Positions 1 to 64,000 of a DNA stretch of 64,000 nt are shown piece by piece (the stretch's first letter is position 1; each line of letters opens with the position of its first letter). The notes beneath the pieces are model-generated. The model made no database searches, was not told the origin of the DNA, and saw only the letters and a list, made by a program, of their open reading frames with translations. The stretch comes from Aminomonas paucivorans DSM 12260 (lineage in GTDB: Bacteria; Synergistota; Synergistia; Synergistales; Synergistaceae), in assembly GCF_000165795.1 (NCBI RefSeq), contig NZ_CM001022.1, positions 930,001 to 994,000 on the forward strand, in the 5' to 3' direction. A program made the translations under genes and the position numbers.

Positions 1-1404
1 ACCGGAGATTCCCTCACTCCCCGCACCGTGGTGGCCTATCTGGACCGCTACATCGTGGGGCAGGACAAGGCCAAGCGGGCCGTGGCGGTGGCCCTGCGCA
101 ACCGCATCCGCCGCCGCAGGCTCCCGGAAGAACTCGCCCGGGAGGTGTCCCCGAAGAACATTCTCATGGTGGGCCCCACGGGGGTGGGCAAGACGGAGAT
201 CGCCCGTCGCCTGGCCCGGCTGGTGGAGGCCCCCTTCGTCAAGGTGGAGGCCACCAAGTTCACCGAGGTGGGCTACGTGGGCCGGGACGTGGAGTCCATG
301 ATCCGGGACCTGGTGGAGGCGTCGGTGCAGATGGTGCGTCGTCGTCTCATCGAGGAGGTCCAGGAGCCCGCGGCTCGGGCGGCGGAGGAGCGCATCCTGG
401 ACGCCCTTCTGCCCCGTCCCAAGACCGAGGCCGCCGTCCCGGACTTCCTGCGCCTCTTCGGGGCGGGCCGGGAGACCCCTCCCCCTGCGGCGTCCCCGGC
501 GCCCCCGGAGCCGGAAGTTCGGGAGGGAACCCGGGAGAAGCTGCGGGAACTCCTCCGGGCGGGCAAGCTGGACGGCCGCTCCGTGGAGGTGGAGGTCCCC
601 GAGGGTTCCCGGGTGGGCATGACCCTCATGGGAGCGGGGGGTCTGGAGGAGATGGGCCTGAACCTGGGGGAACTCCTGGGGGGGCTCATGCCCAAGCGGA
701 CCAAGCGCAAGACCGTCACGGTGGAGGAGGCCCGGCGGCTTCTCCAGGCGGAGGAAGCGGAGAAGCTGGTGGACCAGGAGGCGGTGGTCCGGGAGGCGGT
801 GGCCAAGGCGGAGCAGGAGGGCATCCTCTTCGTGGACGAGATCGACAAGATCGCCGGGGGCGGCTCCGGCCATGGGGGCCCCGACGTGAGCCGGGAGGGG
901 GTCCAGCGGGACCTGCTCCCCATCGTGGAGGGCTGCGTGGTGCAGACCAAGTACGGCCCGGTGCAGACGGACCACATGCTCTTCATCGCCGCCGGGGCCT
1001 TCCACAAGACCAAGCCCTCCGACCTGGTGCCGGAGCTTCAGGGGCGCCTTCCCATCCGGGTGGAGCTTCAGCCCCTGCGGGAGGAGGACCTGGTCCGCAT
1101 CCTGGGGGAGCCGGAAAGCAGCCTGGTGCGGCAGTACGAGGCCCTTCTGGGCACCGAAGGGGTGCGCCTCCGGTTCGAGGAGAGCGGCCTCCGTGCCCTG
1201 GCGGCCCTGGCGGCGCGGATGAACCGGGACCTGGAGGACATCGGCGCCCGGCGGCTTCATACCCTCCTGGAACAGCTCCTGGAGGAGATCAGTTTCCAGG
1301 CCCCCGAGACGGAGGAGCAGGACGTGACGGTGGACGCTCCCTACGTGGAGGGGCGACTGGGGCCCCTGTCGGAGGATCGGGAGGCCCGAAAGTACCTGCT
1401 GTAG
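1..1404 (+). CDS. hslU: ATP-dependent protease ATPase subunit HslU (ClpY), 5' end outside the window
   Basis: HslU is the AAA+ unfoldase that feeds proteins into the HslV (ClpQ) peptidase chamber in the cytoplasm. The frame is open from base 1, and the residues before the GTG at 28 (SLTPRTVV) match the usual HslU start region, so the true start lies just upstream of the window. The Walker A motif GPTGVGKT is at window codons 58-65, and Walker B (ILFVDEIDKI) lies near codon 275. Between them is the long charged I-domain typical of HslU. The C-terminus ends in KYLL, a plausible HslV-docking tail. It precedes codY and flgB, as clpY does in Bacillus subtilis, and hslV should lie just outside the left edge. 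Confidence 0.96.
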   Translation, partial: TGDSLTPRTVVAYLDRYIVGQDKAKRAVAVALRNRIRRRRLPEELAREVSPKNILMVGPTGVGKTEIARRLARLVEAPFVKVEATKFTEVGYVGRDVESMIRDLVEASVQMVRRRLIEEVQEPAARAAEERILDALLPRPKTEAAVPDFLRLFGAGRETPPPAASPAPPEPEVREGTREKLRELLRAGKLDGRSVEVEVPEGSRVGMTLMGAGGLEEMGLNLGELLGGLMPKRTKRKTVTVEEARRLLQAEEAEKLVDQEAVVREAVAKAEQEGILFVDEIDKIAGGGSGHGGPDVSREGVQRDLLPIVEGCVVQTKYGPVQTDHMLFIAAGAFHKTKPSDLVPELQGRLPIRVELQPLREEDLVRILGEPESSLVRQYEALLGTEGVRLRFEESGLRALAALAARMNRDLEDIGARRLHTLLEQLLEEISFQAPETEEQDVTVDAPYVEGRLGPLSEDREARKYLL

Positions 1405-1483
1405 GTTCCCGCAAGGTCACAGCGCCCCGCAGGGGCGAGGATCACCCCATACAGACAAATACCCCATCTGGGAGGAATAAACC

Positions 1484-2314
1484 GTGAACACGCCCAAAGA
1501 ATTGGTGGAATCCCGACCGAAGATCCTGAACCCCTCGGCCATGCAGGACCTGCTCGAAAAAGCCCGGCTGGTGGGCAGGGCCCTCCAGAACCGCAAGGAC
1601 CGCAGCGGCCCGGATTACCAGCGTCTGGCCAAGCTTCTCTGCGACCTTTCCGCCGCCAACGTGTACGTCATCAACCGGGAGGGGCGCATCCTGGGCTATG
1701 CCTGGATCAGCGCCTACGACTGCCCCATCATGGCGGACATCCTGGCGGTCAACATGCTGCCGGAGAGCTATGTGGAGCGGCTCAACCAGTACCACGAGTC
1801 CATCCTGAACCACACGGACCACGGCATGTGCGCCTATGCGGACCAGCCCTGCACCTACTCCAACAAGCACGTGCTCTACGTCCCCGTCAACGGAGGAGGA
1901 GAGCGTCTGGGCACCCTCATCCTGGCCCGTTTCGGCTGTCCCTTCGACACCCGGGACCTGGTGCTGGCGGAGTACCTGGCCACGGTGGTGGGCCTGGAGA
2001 TCCTCCACGACCGCACCCGGTCCATCGAGGAGCGGGGACGGGAGCGGCTCATCGTCCAGATGGCCATGCGGGCCCTCTCCTATTCCGAGGTGGAGTCGGT
2101 GAAGCACATCATCGAGGATCTGGGAGGGTCGGAGGGCGTGGTGGTGGCCAGCCGGGTGGCGGACCGCGTGGGGGTCACCCGCAGCGTCATCGTGAACGCC
2201 CTGCGCAAGCTGGGAAGCGCCGGGATCATCGAAAGCCGCAGCCTGGGCATGAAGGGTACCTACATCAAGGTCCTGAGCCCCCTGTTCCTGGAGGAGCTGG
2301 GGATCGGAGAGTAG
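1484..2314 (+). CDS. codY: GTP- and branched-chain-amino-acid-sensing transcriptional regulator CodY
   Basis: CodY is a global repressor that senses GTP and branched-chain amino acids, known mainly from Firmicutes. The 276-residue product has the usual length. It has an N-terminal GAF-type ligand domain (about residues 1-155) and a C-terminal winged helix-turn-helix. The segment RSVIVNALRKLGSAGIIESR near residue 230 is nearly the Bacillus recognition helix. GTG is chosen as the start because GGGAGGA lies just upstream. The gene sits between hslU and flgB, the same place as in the Bacillus fla/che region, so it may link motility to nutrient state. Its presence beside a lipid A pathway is unusual. 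Confidence 0.95.
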   Translation: MNTPKELVESRPKILNPSAMQDLLEKARLVGRALQNRKDRSGPDYQRLAKLLCDLSAANVYVINREGRILGYAWISAYDCPIMADILAVNMLPESYVERLNQYHESILNHTDHGMCAYADQPCTYSNKHVLYVPVNGGGERLGTLILARFGCPFDTRDLVLAEYLATVVGLEILHDRTRSIEERGRERLIVQMAMRALSYSEVESVKHIIEDLGGSEGVVVASRVADRVGVTRSVIVNALRKLGSAGIIESRSLGMKGTYIKVLSPLFLEELGIGE

Positions 2315-2380
2315 GGCTCAAGGTCCTCGTCGGACCTGCCGACACAGAACCGTGCCGGGTTTGCGAAGGGGGAGGAAGGC

Positions 2381-2785
2381 ATGAGGGGCGATCTCACCTG
2401 GGGAGTCATCCAGAAGGACCTGGAAGGGCTGTCGCGGCGCATGGGCAGCACCACCCAGAACCTGGCCAACGCCAACACCCCCAAGTACGTCCGCCGCGAG
2501 GTCTCCTTCGAGGACCAGCTGGAGGCGCTCATCGAAGCGCCCCGGAGGCTTCCCCTGGCCGTCACCGACGGACACCACATGACCAACATGCCCAAGGGCA
2601 TCGAGTTCGTCCATCCCGTGGAAAGCCGGGTGGGCAACGAGGTCTACCGGTACGACGAGAACAACGTGGATCCGGAGACGGAACTGGCCCGGCTGGCGGA
2701 GACCCGGATGATGTACCAGGCCATGACCCGCATCCTGGGCAGAAAGCTCTCCATGTACCGCACGGCCATCGGAGGTGGACGGTGA
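2381..2785 (+). CDS. flgB: Flagellar basal-body rod protein FlgB
   Basis: FlgB forms the proximal part of the flagellar rod. The 134-residue product has the N-terminal rod/hook signature (STTQNLANANTPKYVRREV, about residues 24-42) and a C-terminal amphipathic helix (ETRMMYQAMTRILGRKL). Both belong to the coiled terminal segments that polymerise axial proteins. A GGGGGAGGAAGG ribosome site stands before the ATG. The stop codon overlaps the flgC start by one base (TGATG), indicating translational coupling. It opens the flagellar structural gene run. Confidence 0.95.
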   Translation: MRGDLTWGVIQKDLEGLSRRMGSTTQNLANANTPKYVRREVSFEDQLEALIEAPRRLPLAVTDGHHMTNMPKGIEFVHPVESRVGNEVYRYDENNVDPETELARLAETRMMYQAMTRILGRKLSMYRTAIGGGR

Positions 2786-3204
2786 TGAAGGTCTTCCGGA
2801 ACATCGATGTGGCGGGCAGCGCCCTGACGGCCCACCGACTGTGGATGGACACCGTGTCCTCCAACTTGGCGAACGTCAACACCACCCGCACCCCCTCGGG
2901 GGGGCCCTACGTCCGCAAGGTCCCCATCTTTCAGGAAAAGCTCATGGAGGCCATGAAGGGAGCCCCTTCCTCTTCGGGAGTCCGGGTGGCGGAGATCGCC
3001 AAGGACCCCCTGCCTCCCCGGATGGTGTACCAGCCCGACCACCCCGACGCCAACGCAGAGGGTTACGTGGCCTACCCCAACGTCAACGTGGTCCGGGAAA
3101 TGGCGGACATGCTGGTGGCCAGCCGGGCCTACGAGGCCAGCGTCAACGTGGTGGAGACGGGGAAGGCCCTCTGGACGAGCGCCCTGGAGATCATGCGCTC
3201 CTAA
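2785..3204 (+). CDS. flgC: Flagellar basal-body rod protein FlgC
   Basis: FlgC is a second proximal rod subunit exported by the flagellar type III apparatus. The 139-residue product begins MKVFRNIDVAGSALTAHRLW and carries the conserved SSNLANVNTT segment near residue 30. The C-terminal helix contains the family motif NVNVVREMADMLVASRAYEASV. The frame is open far upstream across flgB, but the ATG at 2785 overlapping the flgB stop is the only start that fits the family. Two terminator-like hairpins follow within 100 bases, so flgB-flgC may form a unit partly separated from fliE. Confidence 0.95.
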   Translation: MKVFRNIDVAGSALTAHRLWMDTVSSNLANVNTTRTPSGGPYVRKVPIFQEKLMEAMKGAPSSSGVRVAEIAKDPLPPRMVYQPDHPDANAEGYVAYPNVNVVREMADMLVASRAYEASVNVVETGKALWTSALEIMRS

Positions 3205-3214
3205 GGGACACAAG

Positions 3215-3248
3215 ATACAAAACCGGGACTAAAGTCCCGGTTTTGTAT
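3215..3248 (+). terminator. Intrinsic, probably bidirectional, terminator after flgC
   Basis: A perfect 16-bp inverted repeat (3215-3230 with 3233-3248) surrounds a two-base centre. Its inner GC-rich part (CCGGGACT/AGTCCCGG) is flanked by AAAA on the left and TTTT on the right, so it can terminate transcription on either strand. It begins 10 bases after the flgC stop. Confidence 0.85.
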
Positions 3249-3260
3249 GCGGAAAAATGG

Positions 3261-3294
3261 GAGGGGAGGTCCGGTTGGGCCTCCCCTCTTTGTA
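3261..3294 (+). terminator. Second intrinsic terminator between flgC and fliE
   Basis: A 9-bp stem, GAGGGGAGG (3261-3269) with CCTCCCCTC (3280-3288), has a 10-base loop and is followed by TTTGTATT. Directly after the first terminator, it makes a double transcription stop before the fliE leader. Confidence 0.6.
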
Positions 3295-3331
3295 TTAGGG
3301 TCAAATGGTGAGCCCGCGACAGCCAAGGGTC

Positions 3332-3369
3332 TTCACAAGGGTCAAGAAAACGCGCTACACTGCCGCTAT
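3332..3369 (+). promoter_or_regulatory. Candidate promoter region for fliE onward (sigma-28-like and sigma-70-like elements)
   Basis: GCCGCTAT (3362-3369) differs by one base from the sigma-D/sigma-28 -10 element GCCGATAT, and TCAA (3342-3345) lies 16 bases upstream. Overlapping it is a weaker sigma-70-like pair, TTCACA (3332-3337) and TACACT (3356-3361), with an 18-base spacer. The elements follow two terminators and precede fliE by about 80 bases, which supports a new transcription start here. Which one is used cannot be decided from sequence. Confidence 0.45.
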
Positions 3370-3449
3370 CTTGGTGATCTAGAAGAGACAGAGAGAGGGA
3401 GACATCCTGCCGTCGCGGGGGATGGGTACCTTCACCAAAGGAGGCCGAC

Positions 3450-3767
3450 ATGGACGCCATTCGGATGGATCTTGCCCAGTATCGCCTGAAAGTGGAGGAC
3501 TGGATGTCCCCGGCGCAGCAGGAGAAGGCCGGGGAGGGAACGCCTTCGGTGCCCTTCGAGGACGTGCTGAAGAACAGCATGAAGCAGGTGAACGCGCTGC
3601 ATCAGGGGGCGGACAAGATGGTCCAGAAGTTGTCCCTGGGAGACGTGGAGGATGTGTCGGAGGTCTCCATCGCCGTGGAGAAGGCGGAGATGGCCCTGCG
3701 AACCCTGGTGGAGGTTCGGAACAAGCTGGTGGACGCCTACCAACAGATCGCCCGCATGCCTGTATAA
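3450..3767 (+). CDS. fliE: Flagellar hook-basal body complex protein FliE
   Basis: FliE joins the MS ring to the rod and is the first axial protein exported. The 105-residue product has the usual length. Its C-terminal motif is VSIAVEKAEMALRTLVEVRNKLVDAY, with the central helix FEDVLKNSMKQVNALHQ before it. An AAAGGAGG ribosome site lies 6 bases before the ATG. It is the first gene after the double terminator and the candidate promoter, so it probably begins the long fliE-flgD transcript. Confidence 0.94.
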   Translation: MDAIRMDLAQYRLKVEDWMSPAQQEKAGEGTPSVPFEDVLKNSMKQVNALHQGADKMVQKLSLGDVEDVSEVSIAVEKAEMALRTLVEVRNKLVDAYQQIARMPV

Positions 3768-3778
3768 TCTAGGGCGTC

Positions 3779-5353
3779 ATGGATAAAATCCGGCAGTTCG
3801 GCGAGTGGCTGAAGGCGTTCTGGGGGTCCCTTCAACGCTGGCAGAAGCTTTCCCTAGTGGGGGCTTCTGCCCTTGTGCTCTGTTCCCTGGTCCTCCTGGT
3901 GGTCTGGGCCGGTCGCCCCGCGTACGAGCCCCTGTTTTCCGGGCTGGAGGTGGAGGACCAAGCCTCCATCGTGGCCTATCTGAAGGAACAGAAGATCCCC
4001 TTCCGCAACGATCCGGCGGCCAACGCCATCCTGCTGCCCCGGGAGAAGGTCTACGAGACCCGGCTGGCCCTGGCCCAGCAGGGGCTCCCCAAGGGGGGCG
4101 TGGTGGGTTTCGAGCTTTTCGACCAGCCCAAGATGGGCATGAGCGACTTCCAACAGAAGGTGGCCTATTCCCGGGCGTTGGAAGGGGAACTGGCCCGCAC
4201 CATCGGCCAGATCGAAGCGGTGAAGTTCGCCCGGGTCAACATCGTCATTCCGGAACAACGGCTTTTTCTGGAGCAGCAGCAGCCCTCCACCGCCTCGGTC
4301 CTCGTGCGCCTCAAGGAGGGGCAGGAGATCGGCCAGGAACAGGTGAAGGGCATCGTGCACCTGGTGGCCCGGAGCGTGGAGGGGTTGAACCCCGAGGACG
4401 TCACGGTGGTGGACACCGCCGGAAAGGTCCTCTCCGACCTCATCCAGGACGATTCTCTGATCTACATGTCCGGTTCCGACGGCCGTGCGGTCTCCTCGGT
4501 ACAGCGGGAGCTGGAGCGGCAGCAGGAGCAGGAACTGGAGCGCAAGGTGCGCCTCATGCTGGAGAAGGTCTTCGGCCCCGGCAAGGCGGTGGTCCGGGTT
4601 CGGGTGGACCTGGACTTCGACAAGAAGAGCACCTCCCGGAAGGAGTTCATCCCCGGTCCCAACGGCAAGGGCGTGGTCCGCAGCCAGCAGAACACGGAGG
4701 AAAGCTACGTGGGTCCCGGGATGCCCCCGGGGGGCGCGCCTGGCACCACCACCAACATCCCCGGGTACGTGGTCAACACGGGCACGGGGGGCAACGTGGA
4801 GTACAACCGGACCGACACGGTGACTAACTTCGACATCACCACCCAGGAATCCCAGCAGGTGGCCACCCCCGGAGCCATCCGGCGCCTTTCCGCCTCCGTG
4901 TTGGTGGATGGGACCCTCAACGCCCAGCAGACCCAGAGCCTGAAGGACTCCGTGGCTGCGGCCATCGGCTTCAACCAGCTTCGGGGAGACCAGCTGGTGA
5001 TCCAGGGCATGAAGTTCGACACCACCCTGGCGGATCAGCTCCTGGCCCAGATGGAGGCGGAACAGCGGCAGAAGGTCATCCTGGCCCTGGTGGGGGCGGC
5101 CCTTTTGCTCCTCATCATGGGGGCGGGGATCTTCCTCTGGATCCGCAGACGGCGCCTGGCGGCCCTTCGGCGGCTGATGCCCAAGGAAGAGGGAGACCAG
5201 GTGCCTTCCCTGAAGGACCTGCTGGAGCATCCGGAACTCATGACGTCCCAGGGGGAATTGGCCATCCTGGAGGAACAGCTTCGGGTGTATGCCACCAACA
5301 ACCCCGAAGAAGTGGCGAACCTGATCAAGAACTGGCTCGCCGAGGATCTCTAG
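3779..5353 (+). CDS. fliF: Flagellar MS-ring protein FliF
   Basis: FliF forms the MS ring in the inner membrane, the base on which switch, export gate and rod assemble. The 524-residue protein has transmembrane helices at about residues 27-47 and 433-454. Between them lies the periplasmic ring-building region, including the conserved segment ARVNIVIPE. The C-terminal cytoplasmic tail ends EEVANLIKNWLAED, the expected FliG-binding segment. It starts 11 bases after fliE and is followed by fliG, so the partners are made together. Confidence 0.96.
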   Translation: MDKIRQFGEWLKAFWGSLQRWQKLSLVGASALVLCSLVLLVVWAGRPAYEPLFSGLEVEDQASIVAYLKEQKIPFRNDPAANAILLPREKVYETRLALAQQGLPKGGVVGFELFDQPKMGMSDFQQKVAYSRALEGELARTIGQIEAVKFARVNIVIPEQRLFLEQQQPSTASVLVRLKEGQEIGQEQVKGIVHLVARSVEGLNPEDVTVVDTAGKVLSDLIQDDSLIYMSGSDGRAVSSVQRELERQQEQELERKVRLMLEKVFGPGKAVVRVRVDLDFDKKSTSRKEFIPGPNGKGVVRSQQNTEESYVGPGMPPGGAPGTTTNIPGYVVNTGTGGNVEYNRTDTVTNFDITTQESQQVATPGAIRRLSASVLVDGTLNAQQTQSLKDSVAAAIGFNQLRGDQLVIQGMKFDTTLADQLLAQMEAEQRQKVILALVGAALLLLIMGAGIFLWIRRRRLAALRRLMPKEEGDQVPSLKDLLEHPELMTSQGELAILEEQLRVYATNNPEEVANLIKNWLAEDL

Positions 5354-5374
5354 ACCGAGGAGACGAAACAGCCC

Positions 5375-6385
5375 ATGTCGAAGGCGAAGGATCTGCGGGG
5401 AAGAGAGAAAGCGGCGATCCTGCTCGTGGCCCTGGGCCCCGAGGTTTCCTCTATGGTCTACAAACATCTGGACGATGCCACCATCGAGCTTCTGACCCTG
5501 GAGATCGCCAACATGCGGCGCATCACTCCGGACACGAAGCTGGAGGTCCTGAAAGAAGCCCAGGAAGTCATCATGGCCCGGGAGTTCATGACCCAGGGGG
5601 GTGTGGATTACGCCCGGAAGCTGCTGGAGCAGGCGCTGGGGCCCGAGCGGGCCCAGGACATCCTGCGGCGCATCACCGCCAGCCTTCAGGTCCGGCCCTT
5701 CGACTTCGTGCGTCACGCGGACCCGTCGCAGCTCATTTCCTTCATCCAGGGGGAGCACCCCCAGACCATCGCCCTCATCCTCTCCTACCTGGCCCCGGAG
5801 CAGGCCGCCCAGGTGCTGGGAGGGCTGCCGCCCTCGGCGCAGTGGGACGTGGCCCGTCGCGTGGCGCGCATGGACCGGATCACCCCGGAGGTGCTGCGGG
5901 AGGTGGAACGGGTGTTGGAACGCAAGCTCTCCACCGTCATGGGGCAGGACTTCACCATGGCCGGCGGGGTGGACGCGGTGGTGGCCATCATCAACCGGGT
6001 GGACCGGGGCACGGAGCGCAACATCATCGAGGCCCTGGAGGAACAGGATCCGGAACTGGCGGAGGAGATCAAGAAGCGCCTGTTCGTGTTCGAGGACATC
6101 ATCGGCATGGACGACCGGTCCCTGCAGCGGGTGCTCCGGGAGGTGGACATGAAGGATCTCTCCCTGGCCCTGAAGGGGGCCACAGAGGAGCTGCGGGTGA
6201 AGTTCTTCCGCAACATGTCCAAGCGGGCCGCGGAGATGCTCAAGGAGGACATGGACTTCATGGGTCCCGTGCGGGTTCGCATGGTGGAGGAGGCGCAGCA
6301 GAAGATCGTCAACGTGGTTCGGGCGCTGGAGGAAGCCGGAGAAATCGTGATCGCCCGGGGCGGGGAGGAAGAACTCGTTGTCTAG
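5375..6385 (+). CDS. fliG: Flagellar motor switch protein FliG
   Basis: FliG couples MotA stator movement to rotor torque and switching on the cytoplasmic face of the MS ring. The 336-residue product is of standard length. It has the N-terminal FliF-binding domain, the middle-domain motif EHPQTIALILSYL near residue 130 and a C-terminal torque domain with the charged helix region DDRSLQRVLREVDMKDLSLALKG. An AGGAGACG ribosome site is upstream. The fliH start overlaps its last codons. Confidence 0.96.
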   Translation: MSKAKDLRGREKAAILLVALGPEVSSMVYKHLDDATIELLTLEIANMRRITPDTKLEVLKEAQEVIMAREFMTQGGVDYARKLLEQALGPERAQDILRRITASLQVRPFDFVRHADPSQLISFIQGEHPQTIALILSYLAPEQAAQVLGGLPPSAQWDVARRVARMDRITPEVLREVERVLERKLSTVMGQDFTMAGGVDAVVAIINRVDRGTERNIIEALEEQDPELAEEIKKRLFVFEDIIGMDDRSLQRVLREVDMKDLSLALKGATEELRVKFFRNMSKRAAEMLKEDMDFMGPVRVRMVEEAQQKIVNVVRALEEAGEIVIARGGEEELVV

Positions 6386-7253
6386 CGCCTCGCAGCACCG
6401 CCTCTTCCGGGCGGTTCGGGTTCTCCCGGAGGTGGTGCGCATCGGGCAGGGAGCGGCGGAACCTCCGGCCCCTGCGGAAAAGGAACCCTCCCCAAGCTCC
6501 GCTGTCTCTCCCGAGACGGCGGAGCTGGAACGTCTTGGAGCCCGGGTTCGGGAGCTGGAGTCCGAGACGTCGCTCCTTCGAGAGCGCGCCAAGGGACTGG
6601 AAGCGGAGATGCTTCAGCGCCAGCGCCACCAGGAGGAAGAGCGGGCCGCCTGGTTGGAACAGGCCCAGAGGGAGACCCAGGAGGCCCGAGAGCAGGTTCT
6701 CCGGGAGGCCCGGGAAGAGGGTTTCCGGCAGGGCAACGACGAGGGACGCACCGTGGCGGAGACGGACCTGAGGGAAGCCTATCAGAACCGTTTCGAGGGG
6801 CTCGTGTCCCTCCTGGAGAAGGTCCACGGTGACCTGTCCGCCAGCCGGGAACGCCTTCTGGCGCTGCAGGAGCCGGAGATGGTGCGCCTGTGGGAGAGCC
6901 TCCTCTCCCGGATGCTCTTCGCCCAGGTCACCTTGGACCAGGGGGTCCTCTCCCGGGTCCTGCTGGAAGTGTTGGGCCGCATCAGCGATCGGGAGCGGAT
7001 CCTGGTGTACCTCAACCCCCGGGATCTCAAGGGGGTGGACTCCCTCCGAGAGTCCCTGACCGATGTCCTCCGAGGGGCCAAGCACGTGGAGTTCTCCGGG
7101 GACGAGCACGTGGACCCGGGAAGCTGCCTGGTGGAGACGAACCTGGGGGTCTACGACGCCCGGTGGAGGACCCAGCTGGAGCAGATCGCCTCCCAGGTGG
7201 AGCATCTGCTGGTAGAGGGGGCGGCGGAAGACGATGTCCCCGCAGGAGACTAA
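6378..7253 (+). CDS. fliH: Flagellar assembly protein FliH (export ATPase regulator)
   Basis: FliH binds and restrains the FliI ATPase and carries it to the export gate. The 291-residue product has a long charged coiled coil (about residues 45-150) with GxxxG-like spacing and the conserved C-terminal region ending EQIASQVEHLL. It starts with TTG inside the last codons of fliG. The GGAGGA 9 bases upstream supports this start. Its end overlaps fliI by 20 bases. Family assignment rests on position and architecture as much as on sequence, because FliH proteins diverge strongly. Confidence 0.88.
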   Translation: MSSASQHRLFRAVRVLPEVVRIGQGAAEPPAPAEKEPSPSSAVSPETAELERLGARVRELESETSLLRERAKGLEAEMLQRQRHQEEERAAWLEQAQRETQEAREQVLREAREEGFRQGNDEGRTVAETDLREAYQNRFEGLVSLLEKVHGDLSASRERLLALQEPEMVRLWESLLSRMLFAQVTLDQGVLSRVLLEVLGRISDRERILVYLNPRDLKGVDSLRESLTDVLRGAKHVEFSGDEHVDPGSCLVETNLGVYDARWRTQLEQIASQVEHLLVEGAAEDDVPAGD

Positions 7254-8565
7254 ACAGCTCTTCGTTTCCCTGGAGTCCCGCCTGAGCCGAACGGAACTGG
7301 TCCGGCTCAACGGGCGGGTGGTCCAGGTGGTGGGCCTGGTCATCGAATCCCAGGGGCCGGACATCCAGGTGGGAGACCTCTGCGAGGTCCGTTTCCGCAA
7401 CCGCCCCACGGTGCTGCGGGCGGAGGTGGTGGGATTCCGCTCCGATCGGGTGCTGCTCATGCCCCTAGGGGAACTGTCGGACATCGGCCCGGGGTGCGAC
7501 GTGGTGGCCATGGGCCCCACCCTGGGGGTCCACGTGGGAGACTCCCTCCTGGGGCGCATCGTGGACGGCCTGGGTGTCCCCCTGGACGGCAAGGGTCCCC
7601 TGGTGGCCAAGGACTTTTACCCCCTCTTCGCCACTCCCCCTCATCCCCTGAAACGACAGATGATCGACAAGCCCCTCTCCGTGGGGGTCAAGGTCCTGGA
7701 CGGCCTGCTCACCCTGGGGCAGGGTCAGCGGGTGGGCATCTTCGCCGGGTCCGGGGTGGGCAAGAGCGTCCTCCTGGGCATGATGGCCCGGAACACCGAG
7801 GCGGCGGTGAACGTCATTGCCCTGGTGGGAGAACGAGGTCGGGAGGTCAAGGAGTTCGTGGAGCGCGACCTGGGCGAGGCGGGGTTGGCCCGCTCCGTGG
7901 TGGTGGTGGCCACCTCGGACCAGCCCCCCCTGGTGCGCCTCAAGGCGGCCCTCACCGCCACGGCTATCGCGGAGTACTTTCGGGATCAGGGAGGGAACGT
8001 GCTGCTCATGATGGACTCCGTCACCCGCGTGGCCATGGCCCAGCGGGATGTGGGCCTGGCCATCGGCGAACCTCCCGCCACCCGAGGCTACACTCCCTCG
8101 GTGTTCGCCTTCCTCCCCCGGCTCCTGGAACGTTCCGGCGCGGGGGAGCGGGGCAGCATCACCGCCATCTACACGGTGCTGGTGGAGGGGGACGACATGA
8201 ACGAGCCCGTGGCGGACACGGTGCGGGGTATTCTGGACGGACACTTCGTCCTGAGCCGCACCCTGGCGGCCAAGAACCACTATCCCTCCGTGGAGGTGGG
8301 ACGCAGCGTCAGCCGGGTCATGCCCAGCATCGTCTCGCCGGAGCACCTGGAGGCGGCGGGACGGATCCGGGAGCTGCTGGCGGTCTACGAGGAGGCGCAG
8401 GATCTGGTGAACATCGGAGCCTACAAGGCGGGAAGCAATCCCCGGGTGGACTGGGCCTTGGAGAACCTGGACCCGGTCCGGCGTTTCCTGCGCCAAGGCA
8501 TGATGGAGCGGTTCTCCTTCGAGGAGACCCAGCAGCTCCTCCTGCCTCTGGCGCCGTGGACGTAA
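7234..8565 (+). CDS. fliI: Flagellum-specific ATPase FliI
   Basis: FliI is the hexameric ATPase of flagellar type III export, related to F1 beta. The 443-residue protein has an N-terminal beta-barrel, the P-loop FAGSGVGKS (residues 170-178, Lys177) and the Walker B stretch NVLLMMDSVTR. The family signature AIGEPPATRGYTPSVFAFLPRLLER is present in full. The start lies inside fliH, which matches the FliH-FliI pairing in the cell. Confidence 0.96.
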   Translation: MSPQETKQLFVSLESRLSRTELVRLNGRVVQVVGLVIESQGPDIQVGDLCEVRFRNRPTVLRAEVVGFRSDRVLLMPLGELSDIGPGCDVVAMGPTLGVHVGDSLLGRIVDGLGVPLDGKGPLVAKDFYPLFATPPHPLKRQMIDKPLSVGVKVLDGLLTLGQGQRVGIFAGSGVGKSVLLGMMARNTEAAVNVIALVGERGREVKEFVERDLGEAGLARSVVVVATSDQPPLVRLKAALTATAIAEYFRDQGGNVLLMMDSVTRVAMAQRDVGLAIGEPPATRGYTPSVFAFLPRLLERSGAGERGSITAIYTVLVEGDDMNEPVADTVRGILDGHFVLSRTLAAKNHYPSVEVGRSVSRVMPSIVSPEHLEAAGRIRELLAVYEEAQDLVNIGAYKAGSNPRVDWALENLDPVRRFLRQGMMERFSFEETQQLLLPLAPWT

Positions 8566-8585
8566 GCCTTGCGGGGGGATGACCC

Positions 8586-9038
8586 ATGCAGAAGCGGATC
8601 CACCGTTTTCAGCGCATCCTCAAGACGAGGCAGCAGGAACGGGATCTTGTCCAGGCGGAGCTTGTCCGAAAACAGAAGGAGGAGGAACAGCTCGTCGGCC
8701 GGATCCAACAGGTCCATCAGGAGAAGGAGTGTGCCCTGGCGGACTTCTGCCGTGTCCGGACGGAGCCCCTGTCCCCCCAGACCCTGTGGTACGAGCGCCA
8801 GAACCTGGACCAGCTCGAACGGATCCTGTCGGACAGCCGCGAGCGGTTGGACGTCTGCCGGCAGGGCATCGAGGAAACCAAGCACCAGCTTCTGGAACGG
8901 CATCGCAACGTCCGGATCCTGGAGCAGTACATCGAAAGGCTGGAGCAGCTTCGTCAGAAAGGGGATCTTCTGGCGGAGCAGAACCTGATGGACGAGATCT
9001 CGTCCCAACGATTCTTGTTCCACCAGCAGGAGGGTTGA
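8586..9038 (+). CDS. fliJ: Flagellar export protein FliJ
   Basis: FliJ is a small coiled-coil stalk protein of the export ATPase complex and escorts chaperones for late substrates. The 150-residue product begins MQKRIHRFQRILKTRQQERD and is almost entirely charged coiled coil, as expected. It lies directly after fliI, its constant neighbour. Sequence conservation in FliJ is low, so position and coiled-coil character carry much of the assignment. Confidence 0.88.
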   Translation: MQKRIHRFQRILKTRQQERDLVQAELVRKQKEEEQLVGRIQQVHQEKECALADFCRVRTEPLSPQTLWYERQNLDQLERILSDSRERLDVCRQGIEETKHQLLERHRNVRILEQYIERLEQLRQKGDLLAEQNLMDEISSQRFLFHQQEG

Positions 9039-9039
9039 C

Positions 9040-9654
9040 ATGAGACCGCAGATGACGAACCTCACCCAGCTCCTGGGACGCATCCGGGAGATCGAGTCCA
9101 GGATCAACCCCCAGGGGACCTCCCCCCGAACGGAGGAGACCCGCTTCGTGGAGGTCCTGGACGAGCTTGCGGGGACGCAGCGCTCGGACCTCCCGGAAGG
9201 AGACGGCGAGGGGGCCGGTTTTCGGGAGGAGGCCGCCGTGTCCCAGGAGCCTCTTTCGGAGCGCATGTCCAAATGGGACCCGCTTCTCCAGGACCTGTGC
9301 CGTCGCTACGACCTGGACCCCAACCTGGCCCGGGCGGTGATGCGCTGCGAGTCCGGCGGGCAGGAACAGGTGGTGTCCCGGGCGGGGGCCATGGGGCTCA
9401 TGCAGCTCATGCCCGGCACGGCGCGCGCCTTGGGGGTGGACCCCAAGGACCCCGCCCGCAACCTGGAGGGGGGCATCAAGTACCTGGCCCAGATGGCGGA
9501 CCGGTACGACGGGGACCTGGAAAAGGCCCTGGCGGCCTACAACGCCGGAGCCGGTCGGGTGGACGCCTACGGGGGCATCCCTCCCTTCCCTGAAACCCAG
9601 CGGTACGTGAAGAACGTGATGGCGCACTATCGCCGCTACTCCGGGGGCAACTGA
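9040..9654 (+). CDS. Lytic transglycosylase (SLT domain) inside the flagellar operon
   Basis: The C-terminal half (about residues 80-200) is a soluble lytic transglycosylase domain that cleaves peptidoglycan between MurNAc and GlcNAc. The catalytic glutamate is E104 in the motif CESGG, followed by GLMQLMP and later by AAYNAGAGRV and the RYVKNV helix. The first 80 residues are low-complexity and charged with no signal peptide. Export by the flagellar apparatus, as for FlgJ-type enzymes, is therefore plausible but inferred. It starts one base after the fliJ stop. Its likely job is opening the murein for the rod. Confidence 0.88.
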   Translation: MRPQMTNLTQLLGRIREIESRINPQGTSPRTEETRFVEVLDELAGTQRSDLPEGDGEGAGFREEAAVSQEPLSERMSKWDPLLQDLCRRYDLDPNLARAVMRCESGGQEQVVSRAGAMGLMQLMPGTARALGVDPKDPARNLEGGIKYLAQMADRYDGDLEKALAAYNAGAGRVDAYGGIPPFPETQRYVKNVMAHYRRYSGGN

Positions 9655-9656
9655 CC

Positions 9657-10358
9657 ATGGCGGACCCGAAGGAAACCCCCCGGGAAGAGGGCGTGGCGGA
9701 GGAGGCGGCTCCCCGTCCCAAGAAGGAGCCCAAGGGCGCCAAGAAGGGGAAGGGCAAGCGCCGAGGGTGCGGCCTCTTTCTCCTTTCCTTCCTGATGCTT
9801 CTGGGACTGGCGGCGGGATTGCAGGTCAGCGGAGCCCTGGACCTGCGGACGGCGGCCTACCCCCTGATCCCCCGGATTCCCGGCGTGGGACCCGCCCTGA
9901 CCCGCGCCCTCGGCATCCCCGAGGTCTACGCCCTCTCCTCCCAGGAGAGGCGGGCTCTGGAGCTTCAGGCCACCCAGGCGAACCTGGCGGACCTGAAGAA
10001 GAGAACCGAAGCGGAACGCAAGGGTGTGGAAGCTCTCTCCCGGGACCTGAACCTTCGGGAGCAGGACGTGGCGAAGCTCCAGGAGGAATTGAGCCGACGA
10101 CTCAAGGAGCTGGTCCGAAGCGACGATACTCAACCGACCACGTCCACCAAGGGGATCGAAGACCTCCTGCAGACCTACCAGGACATGTCCCCGCGCAATG
10201 CGGCCCAGATCCTGGAGAAGGTGGACGAAGGACTTGCGGTGGCCCTCCTGGCGGCCCTGCCCCAGGACCAGACCGCGAAGATTCTCGGACGCATGGACGC
10301 GACCCGGGCGGCGAGGCTGACGGAACGGCTTTCCGAGAGGACGAAAAAACAGCCCTGA
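9657..10358 (+). CDS. MotE/YlxF-like coiled-coil protein with MgtE N-terminal-like domain
   Basis: The 233-residue protein has a basic N-terminus, one membrane helix (about residues 40-62), a periplasmic coiled coil (about 100-160) and a C-terminal MgtE_N-like domain (MSPRNAAQILEKVDEGLAVALLAALPQ). This layout and the place between fliJ and fliK match YlxF of Bacillus and the MotE family, a periplasmic chaperone for MotC in rhizobia. A role in stator or hook assembly is inferred only. A ribosome site is not obvious; the gene begins two bases after the transglycosylase stop. Confidence 0.75.
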   Translation: MADPKETPREEGVAEEAAPRPKKEPKGAKKGKGKRRGCGLFLLSFLMLLGLAAGLQVSGALDLRTAAYPLIPRIPGVGPALTRALGIPEVYALSSQERRALELQATQANLADLKKRTEAERKGVEALSRDLNLREQDVAKLQEELSRRLKELVRSDDTQPTTSTKGIEDLLQTYQDMSPRNAAQILEKVDEGLAVALLAALPQDQTAKILGRMDATRAARLTERLSERTKKQP

Positions 10359-10374
10359 CCCAGAGGTGATGTCC

Positions 10375-12042
10375 ATGACCGCACCCGTCCCGATTTTTCC
10401 CGCCGTTCCCATGCCCTCTTCCGGGGAAGGAAAGGCTTCCCAGACCACGAACGCCGGTTCTCCCCACGCCGGCAGTTCCTCGGAACAGTCCTTCGGCGAT
10501 CTTCTCGCGGGAGTCCAGGGGACCCCGGAGGCATCCCCCCAGGGTCCCGCGGGGGACGCCAAGCCGGAGGGATCCCTCCCCCCCCTCTTCGTGACCCCCC
10601 TGCTGGTGCAGACGCCCGAGGACACGGAATGGGCCCGGGCTCTGGCCCTGCTGGGGCTTCTCCCTCCCCCTGCGGGGGAGGAGGGGCCTGCGCCGGACCT
10701 TGCGGAGGAGAAGCAGGACGCCGGAGAAGGGGCGGAGCAGGAAGTCTCGGCGGACGAGGTGGAGTCGGGCGCGGGCAGTGCCCAGCCCTTGGCCCTGCCT
10801 CCGGAGCTGGCTGCCCCCGCGGAGCTTCCGGAGGGGGCAGGTGCCTTCGTGGCTCGCCCCGTATCCGGCGAGGCCCTGCCGGATACGGCCCCCTGTCCCG
10901 AACCCGCTACGATCGGAGTGGTCGGAGTCTCTCCCCAAGCCTCTCCCGGGGGGGCGACGCCCCAGACAGCTTCCCCTGCGCCCTCGGCCAACCCTGAACC
11001 CGTATCCCTTCCCCTTGTCCGAGATTCCCTTGCCTCGGCGGGGGAAAAGGGGTCGAGGAAGCCGGAGCAGCAGGTTCAGGATGGCCTGGTGGATCGTGCC
11101 GCCGACGGCGCGGTCCCGGAGACGGGTCTTGCGGACCCGGACTTTTCCCCGGACTACCGGGAGGGCCTTTCCCGGAGACAGGGCGTCGAAACCCCGCAGC
11201 TCCCGGTTCCCCCGCAGGGGATGACGGAAGAGGCCGCCTTGCCGGTTCTTGCGACCGAGGCCGCCGGGGCCGACCTGACCGCTTCGGCGCCTGCCGCGCC
11301 CTCCGAGGACGTTCCGAAAGGAGAGACGGCGCAACCTGGCCTTCCCCTCGTCCCGTCGGCCTCGGAGGAGACGCGCCGGTCGGAACGAAGGGACCCCGCC
11401 TCTTCCCAGAGGATCCTTTCGGAGACGGTGGCCCCTTCCCTGCGGAGCCTCTTGCGCGACGGGGGATCGGACCGATTCCTCGGGGGGGATGACCTGGGGG
11501 AGAAGAAGGCGGATTCGGGGGCTTCCGGGTCTTCCCCTGCCGGCGGGGTGTTGACGGGATTTAGACAGTTTCTGGAGGGCGCGGAGGGCGCTTCCGATCT
11601 GGAACCCCTCGTGCTGTCCTACCAGGGAGACGAGGCTTTCCGGGAGGCCCTTTCCCACGTCCTTCGGGTGGTCTCCCGAAAGGACGGGGTCCGGGCGCAC
11701 CTGGTGGTGGATCCCCCTGCCCTGGGGCGGGTGGACGTGAGTCTCCAGGTTACCGCCGCAGGGATCGAAGCCACCCTCAAGGTGGACAACGAAGCGCTGA
11801 AACAGATGGTCCAGACCCAGATGGAACAGCTCAAGGCCTCTCTGCAGGCCCAGGGCCTGCACGTCACGGGCCTGGCGGTGGACCTGCGCAGTCGGGACGA
11901 TTCCCGCCCGGGGCAGCAGCAGGGGCCGGGGGGCAAGGTGCGCCGCGCCTCCGGTCCCGCAGGGGAAGGGACAGAGGAAGAGGGCGACGTCCTGGAAGCC
12001 CGGGTGGACCTTCGTCGCGGACTGTTGCACTGGGTGGCGTAA
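10375..12042 (+). CDS. fliK: Flagellar hook-length control protein FliK
   Basis: FliK is the secreted molecular ruler that sets hook length and switches export specificity through FlhB. The product (555 residues from ATG 10375) has a long Pro/Ala/Glu-rich N-terminal ruler and a conserved C-terminal domain (about residues 410-520). That domain includes LVVDPPALGRVDVSLQVTAAG and a Gln-rich patch after it. AGAGGTGA precedes the ATG at 10375, favouring it over the in-frame GTG at 10366. It sits before flgD and flgE as in Bacillus. Its substrate hook gene is disrupted downstream. Confidence 0.88.
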   Translation: MTAPVPIFPAVPMPSSGEGKASQTTNAGSPHAGSSSEQSFGDLLAGVQGTPEASPQGPAGDAKPEGSLPPLFVTPLLVQTPEDTEWARALALLGLLPPPAGEEGPAPDLAEEKQDAGEGAEQEVSADEVESGAGSAQPLALPPELAAPAELPEGAGAFVARPVSGEALPDTAPCPEPATIGVVGVSPQASPGGATPQTASPAPSANPEPVSLPLVRDSLASAGEKGSRKPEQQVQDGLVDRAADGAVPETGLADPDFSPDYREGLSRRQGVETPQLPVPPQGMTEEAALPVLATEAAGADLTASAPAAPSEDVPKGETAQPGLPLVPSASEETRRSERRDPASSQRILSETVAPSLRSLLRDGGSDRFLGGDDLGEKKADSGASGSSPAGGVLTGFRQFLEGAEGASDLEPLVLSYQGDEAFREALSHVLRVVSRKDGVRAHLVVDPPALGRVDVSLQVTAAGIEATLKVDNEALKQMVQTQMEQLKASLQAQGLHVTGLAVDLRSRDDSRPGQQQGPGGKVRRASGPAGEGTEEEGDVLEARVDLRRGLLHWVA

Positions 12043-12105
12043 ACCCGAACTCGCAAAACCGTTTTCCTTAAAGGTTAAAGAATACAGGAAAGGATGGTGG
12101 CAGCC

Positions 12106-12525
12106 ATGGCAGATCCGATTTCGGGAGTGAACTCCTCTTCCACCGGAGGCACGACCACAACCCAAACGACAGAACGGACCATCAAGAACGAACTGGGGAA
12201 GGACGACTTCCTCAAGCTGCTCATCGCGCAGCTGACCAATCAGGACCCCCTGGACCCCCTGAAGGACCAGGATTTCATCGCCCAGATGGCCCAGTTCACC
12301 GCCTTGGAACAGACCACCAACATGGCCAAGGGCATCGAGACCCTTACCAAGCTCTCCATGACCTCCGCAGTGGGCTACGTGGGCCGGGTGGTGGGGTACA
12401 CGGATGACGAGGGCAACTCCAAGGCGGGGACGGTGCAGTACGTGGAGTTCAAGGACGGGGCGGTGACCCTGAAGCTCACCGACGGGTCGTCTCTGGCCCT
12501 GGACAAGGTCGAGCAGGTGGCCTAG
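12106..12525 (+). CDS. flgD: Flagellar hook-assembly scaffold FlgD
   Basis: FlgD caps the growing hook and directs FlgE polymerisation. The short 139-residue form has the family motif [20 protein letters not shown] (about residues 35-54) followed by [10 protein letters not shown]. An ATG at 12094 is in frame, but GGAAAGG abuts it with no spacing, so the ATG at 12106 (MADPISG) is preferred. The N-terminus is Ser/Thr-rich, as in exported hook-cap proteins. It should act on the hook protein encoded immediately downstream. Confidence 0.92.
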
Positions 12526-12674
12526 GTCGTAGAGGGAGGAACGCACGACGGAGAGGGCGTTCCCTTTCCGTACATCGGAGGATTGAGTACCCCGCGCCCA
12601 GGGACGGGCGGGCAGACATAAGCGCAACGGATCGCGCGACGACACTCTTCCTGAAACCAAAGGAGGCAAAGCCC
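12526..12674 (+). other. 149-base spacer between flgD and flgE
   Basis: No coding frame of interest was seen. A 7-bp inverted repeat (GGAACGC 12538-12544 with GCGTTCC 12557-12563) could form a weak hairpin, with no T-run after it. The last 15 bases hold the flgE ribosome site (AAAGGAGG). Confidence 0.5.
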
Positions 12675-13002
12675 ATGCTTCGATCCCTCTACTCGGGCGT
12701 CAGCGGCGTGAAGGGGCACCAGACCTATCTGGACGTCATCGGCAACAACATCGCCAACGTGAACACCACGGGCTTCAAGAAGTCCAACGTGCTGTTCCAG
12801 GACCTGCTCTACCAAAGCAACCGGGGGGCCATGGCCCCGAACAGTGACGCGGGGCGGGGGGGTATCAACCCCATGCAGGTGGGTCTTGGGGTCAACATCG
12901 CCGCCATCGAGACCATCCACACCCAGGGTCCCATGCAGTACACGGGAAATCGCAACGACATGGCCATCCAGGGAGACGGGTATTTCCTGGTCAAGGAGGG
13001 AG

Positions 13003-13010
13003 AAAAATCC
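13003..13010. repeat. Target-site duplication, left copy
   Basis: AAAAATCC directly precedes the left end of the element and is repeated exactly at its right end. An 8-bp duplication is typical of the ISL3 family. Confidence 0.93.
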
Positions 13011-13034
13011 GGTTCCTCATCATCCCGTATGGGC
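13011..13034. repeat. Left terminal inverted repeat of the insertion sequence
   Basis: The 24 bases start GGTTCCTCATCATCCCG and match the inverted right end at 23 of 24 positions; the mismatch is at base 3. This end is downstream of the transposase stop. Confidence 0.93.
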
Positions 13035-14294
13035 TGCTTCCCGGGGCCCAGGAAACCGCAGTTGCATCTTAGCGTTGACCAGTAAATAGCTCAGAGCCGC
13101 ATAGGTGGAGGTGCGGTAGCCTCGGGCTTTCGCCGAGGCGGCCTTGAAGAGGCTGTTGCGTCCCTCCAGGATGCCGTTGTCGATCCCGGTTCGGATGTGA
13201 TTCAGGACCCCCTCCCAGTGATTCTTGATGGTTCGGGCCAGCTTCTTGACCGGTTCCAGGCGGCTGTGGCTGGCTCGCCAGTACCAGCGTTTCAGCCACA
13301 CGGTCCCCCAGCGCGGGACCTTCTCGTAGAACTCCTGCAGGAGGAGCTTCAGGGCGTAGGCCCTTTGGGTCTTGCGGGTGTTCTTTGAGGCAAGCAGGGC
13401 GGTGAGGGCTGCTTGCTGCTTGGGCGAGAGACTTTCGGGGTTGTAAAGCCAGAGGTAGCGGCTTCCCGTCAGTTCCTCGGCACCCCGGCGTTCCTCTCGG
13501 CGGACCTGGTCCACCGCTTCGTTCATCATTTTGATGACGTGGAATTTGTCGAAGGTCAGGCGGGCCTGGGGAAAGTTCTCCCCGATCCCCTGGATGAAGG
13601 CCTCGGACATGTCCAGGGTGAAGTCGGTGATGACGGAGGGGGCGACACCTCGTGAGGTCAGGTAGGCCGCAAACCGCGCCAGGACGGCCTTGCCCTTCCC
13701 CTCCGTGACCCAGATGGCGTGTCCCCGGTCCAGGTCCACGAAGGCGGTGACATACCTGTGCCCCCTGCGGTAGGAGGTTTCGTCCACCCCGACCCTGCGC
13801 AGCCCCGTAAGATCCTGGGTGGCCAAGAAGCGGTCCACGTGCCGGCGGATGATCCGCCAGAGTCGGGTGTCCGTCTCCCCCAGGACGCGGGAGATCTCCT
13901 TCACGGGAAGAAGGGGGGCCAGTTCCATCACGAAGGCTTCGAAGAGCAGGGTGAAGCCGCTCCGTTCCTCTCCCCAGGGGACGGCGATCTGGTGGACTCC
14001 ATGTTCCGGACACTCCGTTCGGGGGACCCGGGCGTGAAGGTAGGTCTTGTGCTGGAAGAGGTTCAGGTGGCGCCAGGTGCGCTCCAGGCAGTCATGAACC
14101 GGATGGGAACCCCCGCACTTCGGGCAGGGGAATCGGGTGCCCTCCCGGAAGGAGACGTGCAGGTCCACCCGTCCCTCCAGGGGATCCCATTCGATGGACT
14201 GGATGAACCAGGGCTCTTCCAGGCCCAGAAAACCCAGGAAGAGCTGGTTCAAGTCCGTCACTTCCTTGCCGCTGCTCTTTCGCGCCTTGCGCAT
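13020..14294 (-). CDS. ISL3-family transposase
   Basis: This DDE transposase moves the surrounding element. The 424-residue product has an N-terminal zinc-binding region ([15 protein letters not shown], then ECPEHG), a helix-turn-helix-like region, and the catalytic core. Visible core motifs are [15 protein letters not shown] (first Asp), [13 protein letters not shown] with FHVIK (second Asp region) and [20 protein letters not shown] (Glu region). The start is placed at 14294 (MRKARKS) because ACAGGAGGA lies just upstream; an in-frame ATG at 14321 lacks such a site. It is the only minus-strand gene in the window and appears intact, so the element may still be mobile. Confidence 0.94.
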
Positions 14295-14402
14295 GAATCC
14301 GTCCTCCTGTGAGAGAACCATGAAGAGGCCTCATGAAATTTGAACTCTATGCTAGCACCAAACCCGTATCGCGCCAGCCCTCAAAGACCCTGTTCCGAGG
14401 GT

Positions 14403-14426
14403 GCCCATACGGGATGATGAGGAGCC
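14403..14426. repeat. Right terminal inverted repeat of the insertion sequence
   Basis: The 24 bases end GGGATGATGAGGAGCC and are the inverted partner of 13011-13034. This end is upstream of the transposase start and would carry its promoter. Confidence 0.93.
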
Positions 14427-14434
14427 AAAAATCC
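14427..14434. repeat. Target-site duplication, right copy
   Basis: AAAAATCC duplicates 13003-13010. It is followed by CTCTACACCCGGG, which resumes flgE in frame at codon 113 of the reconstructed gene. Confidence 0.93.
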
Positions 14435-16078
14435 CTCTACACCCGGGCGGGAGCCACCACCCTGGACGGGGATGGGAATATGGTCATGTCCGGCACGGGG
14501 TACATGTACCAGGGCTACAAGATGGAAATAGACCCTGCAGATCCGACGAAATACATAAAGGGAGGCACCCTTGAGGCAGTAAACATCCCTGTAGGGCAAA
14601 AACTGGAAGCACAAGCGACAAAAATGGCAGCGTTTAGGTGCAACCTGGACAGCCGGGTGCCTCCCTATTTGCCTTTTGGCTTTCCGTGGCAAGCGGAACC
14701 GACGGCACGGTTGAACGGAACGAATATTCAGGTTTCGTTTGTCAATAATGCCCCCCCCGTTCCGGGAAGCCTTGTAGAGATTGCAGGCATCACGGCACCA
14801 GATGGCGGAACCGTTACTATAGCTGGTGGTCCCATTCGGTTAGAAATGACGGCTGTAAATACGGATTCTGAGAAACCCACGATGAGTTTGGTAGGCACGC
14901 CAACGGTTACTATTGTATCGGATGATACCCCTCCAGTTACAGAAGTCTATGATGTTGCCTACACAAATGGAAATCTTGTTTTTACTGGTCAAACGAACGG
15001 AGAGGCCTGGAGCTACCCAGTTGATGCTTCGATGACCTACGATTCTTTTTCAGTTTCTAAGACTACGGCTCCCAATGCGGGAGATTATAACATATTGGTA
15101 GATTTTGGAGAAAAAACTGGCAACACCATGCCCCTGTACTTGTTGATTGATAATGGGACACCTCCACCTAGCGTTGCTGAGTATACGGTGACGCTTAATG
15201 ATGACGGGACGTTTGCGAGTGTAACCCAGGTCACCGGACCTGTGTTTGCTGGTCTAACTGTTGATATAACAGATAACAAATATGGTGTAAATTTCAAGTT
15301 TAGGGACTCTGCACCGGGAGCACAGCAAGTCACTGCCTTAACTGTAAGTCAGAAGATTTCCAGCACTCATTCGACGAAGCTTGACGTTTATGACACTCTC
15401 GGGAACCCCCATACGCTTGAAGTGGTTTGGTCGAAAGTGGCGCCCAATCGTTGGGATTGGAATGCGTTCTTTCCGAGCGAACCAACTTTGGTCCTTTCTG
15501 GAACTAATGGTAGGGGGACTTTGGTGTTTGACACTGCGGGGAAAATTACTTCTGGCGGCACTGCGGATTTGCGGGTTCCGTTCTCGGTGATTGGGGCAGA
15601 AGATAGCGTTATTAAGCTGGATTTTGATGGGACAGGAATGGATAAGGAATTAATCGACGGGGTGACCCAGTATGGTTCCGGGTTTACCACGAAGGGTTAT
15701 TATCAAGACGGTTATGCCATGGGAGTGCTGGAGGACTATGCTGTAAGCGCAGATGGGACGGTATCTGGCGTTTATAGCAACGGGAAGAATCAGCCGCTCT
15801 ATCAAGTTGCCTTGGCTCTTTTTGCGAACCCGCAAGGGCTTGTCAAGGAAGGGGACACGGTGTTCTCTGAATCTGCGAACTCTGGGATGGCTCAGGTCAT
15901 GACACCGATGGAGGGCGGGGCGGGGAAGATCATGGGCAGCAATCTGGAGATGGCCAACGTGGATCTGTCCCAGGAGTTCGTGAACCTCATCGTGGCCCAG
16001 CGGGGCTTCCAGGCCAACGCCCGGGTCATCACCACCTCCGACCAGGTCCTGGAGGAACTCATCAACCTCAAACGGTAG
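14435..16078 (+). pseudogene. flgE: flgE 3' fragment (hook protein), separated by the insertion sequence
   Basis: This fragment encodes residues 113-659 of the reconstructed hook protein. It begins SLYTRAGATTLDGDGNMVM, the normal continuation of the 5' fragment, and ends with the conserved hook C-terminus (NVDLSQEFVNLIVAQRGFQANARVITTSDQVLEELINL). The frame is open back to an ATG at 14333 inside the element, but no convincing ribosome site is seen there. The central part (about residues 141-600) is strongly AT-rich compared with the rest of the window, while the final 60 codons return to high GC. The large middle domain makes FlgE longer than the 400-residue enteric form. Confidence 0.94.
14520..15900 (+). 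other. AT-rich tract covering the central hook-protein domain
   Basis: Base composition falls sharply near 14520 and recovers near 15900. For example, 14941-15000 has 23 G or C in 60 bases, against about two thirds in neighbouring genes. Codon use also changes, with many A/T-ending codons. The frame is intact throughout. The edges coincide with the junctions between the conserved terminal hook domains and the variable surface domain, suggesting replacement of the central domain by DNA from a lower-GC donor. Confidence 0.8.
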
Positions 16079-16105
16079 GGACGAACCGGCGAGGGTGCTT
16101 GCGGG

Positions 16106-16135
16106 GCGAGGGGCGGCGACGCCCCTCGCTTCGTT
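16106..16135 (+). terminator. Hairpin after flgE, possible terminator
   Basis: A 9-bp GC-rich stem, GCGAGGGGC (16106-16114) with GCCCCTCGC (16121-16129), has a 6-base loop and is followed by TTCGTTT. The T-run is imperfect, so it may attenuate rather than end transcription before flbD. Confidence 0.5.
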
Positions 16136-16186
16136 TGAGGGGACGATCGGTAGGGTTTTGGGTCAAGTCGCCGGAGGGATGTGCCG

Positions 16187-16399
16187 ATGATTGAAGTGAC
16201 GCGGTTCAACGGTGGGGTGTTCCTGCTCAACTCCGACCAGATCGAGACGGTGGAGGCCACCCCGGACACGGTGATCACCCTGACCAACGGGCATCGCTAT
16301 GTGGTGAAGGAATCCCCGGAGGAGGTTCTCCGAAGGGTCGCGGCGTTCCGAAGGGGCCTCCAGGGGCTTCCTTTTGACTCCGTCCCGCCGGGGCACTAA
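16187..16399 (+). CDS. flbD: FlbD/SwrD family flagellar protein
   Basis: The 70-residue product starts MIEVTRFNGGVFLLNSDQIETVE and continues TPDTVITLTNGHRYVVKES, matching the small FlbD/SwrD family. In Bacillus, SwrD lies between flgE and fliL and raises flagellar motor torque. The ATG at 16187 is chosen because GGAGGG ends 8 bases upstream; an in-frame GTG at 16181 is too close to that site. The position next to motA and motB fits a role in stator function. Confidence 0.9.
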   Translation: MIEVTRFNGGVFLLNSDQIETVEATPDTVITLTNGHRYVVKESPEEVLRRVAAFRRGLQGLPFDSVPPGH

Positions 16400-16451
16400 G
16401 CTGTAGAGCAGCGCCACCCATCCCCGCACTCGCGATCGAGGTGAAGCGTTC

Positions 16452-17246
16452 GTGGATCTCGGAACCGTAATCGGCTTCCTTCTCGCCAACATCCTGGTCA
16501 TCGGCGGTATCCTCGCGGGTGGCGAACCCATGGCCTTCGTGGACATTCCCTCCATCCTCATCACGGGAGGCGGGACGCTGGGGGCCGCCATCATGGCCAA
16601 CCCCCTGGAGCGCACCAAGGCCCTCCCCAAGATCGTCCGCAAGGCGTTCTTCGCCGATCCCATCGACCTGACCGGGCTGATCCAGACTCTGGTGAGCTTT
16701 GCCGAAAAGGCCCGTCGGGAAGGGCTTTTGGCGCTGGAAGAGGACGCGGGGCAGCTGGATGACGAATTCATGCGCAAGTCCATCCAGCTGGTGGTGGACG
16801 GCACGGACCCGGAGCTGGTCAAGTCCATCCTGGACACGGAGATCGGTCTCCTGGAGGAGCGACACGCCGCGGCCAAGTCCATGTTCGACATCATGGCGGA
16901 GCTGGCCCCGGCCTTCGGGATGTTGGGTACCCTCATCGGGCTCATCCTGATGCTCGGCAACCTGGACGACCCGGACGCCCTGGGGCCCGGCATGGCCACC
17001 GCCTTGATCACCACCTTCTACGGCTCCTACATCGCCAACGTGCTCTGTATCCCCATCTCGAAGAAGCTGGCCTATCGGTCCTCCCAGGAGATCCTCTCCC
17101 GGGAACTCATGGTGGAGGGCATCCTGTCCATCCAGGCGGGGGAGAACCCCCGCATCGTGGAGGAAAAGCTGAAGGTCTTCCTTTCCCCGACCATGAGGGC
17201 CAAGATGGAGGAGAAGAAGCAGGAAGCCCAGGGAGGCGCCGCCTAG
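16452..17246 (+). CDS. motA: Flagellar stator protein MotA
   Basis: MotA is the four-helix stator subunit that, with MotB, converts ion flow into torque on FliG. The 264-residue product has membrane helices near residues 5-25, 32-50, 150-170 and 180-200. The cytoplasmic loop contains the charged segment LERTKALPKIVRKAFF. The conserved motif APAFGMLGTLIGLILML marks the third helix. It starts with GTG after GAGGTGAA. The motB start follows its stop with no gap. Proton or sodium use cannot be settled from what is visible. Confidence 0.94.
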   Translation: MDLGTVIGFLLANILVIGGILAGGEPMAFVDIPSILITGGGTLGAAIMANPLERTKALPKIVRKAFFADPIDLTGLIQTLVSFAEKARREGLLALEEDAGQLDDEFMRKSIQLVVDGTDPELVKSILDTEIGLLEERHAAAKSMFDIMAELAPAFGMLGTLIGLILMLGNLDDPDALGPGMATALITTFYGSYIANVLCIPISKKLAYRSSQEILSRELMVEGILSIQAGENPRIVEEKLKVFLSPTMRAKMEEKKQEAQGGAA

Positions 17247-17975
17247 GTGGCCCGGAAGAAGAAGGAAGCCCAGGGATCGGCGGGAGCGCCTCTGTTCATG
17301 GCCACCTACGGCGACATGGTGACCCTGCTCCTCACGTTCTTCGTGTTTCTGTACTCCTTCTCTTCCATCGATGTGCAGAAGTTCAAGAAGATGATGTTCT
17401 CCTTCCAGGGAGCCCTGGGGGTCCTCCCCGGTGGCAAGACGATCCAGGAGGATTCGGGGGTCTATCAGGGCTACGTGGGGCAGGACGCGGGGGACGCCAA
17501 CAAGCGCACCGAGCAGTTCAAGCAGGGAGTGGCCCAGCAGCTCCAGGCCCTGGCGGAAAGGGAAGGGCTCCAGAAGGAGATCACCGTGAAGGTGAACCAG
17601 CGGGGCGTCACCGTGTCCCTCTCGGAACAGTTCCTCTTCGCTCCCGGGGGGGCGGACCTGAGTCCCCTGTCGCGGCGGGTTCTCTTCAAGATCGGGCAGA
17701 TCCTGAAGACGTTCCCCAATCAGCTGGCGGTGGAGGGGCACACGGACAATGCCCCCCTGCGAGGTGGTCTGTACAAGGACAACTGGGGGCTCTCCGCGGG
17801 ACGGGCGGCGGTGGTGGCCTCCTACCTGGCGGGGACGGTGGGGCTTTCGCCGAACCGCCTGGAGGCGGTGGGGTACGGATCGGCTAAGCCCATCGTACCC
17901 AACGATACCCCGGAGCATCGGGCCTTGAACCGGCGGGTGGACCTGGTCCTCCTGACCCAGCATTCTCTGCGCTAG
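17247..17975 (+). CDS. motB: Flagellar stator protein MotB
   Basis: MotB anchors the stator to peptidoglycan. The 242-residue product has a short basic N-terminus and one membrane helix. That helix carries the ion-binding aspartate D23 in ATYGDMVTLLLTFFVFLYSF. A plug/linker follows, then a C-terminal OmpA-like peptidoglycan-binding domain (about residues 110-235) with VEGHTDNAPLRG and NRRVDLVLL. It starts with GTG immediately after motA. In Bacillus the equivalent genes lie outside the fla/che operon, so their place here differs. Confidence 0.95.
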   Translation: MARKKKEAQGSAGAPLFMATYGDMVTLLLTFFVFLYSFSSIDVQKFKKMMFSFQGALGVLPGGKTIQEDSGVYQGYVGQDAGDANKRTEQFKQGVAQQLQALAEREGLQKEITVKVNQRGVTVSLSEQFLFAPGGADLSPLSRRVLFKIGQILKTFPNQLAVEGHTDNAPLRGGLYKDNWGLSAGRAAVVASYLAGTVGLSPNRLEAVGYGSAKPIVPNDTPEHRALNRRVDLVLLTQHSLR

Positions 17976-18002
17976 CCGAACGAGGAGGTCGAGTGGACAG
18001 CC

Positions 18003-18449
18003 ATGGGCAAGAAGACGGTGATTTTCCTGATCCTCGGGGTGGTCGTGTTGCTCCTCGGCATCGGCGGAGGGGTTTTCGTGGGTTTCAAGTTCTTCTCCGG
18101 GGGAGAAAAGACCGCCCAAAAGGTCCTGCCTCCGGGACCGTCCGTTCCCCTGGGCAGCTTCACCATCAACCTCGCTGACCCGGAGCCCCACATCCTCCAG
18201 CTGGGGATCACCCTGGAGCTGGAGAACGACAAGGCTTCGGAGCTTCTCGCCCAGGCGGGATGGATTTCCCGGCTCAAGAACGAGGTGCTGCTGACGGTGA
18301 AGGACCGACGCTTCGAGGACCTGAAGCACGCCGAGGGGGTTCAGGCCCTGGCCCAGGACCTTCGGGGGAGGATGAACGCCCTGCTTCCCCAGGTGAAGGG
18401 GGTCGTCCCCATCCGCCAGGTTCTCTTCGAAGAGTTTATGCTGCAATAG
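18003..18449 (+). CDS. fliL: Flagellar basal body-associated protein FliL
   Basis: FliL is a single-pass membrane protein that surrounds and stabilises the stators. The 148-residue product has one membrane helix at about residues 7-28, a short linker and a periplasmic domain typical of FliL (SFTINLADPEPHILQLGITLELEND). It ends IRQVLFEEFMLQ, like other FliL proteins. It lies between motB and fliM, next to its stator partner. Confidence 0.92.
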   Translation: MGKKTVIFLILGVVVLLLGIGGGVFVGFKFFSGGEKTAQKVLPPGPSVPLGSFTINLADPEPHILQLGITLELENDKASELLAQAGWISRLKNEVLLTVKDRRFEDLKHAEGVQALAQDLRGRMNALLPQVKGVVPIRQVLFEEFMLQ

Positions 18450-18461
18450 GGGGGTGAGCAC

Positions 18462-19466
18462 ATGGTCCCGGAGGTTCTTTCCCAGAACGAAATCGATTCT
18501 CTTCTGCAGGCGCTGAACAGCGGCAGCGTCGATCTTTCCACGATTTCGGAGACGGAGGAGCGGAAGGTCAAGATCTACGACTTCCGACGCCCCGACAAGT
18601 TCAGCAAGGACCAGCTGCGGGCGATCCAGATGATCCACGATTCCTTCGCCCGACAGCTCACCACGTCCCTGTCCACCCTGGTGCGTTCCATGGTCTCTGC
18701 GGAAGTGGCCTCGGTGGACCAGATGGCTTACGACGAGTTCATCCGCTCTCTGGTGCAGCCCACGGTGATCGGGGTGCTGGAGATGTACCCCTTGAGCGGC
18801 AATGCGGTGCTGGAGATGAACCCGCACCTGGTGTTCTCCATCATCGATCGGATGCTGGGAGGCAAGGGGGAACCCTTGCGCAAGCCCCGGGACCTCACGG
18901 ACATCGAGCGCACCGTGGTGGAGCGGGTCATGATGAAGATCCTGGAACACCTGGAGGAGAGCTGGAGCACCGTCGTGGACGTGCGCTTCCGCTTCGAGAG
19001 CATGGAGAGCAATCCCTTCTTCGTGCAGATCTGCCCCGGCACGGACATGGTGCTGCTGGTGACCCTGAAGATCCAGGTGGGAGAGACGGAGGGCATCATG
19101 AACCTCTGCATCCCCTACTTCGTCATGGAACCCATGATCGACAAGCTGTCCTCCCAGCACTGGTTCGCCTCCACGGGCAAGAAAAACCTGGAGGGCATCC
19201 GGGACATGCTCTCCAAACGCCTCCACGAGGTTTCGGTGCCCCTGGCCCTGGAGCTGGGACACTGTGCCCTCACCCTGGGAGACGTGCTGCAGCTGCAGGT
19301 GAACGATGTGATCCGCCTGGACGGCAAGGCCACGGACCCCCTGGGGCTTCGGGTGGGCAACCGGGTGAAGTTCCTGTGCCAGGCGGGGCTTTCGGAGAAA
19401 CACTACGCGGGCAGTGTCCTGGAGGTCGTCCAGGATGAGGGTCTCGCCCGGCAAGAGGAGGAGTAG
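18462..19466 (+). CDS. fliM: Flagellar motor switch protein FliM
   Basis: FliM forms the C-ring wall and receives phosphorylated CheY. The 334-residue product begins with the CheY-binding motif LSQNEIDSLLQAL (residues 5-17). A CheC-like middle domain follows (about 45-230, with YDFRRPDKFSKDQLRAIQMIHD), and then a C-terminal SpoA/FliN-like domain. Unlike CheC it has no phosphatase signature, as is normal for FliM. It is followed by fliY and cheY, so switch and signal proteins are made together. Confidence 0.95.
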   Translation: MVPEVLSQNEIDSLLQALNSGSVDLSTISETEERKVKIYDFRRPDKFSKDQLRAIQMIHDSFARQLTTSLSTLVRSMVSAEVASVDQMAYDEFIRSLVQPTVIGVLEMYPLSGNAVLEMNPHLVFSIIDRMLGGKGEPLRKPRDLTDIERTVVERVMMKILEHLEESWSTVVDVRFRFESMESNPFFVQICPGTDMVLLVTLKIQVGETEGIMNLCIPYFVMEPMIDKLSSQHWFASTGKKNLEGIRDMLSKRLHEVSVPLALELGHCALTLGDVLQLQVNDVIRLDGKATDPLGLRVGNRVKFLCQAGLSEKHYAGSVLEVVQDEGLARQEEE

Positions 19467-19469
19467 ACC

Positions 19470-20594
19470 ATGGGCGACGACTTTCTGAGCCAGGACGAGA
19501 TCGATGCCCTTCTGACCGGCGGAGGAGGCGGTTCCGCTGGAGGGGGAGAGGCTCTGACCCTGGACGAGACGGAAATCCTCAAGGAAGTGGCCACCATCAT
19601 GGCCAGCGCCACGGGCAACGTGGTGGGCATGTTGGCGGGGAGGACCGTGTCCGCCAACGTGGGCTTCGCGGAGGCACTGCCCCAGAACACCCTGGGGGAG
19701 CGCATCGCTCCCAGTCTGTTCGCCTTCGCCATGAACTGGGACGGCTTGAGCGGAGCGCCGGCACGACTCGCCGCCAGCGAAAAGGGCGCCCTGACCCTGG
19801 CTGACCTCATGATGGGCGGGGACGCCAAGGAGTTGCCCGAGGAAGCGAACGATCTCTACCTGTCCGCAGCCCAGGAAGGGCTGAGCCAGCTGGTGGGGGC
19901 TGCCCTCACCAACCTGAGCGGTCTGCTGGGGGGGGCGCGTCTGGCCCCCAGCGGGACCTCCGGCAAATTGGTGGATGCCACCTGGCTTCCCTTCGACCAG
20001 CTTCCCCCCACGGACCTTGTCTGGGTCGCCCAGGTGGGGCTGGTGGTGGAGGGGGTGGACCCCTTCGACCTGTTCCTGGTCCTGCCGATTCCCAACGCCA
20101 AGGAGCTGGCCAACCGGATCCGTCAGTCCGTGAGCCCCGAGGAACCGGCTCCGGCTCCCGTCAAGGCTTCCGCGAAACCCGCACCGGCTCCCGTTGCCGC
20201 CGCTGCAGCCGCCCCCTCCGCCTCCCAAGAGGCCGTGTACGCTCCGAGGAGCGCCGCCATTTCCACCGCCCCGGTGGACGCCAGACCGGCGGAGTTCCTT
20301 CCCCTTCACTCGGGAGATGGAGCGGCTCTCCCCGGGAATATTGACCTGATCGTGGATATTCCTGTTAGAATTACCGTGGAATTAGGGAGGGCGAGGAAGA
20401 CCATCGGGGAGGTCTTGGGCATGGGCCCCGGCTCCGTGGTAGAATTAAACAGGATGGCGGGAGAACCCGTGGATGTGCTCGTCAACGGCAAGCTCATGGC
20501 TCGCGGCGAGGTTGTGGTCATCGACGAGAGCTTCGGCATCCGAGTCACGGAGATCGTCAGCCGCGCGGAACGCATCCGATCCATGGGCATCTAG
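19470..20594 (+). CDS. fliY: Flagellar motor switch protein FliY (FliN-like, with degenerate CheC domain)
   Basis: FliY replaces FliN in the C-ring of Bacillus-type motors. The 374-residue product has an N-terminal CheY-binding motif (FLSQDEIDALL, residues 5-15), a CheC-like domain (about 27-220), an Ala/Pro-rich linker (about 225-265) and a C-terminal FliN/SpoA domain (IPVRITVELGRARKTIGEVL onward). In CheC-type phosphatases each active site has the pattern E-x-x-N. Here they read E39-V-A-T42 and E136-G-L-S139, so both asparagines are missing. The C-ring role is secure; CheY-P phosphatase activity is doubtful. Confidence 0.93.
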   Translation: MGDDFLSQDEIDALLTGGGGGSAGGGEALTLDETEILKEVATIMASATGNVVGMLAGRTVSANVGFAEALPQNTLGERIAPSLFAFAMNWDGLSGAPARLAASEKGALTLADLMMGGDAKELPEEANDLYLSAAQEGLSQLVGAALTNLSGLLGGARLAPSGTSGKLVDATWLPFDQLPPTDLVWVAQVGLVVEGVDPFDLFLVLPIPNAKELANRIRQSVSPEEPAPAPVKASAKPAPAPVAAAAAAPSASQEAVYAPRSAAISTAPVDARPAEFLPLHSGDGAALPGNIDLIVDIPVRITVELGRARKTIGEVLGMGPGSVVELNRMAGEPVDVLVNGKLMARGEVVVIDESFGIRVTEIVSRAERIRSMGI

Positions 20595-20633
20595 CGTTCT
20601 TGGCCACTTTCTTGCTGGGAAGGAGAGGGCAGG

Positions 20634-20996
20634 ATGGGTACAAAGGTTCTGATCGTGGACGATGCGGCTTTCATGAGGATGATGCTTCGGGACATCCTCA
20701 TGAAGAACGGATTTGAAGTGGTGGGAGAGGCAGACAACGGCAAGAATGCCGTGCAGATGTACTCGGAGCTGAAGCCGGACATCGTGACCATGGACATCAC
20801 CATGCCGGAAATGGACGGTATCGCGGCGGTCAAGGAGATCAAGCAGATGGACAGCGCCGCCAAGGTGGTCATGGTGAGCGCCATGGGCCAGCAGGCCATG
20901 GTCATTGAGGCCATCCGGTCCGGGGCGGCGGACTTTATCGTCAAACCCTTCCAGCCTGATCGCGTCCTGGAGGCGCTGAGCAAGGCGCTCTCCTGA
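20634..20996 (+). CDS. cheY: Chemotaxis response regulator CheY
   Basis: CheY carries the phosphoryl signal from CheA to the switch proteins FliM and FliY. The 120-residue single receiver domain has the acidic pair D9-D10 region (IVDDAAFMR), the phospho-acceptor aspartate in DIVTMDITMPEMDG (D54), the conserved Thr/Ser position (MVSAMG) and the lysine in FIVKPF. It has no output domain. Its location between fliY and fliO is identical to Bacillus. Confidence 0.95.
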   Translation: MGTKVLIVDDAAFMRMMLRDILMKNGFEVVGEADNGKNAVQMYSELKPDIVTMDITMPEMDGIAAVKEIKQMDSAAKVVMVSAMGQQAMVIEAIRSGAADFIVKPFQPDRVLEALSKALS

Positions 20997-21000
20997 TCCG

Positions 21001-21399
21001 TTGTCACGTCGTGCGTCTCCTTCCGCAAACCGGGGAGTGCGGGGTCTGACGACTCTTGCACTCCTTTTGTGGTCGTACCCCGGGGTCGCCGAGGCCGCCG
21101 GGGAGCCTTCTCTGGGGGGCTACCTGACCCGTATGGCCCTGGCTCTGTGCCTCCTCGCCGCCGTGGCCTGGGGGGTTGTGCGCTACCTTCCCCAGCGGGT
21201 GGCGGGGCTGCGTTCCGGACCGGGCAAGGTGAAGGTCCTGTGCAGCCAAGCCCTGGGACGGGATGCACTGTACGTCCTGCGGATCGGGCCGGACGTGGTG
21301 GCGGTGCTCTCCGGCCGGAACGGGTCGCAGGTGTTGGGACGGTGGAGCCTTTCGGAATGGGAACAGGAGGAGGCGGAGACGGATGAGGCCACTTCTTGA
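21001..21399 (+). CDS. fliO: Flagellar biosynthesis protein FliO (FliZ-type)
   Basis: FliO helps assemble the FliP ring of the export gate. The 132-residue product has an apparent signal or membrane segment (about residues 15-32), a second helix (about 44-62, MALALCLLAAVAWGVVRYL) and a small cytoplasmic FliO domain (VKVLCSQALGRDALYVLRIGPDVVAVL). The proposed start is TTG at 21001 without a clear ribosome site, so translational coupling to cheY is likely and the exact start is uncertain. It overlaps fliP by 17 bases. Confidence 0.85.
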   Translation: MSRRASPSANRGVRGLTTLALLLWSYPGVAEAAGEPSLGGYLTRMALALCLLAAVAWGVVRYLPQRVAGLRSGPGKVKVLCSQALGRDALYVLRIGPDVVAVLSGRNGSQVLGRWSLSEWEQEEAETDEATS

Positions 21400-22159
21400 G
21401 AAGGGGGGCTTCTTCGTCCTCTCTCTGACGCTCCTTCTGCTCGGGGCGGGGATGGCGGCGGCACAGCCCACCCCCCCCACGCTCCCCCTGCCGGCCCTCC
21501 AGGTGGGGGTGCAGGCGGCCAAATCCCCTCAGGACGTGGCCCTGACCCTTCAGATCGTCGCCCTCATGACGGTCCTGAGCATGGCGCCGGCCATCATCCT
21601 CATGCTCACCAGCTTCACCCGCATCCTTGTGGTGCTCGGCTTCATCCGCAACGCCATGGGACTGCAACAGATGCCCCCCAACCAGGTGCTGGTGACCCTG
21701 GCCCTCTTCCTCACCTTCTTCACCATGACCCCCGTCTGGGACCAGATCTACGGCAAGGGCCTCGTCCCCTACATGAACGGACAGATCCCCGCGGCCCAGG
21801 CCTGGGACCGCTCCATCAAGCCCCTTCGGGCCTTCATGTTCCGTCAGACCCGGGAGAAGGAGCTTTCCCTGATGGTGCGCCTGGCCAAGATGCCCCAGCC
21901 CAAGAACCAGGACGGTATCCCCACCCGGGTGCTCATGCCCGCCTTCATGCTCAGCGAGCTGAAGACCGCCTTCCAGATGGGGGTGGTGCTCTTCATCCCC
22001 TTCATCGTCATCGACATGATCGTTTCCAGCGTCCTCATGAGCATGGGGATGATCATGCTGCCTCCCATGATGATCTCCCTGCCCTTCAAGGTGCTTCTCT
22101 TCGTGATGGCGGACGGCTGGAACCTGGTGATCGCCAGCCTGGTCACCAGTTTCCGGTAG
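21383..22159 (+). CDS. fliP: Flagellar biosynthesis protein FliP
   Basis: FliP forms the core of the type III export gate in the inner membrane. The 258-residue product begins with a cleavable signal peptide (MRPLLEKGGFFVLSLTLLLL...AAAQ). Its membrane helices carry the family motifs LTSFTRILVVLGFIRNAMG and MLPPMMISLPFKVLLFV. The ATG at 21383 follows GGAGGAGG. The frame is open further upstream, but the signal peptide fixes this start. Confidence 0.95.
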   Translation: MRPLLEKGGFFVLSLTLLLLGAGMAAAQPTPPTLPLPALQVGVQAAKSPQDVALTLQIVALMTVLSMAPAIILMLTSFTRILVVLGFIRNAMGLQQMPPNQVLVTLALFLTFFTMTPVWDQIYGKGLVPYMNGQIPAAQAWDRSIKPLRAFMFRQTREKELSLMVRLAKMPQPKNQDGIPTRVLMPAFMLSELKTAFQMGVVLFIPFIVIDMIVSSVLMSMGMIMLPPMMISLPFKVLLFVMADGWNLVIASLVTSFR

Positions 22160-22171
22160 GAGGCGGTCGCC

Positions 22172-22441
22172 GTGGAGGCCCTGAGCATCTCCGATGCCCT
22201 CCATCAGGCCATGTGGGTGACCCTCTTCGCCAGCCTTCCCCTGTTGCTGGTGGCCATGGTGGTGGGGCTCATCATCGGGATCCTCCAGACCGCCACGTCC
22301 ATCCAGGAGCAGACCCTGGTGTTCATCCCCAAGATCGTGGCGGTGATCCTGGCGATGATCCTCCTGGGACCCTGGATGTGCCGACTGGTGGGGGACTACG
22401 CCACGTTCCTCTTTGAGTCCCTGCACCGCTTCGTCTCCTGA
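22172..22441 (+). CDS. fliQ: Flagellar biosynthesis protein FliQ
   Basis: FliQ is a small export-gate subunit. The 89-residue protein has two membrane helices (about residues 15-40 and 55-75) and the conserved junction ILQTATSIQEQTLVFIPKI. It begins with GTG after TAGGAGG. Its stop overlaps the fliR ATG by one base (TGATG). Confidence 0.95.
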   Translation: MEALSISDALHQAMWVTLFASLPLLLVAMVVGLIIGILQTATSIQEQTLVFIPKIVAVILAMILLGPWMCRLVGDYATFLFESLHRFVS

Positions 22442-23220
22442 TGCCCTACGAAGAGCTGGTGGACCTCCTCCTGGTGTACCTTCTGGTGGGGCTGCGCTTT
22501 CTTGGGCTCCTCTTCTCCAACCCCGTGTTCCTGGCTCCCGCCTGGCCCCTTCCTGTCCGATTCTGGACCGCCATGCTCCTGGCGGTGGTGGTGACCCCTG
22601 GGGTGGGCCTGTCCTATCCGGGGCCCCTTTTCGCCCATTGGGGATTCCTGTTCGTGGCGGCGGGGCGGGAGTTCCTCATCGGCGTGACCCTGGGGCTTTT
22701 CGCGGGGTTGCCCCTGTACGCCCTGCAGATGTCGGGTTTCTTCGAGGGAACCCAGATGGGGTTGGGGATCGCCACGTTCTTCGATCCCATGTCGGAGACC
22801 CAAGTGGCCCTCATCGGGCAGATGAAGTACCTGCTGGGTGTCTGGTTCTTCTTCCACTGGAACGGCCACCTGCTGCTCATCGAGGCGCTGACGGAGAGCC
22901 TGCGCCTGATCCCCCTGGCCAAGGGGACCTGGGGCGGGGGGGCGGCGATCCCCTGGGGGATCTGGCTCCAAAAGCTCTTCGTCCTGTCCCTTCAGATGGC
23001 CCTGCCCCTCTTCGGGGCCCTGCTGCTGGCGGACGTGGGGATGGGCTTCGTGGCCCGGACGGTTCCCCAAATGAACCTCTTCGTCCTGGGGATCCCCCTG
23101 AAGATCGGTCTGGGGCTGTTCATCCTGCTGGCGGTGCTGCCCCTGACGGTGGACCTGTTCCACAGCACCGTGGAGAGGGCGGTGGAAATGGCCCTGGAAG
23201 GTGCCCTGCTGTGGAAGTAG
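22441..23220 (+). CDS. fliR: Flagellar biosynthesis protein FliR
   Basis: FliR completes the FliP5-FliQ4-FliR1 export gate. The 259-residue protein has six or more hydrophobic segments, with the recognisable stretches LGLLFSNPVFLAPAWPLPVR near the start and MGFVARTVPQMNLFVLGIPL near residue 205. It is coupled by a one-base overlap to fliQ and overlaps the proposed flhB start by 10 bases. Confidence 0.94.
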   Translation: MPYEELVDLLLVYLLVGLRFLGLLFSNPVFLAPAWPLPVRFWTAMLLAVVVTPGVGLSYPGPLFAHWGFLFVAAGREFLIGVTLGLFAGLPLYALQMSGFFEGTQMGLGIATFFDPMSETQVALIGQMKYLLGVWFFFHWNGHLLLIEALTESLRLIPLAKGTWGGGAAIPWGIWLQKLFVLSLQMALPLFGALLLADVGMGFVARTVPQMNLFVLGIPLKIGLGLFILLAVLPLTVDLFHSTVERAVEMALEGALLWK

Positions 23221-24383
23221 GGAAGGACGTCTCCCGCAAGGAGCGGGAAGGCCTTCCCGGTGGGAGGGACAGGGCGTCGTTCTCCCCTGCACGCCCCCTC
23301 CTGGATCTGCAGTTCTTCTCCGAGGAAAAGAGCGAGCCCGCCACCCCGCGAAAGCGCCAGAAGTCCCGGGAAGAGGGACAGGTAGTCCGCAGCCAGGACC
23401 TGGTGGCGTCGGTGATCCTCCTGCTGGGGCTCCTCATGCTCCTGATGTTCGGCTTGTTCACCGGGGAGCTGGTGGTGGGGCTGTTTCAGGACCTCATCGC
23501 CTACCTCCCCTCCAAGGAGATCCAGGGAGACCGATGGCTTGTCCTGCCCCTGACCCGCTCCTCCCGGGTGTTTTTCCTGAGCTGGCTGCCCTTGGGGCTG
23601 TGCTGCACCCTGGGGGCCCTGGGACTGATGGTCTACCAGGTGGGCTTCGTCCTGACCCCCAAGCCCCTCATCCCCAAATGGAACCGTCTGAACCCCGTGG
23701 AGGGGATGAAACGGCTGATCTCTATCCGCTCGCTGGTGGAGCTGGTGAAGGGGATCCTCAAGGCCCTGCTGCTCCTGCTGATCCTGTACTCCGCCCTCCG
23801 GAAGGACCTGGCGGCCCTCATCTCCACCATGCGCTATCCCTTCACCCAGGGCATGGGGGCGGTGGTGGACAAGATCTGGTCCTTGAGCTTCAAGATGGCC
23901 ATGATGCTCTTCGTGCTGGGGCTCTTCGACTACCTGTACCAGCGTTGGGAGTTCGAGCGCTCCATTCGAATGTCCAAGCAGGAGATCAAGGAGGAGTACA
24001 AGCAGATGGAGGGGGATCCCCTGGTGAAGCGCCGCATCCGGCAGCGCCAGAGGGAGCTGGCCCAAAGGCGGATGATGGCGGAGGTTCCCAAGGCGGACGT
24101 GGTGATCACCAACCCCACCCACTTGGCCCTGGCTTTGCAGTACGATCGGGAGATCATGGAGGCTCCCCTTCTCCTGGCGAAGGGGGAGGGCTACATTGCC
24201 CGGAAGATCCGGGAGGTGGCGGAGGAGCACAAGATCCCCATCGTCCAGAACCCGCCCCTGGCTCAGGCCCTCTACCGGGAGGTGGAGGTGGGCGGGGAGG
24301 TTCCCGAGGCGTTCTACCGTGCGGTTGCGGAAGTGCTGGCCTTCGTGTACCGTCTGAAGGGGATCGGCCCAGAGAAATCATGA
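23211..24383 (+). CDS. flhB: Flagellar export switch protein FlhB
   Basis: FlhB regulates substrate switching from hook to filament export. The 390-residue product has an N-terminal segment (SEEKSEPATPRKRQKSREEG), four membrane helices (about residues 65-220) and a cytoplasmic C-domain with the self-cleavage motif N301-P-T-H304. GTG 23211 is chosen as start because GGAAGGTG lies 7 bases before it. This gives about 30 extra residues before the usual FlhB start region. The frame is also open far upstream across fliR, but only this start has a ribosome site. Confidence 0.92.
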   Translation: MEVGKDVSRKEREGLPGGRDRASFSPARPLLDLQFFSEEKSEPATPRKRQKSREEGQVVRSQDLVASVILLLGLLMLLMFGLFTGELVVGLFQDLIAYLPSKEIQGDRWLVLPLTRSSRVFFLSWLPLGLCCTLGALGLMVYQVGFVLTPKPLIPKWNRLNPVEGMKRLISIRSLVELVKGILKALLLLLILYSALRKDLAALISTMRYPFTQGMGAVVDKIWSLSFKMAMMLFVLGLFDYLYQRWEFERSIRMSKQEIKEEYKQMEGDPLVKRRIRQRQRELAQRRMMAEVPKADVVITNPTHLALALQYDREIMEAPLLLAKGEGYIARKIREVAEEHKIPIVQNPPLAQALYREVEVGGEVPEAFYRAVAEVLAFVYRLKGIGPEKS

Positions 24384-24403
24384 AAAGATAACGGAGGGTT
24401 CTC

Positions 24404-26524
24404 ATGGCGGATTCAGCTGCGTCCCAGTCCCTATCGAAAAAAATGCTGCAGTACGCGGACATCGGCATCGCCCTGATGCTGGTGCTCATCGTGGGCATGA
24501 TGATCATCCCCTTGCCCACGATGCTGTTGGACGTGCTGCTGGCCCTGAACATCACCTTCGGGGTGGTGGTCCTCCTCACCACGTTCTACGTCCACCAGGC
24601 CCTGGAGATCTCCGCTTTTCCCACCATCCTGCTCATCGCTACCCTGTTCCGTCTGGCCCTCAACGTGTCCACCACTCGACTGGTGCTCCTTCAGGGGTAC
24701 GCCGGAGAGGTCATCAACGCCTTCGGCAACTTCGTGGTGGGGGGCAACTACGTGGTGGGAGGCGTGGTGTTCCTCATCCTGGTGGTGATCCAGTTCCTGG
24801 TCATCACCAAGGGAGCGGAACGGGTGGCGGAGGTGGCCGCCCGGTTCACCCTGGACGCCATGCCGGGCAAGCAGATGGCCATCGACGCGGACCTGAACGC
24901 GGGGATGATCGACGAACAGGAGGCCCGGAAGCGCCGCCTGAACATCCAGCGGGAGGCGGACTTCTACGGGGCCATGGACGGGGCCTCCAAGTTCGTCAAG
25001 GGAGACGCCATCGCGGGGCTCATCATCACGGTGATCAACATCCTGGGAGGTCTGGCCATCGGGGTCTTCCAGCGGGGCATGGAGCCCCAGCAGGCCCTGG
25101 GCACCTACAGTCTCCTCACGGTGGGAGACGGGCTGGTGGCCCAGATCCCCGCCCTGCTCCTCTCCACCGCTACGGGGATCATCGTCACTCGGGCGGCGGG
25201 GGAGAGCGATCTGGGGAGGGACATGGTCACCTCCCTCACCCGGAACCACCGACCCCTGTACATCGGCTCGGGGCTGCTCTTCGCCCTGGCGGTGGTTCCC
25301 GGACTGCCCACCATTCCCTTCGGGGTCCTGGGGGTGGGGCTGGCGATGATGGCCTACGGGATCCAGCGGGAGGGGAAGGTCCAGGAGCTGGCGGGACCGG
25401 CCAAGGGGGCGGGGCCTTCGGCGGGAGGCGGCGGGCCGCAGGGAGGCGGAGCCCCCGGCGGCGGTCCGACCCCGGCCCCGGGGAGCCCGGAGAACGTGCT
25501 GCCCCTGCTCACCGTGGACCCCATGGAGGTGGAGATCGGCTACGCTCTGATCCCCATGGTGGACCCCTCACAGGGCGGGGACATGCTGGAGCGCATCGGC
25601 ACCATCCGGCGGCAGATGGCCATGGACCTGGGGCTGGTGGTGCCCCCCATCCGCATCCGGGACAACATCCAGCTCAAACCCACGGAGTACATCCTGCGGG
25701 TCAAGGGGTCGGAAGTGGGGCGGGGGGAGCTGCTGCCGGACCACTATCTGGCCATGAACACCAGCGGCAGCGACGACGTCCTGGTGGGCATCCCCACTAC
25801 GGAGCCCGCTTTCGGCCTTCCGGCGGTGTGGATCTCCGCGGAGCTGCGGGAGCAGGCGGAGGGAATGGGCTACACGGTGGTGGACTGTCCCTCCGTGCTG
25901 GCCACCCACCTTTCCGAGGTCATCAAGCGCTACGGCGCGGACCTGCTCACCCGCCAGGAGGTGCAGAAGCTCCTGGACCTGGTGAAGGACAACAACCCCG
26001 CTGTGGTGGGTGAACTCACCGCGGCGCTGAACCTGGGGGAGATCCAGAAGGTTCTCCAGAACCTGGTGAAGGAGCAGGTGTCCATCCGGGATCTGGTGTC
26101 CATCTTCGAGACCCTGGCGGACCACGGGCGCTTCACCCGGAGCGTGGACTACCTTACGGAGCGCACCCGGGAAGCCCTGGCCCGGACCATCACGTTCCGG
26201 CTTCAGGACCGGGAGGGGGGCGTGGCGGTGCAGACCCTCTCCCCCCGTTGGGAGCAGCGCATCAAGGATTCCCTCCAGGGAGACCTGCTCCAGGGATGGC
26301 AGCTGGGCCTTTCCCCTCAGGAGATCCAGTCCCTGATTCAGACGGTGAGCGCTTCGGCGGAGCAGATGGCCCTGGGCGGCCTGACCCCGATCCTCCTGGT
26401 GCACCCGGACGTGCGGCTCATCGTGCGTCGCATCCTGGAGAGCGCCCTGCCCCAGGTGTTCGTGATAAGCTATAACGAAATCGCTCCTGGAGCGCAGCTG
26501 AAATCCTTGGGGATGGTGGAATGA
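24404..26524 (+). CDS. flhA: Flagellar biosynthesis protein FlhA
   Basis: FlhA is the export-gate component whose cytoplasmic nonamer ring docks chaperone-substrate pairs. The 706-residue product has eight membrane helices in its first 330 residues, including the signature FPTILLIATLFRLALNVSTTR and the charged FHIPEP-type loop (RFTLDAMPGKQMAIDADLNAG). A Gly/Pro/Ala-rich linker (about 330-365) leads to the cytoplasmic domain. Its stop overlaps flhF by four bases (ATGA). Confidence 0.96.
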   Translation: MADSAASQSLSKKMLQYADIGIALMLVLIVGMMIIPLPTMLLDVLLALNITFGVVVLLTTFYVHQALEISAFPTILLIATLFRLALNVSTTRLVLLQGYAGEVINAFGNFVVGGNYVVGGVVFLILVVIQFLVITKGAERVAEVAARFTLDAMPGKQMAIDADLNAGMIDEQEARKRRLNIQREADFYGAMDGASKFVKGDAIAGLIITVINILGGLAIGVFQRGMEPQQALGTYSLLTVGDGLVAQIPALLLSTATGIIVTRAAGESDLGRDMVTSLTRNHRPLYIGSGLLFALAVVPGLPTIPFGVLGVGLAMMAYGIQREGKVQELAGPAKGAGPSAGGGGPQGGGAPGGGPTPAPGSPENVLPLLTVDPMEVEIGYALIPMVDPSQGGDMLERIGTIRRQMAMDLGLVVPPIRIRDNIQLKPTEYILRVKGSEVGRGELLPDHYLAMNTSGSDDVLVGIPTTEPAFGLPAVWISAELREQAEGMGYTVVDCPSVLATHLSEVIKRYGADLLTRQEVQKLLDLVKDNNPAVVGELTAALNLGEIQKVLQNLVKEQVSIRDLVSIFETLADHGRFTRSVDYLTERTREALARTITFRLQDREGGVAVQTLSPRWEQRIKDSLQGDLLQGWQLGLSPQEIQSLIQTVSASAEQMALGGLTPILLVHPDVRLIVRRILESALPQVFVISYNEIAPGAQLKSLGMVE

Positions 26525-27807
26525 TGCGGGTGGATCGGCAGATCGAGTTCGAAGCGCAGGACGACGCGGAGGCCATCCAAGTCGCTCGGGAGCGCCTGGG
26601 GCGCGAAGCGGTCATCCTCTCCAGCCGTCTCGTCAAGCGGGGAGGGTTTCTGGGCCTGTTCCGCCGCAAGGCCCTCTGGGTGACCGCTGGCCTCCTGGAC
26701 GAGGACCCGGCGGAGATCGCCAAGGAGAACCGGGAACGGCTCTTCGCCTTCCAGCAGCTGTTGGATGTGAAGAGGGCCGTCACGGGGCAGCCTCTGGCCC
26801 AGCCCCCCGCCCGGGAGCCCTTCGGGGGGCGCCCCGTGGCGGTGCTGGAATCCCAGCCCCCTGTCCCCCCCGTCCCGTCCCCCTCCCCCCTGGATCAGGC
26901 CCAGGCCCTTTCGTCCTACGCCTCCGCGTCCCGAGGCTCGGACCCGCAGATCCAGGCTCAGGTGGACGAGATCCGGGACGCCCTTTCCCGGGTGCTCCAG
27001 CGCATGGACCGCCCCGGGGAAGCTCCCGATCGCCTCGCTGCCGCCTCCTCGGACCCGGACTACCAGAAGCTGCTCCGCAGCGAGGTGGACCCGGAGGTGG
27101 CCTCCCGACTCCTGGAGGAATTCCACCGGGAGCCCGGGGAGAACCTGGCGGCCTGGCTCGCGGGACGCATCCCCGTGCTGGCTGCGGACCCCTGGAACGC
27201 CCTGGGGGGCAAGCGGATCATGTTCGTGGGACCCACGGGGGTGGGCAAGACCACCAGCATCGCCAAGATCGCGGCGATCCATTCCCTCTGGGAGGGACGG
27301 AAGGTGGTCCTGGTCACGGCGGATACCTACCGCATCGCGGCGGTGGAACAGCTTCGGACCTACGCGAAGATCCTGGGCATCCCCCTGGAGGTGGCCTTCG
27401 ACCCCCAGGAGCTGGAGGGCATCCTGACCAAGCATCGGAACGCGGACCTGGTGCTCCTGGACACGGCGGGGCGCAGCCATAAGGACGCCAAGCGCATGGA
27501 CGAACTCAAGGGTCTCCACGAGATCTTCTGCCCCGATGCGGTGCATCTGGTCCTGGCGTCGAACCTGAAATACCGGGACATGCTGGACGTCATCGACCGC
27601 ATGGGGGTGGTGCCCCTCAAGTCCATCCTGTTCACCAAAATGGACGAGACCTCCACCTTCGGCCCGCTGCTCAACGTGGTGGAGGACTTCGACCTGCCCC
27701 TCAGCTTCTTCACCGTGGGGCAGAACGTCCCCAACGACATCGAAGTGGCGAGGGGAGACCGCCTGGCGGGACTGGTCGTAGGGGGGGATCGTCTTGGGGA
27801 CTGTTGA
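26521..27807 (+). CDS. flhF: Flagellar biosynthesis GTPase FlhF
   Basis: FlhF is an SRP-type GTPase that places flagella at the correct site. The 428-residue product has a basic N-terminal B domain, a Pro-rich linker (about residues 90-130) and an NG GTPase domain. In that domain are the P-loop GPTGVGKTT from residue 237, DTYRIAAVEQLRTYA, the DTAGR motif and TKMDET. It partners the FlhG ATPase encoded next, whose TTG start lies within its last codons. Confidence 0.94.
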   Translation: MMRVDRQIEFEAQDDAEAIQVARERLGREAVILSSRLVKRGGFLGLFRRKALWVTAGLLDEDPAEIAKENRERLFAFQQLLDVKRAVTGQPLAQPPAREPFGGRPVAVLESQPPVPPVPSPSPLDQAQALSSYASASRGSDPQIQAQVDEIRDALSRVLQRMDRPGEAPDRLAAASSDPDYQKLLRSEVDPEVASRLLEEFHREPGENLAAWLAGRIPVLAADPWNALGGKRIMFVGPTGVGKTTSIAKIAAIHSLWEGRKVVLVTADTYRIAAVEQLRTYAKILGIPLEVAFDPQELEGILTKHRNADLVLLDTAGRSHKDAKRMDELKGLHEIFCPDAVHLVLASNLKYRDMLDVIDRMGVVPLKSILFTKMDETSTFGPLLNVVEDFDLPLSFFTVGQNVPNDIEVARGDRLAGLVVGGDRLGDC

Positions 27808-28729
27808 GCAGACCCCGCAGGCGACCCAGGGGAAAGCCCTGGATCAGGCCGCGTCCCTTCGGGACCTGGTTTCCTCCCGGAAGAAGACCTCCTCCCGCTT
27901 CGAGGGACTGCGCTCCATCGCCGTGGTGAGCGGCAAGGGGGGGGTGGGGAAGACCAACCTTTCCGTCAACCTTGCCCTGGCCATGAGCGAGATGGGGTTT
28001 CGCACCGCCATCCTGGACGCGGACCTGGGGCTGGCCAACGCGGATCTCCTCCTGGGCATCGTCCCCCGGTACCACCTGGGGCACGTGATCCGGGGGGAGC
28101 GGGAGATCGACGAAATCCTCCTGCCCATCGGGGACAAGGTCTCCCTGATCCCCGGGGGCGCGGGGGTGCAGGAACTGGCGGATCTGGACGAGCAGCAGCA
28201 GTCCCACCTCATCGAAAAGCTCTCCGCCCTGGAGGGCAAGGTGGACGTCCTCCTGGTGGATACGGGGGCGGGGATCCACAAGAACGTGCTCTCCTTCGCC
28301 CTGGCGGCGGACCAGACGCTGCTTCTCACCACCACGGAACCCACCGCCATTCGGGACTGCTACGGGGTTCTCAAGTCCCTCACCCTGGTCTCTTCGGGGA
28401 AGCTGGACGTGAGCCTGGTGGTGAACATGGCGGGGAGCGACGAGGAAGCCTTCTCCGTGGCGGACCGGGTGCAGATGGCTGCGGGGCAGTTCCTGAACCT
28501 GGACATCCCCTACGTGGGCTACGTCCTGTGGGATCGATCCGTGGGGGACGCGGTGAAGCTCCGGCGTCCCTTTCTCCAGAACCAGCCCGACTCGGCGGCG
28601 GCGCGGTGCGTCCGGGTGGTGGCGAGAAGGCTCATCCGCAGCGGGTCCGAGCCGGAACAGGCTCCTGGCGGGCGGGGCCTCAAGGCCTTCCTGTTCCGCC
28701 TGAGCAAGCGGCTCCAGCTGAAAGGTTAG
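27794..28729 (+). CDS. flhG: Flagellar number regulator FlhG (MinD-like ATPase)
   Basis: FlhG is a MinD/ParA-type ATPase that controls flagellar number and stimulates FlhF. The 311-residue product has the N-terminal activator motif DQAASLR (residues 17-23). The deviant Walker A is SGKGGVGKT (residues 46-54), and DADLGLANADLLLG follows. A C-terminal amphipathic helix (FLFRLSKRLQL) could bind membrane. It begins with TTG 14 bases inside flhF, after a G-rich ribosome site. Confidence 0.94.
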   Translation: MGTVEQTPQATQGKALDQAASLRDLVSSRKKTSSRFEGLRSIAVVSGKGGVGKTNLSVNLALAMSEMGFRTAILDADLGLANADLLLGIVPRYHLGHVIRGEREIDEILLPIGDKVSLIPGGAGVQELADLDEQQQSHLIEKLSALEGKVDVLLVDTGAGIHKNVLSFALAADQTLLLTTTEPTAIRDCYGVLKSLTLVSSGKLDVSLVVNMAGSDEEAFSVADRVQMAAGQFLNLDIPYVGYVLWDRSVGDAVKLRRPFLQNQPDSAAARCVRVVARRLIRSGSEPEQAPGGRGLKAFLFRLSKRLQLKG

Positions 28730-28736
28730 AACGCCC

Positions 28737-29402
28737 ATGACGCCGGAGAAAGAAGACTCCACCCGCGGAGTCCGGATCGGGGCAAGAGGGGATTTTCGCA
28801 TAGCCGCAGGACTCTACAAGGGCCACTACCCCACCCGGGTGGAGGACATGCGGGAGGACCTGCTGATCCTGGGGCACCCCATGTTCCGGGGAGCCCTTCT
28901 TCCCGTCTACCGGGACATGGAGTTCGAGCTGTTGGTGGAGGAGGAACAGGCGCCTCTTCTGATCAAGATGGTGGCAGTGCGTAGCGACCTCCGGGGAGCG
29001 GTTCCTCTCCTGTGGGGACGGCTTACCGCAAAGCCGGAGAAGGTGCAAAGACGCCGTTTCCTTCGGGTGGGTTGCTTTTTCGAGTTTTCCCTGTTCCCCT
29101 TGGACGTGGAGAGCCGATCTCCCCTGGAGGGAAGGTGGCTCACGGGACAGGCGGTGGACATCAGCCTCGGAGGGCTTCGTTTCCGGCTGGAACACCCCCT
29201 GGCTCTTCGGGAGCAGGACCGGTTCCTTCTGCGGTTGCCCCTGGGCCAGGAGGAGTACCCCGTGTCCGCGCGCTTGATGCGGGTGGGACGCTTCGGGGAA
29301 GCCTGGGATCTGGGTTCGGAGTTCGAGTCCCTGCCTCGCTGCGCGGAGAAGACCCTCATCGATTTCATTCGTGCCCAGGAGCGGAACGTCCGCTCAAACT
29401 AG
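28737..29402 (+). CDS. PilZ-domain protein (YcgR/MotI-like c-di-GMP flagellar brake)
   Basis: The 221-residue product has an N-terminal YcgR-like beta domain and a C-terminal PilZ domain. The c-di-GMP-binding arginines lie in R105-R-R-F-L-R110 and the second motif is DISLGG about 37 residues later. Proteins of this form bind c-di-GMP and slow the motor by acting on the stator. Location between flhG and cheB supports motility control. The orthologous Bacillus gene (ypfA/motI) is elsewhere. No cyclic-di-GMP synthesis or hydrolysis gene is visible in the window. Confidence 0.87.
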   Translation: MTPEKEDSTRGVRIGARGDFRIAAGLYKGHYPTRVEDMREDLLILGHPMFRGALLPVYRDMEFELLVEEEQAPLLIKMVAVRSDLRGAVPLLWGRLTAKPEKVQRRRFLRVGCFFEFSLFPLDVESRSPLEGRWLTGQAVDISLGGLRFRLEHPLALREQDRFLLRLPLGQEEYPVSARLMRVGRFGEAWDLGSEFESLPRCAEKTLIDFIRAQERNVRSN

Positions 29403-29415
29403 GAGACGATCGACG

Positions 29416-30516
29416 ATGCCTACGACGAAAAGGATCAGGGTGCTGGTGGTGGACGATTCCGCTTTCATGAGAAAAGTCATCGGGGACATCCTTGCGGAGG
29501 ATCCCCGATTCGAGGTGGTCGCACGGGTTCGGGACGGGGAAGAGGCGCTCCAGCGCTGCGGAGAGCTGCGTCCCGACGTGGTGACCATGGATGTGGAGAT
29601 GCCCCGGAAGAACGGACTCGAAGCGCTGCGGGAGATCATGCGCCTTTACCCCACTCCCGTGGTGATGGTCTCCAGCCTCACCCGAGAAGGGGCGGATACC
29701 ACCTTCCAGGCCCTTGCGTCGGGGGCGGTGGATTTCGTCACCAAGCCCTCCGGGACCATTTCCCTGGACATGAAAAAGGTGGAGGACGAGCTGCGCCAGA
29801 AGGTCTGGGTCGCCAGCACCGTGGACCTGCGCCACGTCTCTCCCCGGGGGAAGGTCCCTCCTCGCGAGGTCCCCCGGGAGGAGAAGCCCGTATCCCGCCC
29901 CCCCCTCGCCTCTATGCCCCCGACGGTGTCCGAGAGGAGGCCCCATCGGGCAGAGCTTGCCCTGATCGCCTCCTCCACCGGGGGGCCTCGGGCCCTCCAG
30001 GAGGTCATCCCCGCCCTGCCGGGGAATTTCCCCGTCCCCCTCCTGGTGGTGCAGCACATGCCCCAGGGTTTCACCACCTCCTTTGCCCAGAGGCTCAACG
30101 AAATGAGCGCCCTGGAGGTGGTGGAGGGAGCCGACGGGCTCAAACCGCGGAAAGGGATGGCGGTGATCGCCCCAGGAGGCTATCATATGGTGGTGGAGAA
30201 GTGGGGTGGAGAGCTGGTTTGCCGTCTCTCCGACGCTCCTCCTCTCCGCTCCGTGAAGCCTGCGGCGGACATGCTGTTCCTCAGCGTGGCCGACGTGGTG
30301 GGCGGTTCGGCGGTGGCGGCGATCCTTACCGGAATGGGAAGGGACGGCACGGACGGGGCGAAGGCGATTCGGGACAAGGGCGGCATCATCTTGGCGGAAA
30401 GCCCGGAAACCTGCGTGGTGTACGGAATGCCTCGCGCCGCCGTGGAGGCGGGGATCGTCGAGGAGGTCCTTCCTCTCGCTTCCATCCCCGCGGCCCTGCA
30501 TCGCTGGGTTTCCTGA
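29416..30516 (+). CDS. cheB: Chemotaxis protein-glutamate methylesterase/glutaminase CheB
   Basis: CheB removes methyl groups from chemoreceptors and deamidates receptor glutamines. The 366-residue product has an N-terminal receiver domain (D13-D14, phospho-site D59) and a linker. The C-terminal methylesterase carries the catalytic triad motifs ASSTGGP (Ser), VQHMP (His) and GMGRDGT (Asp). ATG 29416 follows AGGAGA; the frame is open further back across the PilZ gene. No cheR methyltransferase is present in this window. Confidence 0.95.
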   Translation: MPTTKRIRVLVVDDSAFMRKVIGDILAEDPRFEVVARVRDGEEALQRCGELRPDVVTMDVEMPRKNGLEALREIMRLYPTPVVMVSSLTREGADTTFQALASGAVDFVTKPSGTISLDMKKVEDELRQKVWVASTVDLRHVSPRGKVPPREVPREEKPVSRPPLASMPPTVSERRPHRAELALIASSTGGPRALQEVIPALPGNFPVPLLVVQHMPQGFTTSFAQRLNEMSALEVVEGADGLKPRKGMAVIAPGGYHMVVEKWGGELVCRLSDAPPLRSVKPAADMLFLSVADVVGGSAVAAILTGMGRDGTDGAKAIRDKGGIILAESPETCVVYGMPRAAVEAGIVEEVLPLASIPAALHRWVS

Positions 30517-30566
30517 GGGAACCGGTCCGTACTTCGAAAAATCCTGAACCTGGAGGCCGATAACCG

Positions 30567-32639
30567 ATGACAAACATGGATATGAGTCAATATCTCGGCG
30601 CTTTCCTGGATGAAGCGACGGACCAGCTCAAGAACCTGAACGAACTCCTCCTCGCGGCGGAGCAGAACCAGCGGGACATGGGGATCATCAACGAGATCTT
30701 CCGGGTGGCCCACACCTTCAAGGGCATGTCCGCCACCATGGGCTTCGACAGGATGGCGGCTTTGACCCACGCCATGGAGGACCTCCTGGGACTCGCCCGA
30801 AGCGGGGAGCACCTCATCAACTCCGACGACGTGGATCTGCTGTTCAAGTGTCTGGACTCCCTGACGGAGATGGTGGACACCATCCGAGGCGGTGGCTCCG
30901 ACAAGACCGTGGAGACCGAAGGTCTCCTGGAAGGCCTCCACCGTCGGGTCCACAAGATCGAAGAACACCCCGACGGGACGGGGGGCACGGAATCGGAGAG
31001 CCTGGAACTCACCCCCCAGGAGCGGGAGTGGGTCCAGGAAGCGAAGGTCCAGGGGATGTCGGTCTTCGAGCTTCACGTCACTCTGGATTCCTATTGCCTG
31101 CTCAAGGCGGCCCGTTCCTACATGGTGGTCACCCGGATGGGGGAACTGGGAGAACTCATCAAGACCCAGCCGGGGGTGGAGGACCTGGAGCGGGAGGCCT
31201 TCAACCAGGAATTCTGGGTCTACGTGGCCACCCACGAGACCCCGGAGAAGCTTCAGACGGTGGCCGCTGGCATCAGCGAGGTGAAGAGCGTGGAGGTCCG
31301 CCCCGTGGCGTTCGACGACCGTGGGGGACTCTCCATCGAGGCCATGACCATCACCCTGGAGTCGGAAGAGGAGGAGGAGGACGTGGCGGAGCGAGAAGCC
31401 CCTGAAGCGGCGGAGGTCAAGTCCGGTCAGCCTGCGGCGGCGGCCGCGTCTGCGGCGGCCCCCTCGGCCCCTGCGGCGGCGGCGAAGAAGAGCAGCCGTA
31501 CGGTCCGCGTGGACATCGGACGTCTGGACAAGCTCATGAACCTGGTGGGCGAGCTGGTGATCGGCCGCGCCCGCATCGAACGCCTGGCCCTGGAGGCGCG
31601 CATCAAGGCCTTCGACGAACCCCTCTCCCAGCTGGGACGCATCTCCGGGGAGATCCAGGAGCTGGTGACGAAGCTCCGCATGGTCCCCGTCTCCATGGTC
31701 TTCGACCGTCTGCCCCGGCTGGTCCGGGATCTCTCCCGACAGATGGGCAAGGAAGTGAAGCTGGAGGTGGAGGGTCGGGAGACGGAGCTGGACCGTACGG
31801 TGATCGACGAGATCGGGGATCCCATGGTGCACCTCCTGCGGAACTCCCTGGACCACGGACTGGAGAGCCCGGAGGTCCGGGAGAAGAACGGCAAGCCCCG
31901 GGAGGGCACCATCACCGTGGCGGCCTACCAGGAGGGCAACGGGGTCATCATTGAGGTGCAGGACGACGGCAAGGGCATCGACACCGCCAAGGTTCGGGCC
32001 AAGGCGGTGGAGCGGGGCATCGTCAGCGCGGAGCAGGCTCAGCTCATGACCGACGAGGAGGCGATCCGCCTCATCCTGCTTCCCGGGTTCAGCACCGTGG
32101 ATGTGGTGACGGACCTTTCCGGCCGCGGGGTGGGGATGGACGCGGTGAAGAACAAGGTGGAGTCCCTGGGGGGGCAGTTCCAGGTCTACTCCAAGGCCGG
32201 CGAGGGCACCCGGGTGCAGGTGCGCCTCCCCTTGACCCTGGCCATCGTGCTGGCCCTGCTCATCCGCGTGGGGGAGGAAACCTACGCCATCTCCCTGGAG
32301 AACGTGGAGGAAACCCTGCTGGTGCAGAAGAAGGAGATCAAGTATGTCCACGGAACCCCCGTCACCACCGTTCGGGGGGAGATCCTCTCCCTGTCCGATC
32401 TGGCGGGCATCCTCTCCACGGAAGTGGACCGGGAAGGGATCGAGGAACACCCCGTGGTGGTGGTGCGGGTGGGACGGGACCGGAGCCGCATCGGGTTCAT
32501 CGTGGACGACTTCGTGGGGCAGCAGGAAATCGTCATCAAGCCCCTGGGCAAGCTGCTTCAGAAGGTCAAGGGCGTCGCGGGGGCTACCATCCTGGGTGAC
32601 GGGAACGTGGCGTTGATCCTCGACGCGGCGTCCCTCTAG
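30567..32639 (+). CDS. cheA: Chemotaxis histidine kinase CheA
   Basis: CheA phosphorylates CheY and CheB in response to receptors. The 690-residue product has the P1 domain with phospho-histidine H49 (FRVAHTFKGMSATMG), a P2 docking domain (about 165-255), an Ala/Pro-rich linker, the P3 dimerisation helices and the P4 ATPase. P4 carries HLLRNSLDHGLE, QDDGKGID and GRGVGMDAV. The P5 CheW-like domain ends the protein. In Bacillus cheW follows cheA; here cheC follows instead, so the coupling protein must be encoded elsewhere. Confidence 0.96.
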   Translation: MTNMDMSQYLGAFLDEATDQLKNLNELLLAAEQNQRDMGIINEIFRVAHTFKGMSATMGFDRMAALTHAMEDLLGLARSGEHLINSDDVDLLFKCLDSLTEMVDTIRGGGSDKTVETEGLLEGLHRRVHKIEEHPDGTGGTESESLELTPQEREWVQEAKVQGMSVFELHVTLDSYCLLKAARSYMVVTRMGELGELIKTQPGVEDLEREAFNQEFWVYVATHETPEKLQTVAAGISEVKSVEVRPVAFDDRGGLSIEAMTITLESEEEEEDVAEREAPEAAEVKSGQPAAAAASAAAPSAPAAAAKKSSRTVRVDIGRLDKLMNLVGELVIGRARIERLALEARIKAFDEPLSQLGRISGEIQELVTKLRMVPVSMVFDRLPRLVRDLSRQMGKEVKLEVEGRETELDRTVIDEIGDPMVHLLRNSLDHGLESPEVREKNGKPREGTITVAAYQEGNGVIIEVQDDGKGIDTAKVRAKAVERGIVSAEQAQLMTDEEAIRLILLPGFSTVDVVTDLSGRGVGMDAVKNKVESLGGQFQVYSKAGEGTRVQVRLPLTLAIVLALLIRVGEETYAISLENVEETLLVQKKEIKYVHGTPVTTVRGEILSLSDLAGILSTEVDREGIEEHPVVVVRVGRDRSRIGFIVDDFVGQQEIVIKPLGKLLQKVKGVAGATILGDGNVALILDAASL

Positions 32640-32684
32640 GGTGGGGTCGTCGATCCCACAAGGAAGAAGGCTGCGGGAAACGTC

Positions 32685-33314
32685 ATGGGACTGAACCTAG
32701 AATCGTTCAGCAGCATCCAGATGGATGCGATCCGCGAGGTGGGAAACATCGGCGCCGGAAACGCCGCCACGGCCCTTTCCAAGCTTCTGGGCAGGGCGGT
32801 GGACATGGATGTTCCCGTGGCGGAACTCATCTCGGTCTACGAAATCGCGGGACACTACGGGTCTCCCGAGGCCCTGGCCTGCGGGGTCCTGATCCGGGCG
32901 GAGGGAGAGTTCTCCTGCAACCTCATCTTCCTCATGGAGGAGGAGGAGTCCGCCGCCCTGGCGGACCTTCTCATCTCCATGGACCTGAGTTCCGTGGACG
33001 ACGAAGTGCGGATCCAGATCCGGGACAGCGCCCTGGCGGAGGTGGGGAACATCATCCTCGGCGCCTTCCTCAACGCCCTCTCCATGATGACCGGCTGGGC
33101 CCTTCCCGTCTCGGTCCCCGCGGTGGCCCACGACATGCTGGGTTCCATCATGGACGTGGTGGCGGCCACCTTCGGCATCCTGGGGGACACGGCTCTTCTG
33201 GTCAAGACCACCCTGCGCATCACCGACGTGGAGGGGGAGTCCAAGGGTACGGTCATCATGGTCCCCGATCCGGGGTCGCTGGAACTGCTGCTCCAACGGC
33301 TGGGGGTGCTGTAA
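32685..33314 (+). CDS. cheC: CheY-P phosphatase CheC
   Basis: CheC hydrolyses CheY-P and binds CheD in the Bacillus-type adaptation system. The 209-residue product has both phosphatase active-site patterns intact: E18-V-G-N21 and E119-V-G-N122, each followed by a helix with Gly/Ala spacing. It lies between cheA and cheD, its known partner. Because FliY in this window lacks both catalytic asparagines, CheC is the only clear CheY-P phosphatase here. Confidence 0.94.
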   Translation: MGLNLESFSSIQMDAIREVGNIGAGNAATALSKLLGRAVDMDVPVAELISVYEIAGHYGSPEALACGVLIRAEGEFSCNLIFLMEEEESAALADLLISMDLSSVDDEVRIQIRDSALAEVGNIILGAFLNALSMMTGWALPVSVPAVAHDMLGSIMDVVAATFGILGDTALLVKTTLRITDVEGESKGTVIMVPDPGSLELLLQRLGVL

Positions 33315-33317
33315 CCC

Positions 33318-33806
33318 ATGTCGGCCGTCACGCACGTGGGCATGGCGGATCTCGTGTCCGTGAGGCATCCCGCGACGCTGGTCACCCTGGGCCTCGGTTC
33401 CTGCATCGGGTTGGTCATCTTCGACCCCAGCACCAAGGTGGCCGCCATGGCCCATATCATGCTCCCCGATAGCCGGGACGCCAAGGAGGTCCCCAAACCG
33501 GGGAAGTTCGCCGACACGGCGGTGCCCCTTCTCCTGGAGCACCTGAAGAACCTGGGGGCGGTGAAGGGGCAGCTGAAGGCCAAGATGGCCGGGGGCGCCC
33601 AGATGTTCAACATCCCCGGAAAGGACAACAGCCTGTTGGCGGTGGGATCCCGCAACGTGGAGGCCACCACGGCGATGTTGGCCAAGCACGGCGTGCCCCT
33701 CGTGGCCTCCGACGTAGGAGGGAACAAGGGACGCAGCGTGGAGTTCAACACGGAGACCTGGAAGCTGCTGGTCAAAACCTTGGGGACGGGCTCTCAGGAA
33801 CTCTGA
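33318..33806 (+). CDS. cheD: Chemoreceptor glutamine deamidase CheD
   Basis: CheD deamidates receptor glutamines and activates CheC. The 162-residue product has the catalytic cysteine in LGLGSCIGLVIFD and the histidine in MAHIMLP, and ends with the conserved GGNKGRSVEFNTETW segment. It begins three bases after cheC. The CheC-CheD pair and CheB give this organism at least two adaptation branches. Confidence 0.94.
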   Translation: MSAVTHVGMADLVSVRHPATLVTLGLGSCIGLVIFDPSTKVAAMAHIMLPDSRDAKEVPKPGKFADTAVPLLLEHLKNLGAVKGQLKAKMAGGAQMFNIPGKDNSLLAVGSRNVEATTAMLAKHGVPLVASDVGGNKGRSVEFNTETWKLLVKTLGTGSQEL

Positions 33807-33826
33807 CGAGCCCTTAGGGGGAAGAG

Positions 33827-34954
33827 ATGGAACAACAGGACACCACACCCAACCTGGATCCCGTCGAACTTCCTGTGGCGTCTCCCTCGGCGGCGGCATC
33901 GCCTCAGCCCCCGGCTCCCGCGCCGGGGCCGCCCCCGAGCCTTACGTCTCTGTTGCCCGACAGTGCCTTTACGGAGTTGTGCACCCTGCTCCGGTGCAGC
34001 CGGGCGGATGTGGAAAGCGCCATACGGGCGTCCCGGGTGGACCCGGAAGAGGCCGTGGCGATCCTTCACGCCGCCGCCCCGACCTACGTGGCCGTCAAGG
34101 GGCGTTTCGAAGCCCGCAAGCGAGGGGATCTCAACGGGGGCTTCTGCATCGTGGCTGACGGCATCTCCGGCCAGGTCCTGGACACCACCTTCTGGGTGGG
34201 CCCCCAGGCCCTGCCGGAGGCGTTTCAGGTCCAGGCCAGCTGGGAATCCGTGCGCTCCACCCTGCGTCAGATCCCGGTGCTCCCGGAGAGGACCATCTGG
34301 CGGCAGCTGGAGCAGCTTTTGGAGCGCCTCCTCCCCCCCACGGCCCTGAACCTCCTCTTCCGGGATCCCGAGGCTCTTCAGGCCAAAACGGCGGCCCTCA
34401 AGGACGGCCTGAGCCACACCTTCCGGGTCGATTTCGTCTGTTCCCTCCAGGTCGAGCGGTTCCATCGGCTTCGGGTAGACCTGTCTCCTATTGCCGCCGC
34501 TCCTCCTCCCGAATCCCCCCCGCCCCAGGTCGTCCCCAAGGGCCCGGAGATCGTGGAGATTCGCGTCACCTGCCGCCCCCACCTGGACCCGGTGAAGGGG
34601 AGGCCCCTCAAGGAGCTCAAGGCGGGAGACCTGGTCCAGGTGGTGGTGGAGGAGACCACGGGGCTGGGGCGTCTCATCGCCCGGGTCCTGGCGCGGACCG
34701 GGCGGGTTCCCTCCTTCCCCGTGGAGAGCACCGAGGCCATGCCCAGCGGGGACGTGGTCGTCCGCCTCTCCATCTCCGAAGGGGTGCACGGAGTCTTCAA
34801 GATGTCCGGGGACGTCCGCATCCGCATCCTCCCCAAGGAACCCCTGCTCCCGCGTCTGTCTCTGTGGAATCCTGACTCCAGTCTGGGCCTGTTCTTTCTT
34901 GTGGTGGCCTCCGGGCTCCTGCTTCTGGCCGTGATCCTGTACCTGGTCCGTTGA
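33827..34954 (+). CDS. Unknown membrane-anchored protein in the chemotaxis operon
   Basis: I do not recognise this 375-residue protein. It has a Pro/Ala-rich N-terminus (about 1-45) and a small helical segment resembling a UBA-like motif (CSRADVESAIRASRVDPEEAVAIL, about 62-85). Two alpha/beta regions follow, linked by a Pro-rich stretch (about 222-240). One C-terminal membrane helix (about 350-373) ends LYLVR. The bulk is therefore likely cytoplasmic and tail-anchored. It lies between cheD and the flagellar sigma factor with short spacing, so a link to motility is inferred. It could be lineage-specific. Confidence 0.7.
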   Translation: MEQQDTTPNLDPVELPVASPSAAASPQPPAPAPGPPPSLTSLLPDSAFTELCTLLRCSRADVESAIRASRVDPEEAVAILHAAAPTYVAVKGRFEARKRGDLNGGFCIVADGISGQVLDTTFWVGPQALPEAFQVQASWESVRSTLRQIPVLPERTIWRQLEQLLERLLPPTALNLLFRDPEALQAKTAALKDGLSHTFRVDFVCSLQVERFHRLRVDLSPIAAAPPPESPPPQVVPKGPEIVEIRVTCRPHLDPVKGRPLKELKAGDLVQVVVEETTGLGRLIARVLARTGRVPSFPVESTEAMPSGDVVVRLSISEGVHGVFKMSGDVRIRILPKEPLLPRLSLWNPDSSLGLFFLVVASGLLLLAVILYLVR

Positions 34955-34966
34955 GGAGGCGTTTTG

Positions 34967-35710
34967 GTGGGTCACGAGGATAACCAGCTCTGGGAAGATT
35001 ATCGCAAGGAGCCCTCTCCGGAACTCAAGGAGAGGTTGGTGCGCCGTTACCTGCCCCTGGTGCGCTATGTGGCGGGGCGCATGGCTGTTTCTCCTCCCCC
35101 GGGGCTCGACTTCGAGGATCTGTTGAGCTTCGGGGCCATGGGGTTGTTGGATGCCATCGAACGGTTTGACCTGGACCGGGGGTTCTGTTTTCAGACCTTC
35201 GCGGTGCCTCGGATCCGGGGAGCCATCCTGGACGAGCTGAGACGCTACGATTGGATTTCCCGAACCGGAAGGGAAAAGCTGCAGAAGCTGGAGCGGACCG
35301 TGGAGCGATTTGCCCGGACTCAGGGCAATCCGGACGACGAAACCCTCATGGATGCCCTGGGAATGAACGAAAAAGCATATAAGGAGCTTCTGGAGATCGC
35401 CAGCCGTTCCTACGTGGTGTCCCTGGACGAGGTCTTGGCCCTGGAGGACGGGGATGTGCAAAGGGAGGGCATCCTGGAGGACGATGCCCCGTCGCCTTTG
35501 GACCGGATGGAGCAGAAGGAAGAGGTGGACCGGGTCCTGGCCGGGCTTTCGGAGCTTCCGGAGCGGGAACGCCTTCTCATATCTCTGTACTACTACGAAG
35601 GGTTGACCCTCAAGGAAATCGGCGGCGTCCTGGGCGTCACGGAATCCCGGGCTTCGCAACTGCACGGACGCGCACTGGCTTTGCTTCGGGCAAGGTTGGC
35701 GTCCCAATAG
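34967..35710 (+). CDS. fliA: Flagellar RNA polymerase sigma factor FliA/SigD (sigma-28)
   Basis: Sigma-28 directs late flagellar and chemotaxis transcription. The 247-residue product has region 2 (VRYVAGRMAVSPPPGLDFEDLLSFGAMGLLDAIERFD), region 3 (RRYDWISRTGREKLQKLE) and region 4 (LPERERLLISLYYYEGLTLKEIGGVLGVTESRASQLH). GTG 34967 is preferred because GAGGAGG ends 7 bases upstream; a TTG at 34964 is too close. No anti-sigma FlgM gene is seen in the window. A sigma-28-like element precedes fliE, suggesting feedback on the operon. Confidence 0.94.
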   Translation: MGHEDNQLWEDYRKEPSPELKERLVRRYLPLVRYVAGRMAVSPPPGLDFEDLLSFGAMGLLDAIERFDLDRGFCFQTFAVPRIRGAILDELRRYDWISRTGREKLQKLERTVERFARTQGNPDDETLMDALGMNEKAYKELLEIASRSYVVSLDEVLALEDGDVQREGILEDDAPSPLDRMEQKEEVDRVLAGLSELPERERLLISLYYYEGLTLKEIGGVLGVTESRASQLHGRALALLRARLASQ

Positions 35711-35724
35711 GGGAGAGGATTTCT

Positions 35725-37314
35725 ATGTCGGATCAGGGCTTCGAGCTGCAGGTTCGGAAGGAAGGCATCTTCGTCAAGATCCTCCCCGATGAGGGGGGGA
35801 GCCTGGCGGAGATTGCGGCCTATCTGCGGGAACGCCAGATTGAGGACTACGACGGCCAGGCGCTGCTCAAGGCTCTCCAGGAGCGACCGGCCGAACCGGT
35901 CCGCATCGCCGACCGCAGACCGGAGCTGGACCGCCCCGCGGAGATTCAGGTCCAGATCACGGAAGACGCCCTCTCCTGCAGCCTCCGCATCCTTCCTCCC
36001 CTGGGTCCTTTGCCCTGGCCAAGCGTGGACGCCCTCAAGACCTTCCTCAAGGAACACGGGGTGGTGGAGGGGGTGGACGAAAAGGCCCTGGCGGATCTGG
36101 CAAACCAGAAGATCGCCAAGCAGTGGGTGCGCGTCGCTCAGGGACGTCCCCCCGTCCACGGCAAGGATGCGGCCATCGACTACAAGATCGACCTGCACCA
36201 GCTGCGCCCCCGGGACGTGGGGGAGAGCCGGGTGGACATGCGGGAGCTGGGGACGGTGGTCAACGTCCTGAAGGGCCAGGAGCTGGCGGAGAAGACCCCT
36301 CCCGTGGCGGGAGAGGAGGGGATCACCGTCCTGGGCAAGGTGCTCAAGGCCCAGCAGGGAAAGGACAAGAACCTCCCCTCGGGGTCCAACACGGTGGTTT
36401 CCGAGGACAAGCTCCACCTCTTCGCCGATGCGGACGGCCACGTGTCCGTCAAGGACGGGAAGCTCCACGTCTCCCCCCTCTTCGAGGTGAAGGGAGATGT
36501 GGACTACGGGGTGGGCAACATCCAGTTCGTGGGCCCCGTCCTGGTCAAGGGTGCGGTGCGGGAGGGCTTCGAGGTCCATGCGGGGGGAGACCTCTTCGTG
36601 GAGGGGGTGGTGGAGGGAGCCACCCTTTCGGCGGAGGGAAACCTGCAGATCAAGATCGGGGTTCGGGGCATCGGCAAGGCGGACCTGCAGGCCAAAAAGG
36701 ACGTGAACTGCGGCTACATCGACCAGGCCCGGGTCCGTGCGGGGGGCGACGTCCACGTGGGGGAGGCCATCATCCACAGCGACGTGGGGGCCCGAGGCAT
36801 CGTGGAGGTCCTGGGAAGCAAGAAGGGACAGATCGTGGGCGGCAAGATCCAGGCGGGACAGGAAGTGGTCTGCGAGACCCTGGGAAGCGAGATGGGAACC
36901 CGAACGGAGGTGAGCGTCGGCGTCCTCCCGGAGCTGGTGGAGGAGCGCAAGCGCCTTTCGGAGAACCTCAAGGAACTTCAGGGCAAGATGGCGGAGGTGG
37001 AGACCAACCTGGGCTACCTGAAGAAGCTGGAGTCGGGGAACATGCTGGACGACCAGAAACGGGGACTCATGGTCCGCCTCACCAAGGCGAAGTTCCAGCT
37101 TCAGGCCCAGTTGGGCATGATCAATGACCGGCTCAAGGCTCTGGACGGGGAAATGGAGCGCAGCAAGCTCTCCGGCCGGGTTCGGGTGCGGAACATCTGC
37201 TACCCCGGGGTCAGCGTGACCATTCGAGGGATGACCTACGTGGTCCGGGAGACCCAGCGTTTCGCCTGCTTCCTGGTGGATGCGGGAGAGATCAAGGTCA
37301 AGTCCTTCGAGTAG
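35725..37314 (+). CDS. fapA: FapA family protein (DUF342)
   Basis: The 529-residue product belongs to the DUF342/FapA family, large polar proteins with a central right-handed beta-helix (visible Gly/Val repeats such as VEGVVEGATLSAEGNLQIKIGVRG, about 290-390). A C-terminal coiled coil (about 405-490, LVEERKRLSENLKELQGKMAEVE) follows. In Vibrio vulnificus FapA affects flagellar assembly in response to glucose signalling. Placement directly after the flagellar sigma factor fits a motility role. The mechanism is unknown. Confidence 0.88.
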   Translation: MSDQGFELQVRKEGIFVKILPDEGGSLAEIAAYLRERQIEDYDGQALLKALQERPAEPVRIADRRPELDRPAEIQVQITEDALSCSLRILPPLGPLPWPSVDALKTFLKEHGVVEGVDEKALADLANQKIAKQWVRVAQGRPPVHGKDAAIDYKIDLHQLRPRDVGESRVDMRELGTVVNVLKGQELAEKTPPVAGEEGITVLGKVLKAQQGKDKNLPSGSNTVVSEDKLHLFADADGHVSVKDGKLHVSPLFEVKGDVDYGVGNIQFVGPVLVKGAVREGFEVHAGGDLFVEGVVEGATLSAEGNLQIKIGVRGIGKADLQAKKDVNCGYIDQARVRAGGDVHVGEAIIHSDVGARGIVEVLGSKKGQIVGGKIQAGQEVVCETLGSEMGTRTEVSVGVLPELVEERKRLSENLKELQGKMAEVETNLGYLKKLESGNMLDDQKRGLMVRLTKAKFQLQAQLGMINDRLKALDGEMERSKLSGRVRVRNICYPGVSVTIRGMTYVVRETQRFACFLVDAGEIKVKSFE

Positions 37315-37333
37315 CCTGGGAGGTGATGTCCCC

Positions 37334-37657
37334 GTGTCTCTGAGACCCATCGACTGGCAGCTCACCATGTGGAACGTGGAGCAGAAGGCCCCGGAGGTCC
37401 GGGACCGTCAGGCTGCGGTGGTGCCTGCGGCGCAGCAGCAGGAAGCGGAGAAGGATGCCCAGATCCGCCAGCAGCAGGTGCAGCAGTCGGACGAATCGGG
37501 CACCGACAGGCCTCTGGAGGATGCCAAGGACAAGCCGGATCGAGAGAAGGGCCGGGGGGGCAGGAAAAAGGCCTCTCCCCAGGGGCAGGGGACCCAAGCG
37601 GCTTCGAGCGAGAAACGGACCTCCTCCGACGGGGGCGGGTTCGACTTCTACGCCTGA
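37334..37657 (+). CDS. Small hydrophilic protein of unknown function
   Basis: The 107-residue product starts MSLRPIDWQLTMWNVEQKAP and then becomes Gln/Lys/Glu-rich and probably disordered, ending GGGFDFYA. GTG 37334 follows GGGAGGTGAT. It has no membrane segment. The gene lies 19 bases after fapA and just before two other unknown genes. Small proteins of this kind follow the flagellar sigma factor in several motile anaerobes, but I cannot name a family. A motility link is inferred from position only. Confidence 0.65.
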   Translation: MSLRPIDWQLTMWNVEQKAPEVRDRQAAVVPAAQQQEAEKDAQIRQQQVQQSDESGTDRPLEDAKDKPDREKGRGGRKKASPQGQGTQAASSEKRTSSDGGGFDFYA

Positions 37658-37675
37658 CGCGGAAAGAGGGATGGC

Positions 37676-38233
37676 ATGGCAGAACGTGGTGGCCCCGTTC
37701 TGGGGTACCTGTTGGTGGAGGACCGGGAAGGGGTCTTCGAGGGCGCGGCCCTGGTGGTGGATACCCGGGGGATTCCCCTGGACTTCCGGTACACCGAACC
37801 GGTCCGCCCGACCCGGCTGGAGCGGATTCTGTACGGCAGCGCCCTGGACGTCTACCTCCGGGAGGATGTCCTCCTGAAGAACCTGGTGGAATCGGTGGAG
37901 GCCAAGCCCACCCTGTGGATCCTGCGGGATCGGGACCTGCTCCGCGCTGCCCGACGACATGCCAAGGTGGCTGCGGTGTGCCTGGAGAGCACCAGCGCTT
38001 CCCCCCTGGACCAGGTGGGGATTTTGGAGCCCCAGGGAGACAGGACCACCTTTCTCCTTCAGGCCGACCCCATCAGCGCCCCCTTCCGCCTGGCGGTGAC
38101 GGAGGATCAGCTTTCCCAGACCCAGAAGATCTCCGCGGATCTGGTGGCGGCGGCGGAGGAGATGGAGCTGGGGGAACCCTTTTCCCGCATGGGCAAGGCC
38201 CTGGAATCCATCCGGGAGCACGAACCCCTGTAG
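37676..38233 (+). CDS. Conserved-looking protein of unknown function
   Basis: This 185-residue protein is not recognised. It looks globular and mixed alpha/beta (VLGYLLVEDREGVFEGAALVVDT at the start; DVYLREDVLLKNLVESVEAKPTLWILRD in the middle), with no signal peptide or membrane helix. The C-terminal 40 residues are helical and charged. An AGAGGG ribosome site precedes the ATG by 5 bases. It begins 18 bases after the small preceding gene and is followed after 3 bases by the next unknown gene, so the three probably form one unit. Confidence 0.7.
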   Translation: MAERGGPVLGYLLVEDREGVFEGAALVVDTRGIPLDFRYTEPVRPTRLERILYGSALDVYLREDVLLKNLVESVEAKPTLWILRDRDLLRAARRHAKVAAVCLESTSASPLDQVGILEPQGDRTTFLLQADPISAPFRLAVTEDQLSQTQKISADLVAAAEEMELGEPFSRMGKALESIREHEPL

Positions 38234-38236
38234 GTC

Positions 38237-38896
38237 ATGGAAGAAGCTCTGGAAAAGCTGGCGAGGCATCTGTCTCGGGCCTTCTGGGGGAGGATCGTGG
38301 TCCGTCCCCTGTCGTCCTCTCGTGACCTGGAGGTGCGGGACGCCCTGGTTTCCCGAGAGGCGAAGGTCCAGCCCCTTCGGGCGGAAGCTCGGGTGGCCGC
38401 GGCGGGTTTCGCCCAGTGGCGGCGCATGGAGGTCCGAACCTGCGGTGCCTGGCTGGGACGGGCCGGGGCGCTGCGCGTCCGGGGAGGGCCCTTGGCGGAC
38501 CTGGGAAGCGGAGGCGCACCGTCCTTCCGCCAAAGGGTGAAGCGGGTCGTCCTGGGGTGGCGTCTGCGGATTCCCTCGGAAACCGAACGGATTCGCCTCC
38601 TTCCCCAGGAACGCTCCAATCGGCTTGCCTATCTGAAGAACCTTCCCCATCCCGAGGGGGCTAGTCTCCTGGCGGCGTTTTCCCCTATAATCGAGGGGCT
38701 TGTAGTGAAGAGCGTACTGGACAAGCGTTCGGGGAAACTGTGGGTGTGGTATCGGTCCTCCCGAACCCGGGAATTGCCGAAACACCTGGCACTGCTGAGG
38801 GTAGGGGCGGATCGGGAAAACCCGCTTCGGTGGGTTTGGCTTCCGGCGCGAAAGGGTGTCTCCGGGAAGGGAACGGAGGCAAAGGGGCAGCACTGA
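38237..38896 (+). CDS. Basic protein of unknown function
   Basis: The 219-residue protein is rich in Arg (for example RMEVRTCGAWLGRAGALRVRGG and RQRVKRVVLGWRLRIPSETERIRLL) and lacks membrane segments. The basic charge suggests nucleic-acid or acidic-partner binding, but no known domain was recognised. The ATG is three bases after the previous stop. The C-terminal 20 residues are low-complexity and overlap the leader of the S1-domain gene. The existence of the gene rests on its intact frame and tight operon spacing. Confidence 0.6.
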   Translation: MEEALEKLARHLSRAFWGRIVVRPLSSSRDLEVRDALVSREAKVQPLRAEARVAAAGFAQWRRMEVRTCGAWLGRAGALRVRGGPLADLGSGGAPSFRQRVKRVVLGWRLRIPSETERIRLLPQERSNRLAYLKNLPHPEGASLLAAFSPIIEGLVVKSVLDKRSGKLWVWYRSSRTRELPKHLALLRVGADRENPLRWVWLPARKGVSGKGTEAKGQH

Positions 38897-38927
38897 GGAA
38901 ACCAACAGGTGGAGGGTCGAGCGGCAC

Positions 38928-39335
38928 ATGGCGGAAGAAAAGACGGTGACGACGCCCGCAGTCAGCGTCGGGGAGGTCGTTTCGGGAACGGTGGAGCATA
39001 TCGCCCCGTATGGAGCCTTCATCCGGCTGGAGACGGGACAGAAGGCGATGGTCCACATCTCGGAGTTGGCGCACAGTTACATCAAAAAGGTGGAGGACGT
39101 GCTCGAACTCCAGCAGAAGGTGACCGCCAAGGTCATCAAGATCGACGAGCGAGGGCGCATCGACCTCTCCATCAAGGCGCTACAGCCCCGGGAACCCCGA
39201 CAACCCCGCAGCAGCGAGGGCGATTTCGAGCGGAAGCTGTCCTTCTTCATGAAGACCAGTGACGAGAAGATCGCCGACCTGAACAGCAAGCTCAAGGACG
39301 CCCGGGGAGGCAAGCGCAAGCCGGGCAAGAAGTGA
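38928..39335 (+). CDS. S1 RNA-binding domain protein (YabR/CvfD-like)
   Basis: The 135-residue product has one S1 domain (about residues 12-82: VGEVVSGTVEHIAPYGAFIRLE, MVHISELAHSYIKKVEDVLE, VTAKVIKIDERGRIDLSIKAL) and a basic tail that ends RKPGKK. Such single-S1 proteins (YabR, general stress protein 13, CvfD) bind RNA or ribosomes and regulate translation. ATG 38928 follows GGAGGG at about 11 bases. Its end overlaps the next gene by four bases (GTGA), and a terminator-like hairpin lies just beyond. Confidence 0.9.
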   Translation: MAEEKTVTTPAVSVGEVVSGTVEHIAPYGAFIRLETGQKAMVHISELAHSYIKKVEDVLELQQKVTAKVIKIDERGRIDLSIKALQPREPRQPRSSEGDFERKLSFFMKTSDEKIADLNSKLKDARGGKRKPGKK

Positions 39336-39928
39336 CGTCGTTGTGGCAGGTCATCCCGCCGGGGGGCAACCGCCCCCCGGTTTTTTATCGCCCCCCCACC
39401 CCGGAGGAGGTCCGGTTTCTGCGGGAGGGTCGAGGGGGTAAGGTCTACAACCCCCAGTGGGTTCTGGGAATCCCCCGGTGCTGTCCCTGGGGTTACCCCC
39501 AGGTGCTTCTGTGCCGTCCCCTCAACCCCAAGGGTCCCTTCCCCACCACCTTCTGGCTGGTCTGCCCCTTCCTTTCCCGTCGTTGCGGGCAGCTGGAATC
39601 GGAGGGAGGGGTGCGCCGCCTGGAGACCCGCATGGCCCGGGATCCGGAGCGGATGCGGCGGCACCACCTGGACCACGCGGCCCTTCGGGGCTCCCTCCTG
39701 ACCCCGGAGGAGAACCGATGGCTGCGGCGGAACCGTCCGGAGTGGTGGCGTTCCCTGTGGAGCCGGGGGCTGGGGGGAATCGACTTCCTGCACGGGGACG
39801 GGGGCGCCAAGTGTCTTCACCTCCACACGGCCTCCTGGCTGGGCTGGGGAACCCACCCCTTCTCCTCCTGGCTTGCCGCCCAATTCCCCCGGACCCATTG
39901 CGACTCTCCCCTGTGTTCCGGGGAGTGA
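39332..39928 (+). CDS. DUF501 family protein
   Basis: The 198-residue product has the DUF501 pattern: PRCCPWGYPQVLLCRPL, then GPFPTTFWLVCPFLSRRCGQLES and later HHLDHAALRG. The paired cysteines could bind metal. The family is known from Actinobacteria and other phyla and its function is unknown. GTG 39332 overlaps the S1 gene stop by four bases. A strong terminator-like hairpin sits in codons 10-19. A CTG near 39419 behind GGAGGAGG is a possible alternative start, which would leave the hairpin in the leader. Confidence 0.8.
   Translation: MTSLWQVIPPGGNRPPVFYRPPTPEEVRFLREGRGGKVYNPQWVLGIPRCCPWGYPQVLLCRPLNPKGPFPTTFWLVCPFLSRRCGQLESEGGVRRLETRMARDPERMRRHHLDHAALRGSLLTPEENRWLRRNRPEWWRSLWSRGLGGIDFLHGDGGAKCLHLHTASWLGWGTHPFSSWLAAQFPRTHCDSPLCSGE
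39359..39386 (+). terminator. Intrinsic terminator-like hairpin inside the start of the DUF501 gene
   Basis: A perfect 9-bp stem, CCGGGGGGC (39359-39367) with GCCCCCCGG (39372-39380), has a 4-base loop AACC and is followed directly by six T (39381-39386). It is the strongest terminator signature in the window. It lies 24 bases after the S1 gene stop but inside the annotated DUF501 frame, so it either ends the upstream operon or acts as a translation-dependent attenuator. Confidence 0.85.
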
Positions 39929-39946
39929 CCGAAGGAGGAGAAGCCC

Positions 39947-41326
39947 ATGTGGAAAGGTCGCTTCCGTGAGGAAACGGACGTGCGCGTTCAGGAGTTCACC
40001 CAATCTCTGGACCTGGACTGGAGGCTCGCCCCCTGGGACCTCCGGGGCAGCGAAGCCCACGCCCGGATGCTGGCCCGAACGGGGATCCTGACCCCGGAGG
40101 AGGGAGAAGCGATCCTCCAGGGGCTGGAGACCCTTCGCAGGGAGCTGGAGGCGGGGAAACTGGCCCCTCGGGTGGAGCTGGAGGACGTGCACATGAACCT
40201 GGAGGCCCGGCTCACCGAGCTGGTCGGGTCCGTGGGAGCCAAGCTGCACACGGGAAGAAGCCGCAACGATCAGGTGGCGGTGACTCTGCGCCTCTACCTG
40301 CGGGACCGATTGGAGGGCATGGTGGACGCCCTTCGGGGCCTCCTGGAACAGCTCCTCCTCCAGGCAGAGCGCCACGAGGACGTCCTGATTCCCGGCTACA
40401 CCCATCTCCAGCAGGCCCAGCCCATCCGACTGGGACATTACTGGATGGCCCACTTCTGGTCCTTCCTCCAGGATGCGCGGCGGCTGGACTTCGCCCGGGA
40501 ATCCCTTGCTCTGTGTCCCCTGGGGGCGGGAGCCCTGGCGGGGTCCACCCTGCCCCTGGACCGGCACGCCACCTCCTGGGAGCTGGGTTTCCAGGGGCCC
40601 ACCCAGAACAGCATGGAGACCGTGGGGCAGCGGGACAGCCTCCTGGACATCCACGCCTTCTGCCTGGGAGTGGCGCTGCACGCCAGCCGCCTGGCGGAGG
40701 ATCTGATCCTCTATGCCACCCAGGAGTTCGGCTGGCTGCGCCTTTCCGACGGCTTCTGCACCGGATCCAGCATGATGCCCCAGAAGAAGAACCCCGACGT
40801 GCTGGAGCTGATCCGCGGCAAGACCGGGGGCGTCCTGGGGAGGCTGGTGGACCTGGCGACCAGCCTGAAGGGGTTGCCCATGACCTACAACCGGGACCTG
40901 CAGGAGGACAAGAGGGGGCTCTTCGCGAGCCTGGACGGGGTGGAGCGGGTCCTGGAGATCCTTCCTCCGCTGCTGGACGGCATTGCCATCGACGAGGACC
41001 GGGCCCTGGCGGGATTTCGGGACGGCCTCGCCCTGGCCACGGACGTGGCGGAGTACCTGGTGGTCCGGGGGGTCCCCTTCCGCCTGGCTCACGAAAAGGT
41101 GGGCAAGCTGGTTCACTGGTGCCTGGAGTCCCGGAGGGATCTGCCCTCCCTCTCCCTGGCGGAATGGCAGTCCCTGATCCCGGAGGTGGAGGAGGACCTG
41201 CTCCCTCTGCTGGACCTGCGGGTGTCCGTGGACCGGAGGAAGACCTTCGGGGGTACGGGGATCTCGGAGCTTCGCCGGCAGAGGGCCGCGGGAAGGCGCA
41301 GCCTGCAGGTCTGGATCAGTCGTTAG
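39947..41326 (+). CDS. argH: Argininosuccinate lyase
   Basis: ArgH cleaves argininosuccinate to arginine and fumarate, the last step of arginine synthesis. The 459-residue product has standard length. It begins MWKGRFREETDVRVQEFTQSLDLDWRLAP, contains TGRSRNDQVAVTLRLYLRD (about residues 104-122), HLQQAQPIRLGHYW and the catalytic loop GSSMMPQKKNPD (about 275-286). A GAAGGAGGAG ribosome site precedes it. No other arginine gene is near, so argH stands alone between the DUF501 gene and the tRNA cluster. Confidence 0.97.
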   Translation: MWKGRFREETDVRVQEFTQSLDLDWRLAPWDLRGSEAHARMLARTGILTPEEGEAILQGLETLRRELEAGKLAPRVELEDVHMNLEARLTELVGSVGAKLHTGRSRNDQVAVTLRLYLRDRLEGMVDALRGLLEQLLLQAERHEDVLIPGYTHLQQAQPIRLGHYWMAHFWSFLQDARRLDFARESLALCPLGAGALAGSTLPLDRHATSWELGFQGPTQNSMETVGQRDSLLDIHAFCLGVALHASRLAEDLILYATQEFGWLRLSDGFCTGSSMMPQKKNPDVLELIRGKTGGVLGRLVDLATSLKGLPMTYNRDLQEDKRGLFASLDGVERVLEILPPLLDGIAIDEDRALAGFRDGLALATDVAEYLVVRGVPFRLAHEKVGKLVHWCLESRRDLPSLSLAEWQSLIPEVEEDLLPLLDLRVSVDRRKTFGGTGISELRRQRAAGRRSLQVWISR

Positions 41327-41345
41327 ACCCTTCGGGGCCGTTCCC

Positions 41346-41373
41346 TTGACTTGTGCCCGCATTTCTGTAAAAT
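41346..41373 (+). promoter_or_regulatory. Sigma-70-type promoter of the tRNA cluster
   Basis: TTGACT (41346-41351) and TAAAAT (41368-41373) are separated by 16 bases. They end 14 bases before the first tRNA, a good fit for a stable-RNA promoter. Confidence 0.8.
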
Positions 41374-41387
41374 GATCCGACGTGAGC

Positions 41388-41463
41388 GAGCCGTTAGCTC
41401 AGCTGGTAGAGCACCGGACTTTTAATCCGGGTGTCGTGGGTCCGAATCCCACACGGCTCACCA
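41388..41463 (+). tRNA. tRNA-Lys (anticodon UUU)
   Basis: The 76-base gene folds as a cloverleaf with acceptor stem GAGCCGT/ACGGCTC, anticodon loop CTTTTAA (anticodon TTT) and an encoded CCA (41461-41463). The T-loop reads TCCGAAT, so position 55 (base 41442) is C instead of the nearly universal T. The rest of the molecule is regular. Confidence 0.97.
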
Positions 41464-41476
41464 AAACGTAGCGTTC

Positions 41477-41552
41477 GGTCCCATCGTCTAGTGGCCTAGG
41501 ACACCGCCCTTTCAAGGCGGCGGCACGGGTTCGAATCCCGTTGGGACCGCCA
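41477..41552 (+). tRNA. tRNA-Glu (anticodon UUC)
   Basis: The 76-base gene has a perfect acceptor stem GGTCCCA/TGGGACC, discriminator G and encoded CCA. Its anticodon stem is CCGCC/GGCGG around loop CTTTCAA (anticodon TTC). The T-arm is ACGGG/CCCGT with the usual TTCGAAT loop. It lies 13 bases after tRNA-Lys. Confidence 0.97.
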
Positions 41553-41555
41553 CAA

Positions 41556-41631
41556 GCCGGCGTAGCTCAGTTGGTAGAGCAGCGCACTCGTAATGCGCAG
41601 GTCGGCGGTTCGAGTCCGCCCACCGGCTCCA
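41556..41631 (+). tRNA. tRNA-Thr (anticodon CGU)
   Basis: The 76-base gene has anticodon loop CTCGTAA (anticodon CGT), T-arm GGCGG/CCGCC with loop TTCGAGT and an encoded CCA. The acceptor stem GCCGGCG/CACCGGC has one C-A mismatch at pair 6-67. It starts three bases after tRNA-Glu, so the three tRNAs form one transcript. Confidence 0.96.
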
Positions 41632-41646
41632 GAAGACTTCCGAGAG

Positions 41647-41680
41647 GCCCGCCCACCGAGTACCCTGGTGGCGGGCTTTT
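41647..41680 (+). terminator. Intrinsic terminator of the tRNA cluster
   Basis: GCCCGCCCACC (41647-41657) pairs with GGTGGCGGGC (41667-41676), with one bulged C in the left arm. Four T follow (41677-41680). It lies 15 bases after tRNA-Thr. Confidence 0.85.
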
Positions 41681-41760
41681 CGCGTGTCCGAGGGAGGTGC
41701 GGACCCGGGGAGGTGGGGCACCGGACCCCTTCGGGGGAAGAGGGGAGGAAGACGGGGACC

Positions 41761-42408
41761 GTGGAGACGAGGATTGTGCTGGTGCGTCATGGAAGGACCG
41801 CGTGGAACCTGGACTACCGCTATCAGGGAAGGTCCGACGTCCCCTGCGACGAGCAGGGGTTGGAGCAGACGCGAAGAGCCGTGGCGCGCCTTGCGGGGTG
41901 GCGCCCCGAGGTGGTGTTCACCAGTCCCCTCTGCCGGGCCCGGTGCCTGGCCGAGGGGCTGACGGATGCGTTGGGACAGGAGGGTCCCGTGGTGGACCCT
42001 CGGCTCACGGAGCTGGACTTTGGGGATTGGGAGGGGCTCACGGTCCAGGAGATCCAGGAGCGCTACAAGGAGGCCTACAGTCGCTGGCGCCTGGCTCCCT
42101 TCGACTCCTCGCCCCCCGGAGGGGAGAGGGCGGAGGAGATCGTGGGACGCATCGAGGCGTTCCTTCGGGAGGCGAGGCTGGATCGGTTTGCCCGGTGCGT
42201 CGTGGTGGGGCACGGCTACTCCCTTCGCGTCCTGGCCGCGCTCCTGCTTCGGGCCGGCCGGTGCGGCTGCGTCTGGCGGATGCGCCTGGACAACGGTTCC
42301 CTCTCCGCGGTGGACCTGTGGAAGGAGATCCCTCTCCTGGCCTTCTCCAACGACACCCTGCACCTCCACCTCCCGGAGGACCACCCCCCCCTTCCCTTGC
42401 CTCGGTAG
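41761..42408 (+). CDS. Histidine phosphatase family protein (phosphoglycerate mutase-like)
   Basis: The 215-residue product has the histidine phosphatase core: LVRHGRTAWN at the start (phospho-histidine), the Arg in the SPLCRAR segment, the acidic ELDFGDWEG region and the second histidine in VVVGHGYS. The family includes cofactor-dependent phosphoglycerate mutases, CobC-type phosphatases and general phosphatases; the substrate cannot be told. GTG 41761 is chosen after GGAGGA. The frame is open back across tRNA-Thr, which is not a real coding extension. Confidence 0.87.
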   Translation: METRIVLVRHGRTAWNLDYRYQGRSDVPCDEQGLEQTRRAVARLAGWRPEVVFTSPLCRARCLAEGLTDALGQEGPVVDPRLTELDFGDWEGLTVQEIQERYKEAYSRWRLAPFDSSPPGGERAEEIVGRIEAFLREARLDRFARCVVVGHGYSLRVLAALLLRAGRCGCVWRMRLDNGSLSAVDLWKEIPLLAFSNDTLHLHLPEDHPPLPLPR

Positions 42409-42420
42409 TCCTCGGTAGTC
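42401..42420. repeat. Tandem 10-bp repeat between the phosphatase and sigma-factor genes
   Basis: CTCGGTAGTC occurs twice in a row (42401-42420) and is followed by the related CCTCCGTAGC. The first copy contains the phosphatase stop codon. It lies 61 bases before the sigma-factor start, where regulation would be expected, but replication slippage is an equally simple explanation. Confidence 0.6.
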
Positions 42421-42481
42421 CCTCCGTAGCGGGGATGCTAGAATGGGGGGCGTGTTCCGGAACCCGGAAGGGGGATTGACG

Positions 42482-43075
42482 GTGGAGGCACCATCCGGCT
42501 TGGTTTCCGGCAAGGCTTCCCTGGAACCGGAGGAGGAGGAACGTCTCTGGTCGCGTTGCTGCCAGGGAGACGAGGAGGCCCGGGAAAGGCTCATCCTCGC
42601 CTATCGGCCCCTGGTCTTCTGGCTTGCGAAGCGCTTTCGCGTCCCCTACGGCACCTACCCGGACCTGGTCCAGGAGGGGATGTTGGCCCTGATCTTCGCG
42701 GTGGACCACTTCGACGCCCTCCGGAAGAACCGTTTCATCACCTACGCCTACTACCGGGTCCGAGGGAGGATGATCAACTTCCTCCAGCGGGTGGAAGCCC
42801 GGGCTCCTCAGCCCTGGGACGAGGAGGACCTGGAGCGGGAAGCTCCGGTGGCCTACGAGGATCTGGAATGGAAGGTGGACCTTGCGGACGGTCTGAAGGG
42901 GCTTCCCTCCCGGGAGGCGGAGGTGATCACCTCCCTGGTGGTGGAGGGACGACGGGCCGCGGATGTGGCGAAGGAAAAGGGCTTCGACGTGAGCCACGTC
43001 TACCGGATCCAGAGAAAGGCGCTTCAGAAGCTCCGGTCGTGGTTTCAACAGGAGGGGGTCACAAATCGTTCCTGA
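42482..43075 (+). CDS. Alternative sigma-70-family RNA polymerase sigma factor
   Basis: The roughly 197-residue product has region 2 (LILAYRPLVFWLAKRFRVPYGTYPDLVQEGMLALIFAVDHFD, then TYAYYRVRGRMINFLQR) and region 4 (GLPSREAEVITSLVVEGRRAADVAKEKGFDVSHVYRIQRKAL), with little between, like small alternative sigma factors. GTG 42482 follows AGGGGGA at 6 bases; an in-frame ATG at 42443 lacks a good site. It is followed after about 40 bases by a membrane protein and then by bamA and lipid A genes, so a role in envelope control is possible but inferred. Confidence 0.85.
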   Translation: MEAPSGLVSGKASLEPEEEERLWSRCCQGDEEARERLILAYRPLVFWLAKRFRVPYGTYPDLVQEGMLALIFAVDHFDALRKNRFITYAYYRVRGRMINFLQRVEARAPQPWDEEDLEREAPVAYEDLEWKVDLADGLKGLPSREAEVITSLVVEGRRAADVAKEKGFDVSHVYRIQRKALQKLRSWFQQEGVTNRS

Positions 43076-43115
43076 GAGGGGATAACAATGTTGTTTGCCC
43101 CTGGGAGGGATGAGC

Positions 43116-43745
43116 ATGGACGTGCAGCTGACCCGAATCCAGCGCTGGCTGGACCGCCTGAAGGAGGCCTGCCGCAGGGAGTCCTGGCATTCTGCGGTGG
43201 CGGAGGCGGAGTGTCTGGAAGCGGAGGTCCGCGAAGCCCGGGAGGCCCTGTGGCACCGCGCCGAGGCGGAGGTGGGGGGAGAGGTTTCCCCCAGCCCCTG
43301 GAGTCGGTTTCGCGTCTTCGCCCGGGGCCTCGCCCTGTCTCTGGTAGCTCTGGGGAGCGTTGCCCTGCCCCTGTCCCTGGAGGCGGACCGCCCGGCGGAC
43401 TTTTCCTCGTCCTTGGCTCAGGGGGATCTGGAGTGGATCACCCCGGACGAACAGCAGCTTCTTCAGGCGTTGAGACGGACGCTGAGCGAACAGGGAGCCG
43501 GGCGGGGAGCCCCTTTGCCCCCGGCCTATGCGGTTTCGGAGCGCCCCTCCAGCACCCTGCCCCAGGGGAGTGCATCGGCACCTCCGGGGCGAAAGGTCCC
43601 TTCGGGCCTCACCGGCCAGGGGGCTCCGCGACCCGGGAAGGCTCAGGGGGTGGAGACGGTTCCCCTGGAAGAGGTCCTGGCGCTCCTGCAGGTGGGCCAA
43701 AGGGCTCTTCGCACGGAGGAACGGCCGGTTCGCACGGATCCCTGA
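43116..43745 (+). CDS. Single-pass membrane protein of unknown function, downstream of the sigma factor
   Basis: The 209-residue product has an N-terminal charged helical part (residues 1-60), one membrane helix (about 71-88, GLALSLVALGSVALPLSL) and a presumably periplasmic Pro/Ser-rich tail (about 89-209). ATG 43116 is preferred because GGGAGGG ends 6 bases before it. The topology and position right after a sigma factor resemble sigma/anti-sigma pairs, but no anti-sigma domain was recognised. It could also serve the BamA module that follows. Confidence 0.65.
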   Translation: MDVQLTRIQRWLDRLKEACRRESWHSAVAEAECLEAEVREAREALWHRAEAEVGGEVSPSPWSRFRVFARGLALSLVALGSVALPLSLEADRPADFSSSLAQGDLEWITPDEQQLLQALRRTLSEQGAGRGAPLPPAYAVSERPSSTLPQGSASAPPGRKVPSGLTGQGAPRPGKAQGVETVPLEEVLALLQVGQRALRTEERPVRTDP

Positions 43746-43798
43746 TCCCGTCCTTCGGACGGACGGGGCGCCTAACGAAGAGAGGATGTGGTTGGAGC

Positions 43799-45667
43799 GT
43801 GAGGGGATACAAGGCGTTGCTCTGTCTTGCCCTGCTGGTGTGTTTTGCGGGATGTGCCTGGGCCCAGACGGCTCCCGTTTCCGTCGATACTCCTTCTCCT
43901 GCGGCGGGGGTTTCCGCCGATGCCTCGTCGCTTCCCCCGGGGGAGGGCTCTCCTGCCCCCACATCGTCCCCCGTTCCCTCTCCCCAGACGGAAGCCCCGA
44001 AGGGACCTCCCGTGGTCTCCATGGACGTGGAGGGGAACCGGACCGTGGTGGCTTCCCACATCCTGAGCGTGGTGTCCACCAAGGTGGGGGACCCGGCGGA
44101 TGAGGAAGCCCTCCGCAAGGACGCGGAGGCCATCTATGAGCTGGGCTTCTTCTCCGTGAGCGAGGTCAAGTCTGTCCCCCAGTCCGGGGGGATCAAGGTG
44201 ACCTTCGTGGTCCAGGAAAACCCGGAGGTTCAGGAGCTTCGGTTTACCGGCAACACGGTCTACAGCCAGGACCAGCTGAGGGCGCTCTGCTTCACCTCCC
44301 CCGGCTCAGTGTTCAACCGGGTCTTCTTCCGCAACGACCTCCAGCGCATCAAGGAAAAATACCAGAAGGACGGGTACGTCATGATGCGCGTGCAGGACGT
44401 GCAGATCCAGGACGGGGTGGTGGCCGTGACCATCCTGGAGCCGCGCCTGGGGGAGATCATCATCCAAGGGAACAAGAAAACCAAGGACTACGTCATCCGG
44501 CGACAGCTGAAGCTGAAGCAGGGAGACCTGTTCAATGCCACCATTTTGCGTCATTCCCTGAACCGCATCCAGGGGATGGGTTACTTTGAGGACGTCAACG
44601 TGGGGTTCGAGCCCAGCGAGAACCCGTCGGTGGTGAACATGGTCCTCACTGTGGAGGAAGGGCGGACCAACAAGATCGGCTTCTCCATCGGCCACGGCTC
44701 CCAGAGCGGCTGGAGCGGGGGCATCAACTACCAGGACACCAACTGGCAGGGGCTGGGTACGAAATTCTCCGTGGGATTCGAGACAGGGAATCGAGAGCAG
44801 TACTGGGCTTCCTACGAGCAGCCTTTCATGGACCAGGAGACCTATGCCTGGAAGGTGGGAGCCTACAAGCGCAAGTGGGAGGAACAGGACGAGTACGAGA
44901 AGGGTCAGTGGAAGTTCCAGTACGACCAGGAGAAGACCGGCGCGTACGTGGGAGTGGGGAAGAAGTTCAAGGGGAACGACCAGCTCAGCTGGTACCTCAC
45001 CCTGGACTGGCATAAGGTGGAAAACACCATCCTCTCCGGGGACGTAACACCCCAGGACCTGGTGGAGCTGGAGGACGGGACGAACTTCTCCGTCACCGGA
45101 TCCCTGACCCGCAACACCCTGGATCCCTACCTGAGCTATCCCCGGGGAGACGTGGAGATCCTCTCCGTGGAACAGGGCATCGCGGCCCTGGGGGGAGACT
45201 GGGACTACACGAAGTACTGGCTGGAGGCGCGTTACTATACCCCCCTGTTCGGGCTGATGGATTTCCTGGAGATGGATTTCGGCTTCACGGAGGACAACCC
45301 CCTGCTCTTCGCGGCCCGGGTGCGGGCGGGGTCCTCCAGTGGCACCGTCCCCTGGGCAGAAATGTACACCCTCGGCGGCGCCGACACCCTCCGAGGCTAC
45401 GACGACGACTACTACCGGGGTGAAGAGATGCTTCTGGGGAACTTCGAGCTGCGCATCCCCATGGAGCAGAACCTCTCCCTCGTCTTCTTCTACGACGTGG
45501 GAAAGGCCTGGAAGAAGTCCCTGGGGGAGAGCTTCAGCTTCTCCGATCTCCAGTCGGACAAGGGTATCGGGCTTCGCGTGAAGACCCCCATCGGCAATCT
45601 CCGGGTGGACTTTGCACAGGGTGATGACGAAAACCAGACCAACTTCGGCTTCGGAGAAATGTTCTAA
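43799..45667 (+). CDS. bamA: Outer membrane protein assembly factor BamA (Omp85)
   Basis: BamA inserts beta-barrel proteins into the outer membrane. The 622-residue precursor has a signal peptide (VRGYKALLCLALLVCFAGCAWA), a Pro/Ser-rich linker (about 25-75), three POTRA domains (about 76-150, 151-222, 223-297) and a C-terminal 16-strand-type barrel. The barrel has the lid-loop motif GGADTLRGYDDDYY and ends NFGFGEMF with a terminal aromatic residue. Three POTRA domains are fewer than the five of proteobacteria. GTG 43799 is taken as start by the signal peptide. Confidence 0.93.
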   Translation: MRGYKALLCLALLVCFAGCAWAQTAPVSVDTPSPAAGVSADASSLPPGEGSPAPTSSPVPSPQTEAPKGPPVVSMDVEGNRTVVASHILSVVSTKVGDPADEEALRKDAEAIYELGFFSVSEVKSVPQSGGIKVTFVVQENPEVQELRFTGNTVYSQDQLRALCFTSPGSVFNRVFFRNDLQRIKEKYQKDGYVMMRVQDVQIQDGVVAVTILEPRLGEIIIQGNKKTKDYVIRRQLKLKQGDLFNATILRHSLNRIQGMGYFEDVNVGFEPSENPSVVNMVLTVEEGRTNKIGFSIGHGSQSGWSGGINYQDTNWQGLGTKFSVGFETGNREQYWASYEQPFMDQETYAWKVGAYKRKWEEQDEYEKGQWKFQYDQEKTGAYVGVGKKFKGNDQLSWYLTLDWHKVENTILSGDVTPQDLVELEDGTNFSVTGSLTRNTLDPYLSYPRGDVEILSVEQGIAALGGDWDYTKYWLEARYYTPLFGLMDFLEMDFGFTEDNPLLFAARVRAGSSSGTVPWAEMYTLGGADTLRGYDDDYYRGEEMLLGNFELRIPMEQNLSLVFFYDVGKAWKKSLGESFSFSDLQSDKGIGLRVKTPIGNLRVDFAQGDDENQTNFGFGEMF

Positions 45668-46937
45668 GACGAGGTCCCGGGTCTTCCGGAGGGCCGCGGC
45701 AGTGTGTGCCGTGGCCCTCCTTTTGGTGGGCCTTCCCCGCCTCTGCTTTGCCCAGGCCCTGAGGGTGGAGGGAGTTCCCCCCTGGCTTGCGGTCCCGGCT
45801 CAGAAGAGCCTGGAGGCGGTGTGGCGGGAGATCCCCTCGTCCCAGGAGAGGGAAGTGCGTCTGCGCCTCCTGGAGGTAGTCGCGTCCCGGCTGTTTCAGG
45901 GGTATCGTCTGGAGCGCCCTCAGCCCCAGGAGACCGGCCGGTCGGCCTCTGAGGGGTGGACCCTGACGCTCCGGGCGGTGGCGCCGTGCCCTCGGTGGGT
46001 GGTGGAGCTTCGCCCGGGGGACTGGTCCGAACCGGTGGCTTCGTGGATCCTTGCAGATCTTTCCGGTCTGGCGGAGCAGGTGGAACGGGGTCTGGAGGGA
46101 GTCCCCCCGGAGGCGTTCTCCTGGGGGGACCAGGCCTTCTTCGGGTGGGTCTCGGGGCTTCTGTCCCCCCTCCTTCCGGGCTGGAGGGCGAGCCCGGAGG
46201 TCCGTAGGGAGGGAGACCGAGTGAAACTGATCCTCCACCTGCGCCCGGAACCGCCCCTGGTGCTGGCCCTGACCCCCCGGATCAGCTCCTCCTCCCTTCC
46301 CACCCTGTTGCACTCGGAGCTGAAGGAGGACCTCATCCGGGGCCTTTCTCCCTTCGTGGGGGTCCCGGTGCCCTACTTCCGCAAGCACCGGGAGGAGGCG
46401 GAATCCTGGGCGGGGAGCCTTTTCGAGGATTCCAACCTGGCCCGCCGGGCTCGGATCACCACGGAGGCGCACGCCGTTCCGGCCCAGATCGCCACGGTGG
46501 ACGTGAGGCTGGAGAGTCGCCGTTACACCGTGTGGGCCTGGGCTGCGGCCTACTCGGGCACGGAGGATCGCTCCACGGAAGTGGGGCTCCACGTGGGCAG
46601 ACGGGTCCAGCTGTTCCCCCGCTGGGACATGGAGGGGTACGGGGAATGGGTGGTGGAAGGGGTCCGAGGGGATCTGGAAAGCCGATGGGGGCTGCGCTGG
46701 TCTCCCTGGGGGGACGTGTGGCTCGGGGGGGAGCGGGTCTACCCGGGAGGAGCCTGGTGGGGGCGGTTCCAGGTGGATCCGCGGCTCCACAAGCCCTACG
46801 TCTGGGCGCGGTTCAGCGAGGATGGAGAGACCCAGGGGGCCCTGGGGTGGCGCCTCACGGAGTACCTGTCCCTGGAGCTGCACTACGATTCCCGGGACGG
46901 GGATCCCTGGAGCCTGCGCACCATCGGCAACCTGTAG
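45624..46937 (+). CDS. Putative outer-membrane beta-barrel protein of unknown function
   Basis: I do not recognise this 437-residue protein. It starts inside the end of bamA with a basic n-region and a signal-like hydrophobic core ending PRLCFAQA. The middle is mixed alpha/beta. The last 150 residues alternate polar and aromatic residues like transmembrane beta strands (VWAWAAAYSG, VGLHVGRRVQLFP, LESRWGLRWSPWG, LSLELHYDSR). The start is uncertain: ATG 45624 keeps the charged signal start, while GTG 45701 has the better ribosome site. Position between bamA and lpxD suggests an envelope-biogenesis role, by inference. Confidence 0.7.
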   Translation: MTKTRPTSASEKCSKTRSRVFRRAAAVCAVALLLVGLPRLCFAQALRVEGVPPWLAVPAQKSLEAVWREIPSSQEREVRLRLLEVVASRLFQGYRLERPQPQETGRSASEGWTLTLRAVAPCPRWVVELRPGDWSEPVASWILADLSGLAEQVERGLEGVPPEAFSWGDQAFFGWVSGLLSPLLPGWRASPEVRREGDRVKLILHLRPEPPLVLALTPRISSSSLPTLLHSELKEDLIRGLSPFVGVPVPYFRKHREEAESWAGSLFEDSNLARRARITTEAHAVPAQIATVDVRLESRRYTVWAWAAAYSGTEDRSTEVGLHVGRRVQLFPRWDMEGYGEWVVEGVRGDLESRWGLRWSPWGDVWLGGERVYPGGAWWGRFQVDPRLHKPYVWARFSEDGETQGALGWRLTEYLSLELHYDSRDGDPWSLRTIGNL

Positions 46938-46985
46938 ATTTGGGGTTTTCCACAAGGCGAAGATTGGGGATCGGGGGCTTGAGGG

Positions 46986-48002
46986 ATGACGCTTGGTGAG
47001 CTGGCGGTGTGGGTCGGGGGCCGATGCGTGGGAGATCCGGGAAGGCCGATCCGGGGGCTGTGCGTCCCCGATGGGCCAATTCCCGGGCACGTCCTGGTCC
47101 TTCGGGGAACGAGGTCCCTCGCGGACCTGGACCCGGAGGTGGGAGTGGTGGCCCAGGAGGACCGATTCCCCCTGGAAGCATGGGGTGTGGCGGTGGGAGA
47201 CGTGGAGGAGGCCTGGCCGAGGGTGTTGGGGGCCTTCGTCCCCTCCCGCCCCTACGAGGGGGTCCACCCCTCCGCGGTGGTCCACCCGAACAGCCGCGTC
47301 GCCCCGGGGGTCCATTTGGGTCCGGGGTGTGTGGTCGGTGAGGGCTGCTGCGTCGGGGAAGGTTCCTGGCTGCAGGGGCAGGTCTACCTGGGGCGAAACG
47401 TCCGGGTCGGGAAGGACTGCGTCCTGGAGGCGGGGGTGGTGCTCCAGGACGGCACGTTTCTGGGGGATCGGGTGCTGATCCACAGCAACGCCGTGCTGGG
47501 GGCCGACGGGTTCGGGTTCCGCCGGGACGCCGCGGGGCGGCAGGTCAAGATCCCCCAGGTGGGCACGGTGGTGGTGGAGGACGACGCGGAGATCGGGGCC
47601 TGCTCCACCGTGGATCGGGCCACGGTGGGCGAGACCCGCATCGGCAGAAGGGCCAAGCTGGACGACCACGTCCACGTGGCCCACAACTGCGTCGTGGGAG
47701 AGGACTGCATCCTCGTGGCCTTCGCGGGGCTGGCGGGAAGCGTGACCCTGGAGAACGGGGTCATCCTGGCGGCGCAGAGCGGGGCGACGGACCACGTGCG
47801 CATCGGCGCCGGGGCCGTGGTGGGGGGGCGAGGGGGGGTCCTCAAGGACGTCCCTCCCGGGGCCTTCGTCTCCGGTTTCCCCGCCCGGGACCACCGGGAG
47901 GAGATGAGGAGCCAGGGGTGGCTTCGGCGCCTGCCGGATCTGGCGGATCGGCTCAAGGAACTGGAGAGGCGTCTGAAGGCGCTGGAGGAGGCTTCCTCGT
48001 GA
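46986..48002 (+). CDS. lpxD: UDP-3-O-acylglucosamine N-acyltransferase LpxD
   Basis: LpxD adds the second acyl chain to UDP-3-O-acylglucosamine in lipid A synthesis. The 338-residue product has a small N-terminal domain (about 1-95) and then a left-handed beta-helix of hexapeptide repeats. This includes ADGFGFRRDAAGRQVKIPQVG and the catalytic-His region HVHVAHNC. A C-terminal helix (LADRLKELERRLKALEE) ends it. Its stop overlaps lpxC by four bases (GTGA). Confidence 0.95.
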   Translation: MTLGELAVWVGGRCVGDPGRPIRGLCVPDGPIPGHVLVLRGTRSLADLDPEVGVVAQEDRFPLEAWGVAVGDVEEAWPRVLGAFVPSRPYEGVHPSAVVHPNSRVAPGVHLGPGCVVGEGCCVGEGSWLQGQVYLGRNVRVGKDCVLEAGVVLQDGTFLGDRVLIHSNAVLGADGFGFRRDAAGRQVKIPQVGTVVVEDDAEIGACSTVDRATVGETRIGRRAKLDDHVHVAHNCVVGEDCILVAFAGLAGSVTLENGVILAAQSGATDHVRIGAGAVVGGRGGVLKDVPPGAFVSGFPARDHREEMRSQGWLRRLPDLADRLKELERRLKALEEASS

Positions 48003-48850
48003 GGCGGAGGGCGACCCTGTCCTCCCCGGTGGAGTTTGCCGGGACGGGGCTCCACGGAGGGAAGCCCTGCCGGGTGCGGGTGGAACCCTCCGAGGAGAGG
48101 GGGCTTTGGTTTGCCCGATCGGGAGGGGACGAGAGCCTCCTGGAGGCGCACTGGAGCTTTTCCGCCCGCCGGTCCGGCTTGGCCTTCCCCGGGGGCGGGG
48201 AGATGCAGACGGGGGAACACCTCCTGGCGGCTCTCTGGGGCCTGGAGATCGACGACGCCCGGATCGTCCTGGAGGGGGAGGAGGTGCCCATCCTCGACGG
48301 CAGCGCCGCTCCCTTCGCCGAGGCCCTGGCGCCTCGAAGGCGGGAGAAGGAGGAGGAGGTCGTCTCCCTGCTCTTGCCCGTGCCGGTGGCGGTGGACGAA
48401 CCGGAGCGGGGACGGACGATCGCCGCCTTCCCCTCCGACGTCCTGCGGCTGACGGTGGTGCTGGACTACCCCGACACTCCCATCGGCACCCTCCTGGAGA
48501 CCTGGACCCTCGACCGGGAGGTCTTTGCCCGGACCGTCGCTCCGGCCCGCACCTTCGGCCTGACCCGGGAGCTTCGGGACCTGGAGGCCCGGGGGCTTGC
48601 CCGGGGAGGGTCCCTGGAGAACGCCCTGGTGGTGGACGAGAGGGGGCCCCTGAACCCCCGGGAGGGTGTCCCCTTCCGGCAGGAGTGTCTGCGCCACAAG
48701 ATGCTGGACCTCATGGGGGACCTGGCCCTGTTGGGCCTGCCCCTGACGGCCCACGTGGTGGCCCTGCGTTCGGGGCACCAGTCCCACCAGGCCCTGGTGG
48801 ACCGGCTGCGACCCTACGCCCTGGCCGCCCTCGGAACGATGGCTTCGTAG
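47999..48850 (+). CDS. lpxC: UDP-3-O-acyl-N-acetylglucosamine deacetylase LpxC
   Basis: LpxC is the zinc deacetylase that commits precursors to lipid A. The 283-residue product has zinc ligand H74 in TGEHLLAALWG, the second motif RHKMLDLMGDLALLG (His and Asp ligands) and the third histidine region SGHQSHQALVDRL. GTG 47999 overlaps the lpxD stop. The frame is open further upstream inside lpxD, but homology starts here (LSSPVEFAGTGLHGG). Confidence 0.95.
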   Translation: MRRRATLSSPVEFAGTGLHGGKPCRVRVEPSEERGLWFARSGGDESLLEAHWSFSARRSGLAFPGGGEMQTGEHLLAALWGLEIDDARIVLEGEEVPILDGSAAPFAEALAPRRREKEEEVVSLLLPVPVAVDEPERGRTIAAFPSDVLRLTVVLDYPDTPIGTLLETWTLDREVFARTVAPARTFGLTRELRDLEARGLARGGSLENALVVDERGPLNPREGVPFRQECLRHKMLDLMGDLALLGLPLTAHVVALRSGHQSHQALVDRLRPYALAALGTMAS

Positions 48851-48866
48851 AAGGAGGAGAGACCTG

Positions 48867-49322
48867 TTGCTGGACATCCTGGAGATCCAAGCGCGCCTGC
48901 CCCACCGTTATCCCTTCCTGCTGGTGGACCGGATCCTGGAGGCGGAGGGAAACCGGGTGGTGGGGATCAAGAACGTCACCATCAACGAGCCCTTCTTCCA
49001 GGGGCACTTCCCCCAGGAGCCCGTCATGCCCGGCGTCCTAGTCCTGGAGGCTATGGGGCAGGTGGCCTCCATCATCGTGTCCCTCCAGCCGGGGTTCGAG
49101 AAGATGGTGGCCTTCCTCACCTCCGTGGAGGAGGCCAAGTTCCGCCGTCCCGTCCGTCCGGGAGACCAGCTTCGCACGGAGGCGGAGCTGGTGAAGTTCC
49201 GCAGCCGCATGGGGAAGATCCACGCCCGGGGCACCGTGGACGGGGAATTGGTGGCGGAGGCCACCCTGGGCTTCGTCCTTTCCCGGACCCTGACCAAGGG
49301 CACCGAGGAGGAACGGCCATGA
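48867..49322 (+). CDS. fabZ: 3-hydroxyacyl-ACP dehydratase FabZ
   Basis: FabZ dehydrates 3-hydroxyacyl-ACP in fatty acid elongation and competes with LpxA/LpxD for the same substrates. The 151-residue hot-dog protein has LPHRYPFLLVDRI and the active-site motif GHFPQEPVMPGVLVLEAMGQ. The start is TTG 48867 behind GAAGGAGGAG. Its position between lpxC and lpxA is common in diderms. The end overlaps lpxA by four bases. Confidence 0.95.
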   Translation: MLDILEIQARLPHRYPFLLVDRILEAEGNRVVGIKNVTINEPFFQGHFPQEPVMPGVLVLEAMGQVASIIVSLQPGFEKMVAFLTSVEEAKFRRPVRPGDQLRTEAELVKFRSRMGKIHARGTVDGELVAEATLGFVLSRTLTKGTEEERP

Positions 49323-50146
49323 CGACCCGGATCCACCCCACCGCCCTGGTGGACCCCAAGGCGGAACTGGGGGAAGGGGTCTGCATCGGCCCCTACTGCG
49401 TGGTGGACGCCAAGGTCCGCCTGGGGGCGGGAACCGTCCTGGAGTCCTTCGTGCGGGTGGCGGACTACGTGGAGGTGGGGGAGAACTGTCGCCTCTTCGA
49501 CCACGTGGTCCTGGGCCGCCCTCCCCAGGATTTCGGCTTCCGGGAGGAAGAGACCTGGGTGCGCATCGGAAACGGCGTCACCTGCCGGGAGAACGTGACC
49601 ATCCATCGGGCCTCCGGGGAGGGGCACGAGACCCGGGTGGGAGAGGGGTGCTACCTCATGGAGGGGTGCCACCTGGGGCACAACGTGGTCCTGGGGGACC
49701 ACTGCGTCCTGGCCAACAAGGTGGGCCTGGCGGGGTACGCCCAGGTGGGGGACCGGGTCACCTTCGGAGGCATGGCGGGGGTGCACCAGTTCGTCCACAT
49801 CGGTCGGTCCTGCATGGTGGGAGGCCTCTCGAAGATCGTCAAGGACGTGCCCCCCTTCTGCATGGTGGACGGGCGTCCCGGCCGGATCTTCGGTCTGAAC
49901 CGGGTGGGGCTGAGGCGCCAGGGCTTCGACGGGGCAGCCCGGAAGCGCATCGGCGAACTCTACGAAACCCTGCGGACCGGGTCCCTTCCCCTGCGGGCCG
50001 CCGTGGAGGCTCTGGTCTCCCGGAATCCCCAGGATCCCTACGCCCAGGAGCTTCTGGTCTTCTCCCGGATCTGCGCCCGGGGGTGGACCCCCTGGGCGGA
50101 GCGCCGGCACGGCGGGGTTCGGGCTCCGGAGGGAGAGGCGGAGTGA
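49319..50146 (+). CDS. lpxA: UDP-N-acetylglucosamine O-acyltransferase LpxA
   Basis: LpxA performs the first step of lipid A synthesis, moving a 3-hydroxyacyl chain from ACP to UDP-GlcNAc. The 275-residue product has hexapeptide repeats from residue 1, the catalytic-His region (MEGCHLGHNVVLG) and the C-terminal helical domain beginning FGLNRVGLRRQGF, all typical. It overlaps fabZ at its start and kdsC at its end. Confidence 0.95.
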   Translation: MTTRIHPTALVDPKAELGEGVCIGPYCVVDAKVRLGAGTVLESFVRVADYVEVGENCRLFDHVVLGRPPQDFGFREEETWVRIGNGVTCRENVTIHRASGEGHETRVGEGCYLMEGCHLGHNVVLGDHCVLANKVGLAGYAQVGDRVTFGGMAGVHQFVHIGRSCMVGGLSKIVKDVPPFCMVDGRPGRIFGLNRVGLRRQGFDGAARKRIGELYETLRTGSLPLRAAVEALVSRNPQDPYAQELLVFSRICARGWTPWAERRHGGVRAPEGEAE

Positions 50147-50634
50147 TCCGTCTTTTCGTCCTGGACGTGGACGGAACCCTCACGGAGGGGGAGATCCTTC
50201 TGGACGGGCGGGGGGGAGAGACGAAGCGCTTCGACATCCAGGACGGCATGGGGTTGGTGCTGCTCCGCCGCGCCGGGATCGGGACGGCCTTTCTCAGCGG
50301 CCGGGCCTCCGACCCCACGGACCAGCGCGCCCGGGACCTGGGGGTCCCCCGCTGCGCCAACGGAGCGGCGGACAAGCTGCCCCTGCTGCGCCGCTGGGCC
50401 GACGAGGACGGGCTGACCCCGGAGGAAGTGGCCTACATGGGGGACGACCTGCCGGACCTGGAGTGTCTCTCCTGGTCGGGCTTCCCCATCGTCCCTTCCA
50501 ACGGCAGGCCCGAGGCCCTGCGCCTGGCCCGCTACGTCACCCCCCGTCCCGGAGGGCGCGGGGCGGTGCGGGACGCGGCGGACCGGGTCCTCCTGGCCAA
50601 CGCGCGGGAACGGGAGGGGATCCATCATCCCTAG
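50143..50634 (+). CDS. kdsC: 3-deoxy-D-manno-octulosonate 8-phosphate phosphatase KdsC
   Basis: KdsC removes phosphate from Kdo-8-phosphate to give free Kdo. The 163-residue HAD-family protein begins VIRLFVLDVDGTLTEGE (nucleophile and acid aspartates) and has FLSGRASDP, then YMGDDLPDLECL and the C-terminal GGRGAVRDAADRVL, as in KdsC. GTG 50143 overlaps the lpxA stop. Production of free Kdo here matters if the downstream dehydrogenase oxidises it. Confidence 0.93.
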   Translation: MIRLFVLDVDGTLTEGEILLDGRGGETKRFDIQDGMGLVLLRRAGIGTAFLSGRASDPTDQRARDLGVPRCANGAADKLPLLRRWADEDGLTPEEVAYMGDDLPDLECLSWSGFPIVPSNGRPEALRLARYVTPRPGGRGAVRDAADRVLLANAREREGIHHP

Positions 50635-50725
50635 GTCCTCCCCCCGAATTCCCCTGGGTACCCTGGACCGGCTGATCCTCCAGGAGCTGGCGGGGCCCTT
50701 CCTCTTCGGCATCCTGGCCTTCACG

Positions 50726-51739
50726 GTGCTCCTGGTGGCGGGGAACCTGCTGTTCAAGATCGCCGACCTGGTGATCCAGCGAGGGGTCTCCCTGGGGGTG
50801 GTGGTGCGCCTCTTCCTCTACTACCTCCCCGGGGTGGTGGTCCTCACCATCCCCATGGGCTCCCTGCTGGCGGCCCTGCTGGGTTTCGGCCGCCTCTCCG
50901 CCAACGTGGAGATCGTGGCCCTCAAGGCTGCGGGGGTGGCCTTCCAGCGGATCGTCCGCCCGGTGATCTGGGCGTCCCTGCTGGTGTCCCTGGGGAGCAT
51001 GGCGCTCAACGAGACCCTGGTGCCCCTGGCGGAACGGGCGGCGGTGAACCTGCTCCGCTACGAGGTGATGCAGGAGACCCCGCCCCTCTTCAAGGAGCGG
51101 ATTTTCCTGAAGGAAGAGAAGGACGGACACCTGAAGCGGGTGATCTACATCAACCGGATGCGACCCCGCTCCGGGAAGATGGCGGACATCCTGGTGCAGG
51201 AGTTCGAGGAGGACCGGTTGAGCCGCATCATCGCCGCCCCCCGGGGGGAGTGGGTGCGGGGGGAGTGGTGGATCGAGGACGGAAAGGTCTTCGAGGTGGA
51301 CGCCCAGGGAAAGGTGCGCCTCCTCTTCACCTTCCGCAAGCAGGGCCTCCAGCTCCACCTGAACCCCAAGGAGGTGGAGACCCAGTCCCTGGATCCCCAG
51401 CAGATGAACCTGTTCCAGATGCGGGACTCCATCCGCAGGCTGGAGGAGCAGGGGGCGGACGCCACCCGGCTTCGGGTGCTTCTGAACCTGCGTCTGGCGG
51501 TGCCCTGGGCCAGCGTGGTGCTGGCCCTGGTGGGGGCCGCCGCGGGCAGCCGACCGCAACGCTCCAGCTCCAGCGTGGGGCTGGGGCTGAGCGTGGTCAT
51601 CGTGTTCTTCTACTACGTCACCCTCTCCTTCTGCCAGTCCCTGGGGGAGGCCTCGTACCTTCCCGCAGTGGTGGCGGCGTGGTTCCCCAACCTGATCTTC
51701 CTGGTCCTGGGGGGCTTCCTGGTCCGAAGATCCAACTGA
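50726..51739 (+). CDS. LptF/LptG family lipopolysaccharide export permease, start unresolved
   Basis: LptF and LptG are the membrane partners of the LptB ATPase that extracts LPS from the inner membrane. The product has three N-terminal helices, a jellyroll-like periplasmic domain (about 100-240) and three C-terminal helices. The conserved N-terminal part (TLDRLILQELAGPFLFGILA) lies upstream of the first usual start codon (GTG 50726), which would cut the first helix. No in-frame ATG, GTG or TTG exists between the kdsC stop and 50726. A rare start such as CTG 50654 or 50663, or an ATC behind GGAGGGG (50613-50619), is likely. Only one LptF/G gene is visible. Confidence 0.85.
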   Translation: MLLVAGNLLFKIADLVIQRGVSLGVVVRLFLYYLPGVVVLTIPMGSLLAALLGFGRLSANVEIVALKAAGVAFQRIVRPVIWASLLVSLGSMALNETLVPLAERAAVNLLRYEVMQETPPLFKERIFLKEEKDGHLKRVIYINRMRPRSGKMADILVQEFEEDRLSRIIAAPRGEWVRGEWWIEDGKVFEVDAQGKVRLLFTFRKQGLQLHLNPKEVETQSLDPQQMNLFQMRDSIRRLEEQGADATRLRVLLNLRLAVPWASVVLALVGAAAGSRPQRSSSSVGLGLSVVIVFFYYVTLSFCQSLGEASYLPAVVAAWFPNLIFLVLGGFLVRRSN

Positions 51740-51786
51740 GGGTCGTCCCAAGACCCCGAAACACGACGAAGCCTGGGAGGCTCGAT

Positions 51787-52635
51787 ATGGGAAACGAGAA
51801 CAGCCAAACCAACGAAACCCCGCCCCTGGAAATCGCCCTGGTGGCGGGGGAGGGGACCCTTCCCCTGGAGATCGCCCGGCGGCTCACCGATCGTGGGACC
51901 CCGCCGGTGGTGTATTCCCTTCGGGAAAACGTGGGAGCCCTCTCCAAGTTCGCCTGGGATGTGGTGGTCCTCTCCCGCCTGGACCTGGCGAGCACCCTGG
52001 CGGACATGAAGGGCCGGGGCATCCGTCGGGTGCTCCTGGCGGGGGTGGTCCCCAAGACCCTCCTGTACCAACCCGCCATGCTGGACGCGGGAGCCCGGGA
52101 ACTGGTGGCGGGCCTTGCGGTGCGGGACGACCACTCCCTGCTGGCTGCCCTGGTCCAGGCCTTCGAACGGCTGGACCTGAGGGTGGAGGGGTACCGGCAC
52201 CTCATCGAGGACCTCATGGCCCCATCGGGGGAGTTCGCCGGACGTCCCCTCTCGGAGGAGGAGCGGGCCGACGTGGCCTACGGCATGGAGGTGGCTCGGG
52301 TCCTCCTTCCCCTCTCCTTCGGCCAGACCGTGGTGGTGCACCGGCGCAGCGTGGTGGCGGTGGAGGCCATGGAGGGCACCGACGCGGCCCTGCTGCGGGC
52401 TGGCTCCCTCTGCAAGGGGGGGACGGTGGTGAAGATGATGCGGGTCGACCAGGACGACCGCTACGACCTTCCCACGGTGGGTCCCAGGACGCTCCACCAC
52501 ATGGCCCGGGCGGGACTGCGCTGCCTGGCCGTGGAGGTGGGGCGCACCATCGTCCTGGAGCCCGAGGCGTTTCGGGAGACCGCCCGGGCGGAGGGGATCG
52601 CCGTGACGGGGGTGTCCCCGTGTCCCTCTTTGTGA
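51787..52635 (+). CDS. lpxI: UDP-2,3-diacylglucosamine pyrophosphatase LpxI
   Basis: LpxI hydrolyses UDP-2,3-diacylglucosamine to lipid X, replacing LpxH in many bacteria. The 282-residue product has the two-domain DUF1009 form. The N-terminal part is IALVAGEGTLPLEIARRL and RVLLAGVVPKTLLYQP. The C-terminal part is GQTVVVHRRSVVAVEAMEGTDAALLRAG and MRVDQDDRYDLPTVGPRTL. ATG 51787 follows GGGAGG. It overlaps lpxB, the next enzyme in the path, by 16 bases. Confidence 0.94.
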   Translation: MGNENSQTNETPPLEIALVAGEGTLPLEIARRLTDRGTPPVVYSLRENVGALSKFAWDVVVLSRLDLASTLADMKGRGIRRVLLAGVVPKTLLYQPAMLDAGARELVAGLAVRDDHSLLAALVQAFERLDLRVEGYRHLIEDLMAPSGEFAGRPLSEEERADVAYGMEVARVLLPLSFGQTVVVHRRSVVAVEAMEGTDAALLRAGSLCKGGTVVKMMRVDQDDRYDLPTVGPRTLHHMARAGLRCLAVEVGRTIVLEPEAFRETARAEGIAVTGVSPCPSL

Positions 52636-53726
52636 GCTGCGGGGAGGTGTCCGGGGACCAGTACGCCGGGAACCTCCTGGAGGCTCTCGCGGCGGGAGGG
52701 GCCTCCCTGTCCCCCTGGGGTATGGGGGGGGCTTCGTGCCACCGGGCGGGAATGGAGGTCCTCTGGTCCATGGAGGCCCTCCAGCTCATGGGGGTGGTGG
52801 AGGTGCTCTCCCACCTCCCCCGGCTGTTCCGGCTTCGGGAGGAACTGGTCCGGGAGGTGCTCCGCCGCTCCCCCCGGGGGGTGGTGCTGGTGGACAGCCC
52901 GGACTTCCACCTGCCCCTGGCCCGCAGGCTTCGGGCGTCGGGGTACCGAGGCCCCATCGTGAACCTGGTGCCTCCCACCGTGTGGGCCTGGAGGCGGGGG
53001 CGGGTCCGTACCCTCCGAAGCTGCATGACCCTGTGCCTCCCCCTGTTTCCCTTCGAACACGCCTTCCTGACCTCCCAGGGCTGTGTCTCCGCGTTCCGGG
53101 GGCACCCCCTCCTGGACGAAGTGGAAGGTTCTTCCCCCGGCGAGGGGAACCGGCAGGTGGCGTTTCTACCGGGCAGCCGGTCCGGGGAGGTTCGGCGTCT
53201 CCTTCCCCCCTTTCTGGAGGCGGCGGGGATCCTGGGTTCCCGAGGGTACCGCCCCGTCTTCTCCTCCGCCCCGGGGCTGAGGGAGGAGGTGCGCCGCGAC
53301 CTGTCCTGCCGGGCCGAGGCGGCGGGGTTCGAGGTCTGTCCCGCCTCGGGGCGGGAGCTTCTGGCCCGGTCGGCCTGCGGGGTGCTGGCCAGCGGCACCG
53401 CCACCCTGGAGGCCCTGCTCCTGCGCCGTCCCATGGTGGTGGCCTACGCGGCCCACCCCCTTTCCATGGGTCTGGCCCGGTGGCTGGTGCGGGTGCCCTT
53501 CTGTGCCCTCCCCAACCTCCTGGCGGGAAAGGCCCTCTTCCCGGAGTTCCTCCAGACCGCCGTGACCGGCCCGGCCCTGGCGGAGGCGGCCCGGGGCTTC
53601 CTGGAAGCCCCGGAGGGGCGGCGCCGGGAGCTGGACGAGGAGATGGACCGGCTCCGCGGCCGCTTGGGAGAGCGGGGGGTCTACCCCTTCTGGGCGGAGC
53701 GGGTGGCGGAGGCGGTGGCGGCATGA
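52620..53726 (+). CDS. lpxB: Lipid-A-disaccharide synthase LpxB
   Basis: LpxB condenses lipid X with UDP-diacylglucosamine. The 368-residue GT-B protein starts MSLFVSCGEVSGDQYAGNLL and has ALQLMGVVEVLSHLP, NLVPPTVWAWRRGR and FLPGSRSGEVRRLLPPFLEA, then SGTATLEALLLRRPMVVAYA. GTG 52620 lies inside lpxI. A second LpxB-like domain is fused to LpxK downstream, but this gene is the conventional enzyme. Confidence 0.93.
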   Translation: MSLFVSCGEVSGDQYAGNLLEALAAGGASLSPWGMGGASCHRAGMEVLWSMEALQLMGVVEVLSHLPRLFRLREELVREVLRRSPRGVVLVDSPDFHLPLARRLRASGYRGPIVNLVPPTVWAWRRGRVRTLRSCMTLCLPLFPFEHAFLTSQGCVSAFRGHPLLDEVEGSSPGEGNRQVAFLPGSRSGEVRRLLPPFLEAAGILGSRGYRPVFSSAPGLREEVRRDLSCRAEAAGFEVCPASGRELLARSACGVLASGTATLEALLLRRPMVVAYAAHPLSMGLARWLVRVPFCALPNLLAGKALFPEFLQTAVTGPALAEAARGFLEAPEGRRRELDEEMDRLRGRLGERGVYPFWAERVAEAVAA

Positions 53727-55477
53727 GCGGTTCCCCCGTGTCCCTCTACCGGCGTCTTCTGGTCTTCCTCCTGCCCTACCGGCGGCGTCTGGCAGCGGGG
53801 GTGGGGTGCATGGTGGCGACGGCCCTCTTCGGGGTGCTGCCCCCCTGGCTCATCAAGAACCTGGTGGACGACGTGCTCATCCGGGGGGATCGGCACACCC
53901 TCAACCTGCTCATCGCGGGGATCCTGTCCCTCTACGCCCTCAAGGGGGTCTTCGGCTACGGCCAGATCTACCTCATGACCTGGGTGGGGCAGCGGGTGAT
54001 CCTGGACCTGCGCCTGGCCCTGTACGACCGGACCCAGCGCCTGCCCTTCTCCTTCCTCTACGCCCGCCGGGTGGGGGAACTCCTCTCCCGGATCACCAAC
54101 GACGTGACGGTGCTCCAGGAGCTGGTCTCCTCGGTGCTGGTGGACCTGGTGGTGCAGGGCACCACCTTCCTGGGGATCCTGGGGTTCCTCTTGTTTCTGA
54201 ACTGGAAGCTCACCCTGGCCACCTTTGCGGTGCTCCCCCTGGCGGCGCTGGTCATCGACCGGGCCTCCAAGCGCCTCCGGGTGGTGGGGCACGCCATCCA
54301 GGAGCAGCTTGCCCGGGTCTCCGCGGTGGCCCAGGAGGCCCTCTCCTCGGTGCGGGTGGTGCGGGCCTTCGTGACGGAGGACATGGAGTACCGGCGCTTC
54401 GAACAGGAAAACCGGTCCCACTTCAAGGAACTCATGAGGGGGACCCAGGTCCGGGGGGCCCTGGAGGGGATCGTGGAGCTGGTCCTCATGTCCGCCCTCT
54501 GTCTGATCCTCTGGATGGGGGGGCGGGACGTGGTGGCGAGGCGGATCTCCGCGGGGGAACTCATCGCCTTCATCACCTACCTGGGGCTGCTGGTGCAGCC
54601 CATCCGCATTCTGAGCAAGGTGGTCAGCCGCATCCAGCAGGCCCTGGCCTCGGCGGAACGGGTCTACGAGATTCTGGATCAGCCCGAGGACGTGCCCCTG
54701 CCCGCCGTGCCTCGATCCCCCGGGCGCGTCCGGGGAGGGCTGCGCTTCGAGGACCTGTGGTTCGCCTATCAGGACGAACGTTACGTCCTGAAGGGCATCG
54801 ACCTGGAGGTCCGCCCGGGGGAGTGCGTCGCCGTGGTGGGGTCCACCGGGGCGGGGAAGTCCACCCTGGTGGACCTGATCCCCCGGTTCTTCGACCCCAC
54901 CCGGGGGCGGGTCCTGGTGGACGGGACGGACCTGCGGGACCTGGACCTCCCGGCCTACCGACGGCAGATCGGCCTGGTGCCCCAGGATCCGGTGCTCCTG
55001 CGGGGTACCTTCGCCTTCAACATCGCCTACGGGTTTCCCGAGGCGGACCAGGAGAAGGTGGAGGAGGCCGCGCGGATCGCGGGGATCCACGATTTCGTGC
55101 AAGGGCTTCCCCGGGGCTACCGCACGGAGATCGGCGAGCGAGGGGTCACCCTGAGCGGCGGCCAGCGCCAGAGGGTGGCCATCGCTCGGGCGGTGGTGCG
55201 GGACCCGAGGATCCTGATCCTCGACGAGGCCACCTCCTCCCTGGATGCGGAGGTGGAGCAGCAGATCCAGGGGGCCCTCCGGAAGGCCATGAGGGGACGC
55301 ACCTCCTTCATCCTCGCCCATCGCCTCTCCACCATCCGGGAGGCGGACCGGATCCTGGTGCTGGAGGGGGGACACATCGTGGAGCAGGGAACCCACGAGG
55401 AACTCAGCGCCCGAGACGGTCGCTACGCCGCCCTCCTTCGGTTCCAGTTCGCGGAACATGGGCCGTCTGCTTCGTAG
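53723..55477 (+). CDS. msbA: Lipid A export ATP-binding/permease protein MsbA
   Basis: MsbA flips lipid A-core across the inner membrane. The 584-residue half-transporter has six membrane helices (about residues 15-310) and a nucleotide-binding domain. That domain contains GSTGAGKST (Walker A), VTLSGGQRQRVAIARA (signature) and ILILDEATSSLD (Walker B). ATG 53723 overlaps the lpxB stop by four bases. Flanking lpx genes support lipid A as substrate, though related exporters carry other compounds. Confidence 0.93.
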   Translation: MSGSPVSLYRRLLVFLLPYRRRLAAGVGCMVATALFGVLPPWLIKNLVDDVLIRGDRHTLNLLIAGILSLYALKGVFGYGQIYLMTWVGQRVILDLRLALYDRTQRLPFSFLYARRVGELLSRITNDVTVLQELVSSVLVDLVVQGTTFLGILGFLLFLNWKLTLATFAVLPLAALVIDRASKRLRVVGHAIQEQLARVSAVAQEALSSVRVVRAFVTEDMEYRRFEQENRSHFKELMRGTQVRGALEGIVELVLMSALCLILWMGGRDVVARRISAGELIAFITYLGLLVQPIRILSKVVSRIQQALASAERVYEILDQPEDVPLPAVPRSPGRVRGGLRFEDLWFAYQDERYVLKGIDLEVRPGECVAVVGSTGAGKSTLVDLIPRFFDPTRGRVLVDGTDLRDLDLPAYRRQIGLVPQDPVLLRGTFAFNIAYGFPEADQEKVEEAARIAGIHDFVQGLPRGYRTEIGERGVTLSGGQRQRVAIARAVVRDPRILILDEATSSLDAEVEQQIQGALRKAMRGRTSFILAHRLSTIREADRILVLEGGHIVEQGTHEELSARDGRYAALLRFQFAEHGPSAS

Positions 55478-57746
55478 TTACCTGGACTACGCCCGGGGAC
55501 AGAGCGGTCGGTTCAGCCCCTGGAGCGTGTCCCTTCCCCTGGACTGGCTGGCCCGAGGCTGGGTGCGCTGCCGCAACGGGGCCTTCGACCGGGGCATCCT
55601 GGAGCAGGTGGAACCCCCCCTCCCCGTGGTGAGCGTGGGGAACATCAGCCTGGGGGGGACCAACAAGACCCCCATGGTGGAGTACCTGGCCCGGCATCTC
55701 CTGGAGGCGGGGGTCTCCGTGGGGGTGGTGAGCCGGGGCTATTCCGGCGCGAGCCCGGGACCCCTGGAGGTGGGCCGGGGAGACGTCCCCCGGGAGCTGG
55801 CGGGGGACGAGCCCCTGATGCTGGCTCGCATGCTCCCCCGGGCGCGGGTCCTGGTGTGCCGGGACCGGCTGGCGGGGGTGCGCCGCCTGGCGCAGCTGGG
55901 AGCGGAAGCGGTGGTGGCGGACGACGCCTTCCAACACCGCCGGTTGGGGCGGGACGTGGACCTGGTGCTGGTGGACGCCACCTGTCCCTTCGGCAACGGC
56001 CGCCTGCTCCCCGCAGGGCTGCTTCGGGAGCCCCTTTCCTCCCTGGAGCGGGCGGACCTGGTGGTGGTCACCAAGAGCGATCAGGTCTCCCCGGAGGAGC
56101 AGGAGAACCTGCGCCGGACCCTGTCCAAGTGGGTGGCGGCGGACCGGCTCTTCTTCGCGGAGATCCGTCTCCTGGGCTGGCGGACCTTTCTCTCCTACCC
56201 CCAGGAGGTTTCGGGGCAGGCCCCCCCTCCCGGTGCCCGGGTGGTGGTGTTTTCCGCCATCGGCAACCCCGAGAGCCTGCACCGGCTGGTGCGCCGCCAG
56301 GGACTGGAGGCGGCGGACCAGGTGGTCTTCCGGGACCACCACCGTTTCTCCGAGGGGGATCTGGCGGATCTGCGGGACCGGGCCCGGGAGCTGGGGGCCC
56401 AAGGCCTGGTGTGTACGGAGAAGGACCTCTTCAACCTCCCCGGAGGGGGATCGCCGGGCCTTCCCCTCTGGGTGCCCCGGATCGGGGTGGCCCTTCGGGA
56501 GGAGACCCGGTTCTGGGAGCGGTTCCTGGAGATCCTCCGACCCCGCCTCCTGGTGGCCTCCAACGGCTACGGGGAGGACGCCATCGGGGTCCTCCTGGCC
56601 CGCAAGCTCCGGGACCGTTTCCCGGAGGCCCAGGTATCCGCCTTTGCCCTGGTGGGCCGAGGAACCCCCTACATCGCCGAGGGGTTCCCGGTGCTTTCCC
56701 CTCCCTCGGAGCTTCCCAGCGGGGGGGTCATCAAGTACAGCCTCAGGGCTTTTCTGAAGGACCTGCGCCACGGCCTCCCCCAGGACATTCTCCGGCAGCT
56801 TCGGGCCTGGCGGGGGACCCGGGGCGGCCGGACCCCCCTCTGCGTGGGGGACGTGTACCTTCTCCTCCATGCCCTTTGGGGACAGGGGGTCACCCCTGCC
56901 CTGGTGGCCACCGCCAAGACGGTGTTCCTAAGCGGACACTGGCGGGCGGAGCGCTGGTTTCTGCGACATCGCTGCCGCCGCGTCTGGGCCCGGGACGAGG
57001 AGACGGCGGAGGAACTGCGCCGCAGCGGCGTGGACGCCCGTTTCCGGGGCAACCCCATCATGGACCTGACGGCGGACCCGGTTCCCGGGGGGTCTCCCTG
57101 GACGGAGGGGGAGGGATCGCGTCGGGTCCTGCTGCTGCCGGGCAGCCGCCAGCAGGCCTACGGGGACACGGGGCTGCTTCTGGAGGTGGCCCGAAGGCTC
57201 CACCGGGAGGAGCCCACCCGGTTCGTCCTGGTCCCCGCCCCCACCCTGGACCTGGATCGGCTGATGGGAGAGCAGCGGGACTGGACCTGGAGGCCCGAGG
57301 CCTCCCTCCTGAGCTGCGGCGACCTGGAGGTTCGGGTCTTCTCCGGTTCCCTGGCCGACGCGGCCCGGGGAGCGGAGGTGCTCCTGGGGTTGGGGGGCAC
57401 GGCCAACCAGGTCTGCGCCGGCCTGGGGGTTCCCGTGGTCTCCCTGGACGACCGGGGCAAGCAGGTGCAGAAGAAACTGCTCCAGGACGCGGAGGTGCTG
57501 GTCCCTCGGGACCCGGAGGCCCTGGCCGGGGCGGTGCGGGGCGTGTTGACCACCCCGGAGCTGCGCCATAGGATGATCGAGACGGGCATCCGACGTCTCG
57601 GGGGACCGGGAGCCCTGGACGACGTGGTGGCCTTCGCCGCCCGGGACCTGGGCTGGGGCGCCCGCTGCACCCTGTGGAGCAAGCTGGCCGGGAGGGCCGC
57701 CGGTCCCCCGGACGGATCGATCCGAGAAGGAGACGAGAGACCATGA
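55458..57746 (+). CDS. lpxK: LpxK tetraacyldisaccharide 4'-kinase fused to an LpxB-like glycosyltransferase-type domain
   Basis: The 762-residue product has two parts. Residues 1 to about 358 are LpxK, which phosphorylates the 4' position of the lipid A disaccharide: SVGNISLGGTNKTPMVEYL, VVSRGYSG, ADDAFQHRRLGRDVDLVLVD. The P-loop reads GGTNKT with Asn69 where LpxK usually has Gly before Lys70. Residues about 362-762 are a GT-B-like domain related to LpxB (ASNGYGEDAIGV, LLPGSRQQAYGD, LLGLGGTANQVCAGLGVPVVSLDD), resembling lipid-A-disaccharide synthase-related proteins of cyanobacteria. What this part transfers is unknown. The gene overlaps msbA by 20 bases and kdsB by four. Confidence 0.9.
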   Translation: MGRLLRSYLDYARGQSGRFSPWSVSLPLDWLARGWVRCRNGAFDRGILEQVEPPLPVVSVGNISLGGTNKTPMVEYLARHLLEAGVSVGVVSRGYSGASPGPLEVGRGDVPRELAGDEPLMLARMLPRARVLVCRDRLAGVRRLAQLGAEAVVADDAFQHRRLGRDVDLVLVDATCPFGNGRLLPAGLLREPLSSLERADLVVVTKSDQVSPEEQENLRRTLSKWVAADRLFFAEIRLLGWRTFLSYPQEVSGQAPPPGARVVVFSAIGNPESLHRLVRRQGLEAADQVVFRDHHRFSEGDLADLRDRARELGAQGLVCTEKDLFNLPGGGSPGLPLWVPRIGVALREETRFWERFLEILRPRLLVASNGYGEDAIGVLLARKLRDRFPEAQVSAFALVGRGTPYIAEGFPVLSPPSELPSGGVIKYSLRAFLKDLRHGLPQDILRQLRAWRGTRGGRTPLCVGDVYLLLHALWGQGVTPALVATAKTVFLSGHWRAERWFLRHRCRRVWARDEETAEELRRSGVDARFRGNPIMDLTADPVPGGSPWTEGEGSRRVLLLPGSRQQAYGDTGLLLEVARRLHREEPTRFVLVPAPTLDLDRLMGEQRDWTWRPEASLLSCGDLEVRVFSGSLADAARGAEVLLGLGGTANQVCAGLGVPVVSLDDRGKQVQKKLLQDAEVLVPRDPEALAGAVRGVLTTPELRHRMIETGIRRLGGPGALDDVVAFAARDLGWGARCTLWSKLAGRAAGPPDGSIREGDERP

Positions 57747-58486
57747 AGACCCTTGCGGTCATTCCCGCCCGCTACGGCAGCACCCGACTGCCGGGCAAGG
57801 CGTTGCTTCCCGTGGGAGGCGTTCCCCTGGTGGTCCGGGTGCTGCGGCAGGTGCTCCGGTGCCGCCGGATGGACCGGGTGGTGGTGGCCACGGACGACCG
57901 GCGGATCGCCGAGGCCGTGGAGGCGGAGGGGCGCGAGGCCCTCCTGACCCCCTCGGATCTCCCCACGGGGGGGGACCGGGTGGCCTACGTGGCCCGTCGG
58001 ACCCCGGACTACGACCTGGTGCTGAACGTGCAGGTGGACGACCCCCTGGTGGGGCCGGACCTCATCGACCCCCTGGTGGAGGCCCTGGAGAGGGATCCCT
58101 CCTCCCAGCTGGCGGTGCTGGCCAAACGCATCGACCGGGAGGAGGAGATCGACTCCCCCCACGTGGTGAAGGTGGTGTTCGACCAGAACGGCCGGGCCCT
58201 GTACTTCAGCCGGTCCCGCATCCCCTACCCCCGGACGGAGCACCGGGACTGGTACAAGCACATCGGTCCCTACGCCTACCGGAGGGCCTTCCTCCTGGAG
58301 TTCGCCTCCTGGGAACCCACCCCCCTGGAGCGGGCGGAGAGCCTGGAGATGCTTCGGGTCCTGGAGAGGGGACACGCCATCCGGTGCGTCCCCGTGGAGC
58401 GGGACACCATCGAGATCGACACGCCCGAGGACGTGCGGGCGTTGGAAGAGTACCTGGCCCGGGAAGGGGACGAAGTGAGGGGATGA
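57743..58486 (+). CDS. kdsB: 3-deoxy-manno-octulosonate cytidylyltransferase KdsB
   Basis: KdsB activates Kdo (or 8-amino-Kdo in Shewanella) with CTP. The 247-residue product starts MKTLAVIPARYGSTRLPGKAL, with LNVQVDDPLVGPDLID and VERDTIEIDTPEDVRALE typical of the family. ATG 57743 overlaps the previous stop (ATGA) and follows AAGGAG. Whether it prefers Kdo or Kdo8N cannot be read by eye. The presence of likely kdnB/kdnA genes downstream makes the question worthwhile. Confidence 0.94.
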   Translation: MKTLAVIPARYGSTRLPGKALLPVGGVPLVVRVLRQVLRCRRMDRVVVATDDRRIAEAVEAEGREALLTPSDLPTGGDRVAYVARRTPDYDLVLNVQVDDPLVGPDLIDPLVEALERDPSSQLAVLAKRIDREEEIDSPHVVKVVFDQNGRALYFSRSRIPYPRTEHRDWYKHIGPYAYRRAFLLEFASWEPTPLERAESLEMLRVLERGHAIRCVPVERDTIEIDTPEDVRALEEYLAREGDEVRG

Positions 58487-59337
58487 GGGACGTGAAGGTT
58501 TTCGAGGAAAGCGGGCTGGTCTTCGGGGCGGGGGCCCTGACGGTCTTCGCGGGACCCTGCGTTCTGGAGGATCCGGAAGAGGCCCTGCGCATCGCCGAGA
58601 CCTGCCAGACCCTGTGCCGGGAACGGGGCTTCGGCTACGCCTTCAAGGCCTCCTTCGACAAGGCCAACCGGACCTCCATCCACAGCTTCCGGGGGCCGGG
58701 ACTGGAAGAGGGGCTGAAGGTTCTGGCGGGGGTGCGCCGCCGCCTGGGGGTTCCCCTGCTGACGGACATCCACGAGGCCGCCCAGGCCGACCCGGTGGCG
58801 GAGGTGGTGCAGTTCCTCCAGATCCCCGCCTTCCTGTGCCGCCAGACCGATCTGGTGGTTGCCGCCGCCCGCACCGGCCGCGCCCTGAACGTGAAGAAGG
58901 CCCAGTTCCTGGCGCCGGAGGACATGGTTCCGGTGGTGGAGAAGTGCCGGGAGGCGGGCAACGAACGGGTGCTCCTCTGCGAGAGGGGCAGCGTCTTCGG
59001 CTACCACCAGCTGGTGGTGGACTTCCGCTCCTTGAGCATCCTCCGGGGGCTGGGGTGTCCCGTGGTGTTCGACGGGACCCACAGCGTCCAGTCCATGGGG
59101 GGACTGGGCAGCGCCAGCGGGGGGGATCGGCGCTTCGTCCGTCCCCTGGTGCGGGCCGCCGTGGCGGCGGGGGTGGACGCCCTCTTCCTGGAGGTGCACC
59201 CCGAGCCCGCCCGGGCCAAGAGCGACGGCCCCAACCTGGTGCCCCTGGACGCCCTGCCCCGGCTCCTGGATGAGGTGAAGGCCCTTCACGACGTGGTGCG
59301 GACCCTGGGGCCCGCGACCCTGGACTGGGTGGGGTGA
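58483..59337 (+). CDS. kdsA: 3-deoxy-8-phosphooctulonate synthase KdsA
   Basis: KdsA condenses phosphoenolpyruvate with arabinose 5-phosphate to Kdo-8-phosphate. The 284-residue TIM-barrel protein has FAGPCVLEDPEEALRIAE, FKASFDKANRTSIHSFRGPG, LLTDIHEAAQADPV, QIPAFLCRQTDLVVAAARTG and FDGTHSVQSMGG, all characteristic. ATG 58483 overlaps the kdsB stop by four bases. The C-terminus overlaps kdsD. Confidence 0.96.
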   Translation: MRDVKVFEESGLVFGAGALTVFAGPCVLEDPEEALRIAETCQTLCRERGFGYAFKASFDKANRTSIHSFRGPGLEEGLKVLAGVRRRLGVPLLTDIHEAAQADPVAEVVQFLQIPAFLCRQTDLVVAAARTGRALNVKKAQFLAPEDMVPVVEKCREAGNERVLLCERGSVFGYHQLVVDFRSLSILRGLGCPVVFDGTHSVQSMGGLGSASGGDRRFVRPLVRAAVAAGVDALFLEVHPEPARAKSDGPNLVPLDALPRLLDEVKALHDVVRTLGPATLDWVG

Positions 59338-60353
59338 TCGCCACGGTGCGTCTGCCCTACGAGCGGGAGTCCGCCCCCTTGACGGACGGAGAGCTGCTAG
59401 CCGTGGGCCGCAAGGTCCTGGAGGAGGAGGCAAACGCCCTCCTGCGGGCCGCCTCGACCCTGGGAGACCCCCTGGTGCGGGCCGCCCGGTGCGTGGCCGC
59501 CTGCTCCGGTCGGGTGGTGGTCTCGGGGTTGGGCAAGTCGGGACTCATCGGCCGGAAGATCGCCGCCACCCTCTCGTCCCTGGGGACCCCGGCGTTCTTC
59601 CTCCACGCCGCCGAAGGCTCTCACGGAGACCTGGGCATGGTCTGCCGGGAAGACGTGGGGCTTTTCTTGAGCAACAGCGGGGAGACCCGGGAGGTACTGG
59701 AGCTGGTGCCCTTCTTCCGCCGCCTGGGGGCCCCCCTCATCGCCATCACCGGCAAGGAGGACTCCTCTCTGGCCCGGGTGGCGGACATCGTGCTGGATTC
59801 CTGCGTGGAGCGGGAGGCGGACCCCCTGGGCCTGGCTCCCACCAGCAGCACCACCCTCCAGCTGGCCCTGGGGGACGCCCTGGCGGGGATGGTGACCCGT
59901 CTTCAGGGCCTCGTGCCGGAGGACTTCGCCCTCTTCCACCCCGGGGGAGCCCTGGGACGGAGGCTGCTTCTGCGGGTGGGGGACCTCATGGGGGCGGAGG
60001 ACCGACTTCCCCGGGTGCGCACCGACGCCACGGTGCGGGAGGCCCTCTTCGAGATCACCAGCAAGGGTTACGGGGCCACGGCGGTGGAGGACCCGCAGGG
60101 GTTCCTCCGGGGGGTCTTCACCGACGGGGACCTGCGCCGCCTTCTGGAAAGGCGGGGTCCCGAAAGCCTCTCCCTGCCGGTGGAGCAGGTCATGACCCCG
60201 AACCCCCGCACCATCGAACCGGGAAGGCTCGCCGTGGAGGCCCTGCGCCTCATGGAGAGGAACGAGGTCTCGGTGCTTCTGGCGGTGGACCCCCAGGGCC
60301 GGGCCGTGGGGATCCTGCACCTCCACGAGGTCCTCAAGGCGGGGGTGGCCTAG
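59334..60353 (+). CDS. kdsD: Arabinose-5-phosphate isomerase KdsD
   Basis: KdsD makes arabinose 5-phosphate from ribulose 5-phosphate for KdsA. The 339-residue product has an N-terminal SIS domain (VVVSGLGKSGLIGRKIAATL, FLHAAEGSHGDLGM, SNSGETREVLELVPFF) and two C-terminal CBS domains (about 210-335). GTG 59334 overlaps kdsA by four bases. It completes the set needed to make Kdo from central metabolism. Confidence 0.95.
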   Translation: MIATVRLPYERESAPLTDGELLAVGRKVLEEEANALLRAASTLGDPLVRAARCVAACSGRVVVSGLGKSGLIGRKIAATLSSLGTPAFFLHAAEGSHGDLGMVCREDVGLFLSNSGETREVLELVPFFRRLGAPLIAITGKEDSSLARVADIVLDSCVEREADPLGLAPTSSTTLQLALGDALAGMVTRLQGLVPEDFALFHPGGALGRRLLLRVGDLMGAEDRLPRVRTDATVREALFEITSKGYGATAVEDPQGFLRGVFTDGDLRRLLERRGPESLSLPVEQVMTPNPRTIEPGRLAVEALRLMERNEVSVLLAVDPQGRAVGILHLHEVLKAGVA

Positions 60354-60379
60354 GGCATGCCCCCCCTCTCCGCCTTCCC

Positions 60380-61645
60380 ATGTCCCTGAGGCGTGGGCTC
60401 TTCCGGGCGGCCTCCCAGGGGCTCTTCTCCGCCGCCGGTCCCTGGTTGCGGCGGCGCTACGCCCAGGGGTTCCCGGAGCGCACGGGACGGATCGAGGGGC
60501 CACTGTCCTCTTCCCGGAGGGGAAAACCCTTGTGGGTGCACGCGGTCTCCGTGGGGGAGGTCCAGGCGGCCTACCCCTTCGTCCTGGCGGCCCGACGGGA
60601 CGGCTACGACGGCCCCCTGGTGCTGTCCACCATCACCGAGACGGGGCGCTCCATGGCCCTGCGCCTCCTGGGGGACCAGCTGGATCGGGTGCTGCGCTAT
60701 CCCTGGGACGCCCCCTCCTACGTGCGCCGGGCCCTGGACGCCCTGGACCCCTGGGGCTACGTCACCTTCGAGACGGAGCTGTGGCCGGTGCTCCTCTGGG
60801 AGCTTCAGGACCGGGGGATCCCCTCCTTCCTGGCCAACGGTCGCCTTTCCCTTCGCTCCTGGGGGCGCATGACCCGCACCCGCCGTTTCTGGGGGGACGT
60901 GCTGGGGGCCCTTTCCGCCTGCCTCGTCCGGGAGGAGGCGGACGCCGCCCGCTTCCGGGACCTGGGGGTTTCGCCGGACCGGCTCCACGTTTTGGGGGAC
61001 TGCAAGGTGGACGCCCTCTTCCAGCGCCGGGCCGCCTCGGACCCCGGGGAGTGGAGGCGGCTCCTGGGGGGGGCGGGGCCCCTTCTGGTGGCGGGAAGCA
61101 CCCACGAGGGAGAGGAGGCGGCGGTGTGCGAGGCCTTCTCCCGGGTGCGCCGTCGGGTCCCCGGTGCCCGGCTGCTCTGGGCGCCTCGACACCCCCAGAG
61201 GGCCGGAGCCTGTCTGGAGCGGGCCCGGGAGGTCGGCGCCGCTTCCCTGTTCTCCCAAAGGGAGGCGGACTGGACTATACTCGTTCTGGACGTGGTGGGG
61301 GTGCTCTTCGACCTCTACGGCATCGCCGACGGGGCCTTCGTGGGGGGCAGCCTGGTCCCCCGAGGGGGGCAGAACCTCATGGAGCCTGCGGTGTGGGGAG
61401 TACCCATCCTCCACGGTCCCCACATGGAGGATTTCCAGAGCGTCGCGACGGACCTGGACCGGGAGGGCCTGTCCCGGGAGGTCCGGGGGACGGAGGACCT
61501 GGAGCAGGGGTTCCTCTCCGTCCTGGAAGGGGGCTTCTTCCCCCATCCCGGAGCTACGGAGCGTTACTTCGCCCCGCGCATCGGGGCGGCGACCCGAACC
61601 TGGGGGGTCGTGAAGCGTCTTGCGGGGCAGGACAACGGCTGGTGA
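60380..61645 (+). CDS. waaA: Kdo transferase WaaA (KdtA)
   Basis: WaaA transfers Kdo from CMP-Kdo to the lipid A precursor at the inner membrane. The 421-residue GT-B protein has an N-terminal anchor region, the motif HAVSVGEVQAAYPFVLAARR with the conserved base glutamate, VTFETELWPVLLWEL and a C-terminal half with VAGSTHEGEEAAV and GGSLVPRGGQNLMEPAVWGVPILHGPHMEDF. The start at ATG 60380 is best supported by the MSLRRGLF opening. If Kdo8N is made, this enzyme would have to accept it. Confidence 0.94.
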   Translation: MSLRRGLFRAASQGLFSAAGPWLRRRYAQGFPERTGRIEGPLSSSRRGKPLWVHAVSVGEVQAAYPFVLAARRDGYDGPLVLSTITETGRSMALRLLGDQLDRVLRYPWDAPSYVRRALDALDPWGYVTFETELWPVLLWELQDRGIPSFLANGRLSLRSWGRMTRTRRFWGDVLGALSACLVREEADAARFRDLGVSPDRLHVLGDCKVDALFQRRAASDPGEWRRLLGGAGPLLVAGSTHEGEEAAVCEAFSRVRRRVPGARLLWAPRHPQRAGACLERAREVGAASLFSQREADWTILVLDVVGVLFDLYGIADGAFVGGSLVPRGGQNLMEPAVWGVPILHGPHMEDFQSVATDLDREGLSREVRGTEDLEQGFLSVLEGGFFPHPGATERYFAPRIGAATRTWGVVKRLAGQDNGW

Positions 61646-61704
61646 CACGGAGGCCCGGACGCACGGCTTGCCAGGGCCCAAACTCACATGAGGTGGTGTG
61701 CGTG

Positions 61705-62859
61705 ATGTTCGACATGACATGGACCGGTCGGGTGCGCTTCGGGGCGGGCGTTTCGGCGCAGGTGGGCGAGCTGCTTCGCTCCCTGGGGGCGGAACGGGTC
61801 GTGGTGGTCACCGACGAGAACATGGAGCGCCTGGGAACGGCGGATCGGATCTGCGCCCATCTGGAGGCGGCGGAGGTGCATTCCTGCGTCTTCGCCGGGG
61901 TGGAGCCGGAACCCTCCGTGGAGACCACCGACGCGGTGGCGGAGCTGGCCCGGGAGCACGACTGCCAGGCGGTGGTCGGCCTGGGCGGGGGAAGCTGCAT
62001 GGACGTGGCCAAGGCGGTGAGCATCCTCATCACCAACCAGGGCAGCGCGGCGGCCTACCAGGGGCAGGGGCTGGTGAAGGTCCCGGGAGTGCCCAAGGTC
62101 ATGATTCCCACCACCGCCGGGACCGGTTCGGAGGTTACCTCCACCGCCGTGCTCAGCCGCAAGGGCGACGGCTTCAAGGGGAGCATCAGCGACGACCGGC
62201 TCCGTCCGGACTACAGCTTCCTGGACCCGGAGCTGACCTTCACCATGCCCCCGAAGGTCACCGCCTCCACGGGGATGGACGCCCTGGTGCACGCCCTGGA
62301 AGGCTACACCGGCCGACAGGCCAGCCCCTTCAGCGATCTTTTCGCCCGGGAGGCTCTGACCCGCATCGGCAAGTGGCTGCGCATCGCCACCTGGAACGGC
62401 AAGGACCTGGAGGCGCGCAGCGAGATGCTCCTGGCCTCCTTCTACGCCGGGGTCACCCTGGCCAACGCCGGGGTGGGGGCCTGCCACGCCCTGGCCTATC
62501 CCCTGGGCGGCTCCTTCGGGGTGGGGCACGGCTGCTGCAACGCCCTGATGCTCCCCTACGTGGTGCGGTACAACGTCCCCGCCCGGAGCGACCGGTACGC
62601 CCAGGCTGCGGCCTGGCTCGGCCTGGGCACCGAGGGATGGCCGGATCGGGAGGCCGCCCTGGCCTGCGCCGAGGGGCTGGAGGACCTGGTGGAGGATCTC
62701 TCCCTGCCCCGGAAGCTCTCTGCCCTCAAGGCGGGCATCGAGGAGAAGCACTTCGACGCCCTGGCGGAGGTGGCCCTGGGGATGGCCGATTTCCTGGAGA
62801 ACAACCCCAGGCCCCTGGACAAGAAGGCCTGCATCGTCCTGTACAAGGAGGCGTTCTGA
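61705..62859 (+). CDS. kdnB: Group III metal-dependent alcohol dehydrogenase, probable Kdo 8-oxidase KdnB
   Basis: The 384-residue product is a group III alcohol dehydrogenase. It has the NAD motif GLGGGSCMDVAKA, the segment TTAGTGSEVT and the metal ligands D192, H196, H261 and H275, spaced as in FucO. Family members oxidise diverse alcohols. Position directly after waaA and before a DegT-type aminotransferase suggests KdnB, which in Shewanella oxidises C8 of Kdo before amination. The enzyme class is secure; the specific role is inferred. ATG 61705 follows AGGTGGT. A short 59-base spacer separates it from waaA. Confidence 0.85.
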   Translation: MFDMTWTGRVRFGAGVSAQVGELLRSLGAERVVVVTDENMERLGTADRICAHLEAAEVHSCVFAGVEPEPSVETTDAVAELAREHDCQAVVGLGGGSCMDVAKAVSILITNQGSAAAYQGQGLVKVPGVPKVMIPTTAGTGSEVTSTAVLSRKGDGFKGSISDDRLRPDYSFLDPELTFTMPPKVTASTGMDALVHALEGYTGRQASPFSDLFAREALTRIGKWLRIATWNGKDLEARSEMLLASFYAGVTLANAGVGACHALAYPLGGSFGVGHGCCNALMLPYVVRYNVPARSDRYAQAAAWLGLGTEGWPDREAALACAEGLEDLVEDLSLPRKLSALKAGIEEKHFDALAEVALGMADFLENNPRPLDKKACIVLYKEAF

Positions 62860-62863
62860 CGCC

Positions 62864-64000
62864 ATGCCGGGTTCCGAGCTGTTCGACCAGAGGGAGATCG
62901 ACGCCGTCGCGGACGTGCTGCGTCGGCGGGTGGTGCACCGGTACTCCTACCAGGGGGTCCGGGAGGGCATCTACCGGGTGGAGGAGTTCGAACGGGCGGT
63001 GGCGGAGAAGTATGGGGCCCGGTACGCCCTTGCGGTCTCCAACGGCAGCGCCGCCCTCTACGTGGCCCTCAAGGCCATGGGCATCGGCCCGGGGGACGAG
63101 GTCGTCACCACCCCCTTCACCTTCATCGCCAGCGTGGAGGCCATCCTGGAGTGCGGCGCCGTGCCGGTGCTGGGGGAGATCGATGAGAGTCTGAACCTGG
63201 ACCCCTGCTCCGCGGCGGACTGCATCACCCACCGGACCAAGGCGGTCATGCCGGTGCACATGTTCGGCGGCGCGGCGGACATGGATGCCTTCAAAACCCT
63301 CTGCGACGAGGAGGGGGTCCATCTCTTCGAGGACTCCTGTCAGGCCATGGGGGCCACCTTCCGGGGCCGGGCCTGCGGCACCCTGGGGAAGTGGGGCACC
63401 TTCAGCCTGGACCCCAACAAGATCGTCACCGTGGGGGAGGGCGGCCTGATCCTCACGGACGACGAGGACCTCTGCCGGCGCATGGAGACCTACCACGACC
63501 ACGGACACCTGCACGACAAGGGCATCGACCGGGGGGCGGAGCGCAAGGCTTGCCTGGGCTTCAACTTCCGCATGAGCGAGATCCAGGGCGCCCTGGGGCT
63601 GGTGGGGTTGGACAAGCTGGACGGGGCCATCTCCCGCCTGCGGTCCACCCGGGACCGGGTTCTGGAGGCGGTGTCCGATACGGGGCTGGTCACCCGCAGG
63701 CTTCCCGACCCGACGGGGGACATTGCCACCCAGATCGTCTTCCTCCTCCCCGACGGGACCAAGGCCCGAGCCTTCCAGGCGGCCGCCAGGGAGGCGGGCT
63801 TCGGCTGCGGCATCCTGAGCGACAACACCTGGCACTACGCCCGGCACTGGGAGACCCTGCGGGAGGGAAGCACCTACAGCCGGGTGCGCTGCCCCTACGA
63901 CTGTCCCCACGCGGACGACGTCCCGGCCTACCGGCCCTCCGAGTGGCCCGTCACCCACTCCATCCTGGAGCGGGCGGCGATGTTCGGCCTGGACATCCTC
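62864..64000 (+). CDS. kdnA: DegT/DnrJ-type aminotransferase, probable Kdo8N transaminase KdnA, 3' end outside the window
   Basis: The frame is open for 379 codons to the window edge. The product is a PLP-dependent sugar aminotransferase with SNGSAALYVALKAMGIGPGDEVV, the acid pair region EDSCQAMG (D157, Q160) and the Schiff-base lysine K186 in SLDPNKIVTVGEGG. The opening MPGSELF and the segments DHGHLHDKGIDRGAE and NTWHYARHW resemble, from memory, the KdnA family of Shewanella, which converts 8-oxo-Kdo to 8-amino-Kdo. It begins four bases after the dehydrogenase gene. Other DegT-family roles remain possible until compared directly. Confidence 0.82.
   Translation, partial: MPGSELFDQREIDAVADVLRRRVVHRYSYQGVREGIYRVEEFERAVAEKYGARYALAVSNGSAALYVALKAMGIGPGDEVVTTPFTFIASVEAILECGAVPVLGEIDESLNLDPCSAADCITHRTKAVMPVHMFGGAADMDAFKTLCDEEGVHLFEDSCQAMGATFRGRACGTLGKWGTFSLDPNKIVTVGEGGLILTDDEDLCRRMETYHDHGHLHDKGIDRGAERKACLGFNFRMSEIQGALGLVGLDKLDGAISRLRSTRDRVLEAVSDTGLVTRRLPDPTGDIATQIVFLLPDGTKARAFQAAAREAGFGCGILSDNTWHYARHWETLREGSTYSRVRCPYDCPHADDVPAYRPSEWPVTHSILERAAMFGLDIL

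Follow-up and report, generated by a model that had tools for sequence, protein, structure and literature searches.

An ISL3-family insertion sequence in a compositionally mosaic hook protein gene of Aminomonas paucivorans

The hook protein gene flgE of Campylobacter jejuni has been described in terms of a hypervariable central region (Luneberg et al. 1998), a hot region of recombination (PMC4866539) and the domains D3/D4 (PMC5097172). In Pseudomonas aeruginosa, insertions of the element CLJ-ISL3 in flagellar genes, including flgL, are known from non-motile isolates (PMC7643977), and insertion sequence-driven flagellar pseudogenes have been reported for Photobacterium damselae subsp. piscicida (PMC9317898). 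Aminomonas paucivorans GLU-3T, isolated from wastewater sludge, has a genome of 2,630,120 bp with 67.6% GC; the strain was reported to lack flagella and motility, yet to possess many motility genes (PMC3035310).

The flgE locus of A. paucivorans shares features with each of these systems. As in C. jejuni, variation and probable recombination concern the surface-exposed centre of the hook protein, while the ends are conserved; however, the variation in C. jejuni occurs within the species and is attributed to host immune pressure, whereas here a single cross-lineage step in composition is seen in an environmental anaerobe whose flgE is now broken. With CLJ-ISL3, the locus has in common an ISL3-family element, 8-bp AT-rich direct repeats and a disrupted gene of the flagellar axis, but CLJ-ISL3 carries an additional membrane-protein gene, hit a different target (flgL) and comes from clinical isolates evolving in a patient. 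P. damselae subsp. piscicida likewise is a non-motile, insertion sequence-rich lineage with a flgE pseudogene. It has, however, lost many flagellar genes, whereas only flgE was found to be broken in A. paucivorans, so that the loss of flagella looks recent. The mosaic hook gene and the flagellar gene broken by an insertion sequence are thus each an instance of an already known kind; the useful part is their link to a published puzzle, as the insertion offers a concrete, PCR-testable genetic reason why a type strain reported to be without flagella has a full flagellar gene set.

The ISL3-family element in flgE

The analyzed window comprises 64,000 bp of contig NZ_CM001022.1; coordinates refer to the window unless assigned to the contig. 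Within a fliK-flgD-flgE-flbD-motAB operon, flgE is present in two parts, both on the forward strand. The 5' part (12675..13010) spans codons 1–112, i.e. the N-terminal D0 and the start of D1 (Pfam Flg_bb_rod, E = 3.7e-10); its GC content at third codon positions (GC3) is high, and codons 1–106 share 83% identity with FlgE of T. acidaminovorans, a member of Thermanaerovibrio, the closest relatives having FlgE. The 3' part (14435..16078) comprises codons 113–659 and the stop codon, with matches to Pfam FlgE_D2 (3.2e-19) and Flg_bbr_C (1.6e-14). The two parts are separated by a complete insertion sequence of 1416 bp on the reverse strand (13011..14426), the terminal inverted repeats of which match at 23 of 24 bp, within the range of about 15–39 bp of the ISL3 family. 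Its open transposase gene (13020..14321, reverse strand) codes for a protein of 433 amino acids, which belongs to this family as a DDE transposase of the ISL3 type, with a zinc ribbon and a helix-turn-helix at its N-terminus (Pfam DDE_Tnp_ISL3, 1.9e-64, HTH_Tnp_ISL3 and Zn_ribbon_ISL3; NCBIfam NF033550, 307.7 bits as compared to a cut-off of 180 bits). Direct reading of the sequence revealed an 8-bp target-site duplication, likewise in keeping with the ISL3 family, with a left copy AAAAATCC at 13003..13010 and a right copy AAAAATCC at 14427..14434.

When the element and one copy of the repeat are removed, the 3' part is in frame with the 5' part. In the scripted empty site, 659 codons read through with neither stop nor frameshift and align end to end with FlgE of Thermanaerovibrio. 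The domain set of FlgE (Flg_bb_rod at the start, FlgE_D2 in the middle, Flg_bbr_C at the end) is present across both halves together, but in neither half alone. The sequence-only reading had missed the insertion; the frame of a functional gene is interrupted after codon 112, and the element separates codons 1–112 from the remainder.

Five copies of the element were found in the genome, four of which, including the copy in flgE, are 100% identical (the fifth, 94%), suggesting recent activity of the element and a recent insertion into flgE. Direct repeats of 9 bp flank three other copies, and none were found at the 94% copy. At positions 1963595–1965011 of the contig, the same element breaks a gene for subunit A of a V-type ATPase; the frame is continuous across the site, which has a 9-bp repeat, and a second A-subunit gene (region 1611487–1611747 of the contig) is open. 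Another copy, at contig positions 645042–646457, is nested within the gene of a different DDE-type transposase.

Composition and ancestry of the middle of flgE

From the letters of the window, an AT-rich central part of flgE had been proposed at 14520–15900, with conserved GC-rich ends and a change in codon use. This pattern was recovered. The GC content of that segment is 0.491 and reaches a minimum of 0.415 in windows of 200 bp and of 0.444 in windows of 500 bp; the proposed value of roughly 40 percent GC is therefore too low for the entire block. A two-border fit of GC3 delimits a block of foreign codon use at 14525..15892 on the forward strand (codons 143–598; 49% GC), with a GC3 of 0.47 as compared to 0.88 in the ends of flgE. 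The gain in log-likelihood was 55.5 versus at most 8.5 in 20 shuffles, and the 2-unit support of the borders extends over 14516–14528 on the left and 15821–15908 on the right. Against a background of codon use from the window and about 350 kb of other stretches of the genome, the codon-adaptation index is 0.185 in the block and 0.671 in the ends (median of the genome sample, 0.618). The lowest 150-codon GC3 among about 240 sampled open reading frames of the genome is that of flgE, tied with a probable shadow frame; some of the low-GC3 frames of the sample are probably shadow frames and were left out as evidence.

The borders of the block do not coincide closely with those between the assembly domains and the exposed hook surface, contrary to what the sequence-only reading had assumed. 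Domain borders were placed by sequence alignment to Salmonella FlgE (3a69), the D1/D2 limits of which we take to be residues about 145 and 285; they correspond to positions near codons 171 and 541. The block thus reaches about 28 codons (left) and about 57 codons (right) into D1, and stops where the conserved end blocks begin on their inner side. As judged from sequence, such borders would be more in line with recombination within conserved stretches than with the exact swap of a domain. The position of the 3' border of a putative import is uncertain, because codons 541–598 are low in GC3 but share 79–82% identity with Thermanaerovibrio, which is about as close as the ends. Modelling of the 3' part (547 residues) with AlphaFold gave a mean pLDDT of 40 from only five sequences, and the model was discarded.

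The step is absent from the sister lineages. The difference in GC3 (ends minus middle) amounts to 0.41 in A. paucivorans, as compared to −0.07, −0.03 and 0.06 in three Thermanaerovibrio genomes, so that a composition shared by all close relatives, which would have spoken against a transfer, was not found. Across the phylum, 31 FlgE genes were compared; 0.41 is the largest value, followed by 0.24. The gene hence shows the sharp change in composition and codon use of a mosaic domain, though the step also includes part of D1. A FlgE protein of 466 amino acids in a related genome (L047:9972–11369, genome G034) has a shorter middle and a GC3 dip of 0.24; its gene is a possible second mosaic hook gene.

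Sequence relationships differ along the protein. The ends are closest to Thermanaerovibrio (76–78% and 91% identity), whereas codons 148–420 share about 30% identity with Thermanaerovibrio and likewise with most other families of the phylum; the middle of the Thermanaerovibrio proteins is 41–43% identical to that of several other families. In a tree of the ends, FlgE of A. paucivorans groups with Thermanaerovibrio (support 99/95). In a tree of the middle it stands apart, and Thermanaerovibrio joins other families (100/98). However, an AU test did not reject the grouping of A. paucivorans with Thermanaerovibrio in the middle at the 5% level (p = 0.061; p = 0.058 for the narrower block of codons 148–540), and the trees contain long branches. 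Searches for a donor over the block in 188 Synergistota genomes retrieved relatives with at best 44–46% identity and no close one; the best full-length match in GTDB contigs was 40% identical, and plasmids contained no close relative of the middle. The suggestion that the surface domain was replaced from a low-GC donor thus receives support from the composition, unique as compared to Thermanaerovibrio, and from the affinity lost in the middle, but not from the AU test or from an identified donor. As for the additional proposal of phage or immune pressure, the middle matched none of 50,697 phage records, and the strain was isolated from wastewater sludge; this part is unsupported.

Alternatively, no transfer may have occurred, and the exposed middle may have diverged rapidly within the lineage under relaxed or diversifying selection, losing the codon preference of the genome. 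The middle is indeed the least conserved part of FlgE across the phylum, minor drops in GC3 (0.1–0.24) occur in several relatives, and the AU test leaves a vertical tree open. Nevertheless, we regard this explanation as unlikely, given that the dip in A. paucivorans exceeds that of all other FlgE genes compared. The exposed regions of the flagellins, FlgK and FlgL of the same genome retain a GC3 of 0.68–1.0, which indicates that exposure alone does not lower GC3. Amino acid content is not the reason either, since GC3 is low even at residues of the block identical to Thermanaerovibrio (codons 511–570, 0.57–0.61 versus 0.83–0.90). These sequence comparisons are therefore best explained by import of the middle from a relative of lower GC content. 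Recombination of hook domains, as known from Campylobacter, would then also occur in an anaerobe from the environment, without evident host immunity.

The insertion and the non-motile phenotype

Five genes of the genome code for proteins with a Flg_bbr_C domain, and the interrupted gene is the only flgE among them. Over the 20 kb compared, the operon is collinear with that of T. acidaminovorans, and every gene with a recognizable counterpart is uninterrupted except flgE. Open genes were found for FlgA, FlgH, FlgI, FlgK, FlgL, FliD, the flagellins, FliW, FlaG and FlgN. A presumed fliR-flhB fusion at 22413–24383 was rejected, because its two parts match in different frames.

In the assembled hook, the D0/D1 segments from both termini of FlgE are packed against each other. 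Since the insertion sequence separates these segments, neither FlgE fragment should be able to polymerize. Among the flagellar genes checked, the insertion in flgE is thus probably the direct cause of the missing flagella and motility, and a clean insertion in the sole flgE is sufficient on its own to explain the phenotype. We consider it distinctly unlikely that non-motility is due to another lesion or to regulation, and that flgE was interrupted later or only in the sequenced culture. The audit covered part of the regulators and motility genes, and the finished genome represents one culture, which leaves some room for this explanation; on the other hand, it is not needed to account for the phenotype, and all other flagellar genes checked are open. 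With respect to taxonomy, the label "non-motile" of this strain should not be taken for a trait of the species or genus.

Order of events

A layered history, comprising an imported middle of flgE followed by an ISL3 insertion that accounts for non-motility, appears likely. In a first step, homologous recombination through the conserved ends of a working flgE would have exchanged some 1.37 kb in the middle for the matching stretch of a lower-GC FlgE, most likely from another Synergistota lineage, with retention of the reading frame and of the FlgE fold signature. In a second step, presumably recent, codon 112 became the insertion site of an active element of the ISL3 family, which generated the 8-bp target duplication. 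The N-terminal D0/D1 segment, required for polymerization of the hook, would be cut off, and as there is no second flgE, neither hook nor, from what is established on flagellar assembly, filament should be formed, even with the other genes of the operon intact. Loss of the hook would explain the reported lack of flagella and motility in strain GLU-3T.

A more far-reaching proposal, which we consider improbable, is that the exposed middle of FlgE is a cassette swappable across Synergistota families via the conserved ends, and that the insertion sequence acts as a reversible off-switch for flagella in the type strain; the cassette is suggested by the grouping of the Thermanaerovibrio middle, too, with other families. 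Insertion sequences serve as reversible switches in a few species, and with target repeat and frame intact, precise excision would restore flgE in part of the population. However, motility has never been reported and the sequence bears no sign of regulated excision, making a switch of this type highly improbable. That the AT-rich middle arose by decay after the element had killed the gene is hardly conceivable: flgE is broken and bacterial mutation generally is AT-biased, but the four identical copies indicate a recent insertion, the frame is devoid of stops and frameshifts, and GC3 is still 0.88 at both ends of this inactivated gene, giving a stepped profile.

Several further observations concern the flagellar gene set of this strain reported to lack flagella. 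An open reading frame for a giant flagellin of 1941 amino acids is located at contig positions 1562283–1568109, and two further genes elsewhere in the genome code for flagellins of about 775 amino acids that are almost identical to each other. An MptE-like (Maf-type) gene lies immediately upstream of the flagellin genes, and low-GC3 genes a few kb downstream (contig 1172000–1185000) possibly represent a flagellin glycosylation island. FlgL is long (1024 amino acids), and FliD is encoded by an open frame of 968 codons. Two fliW genes are arranged in tandem (L068:9604–10717), and codY (1484–2314) immediately precedes the flagellar operon of this bacterium, which is a diderm.
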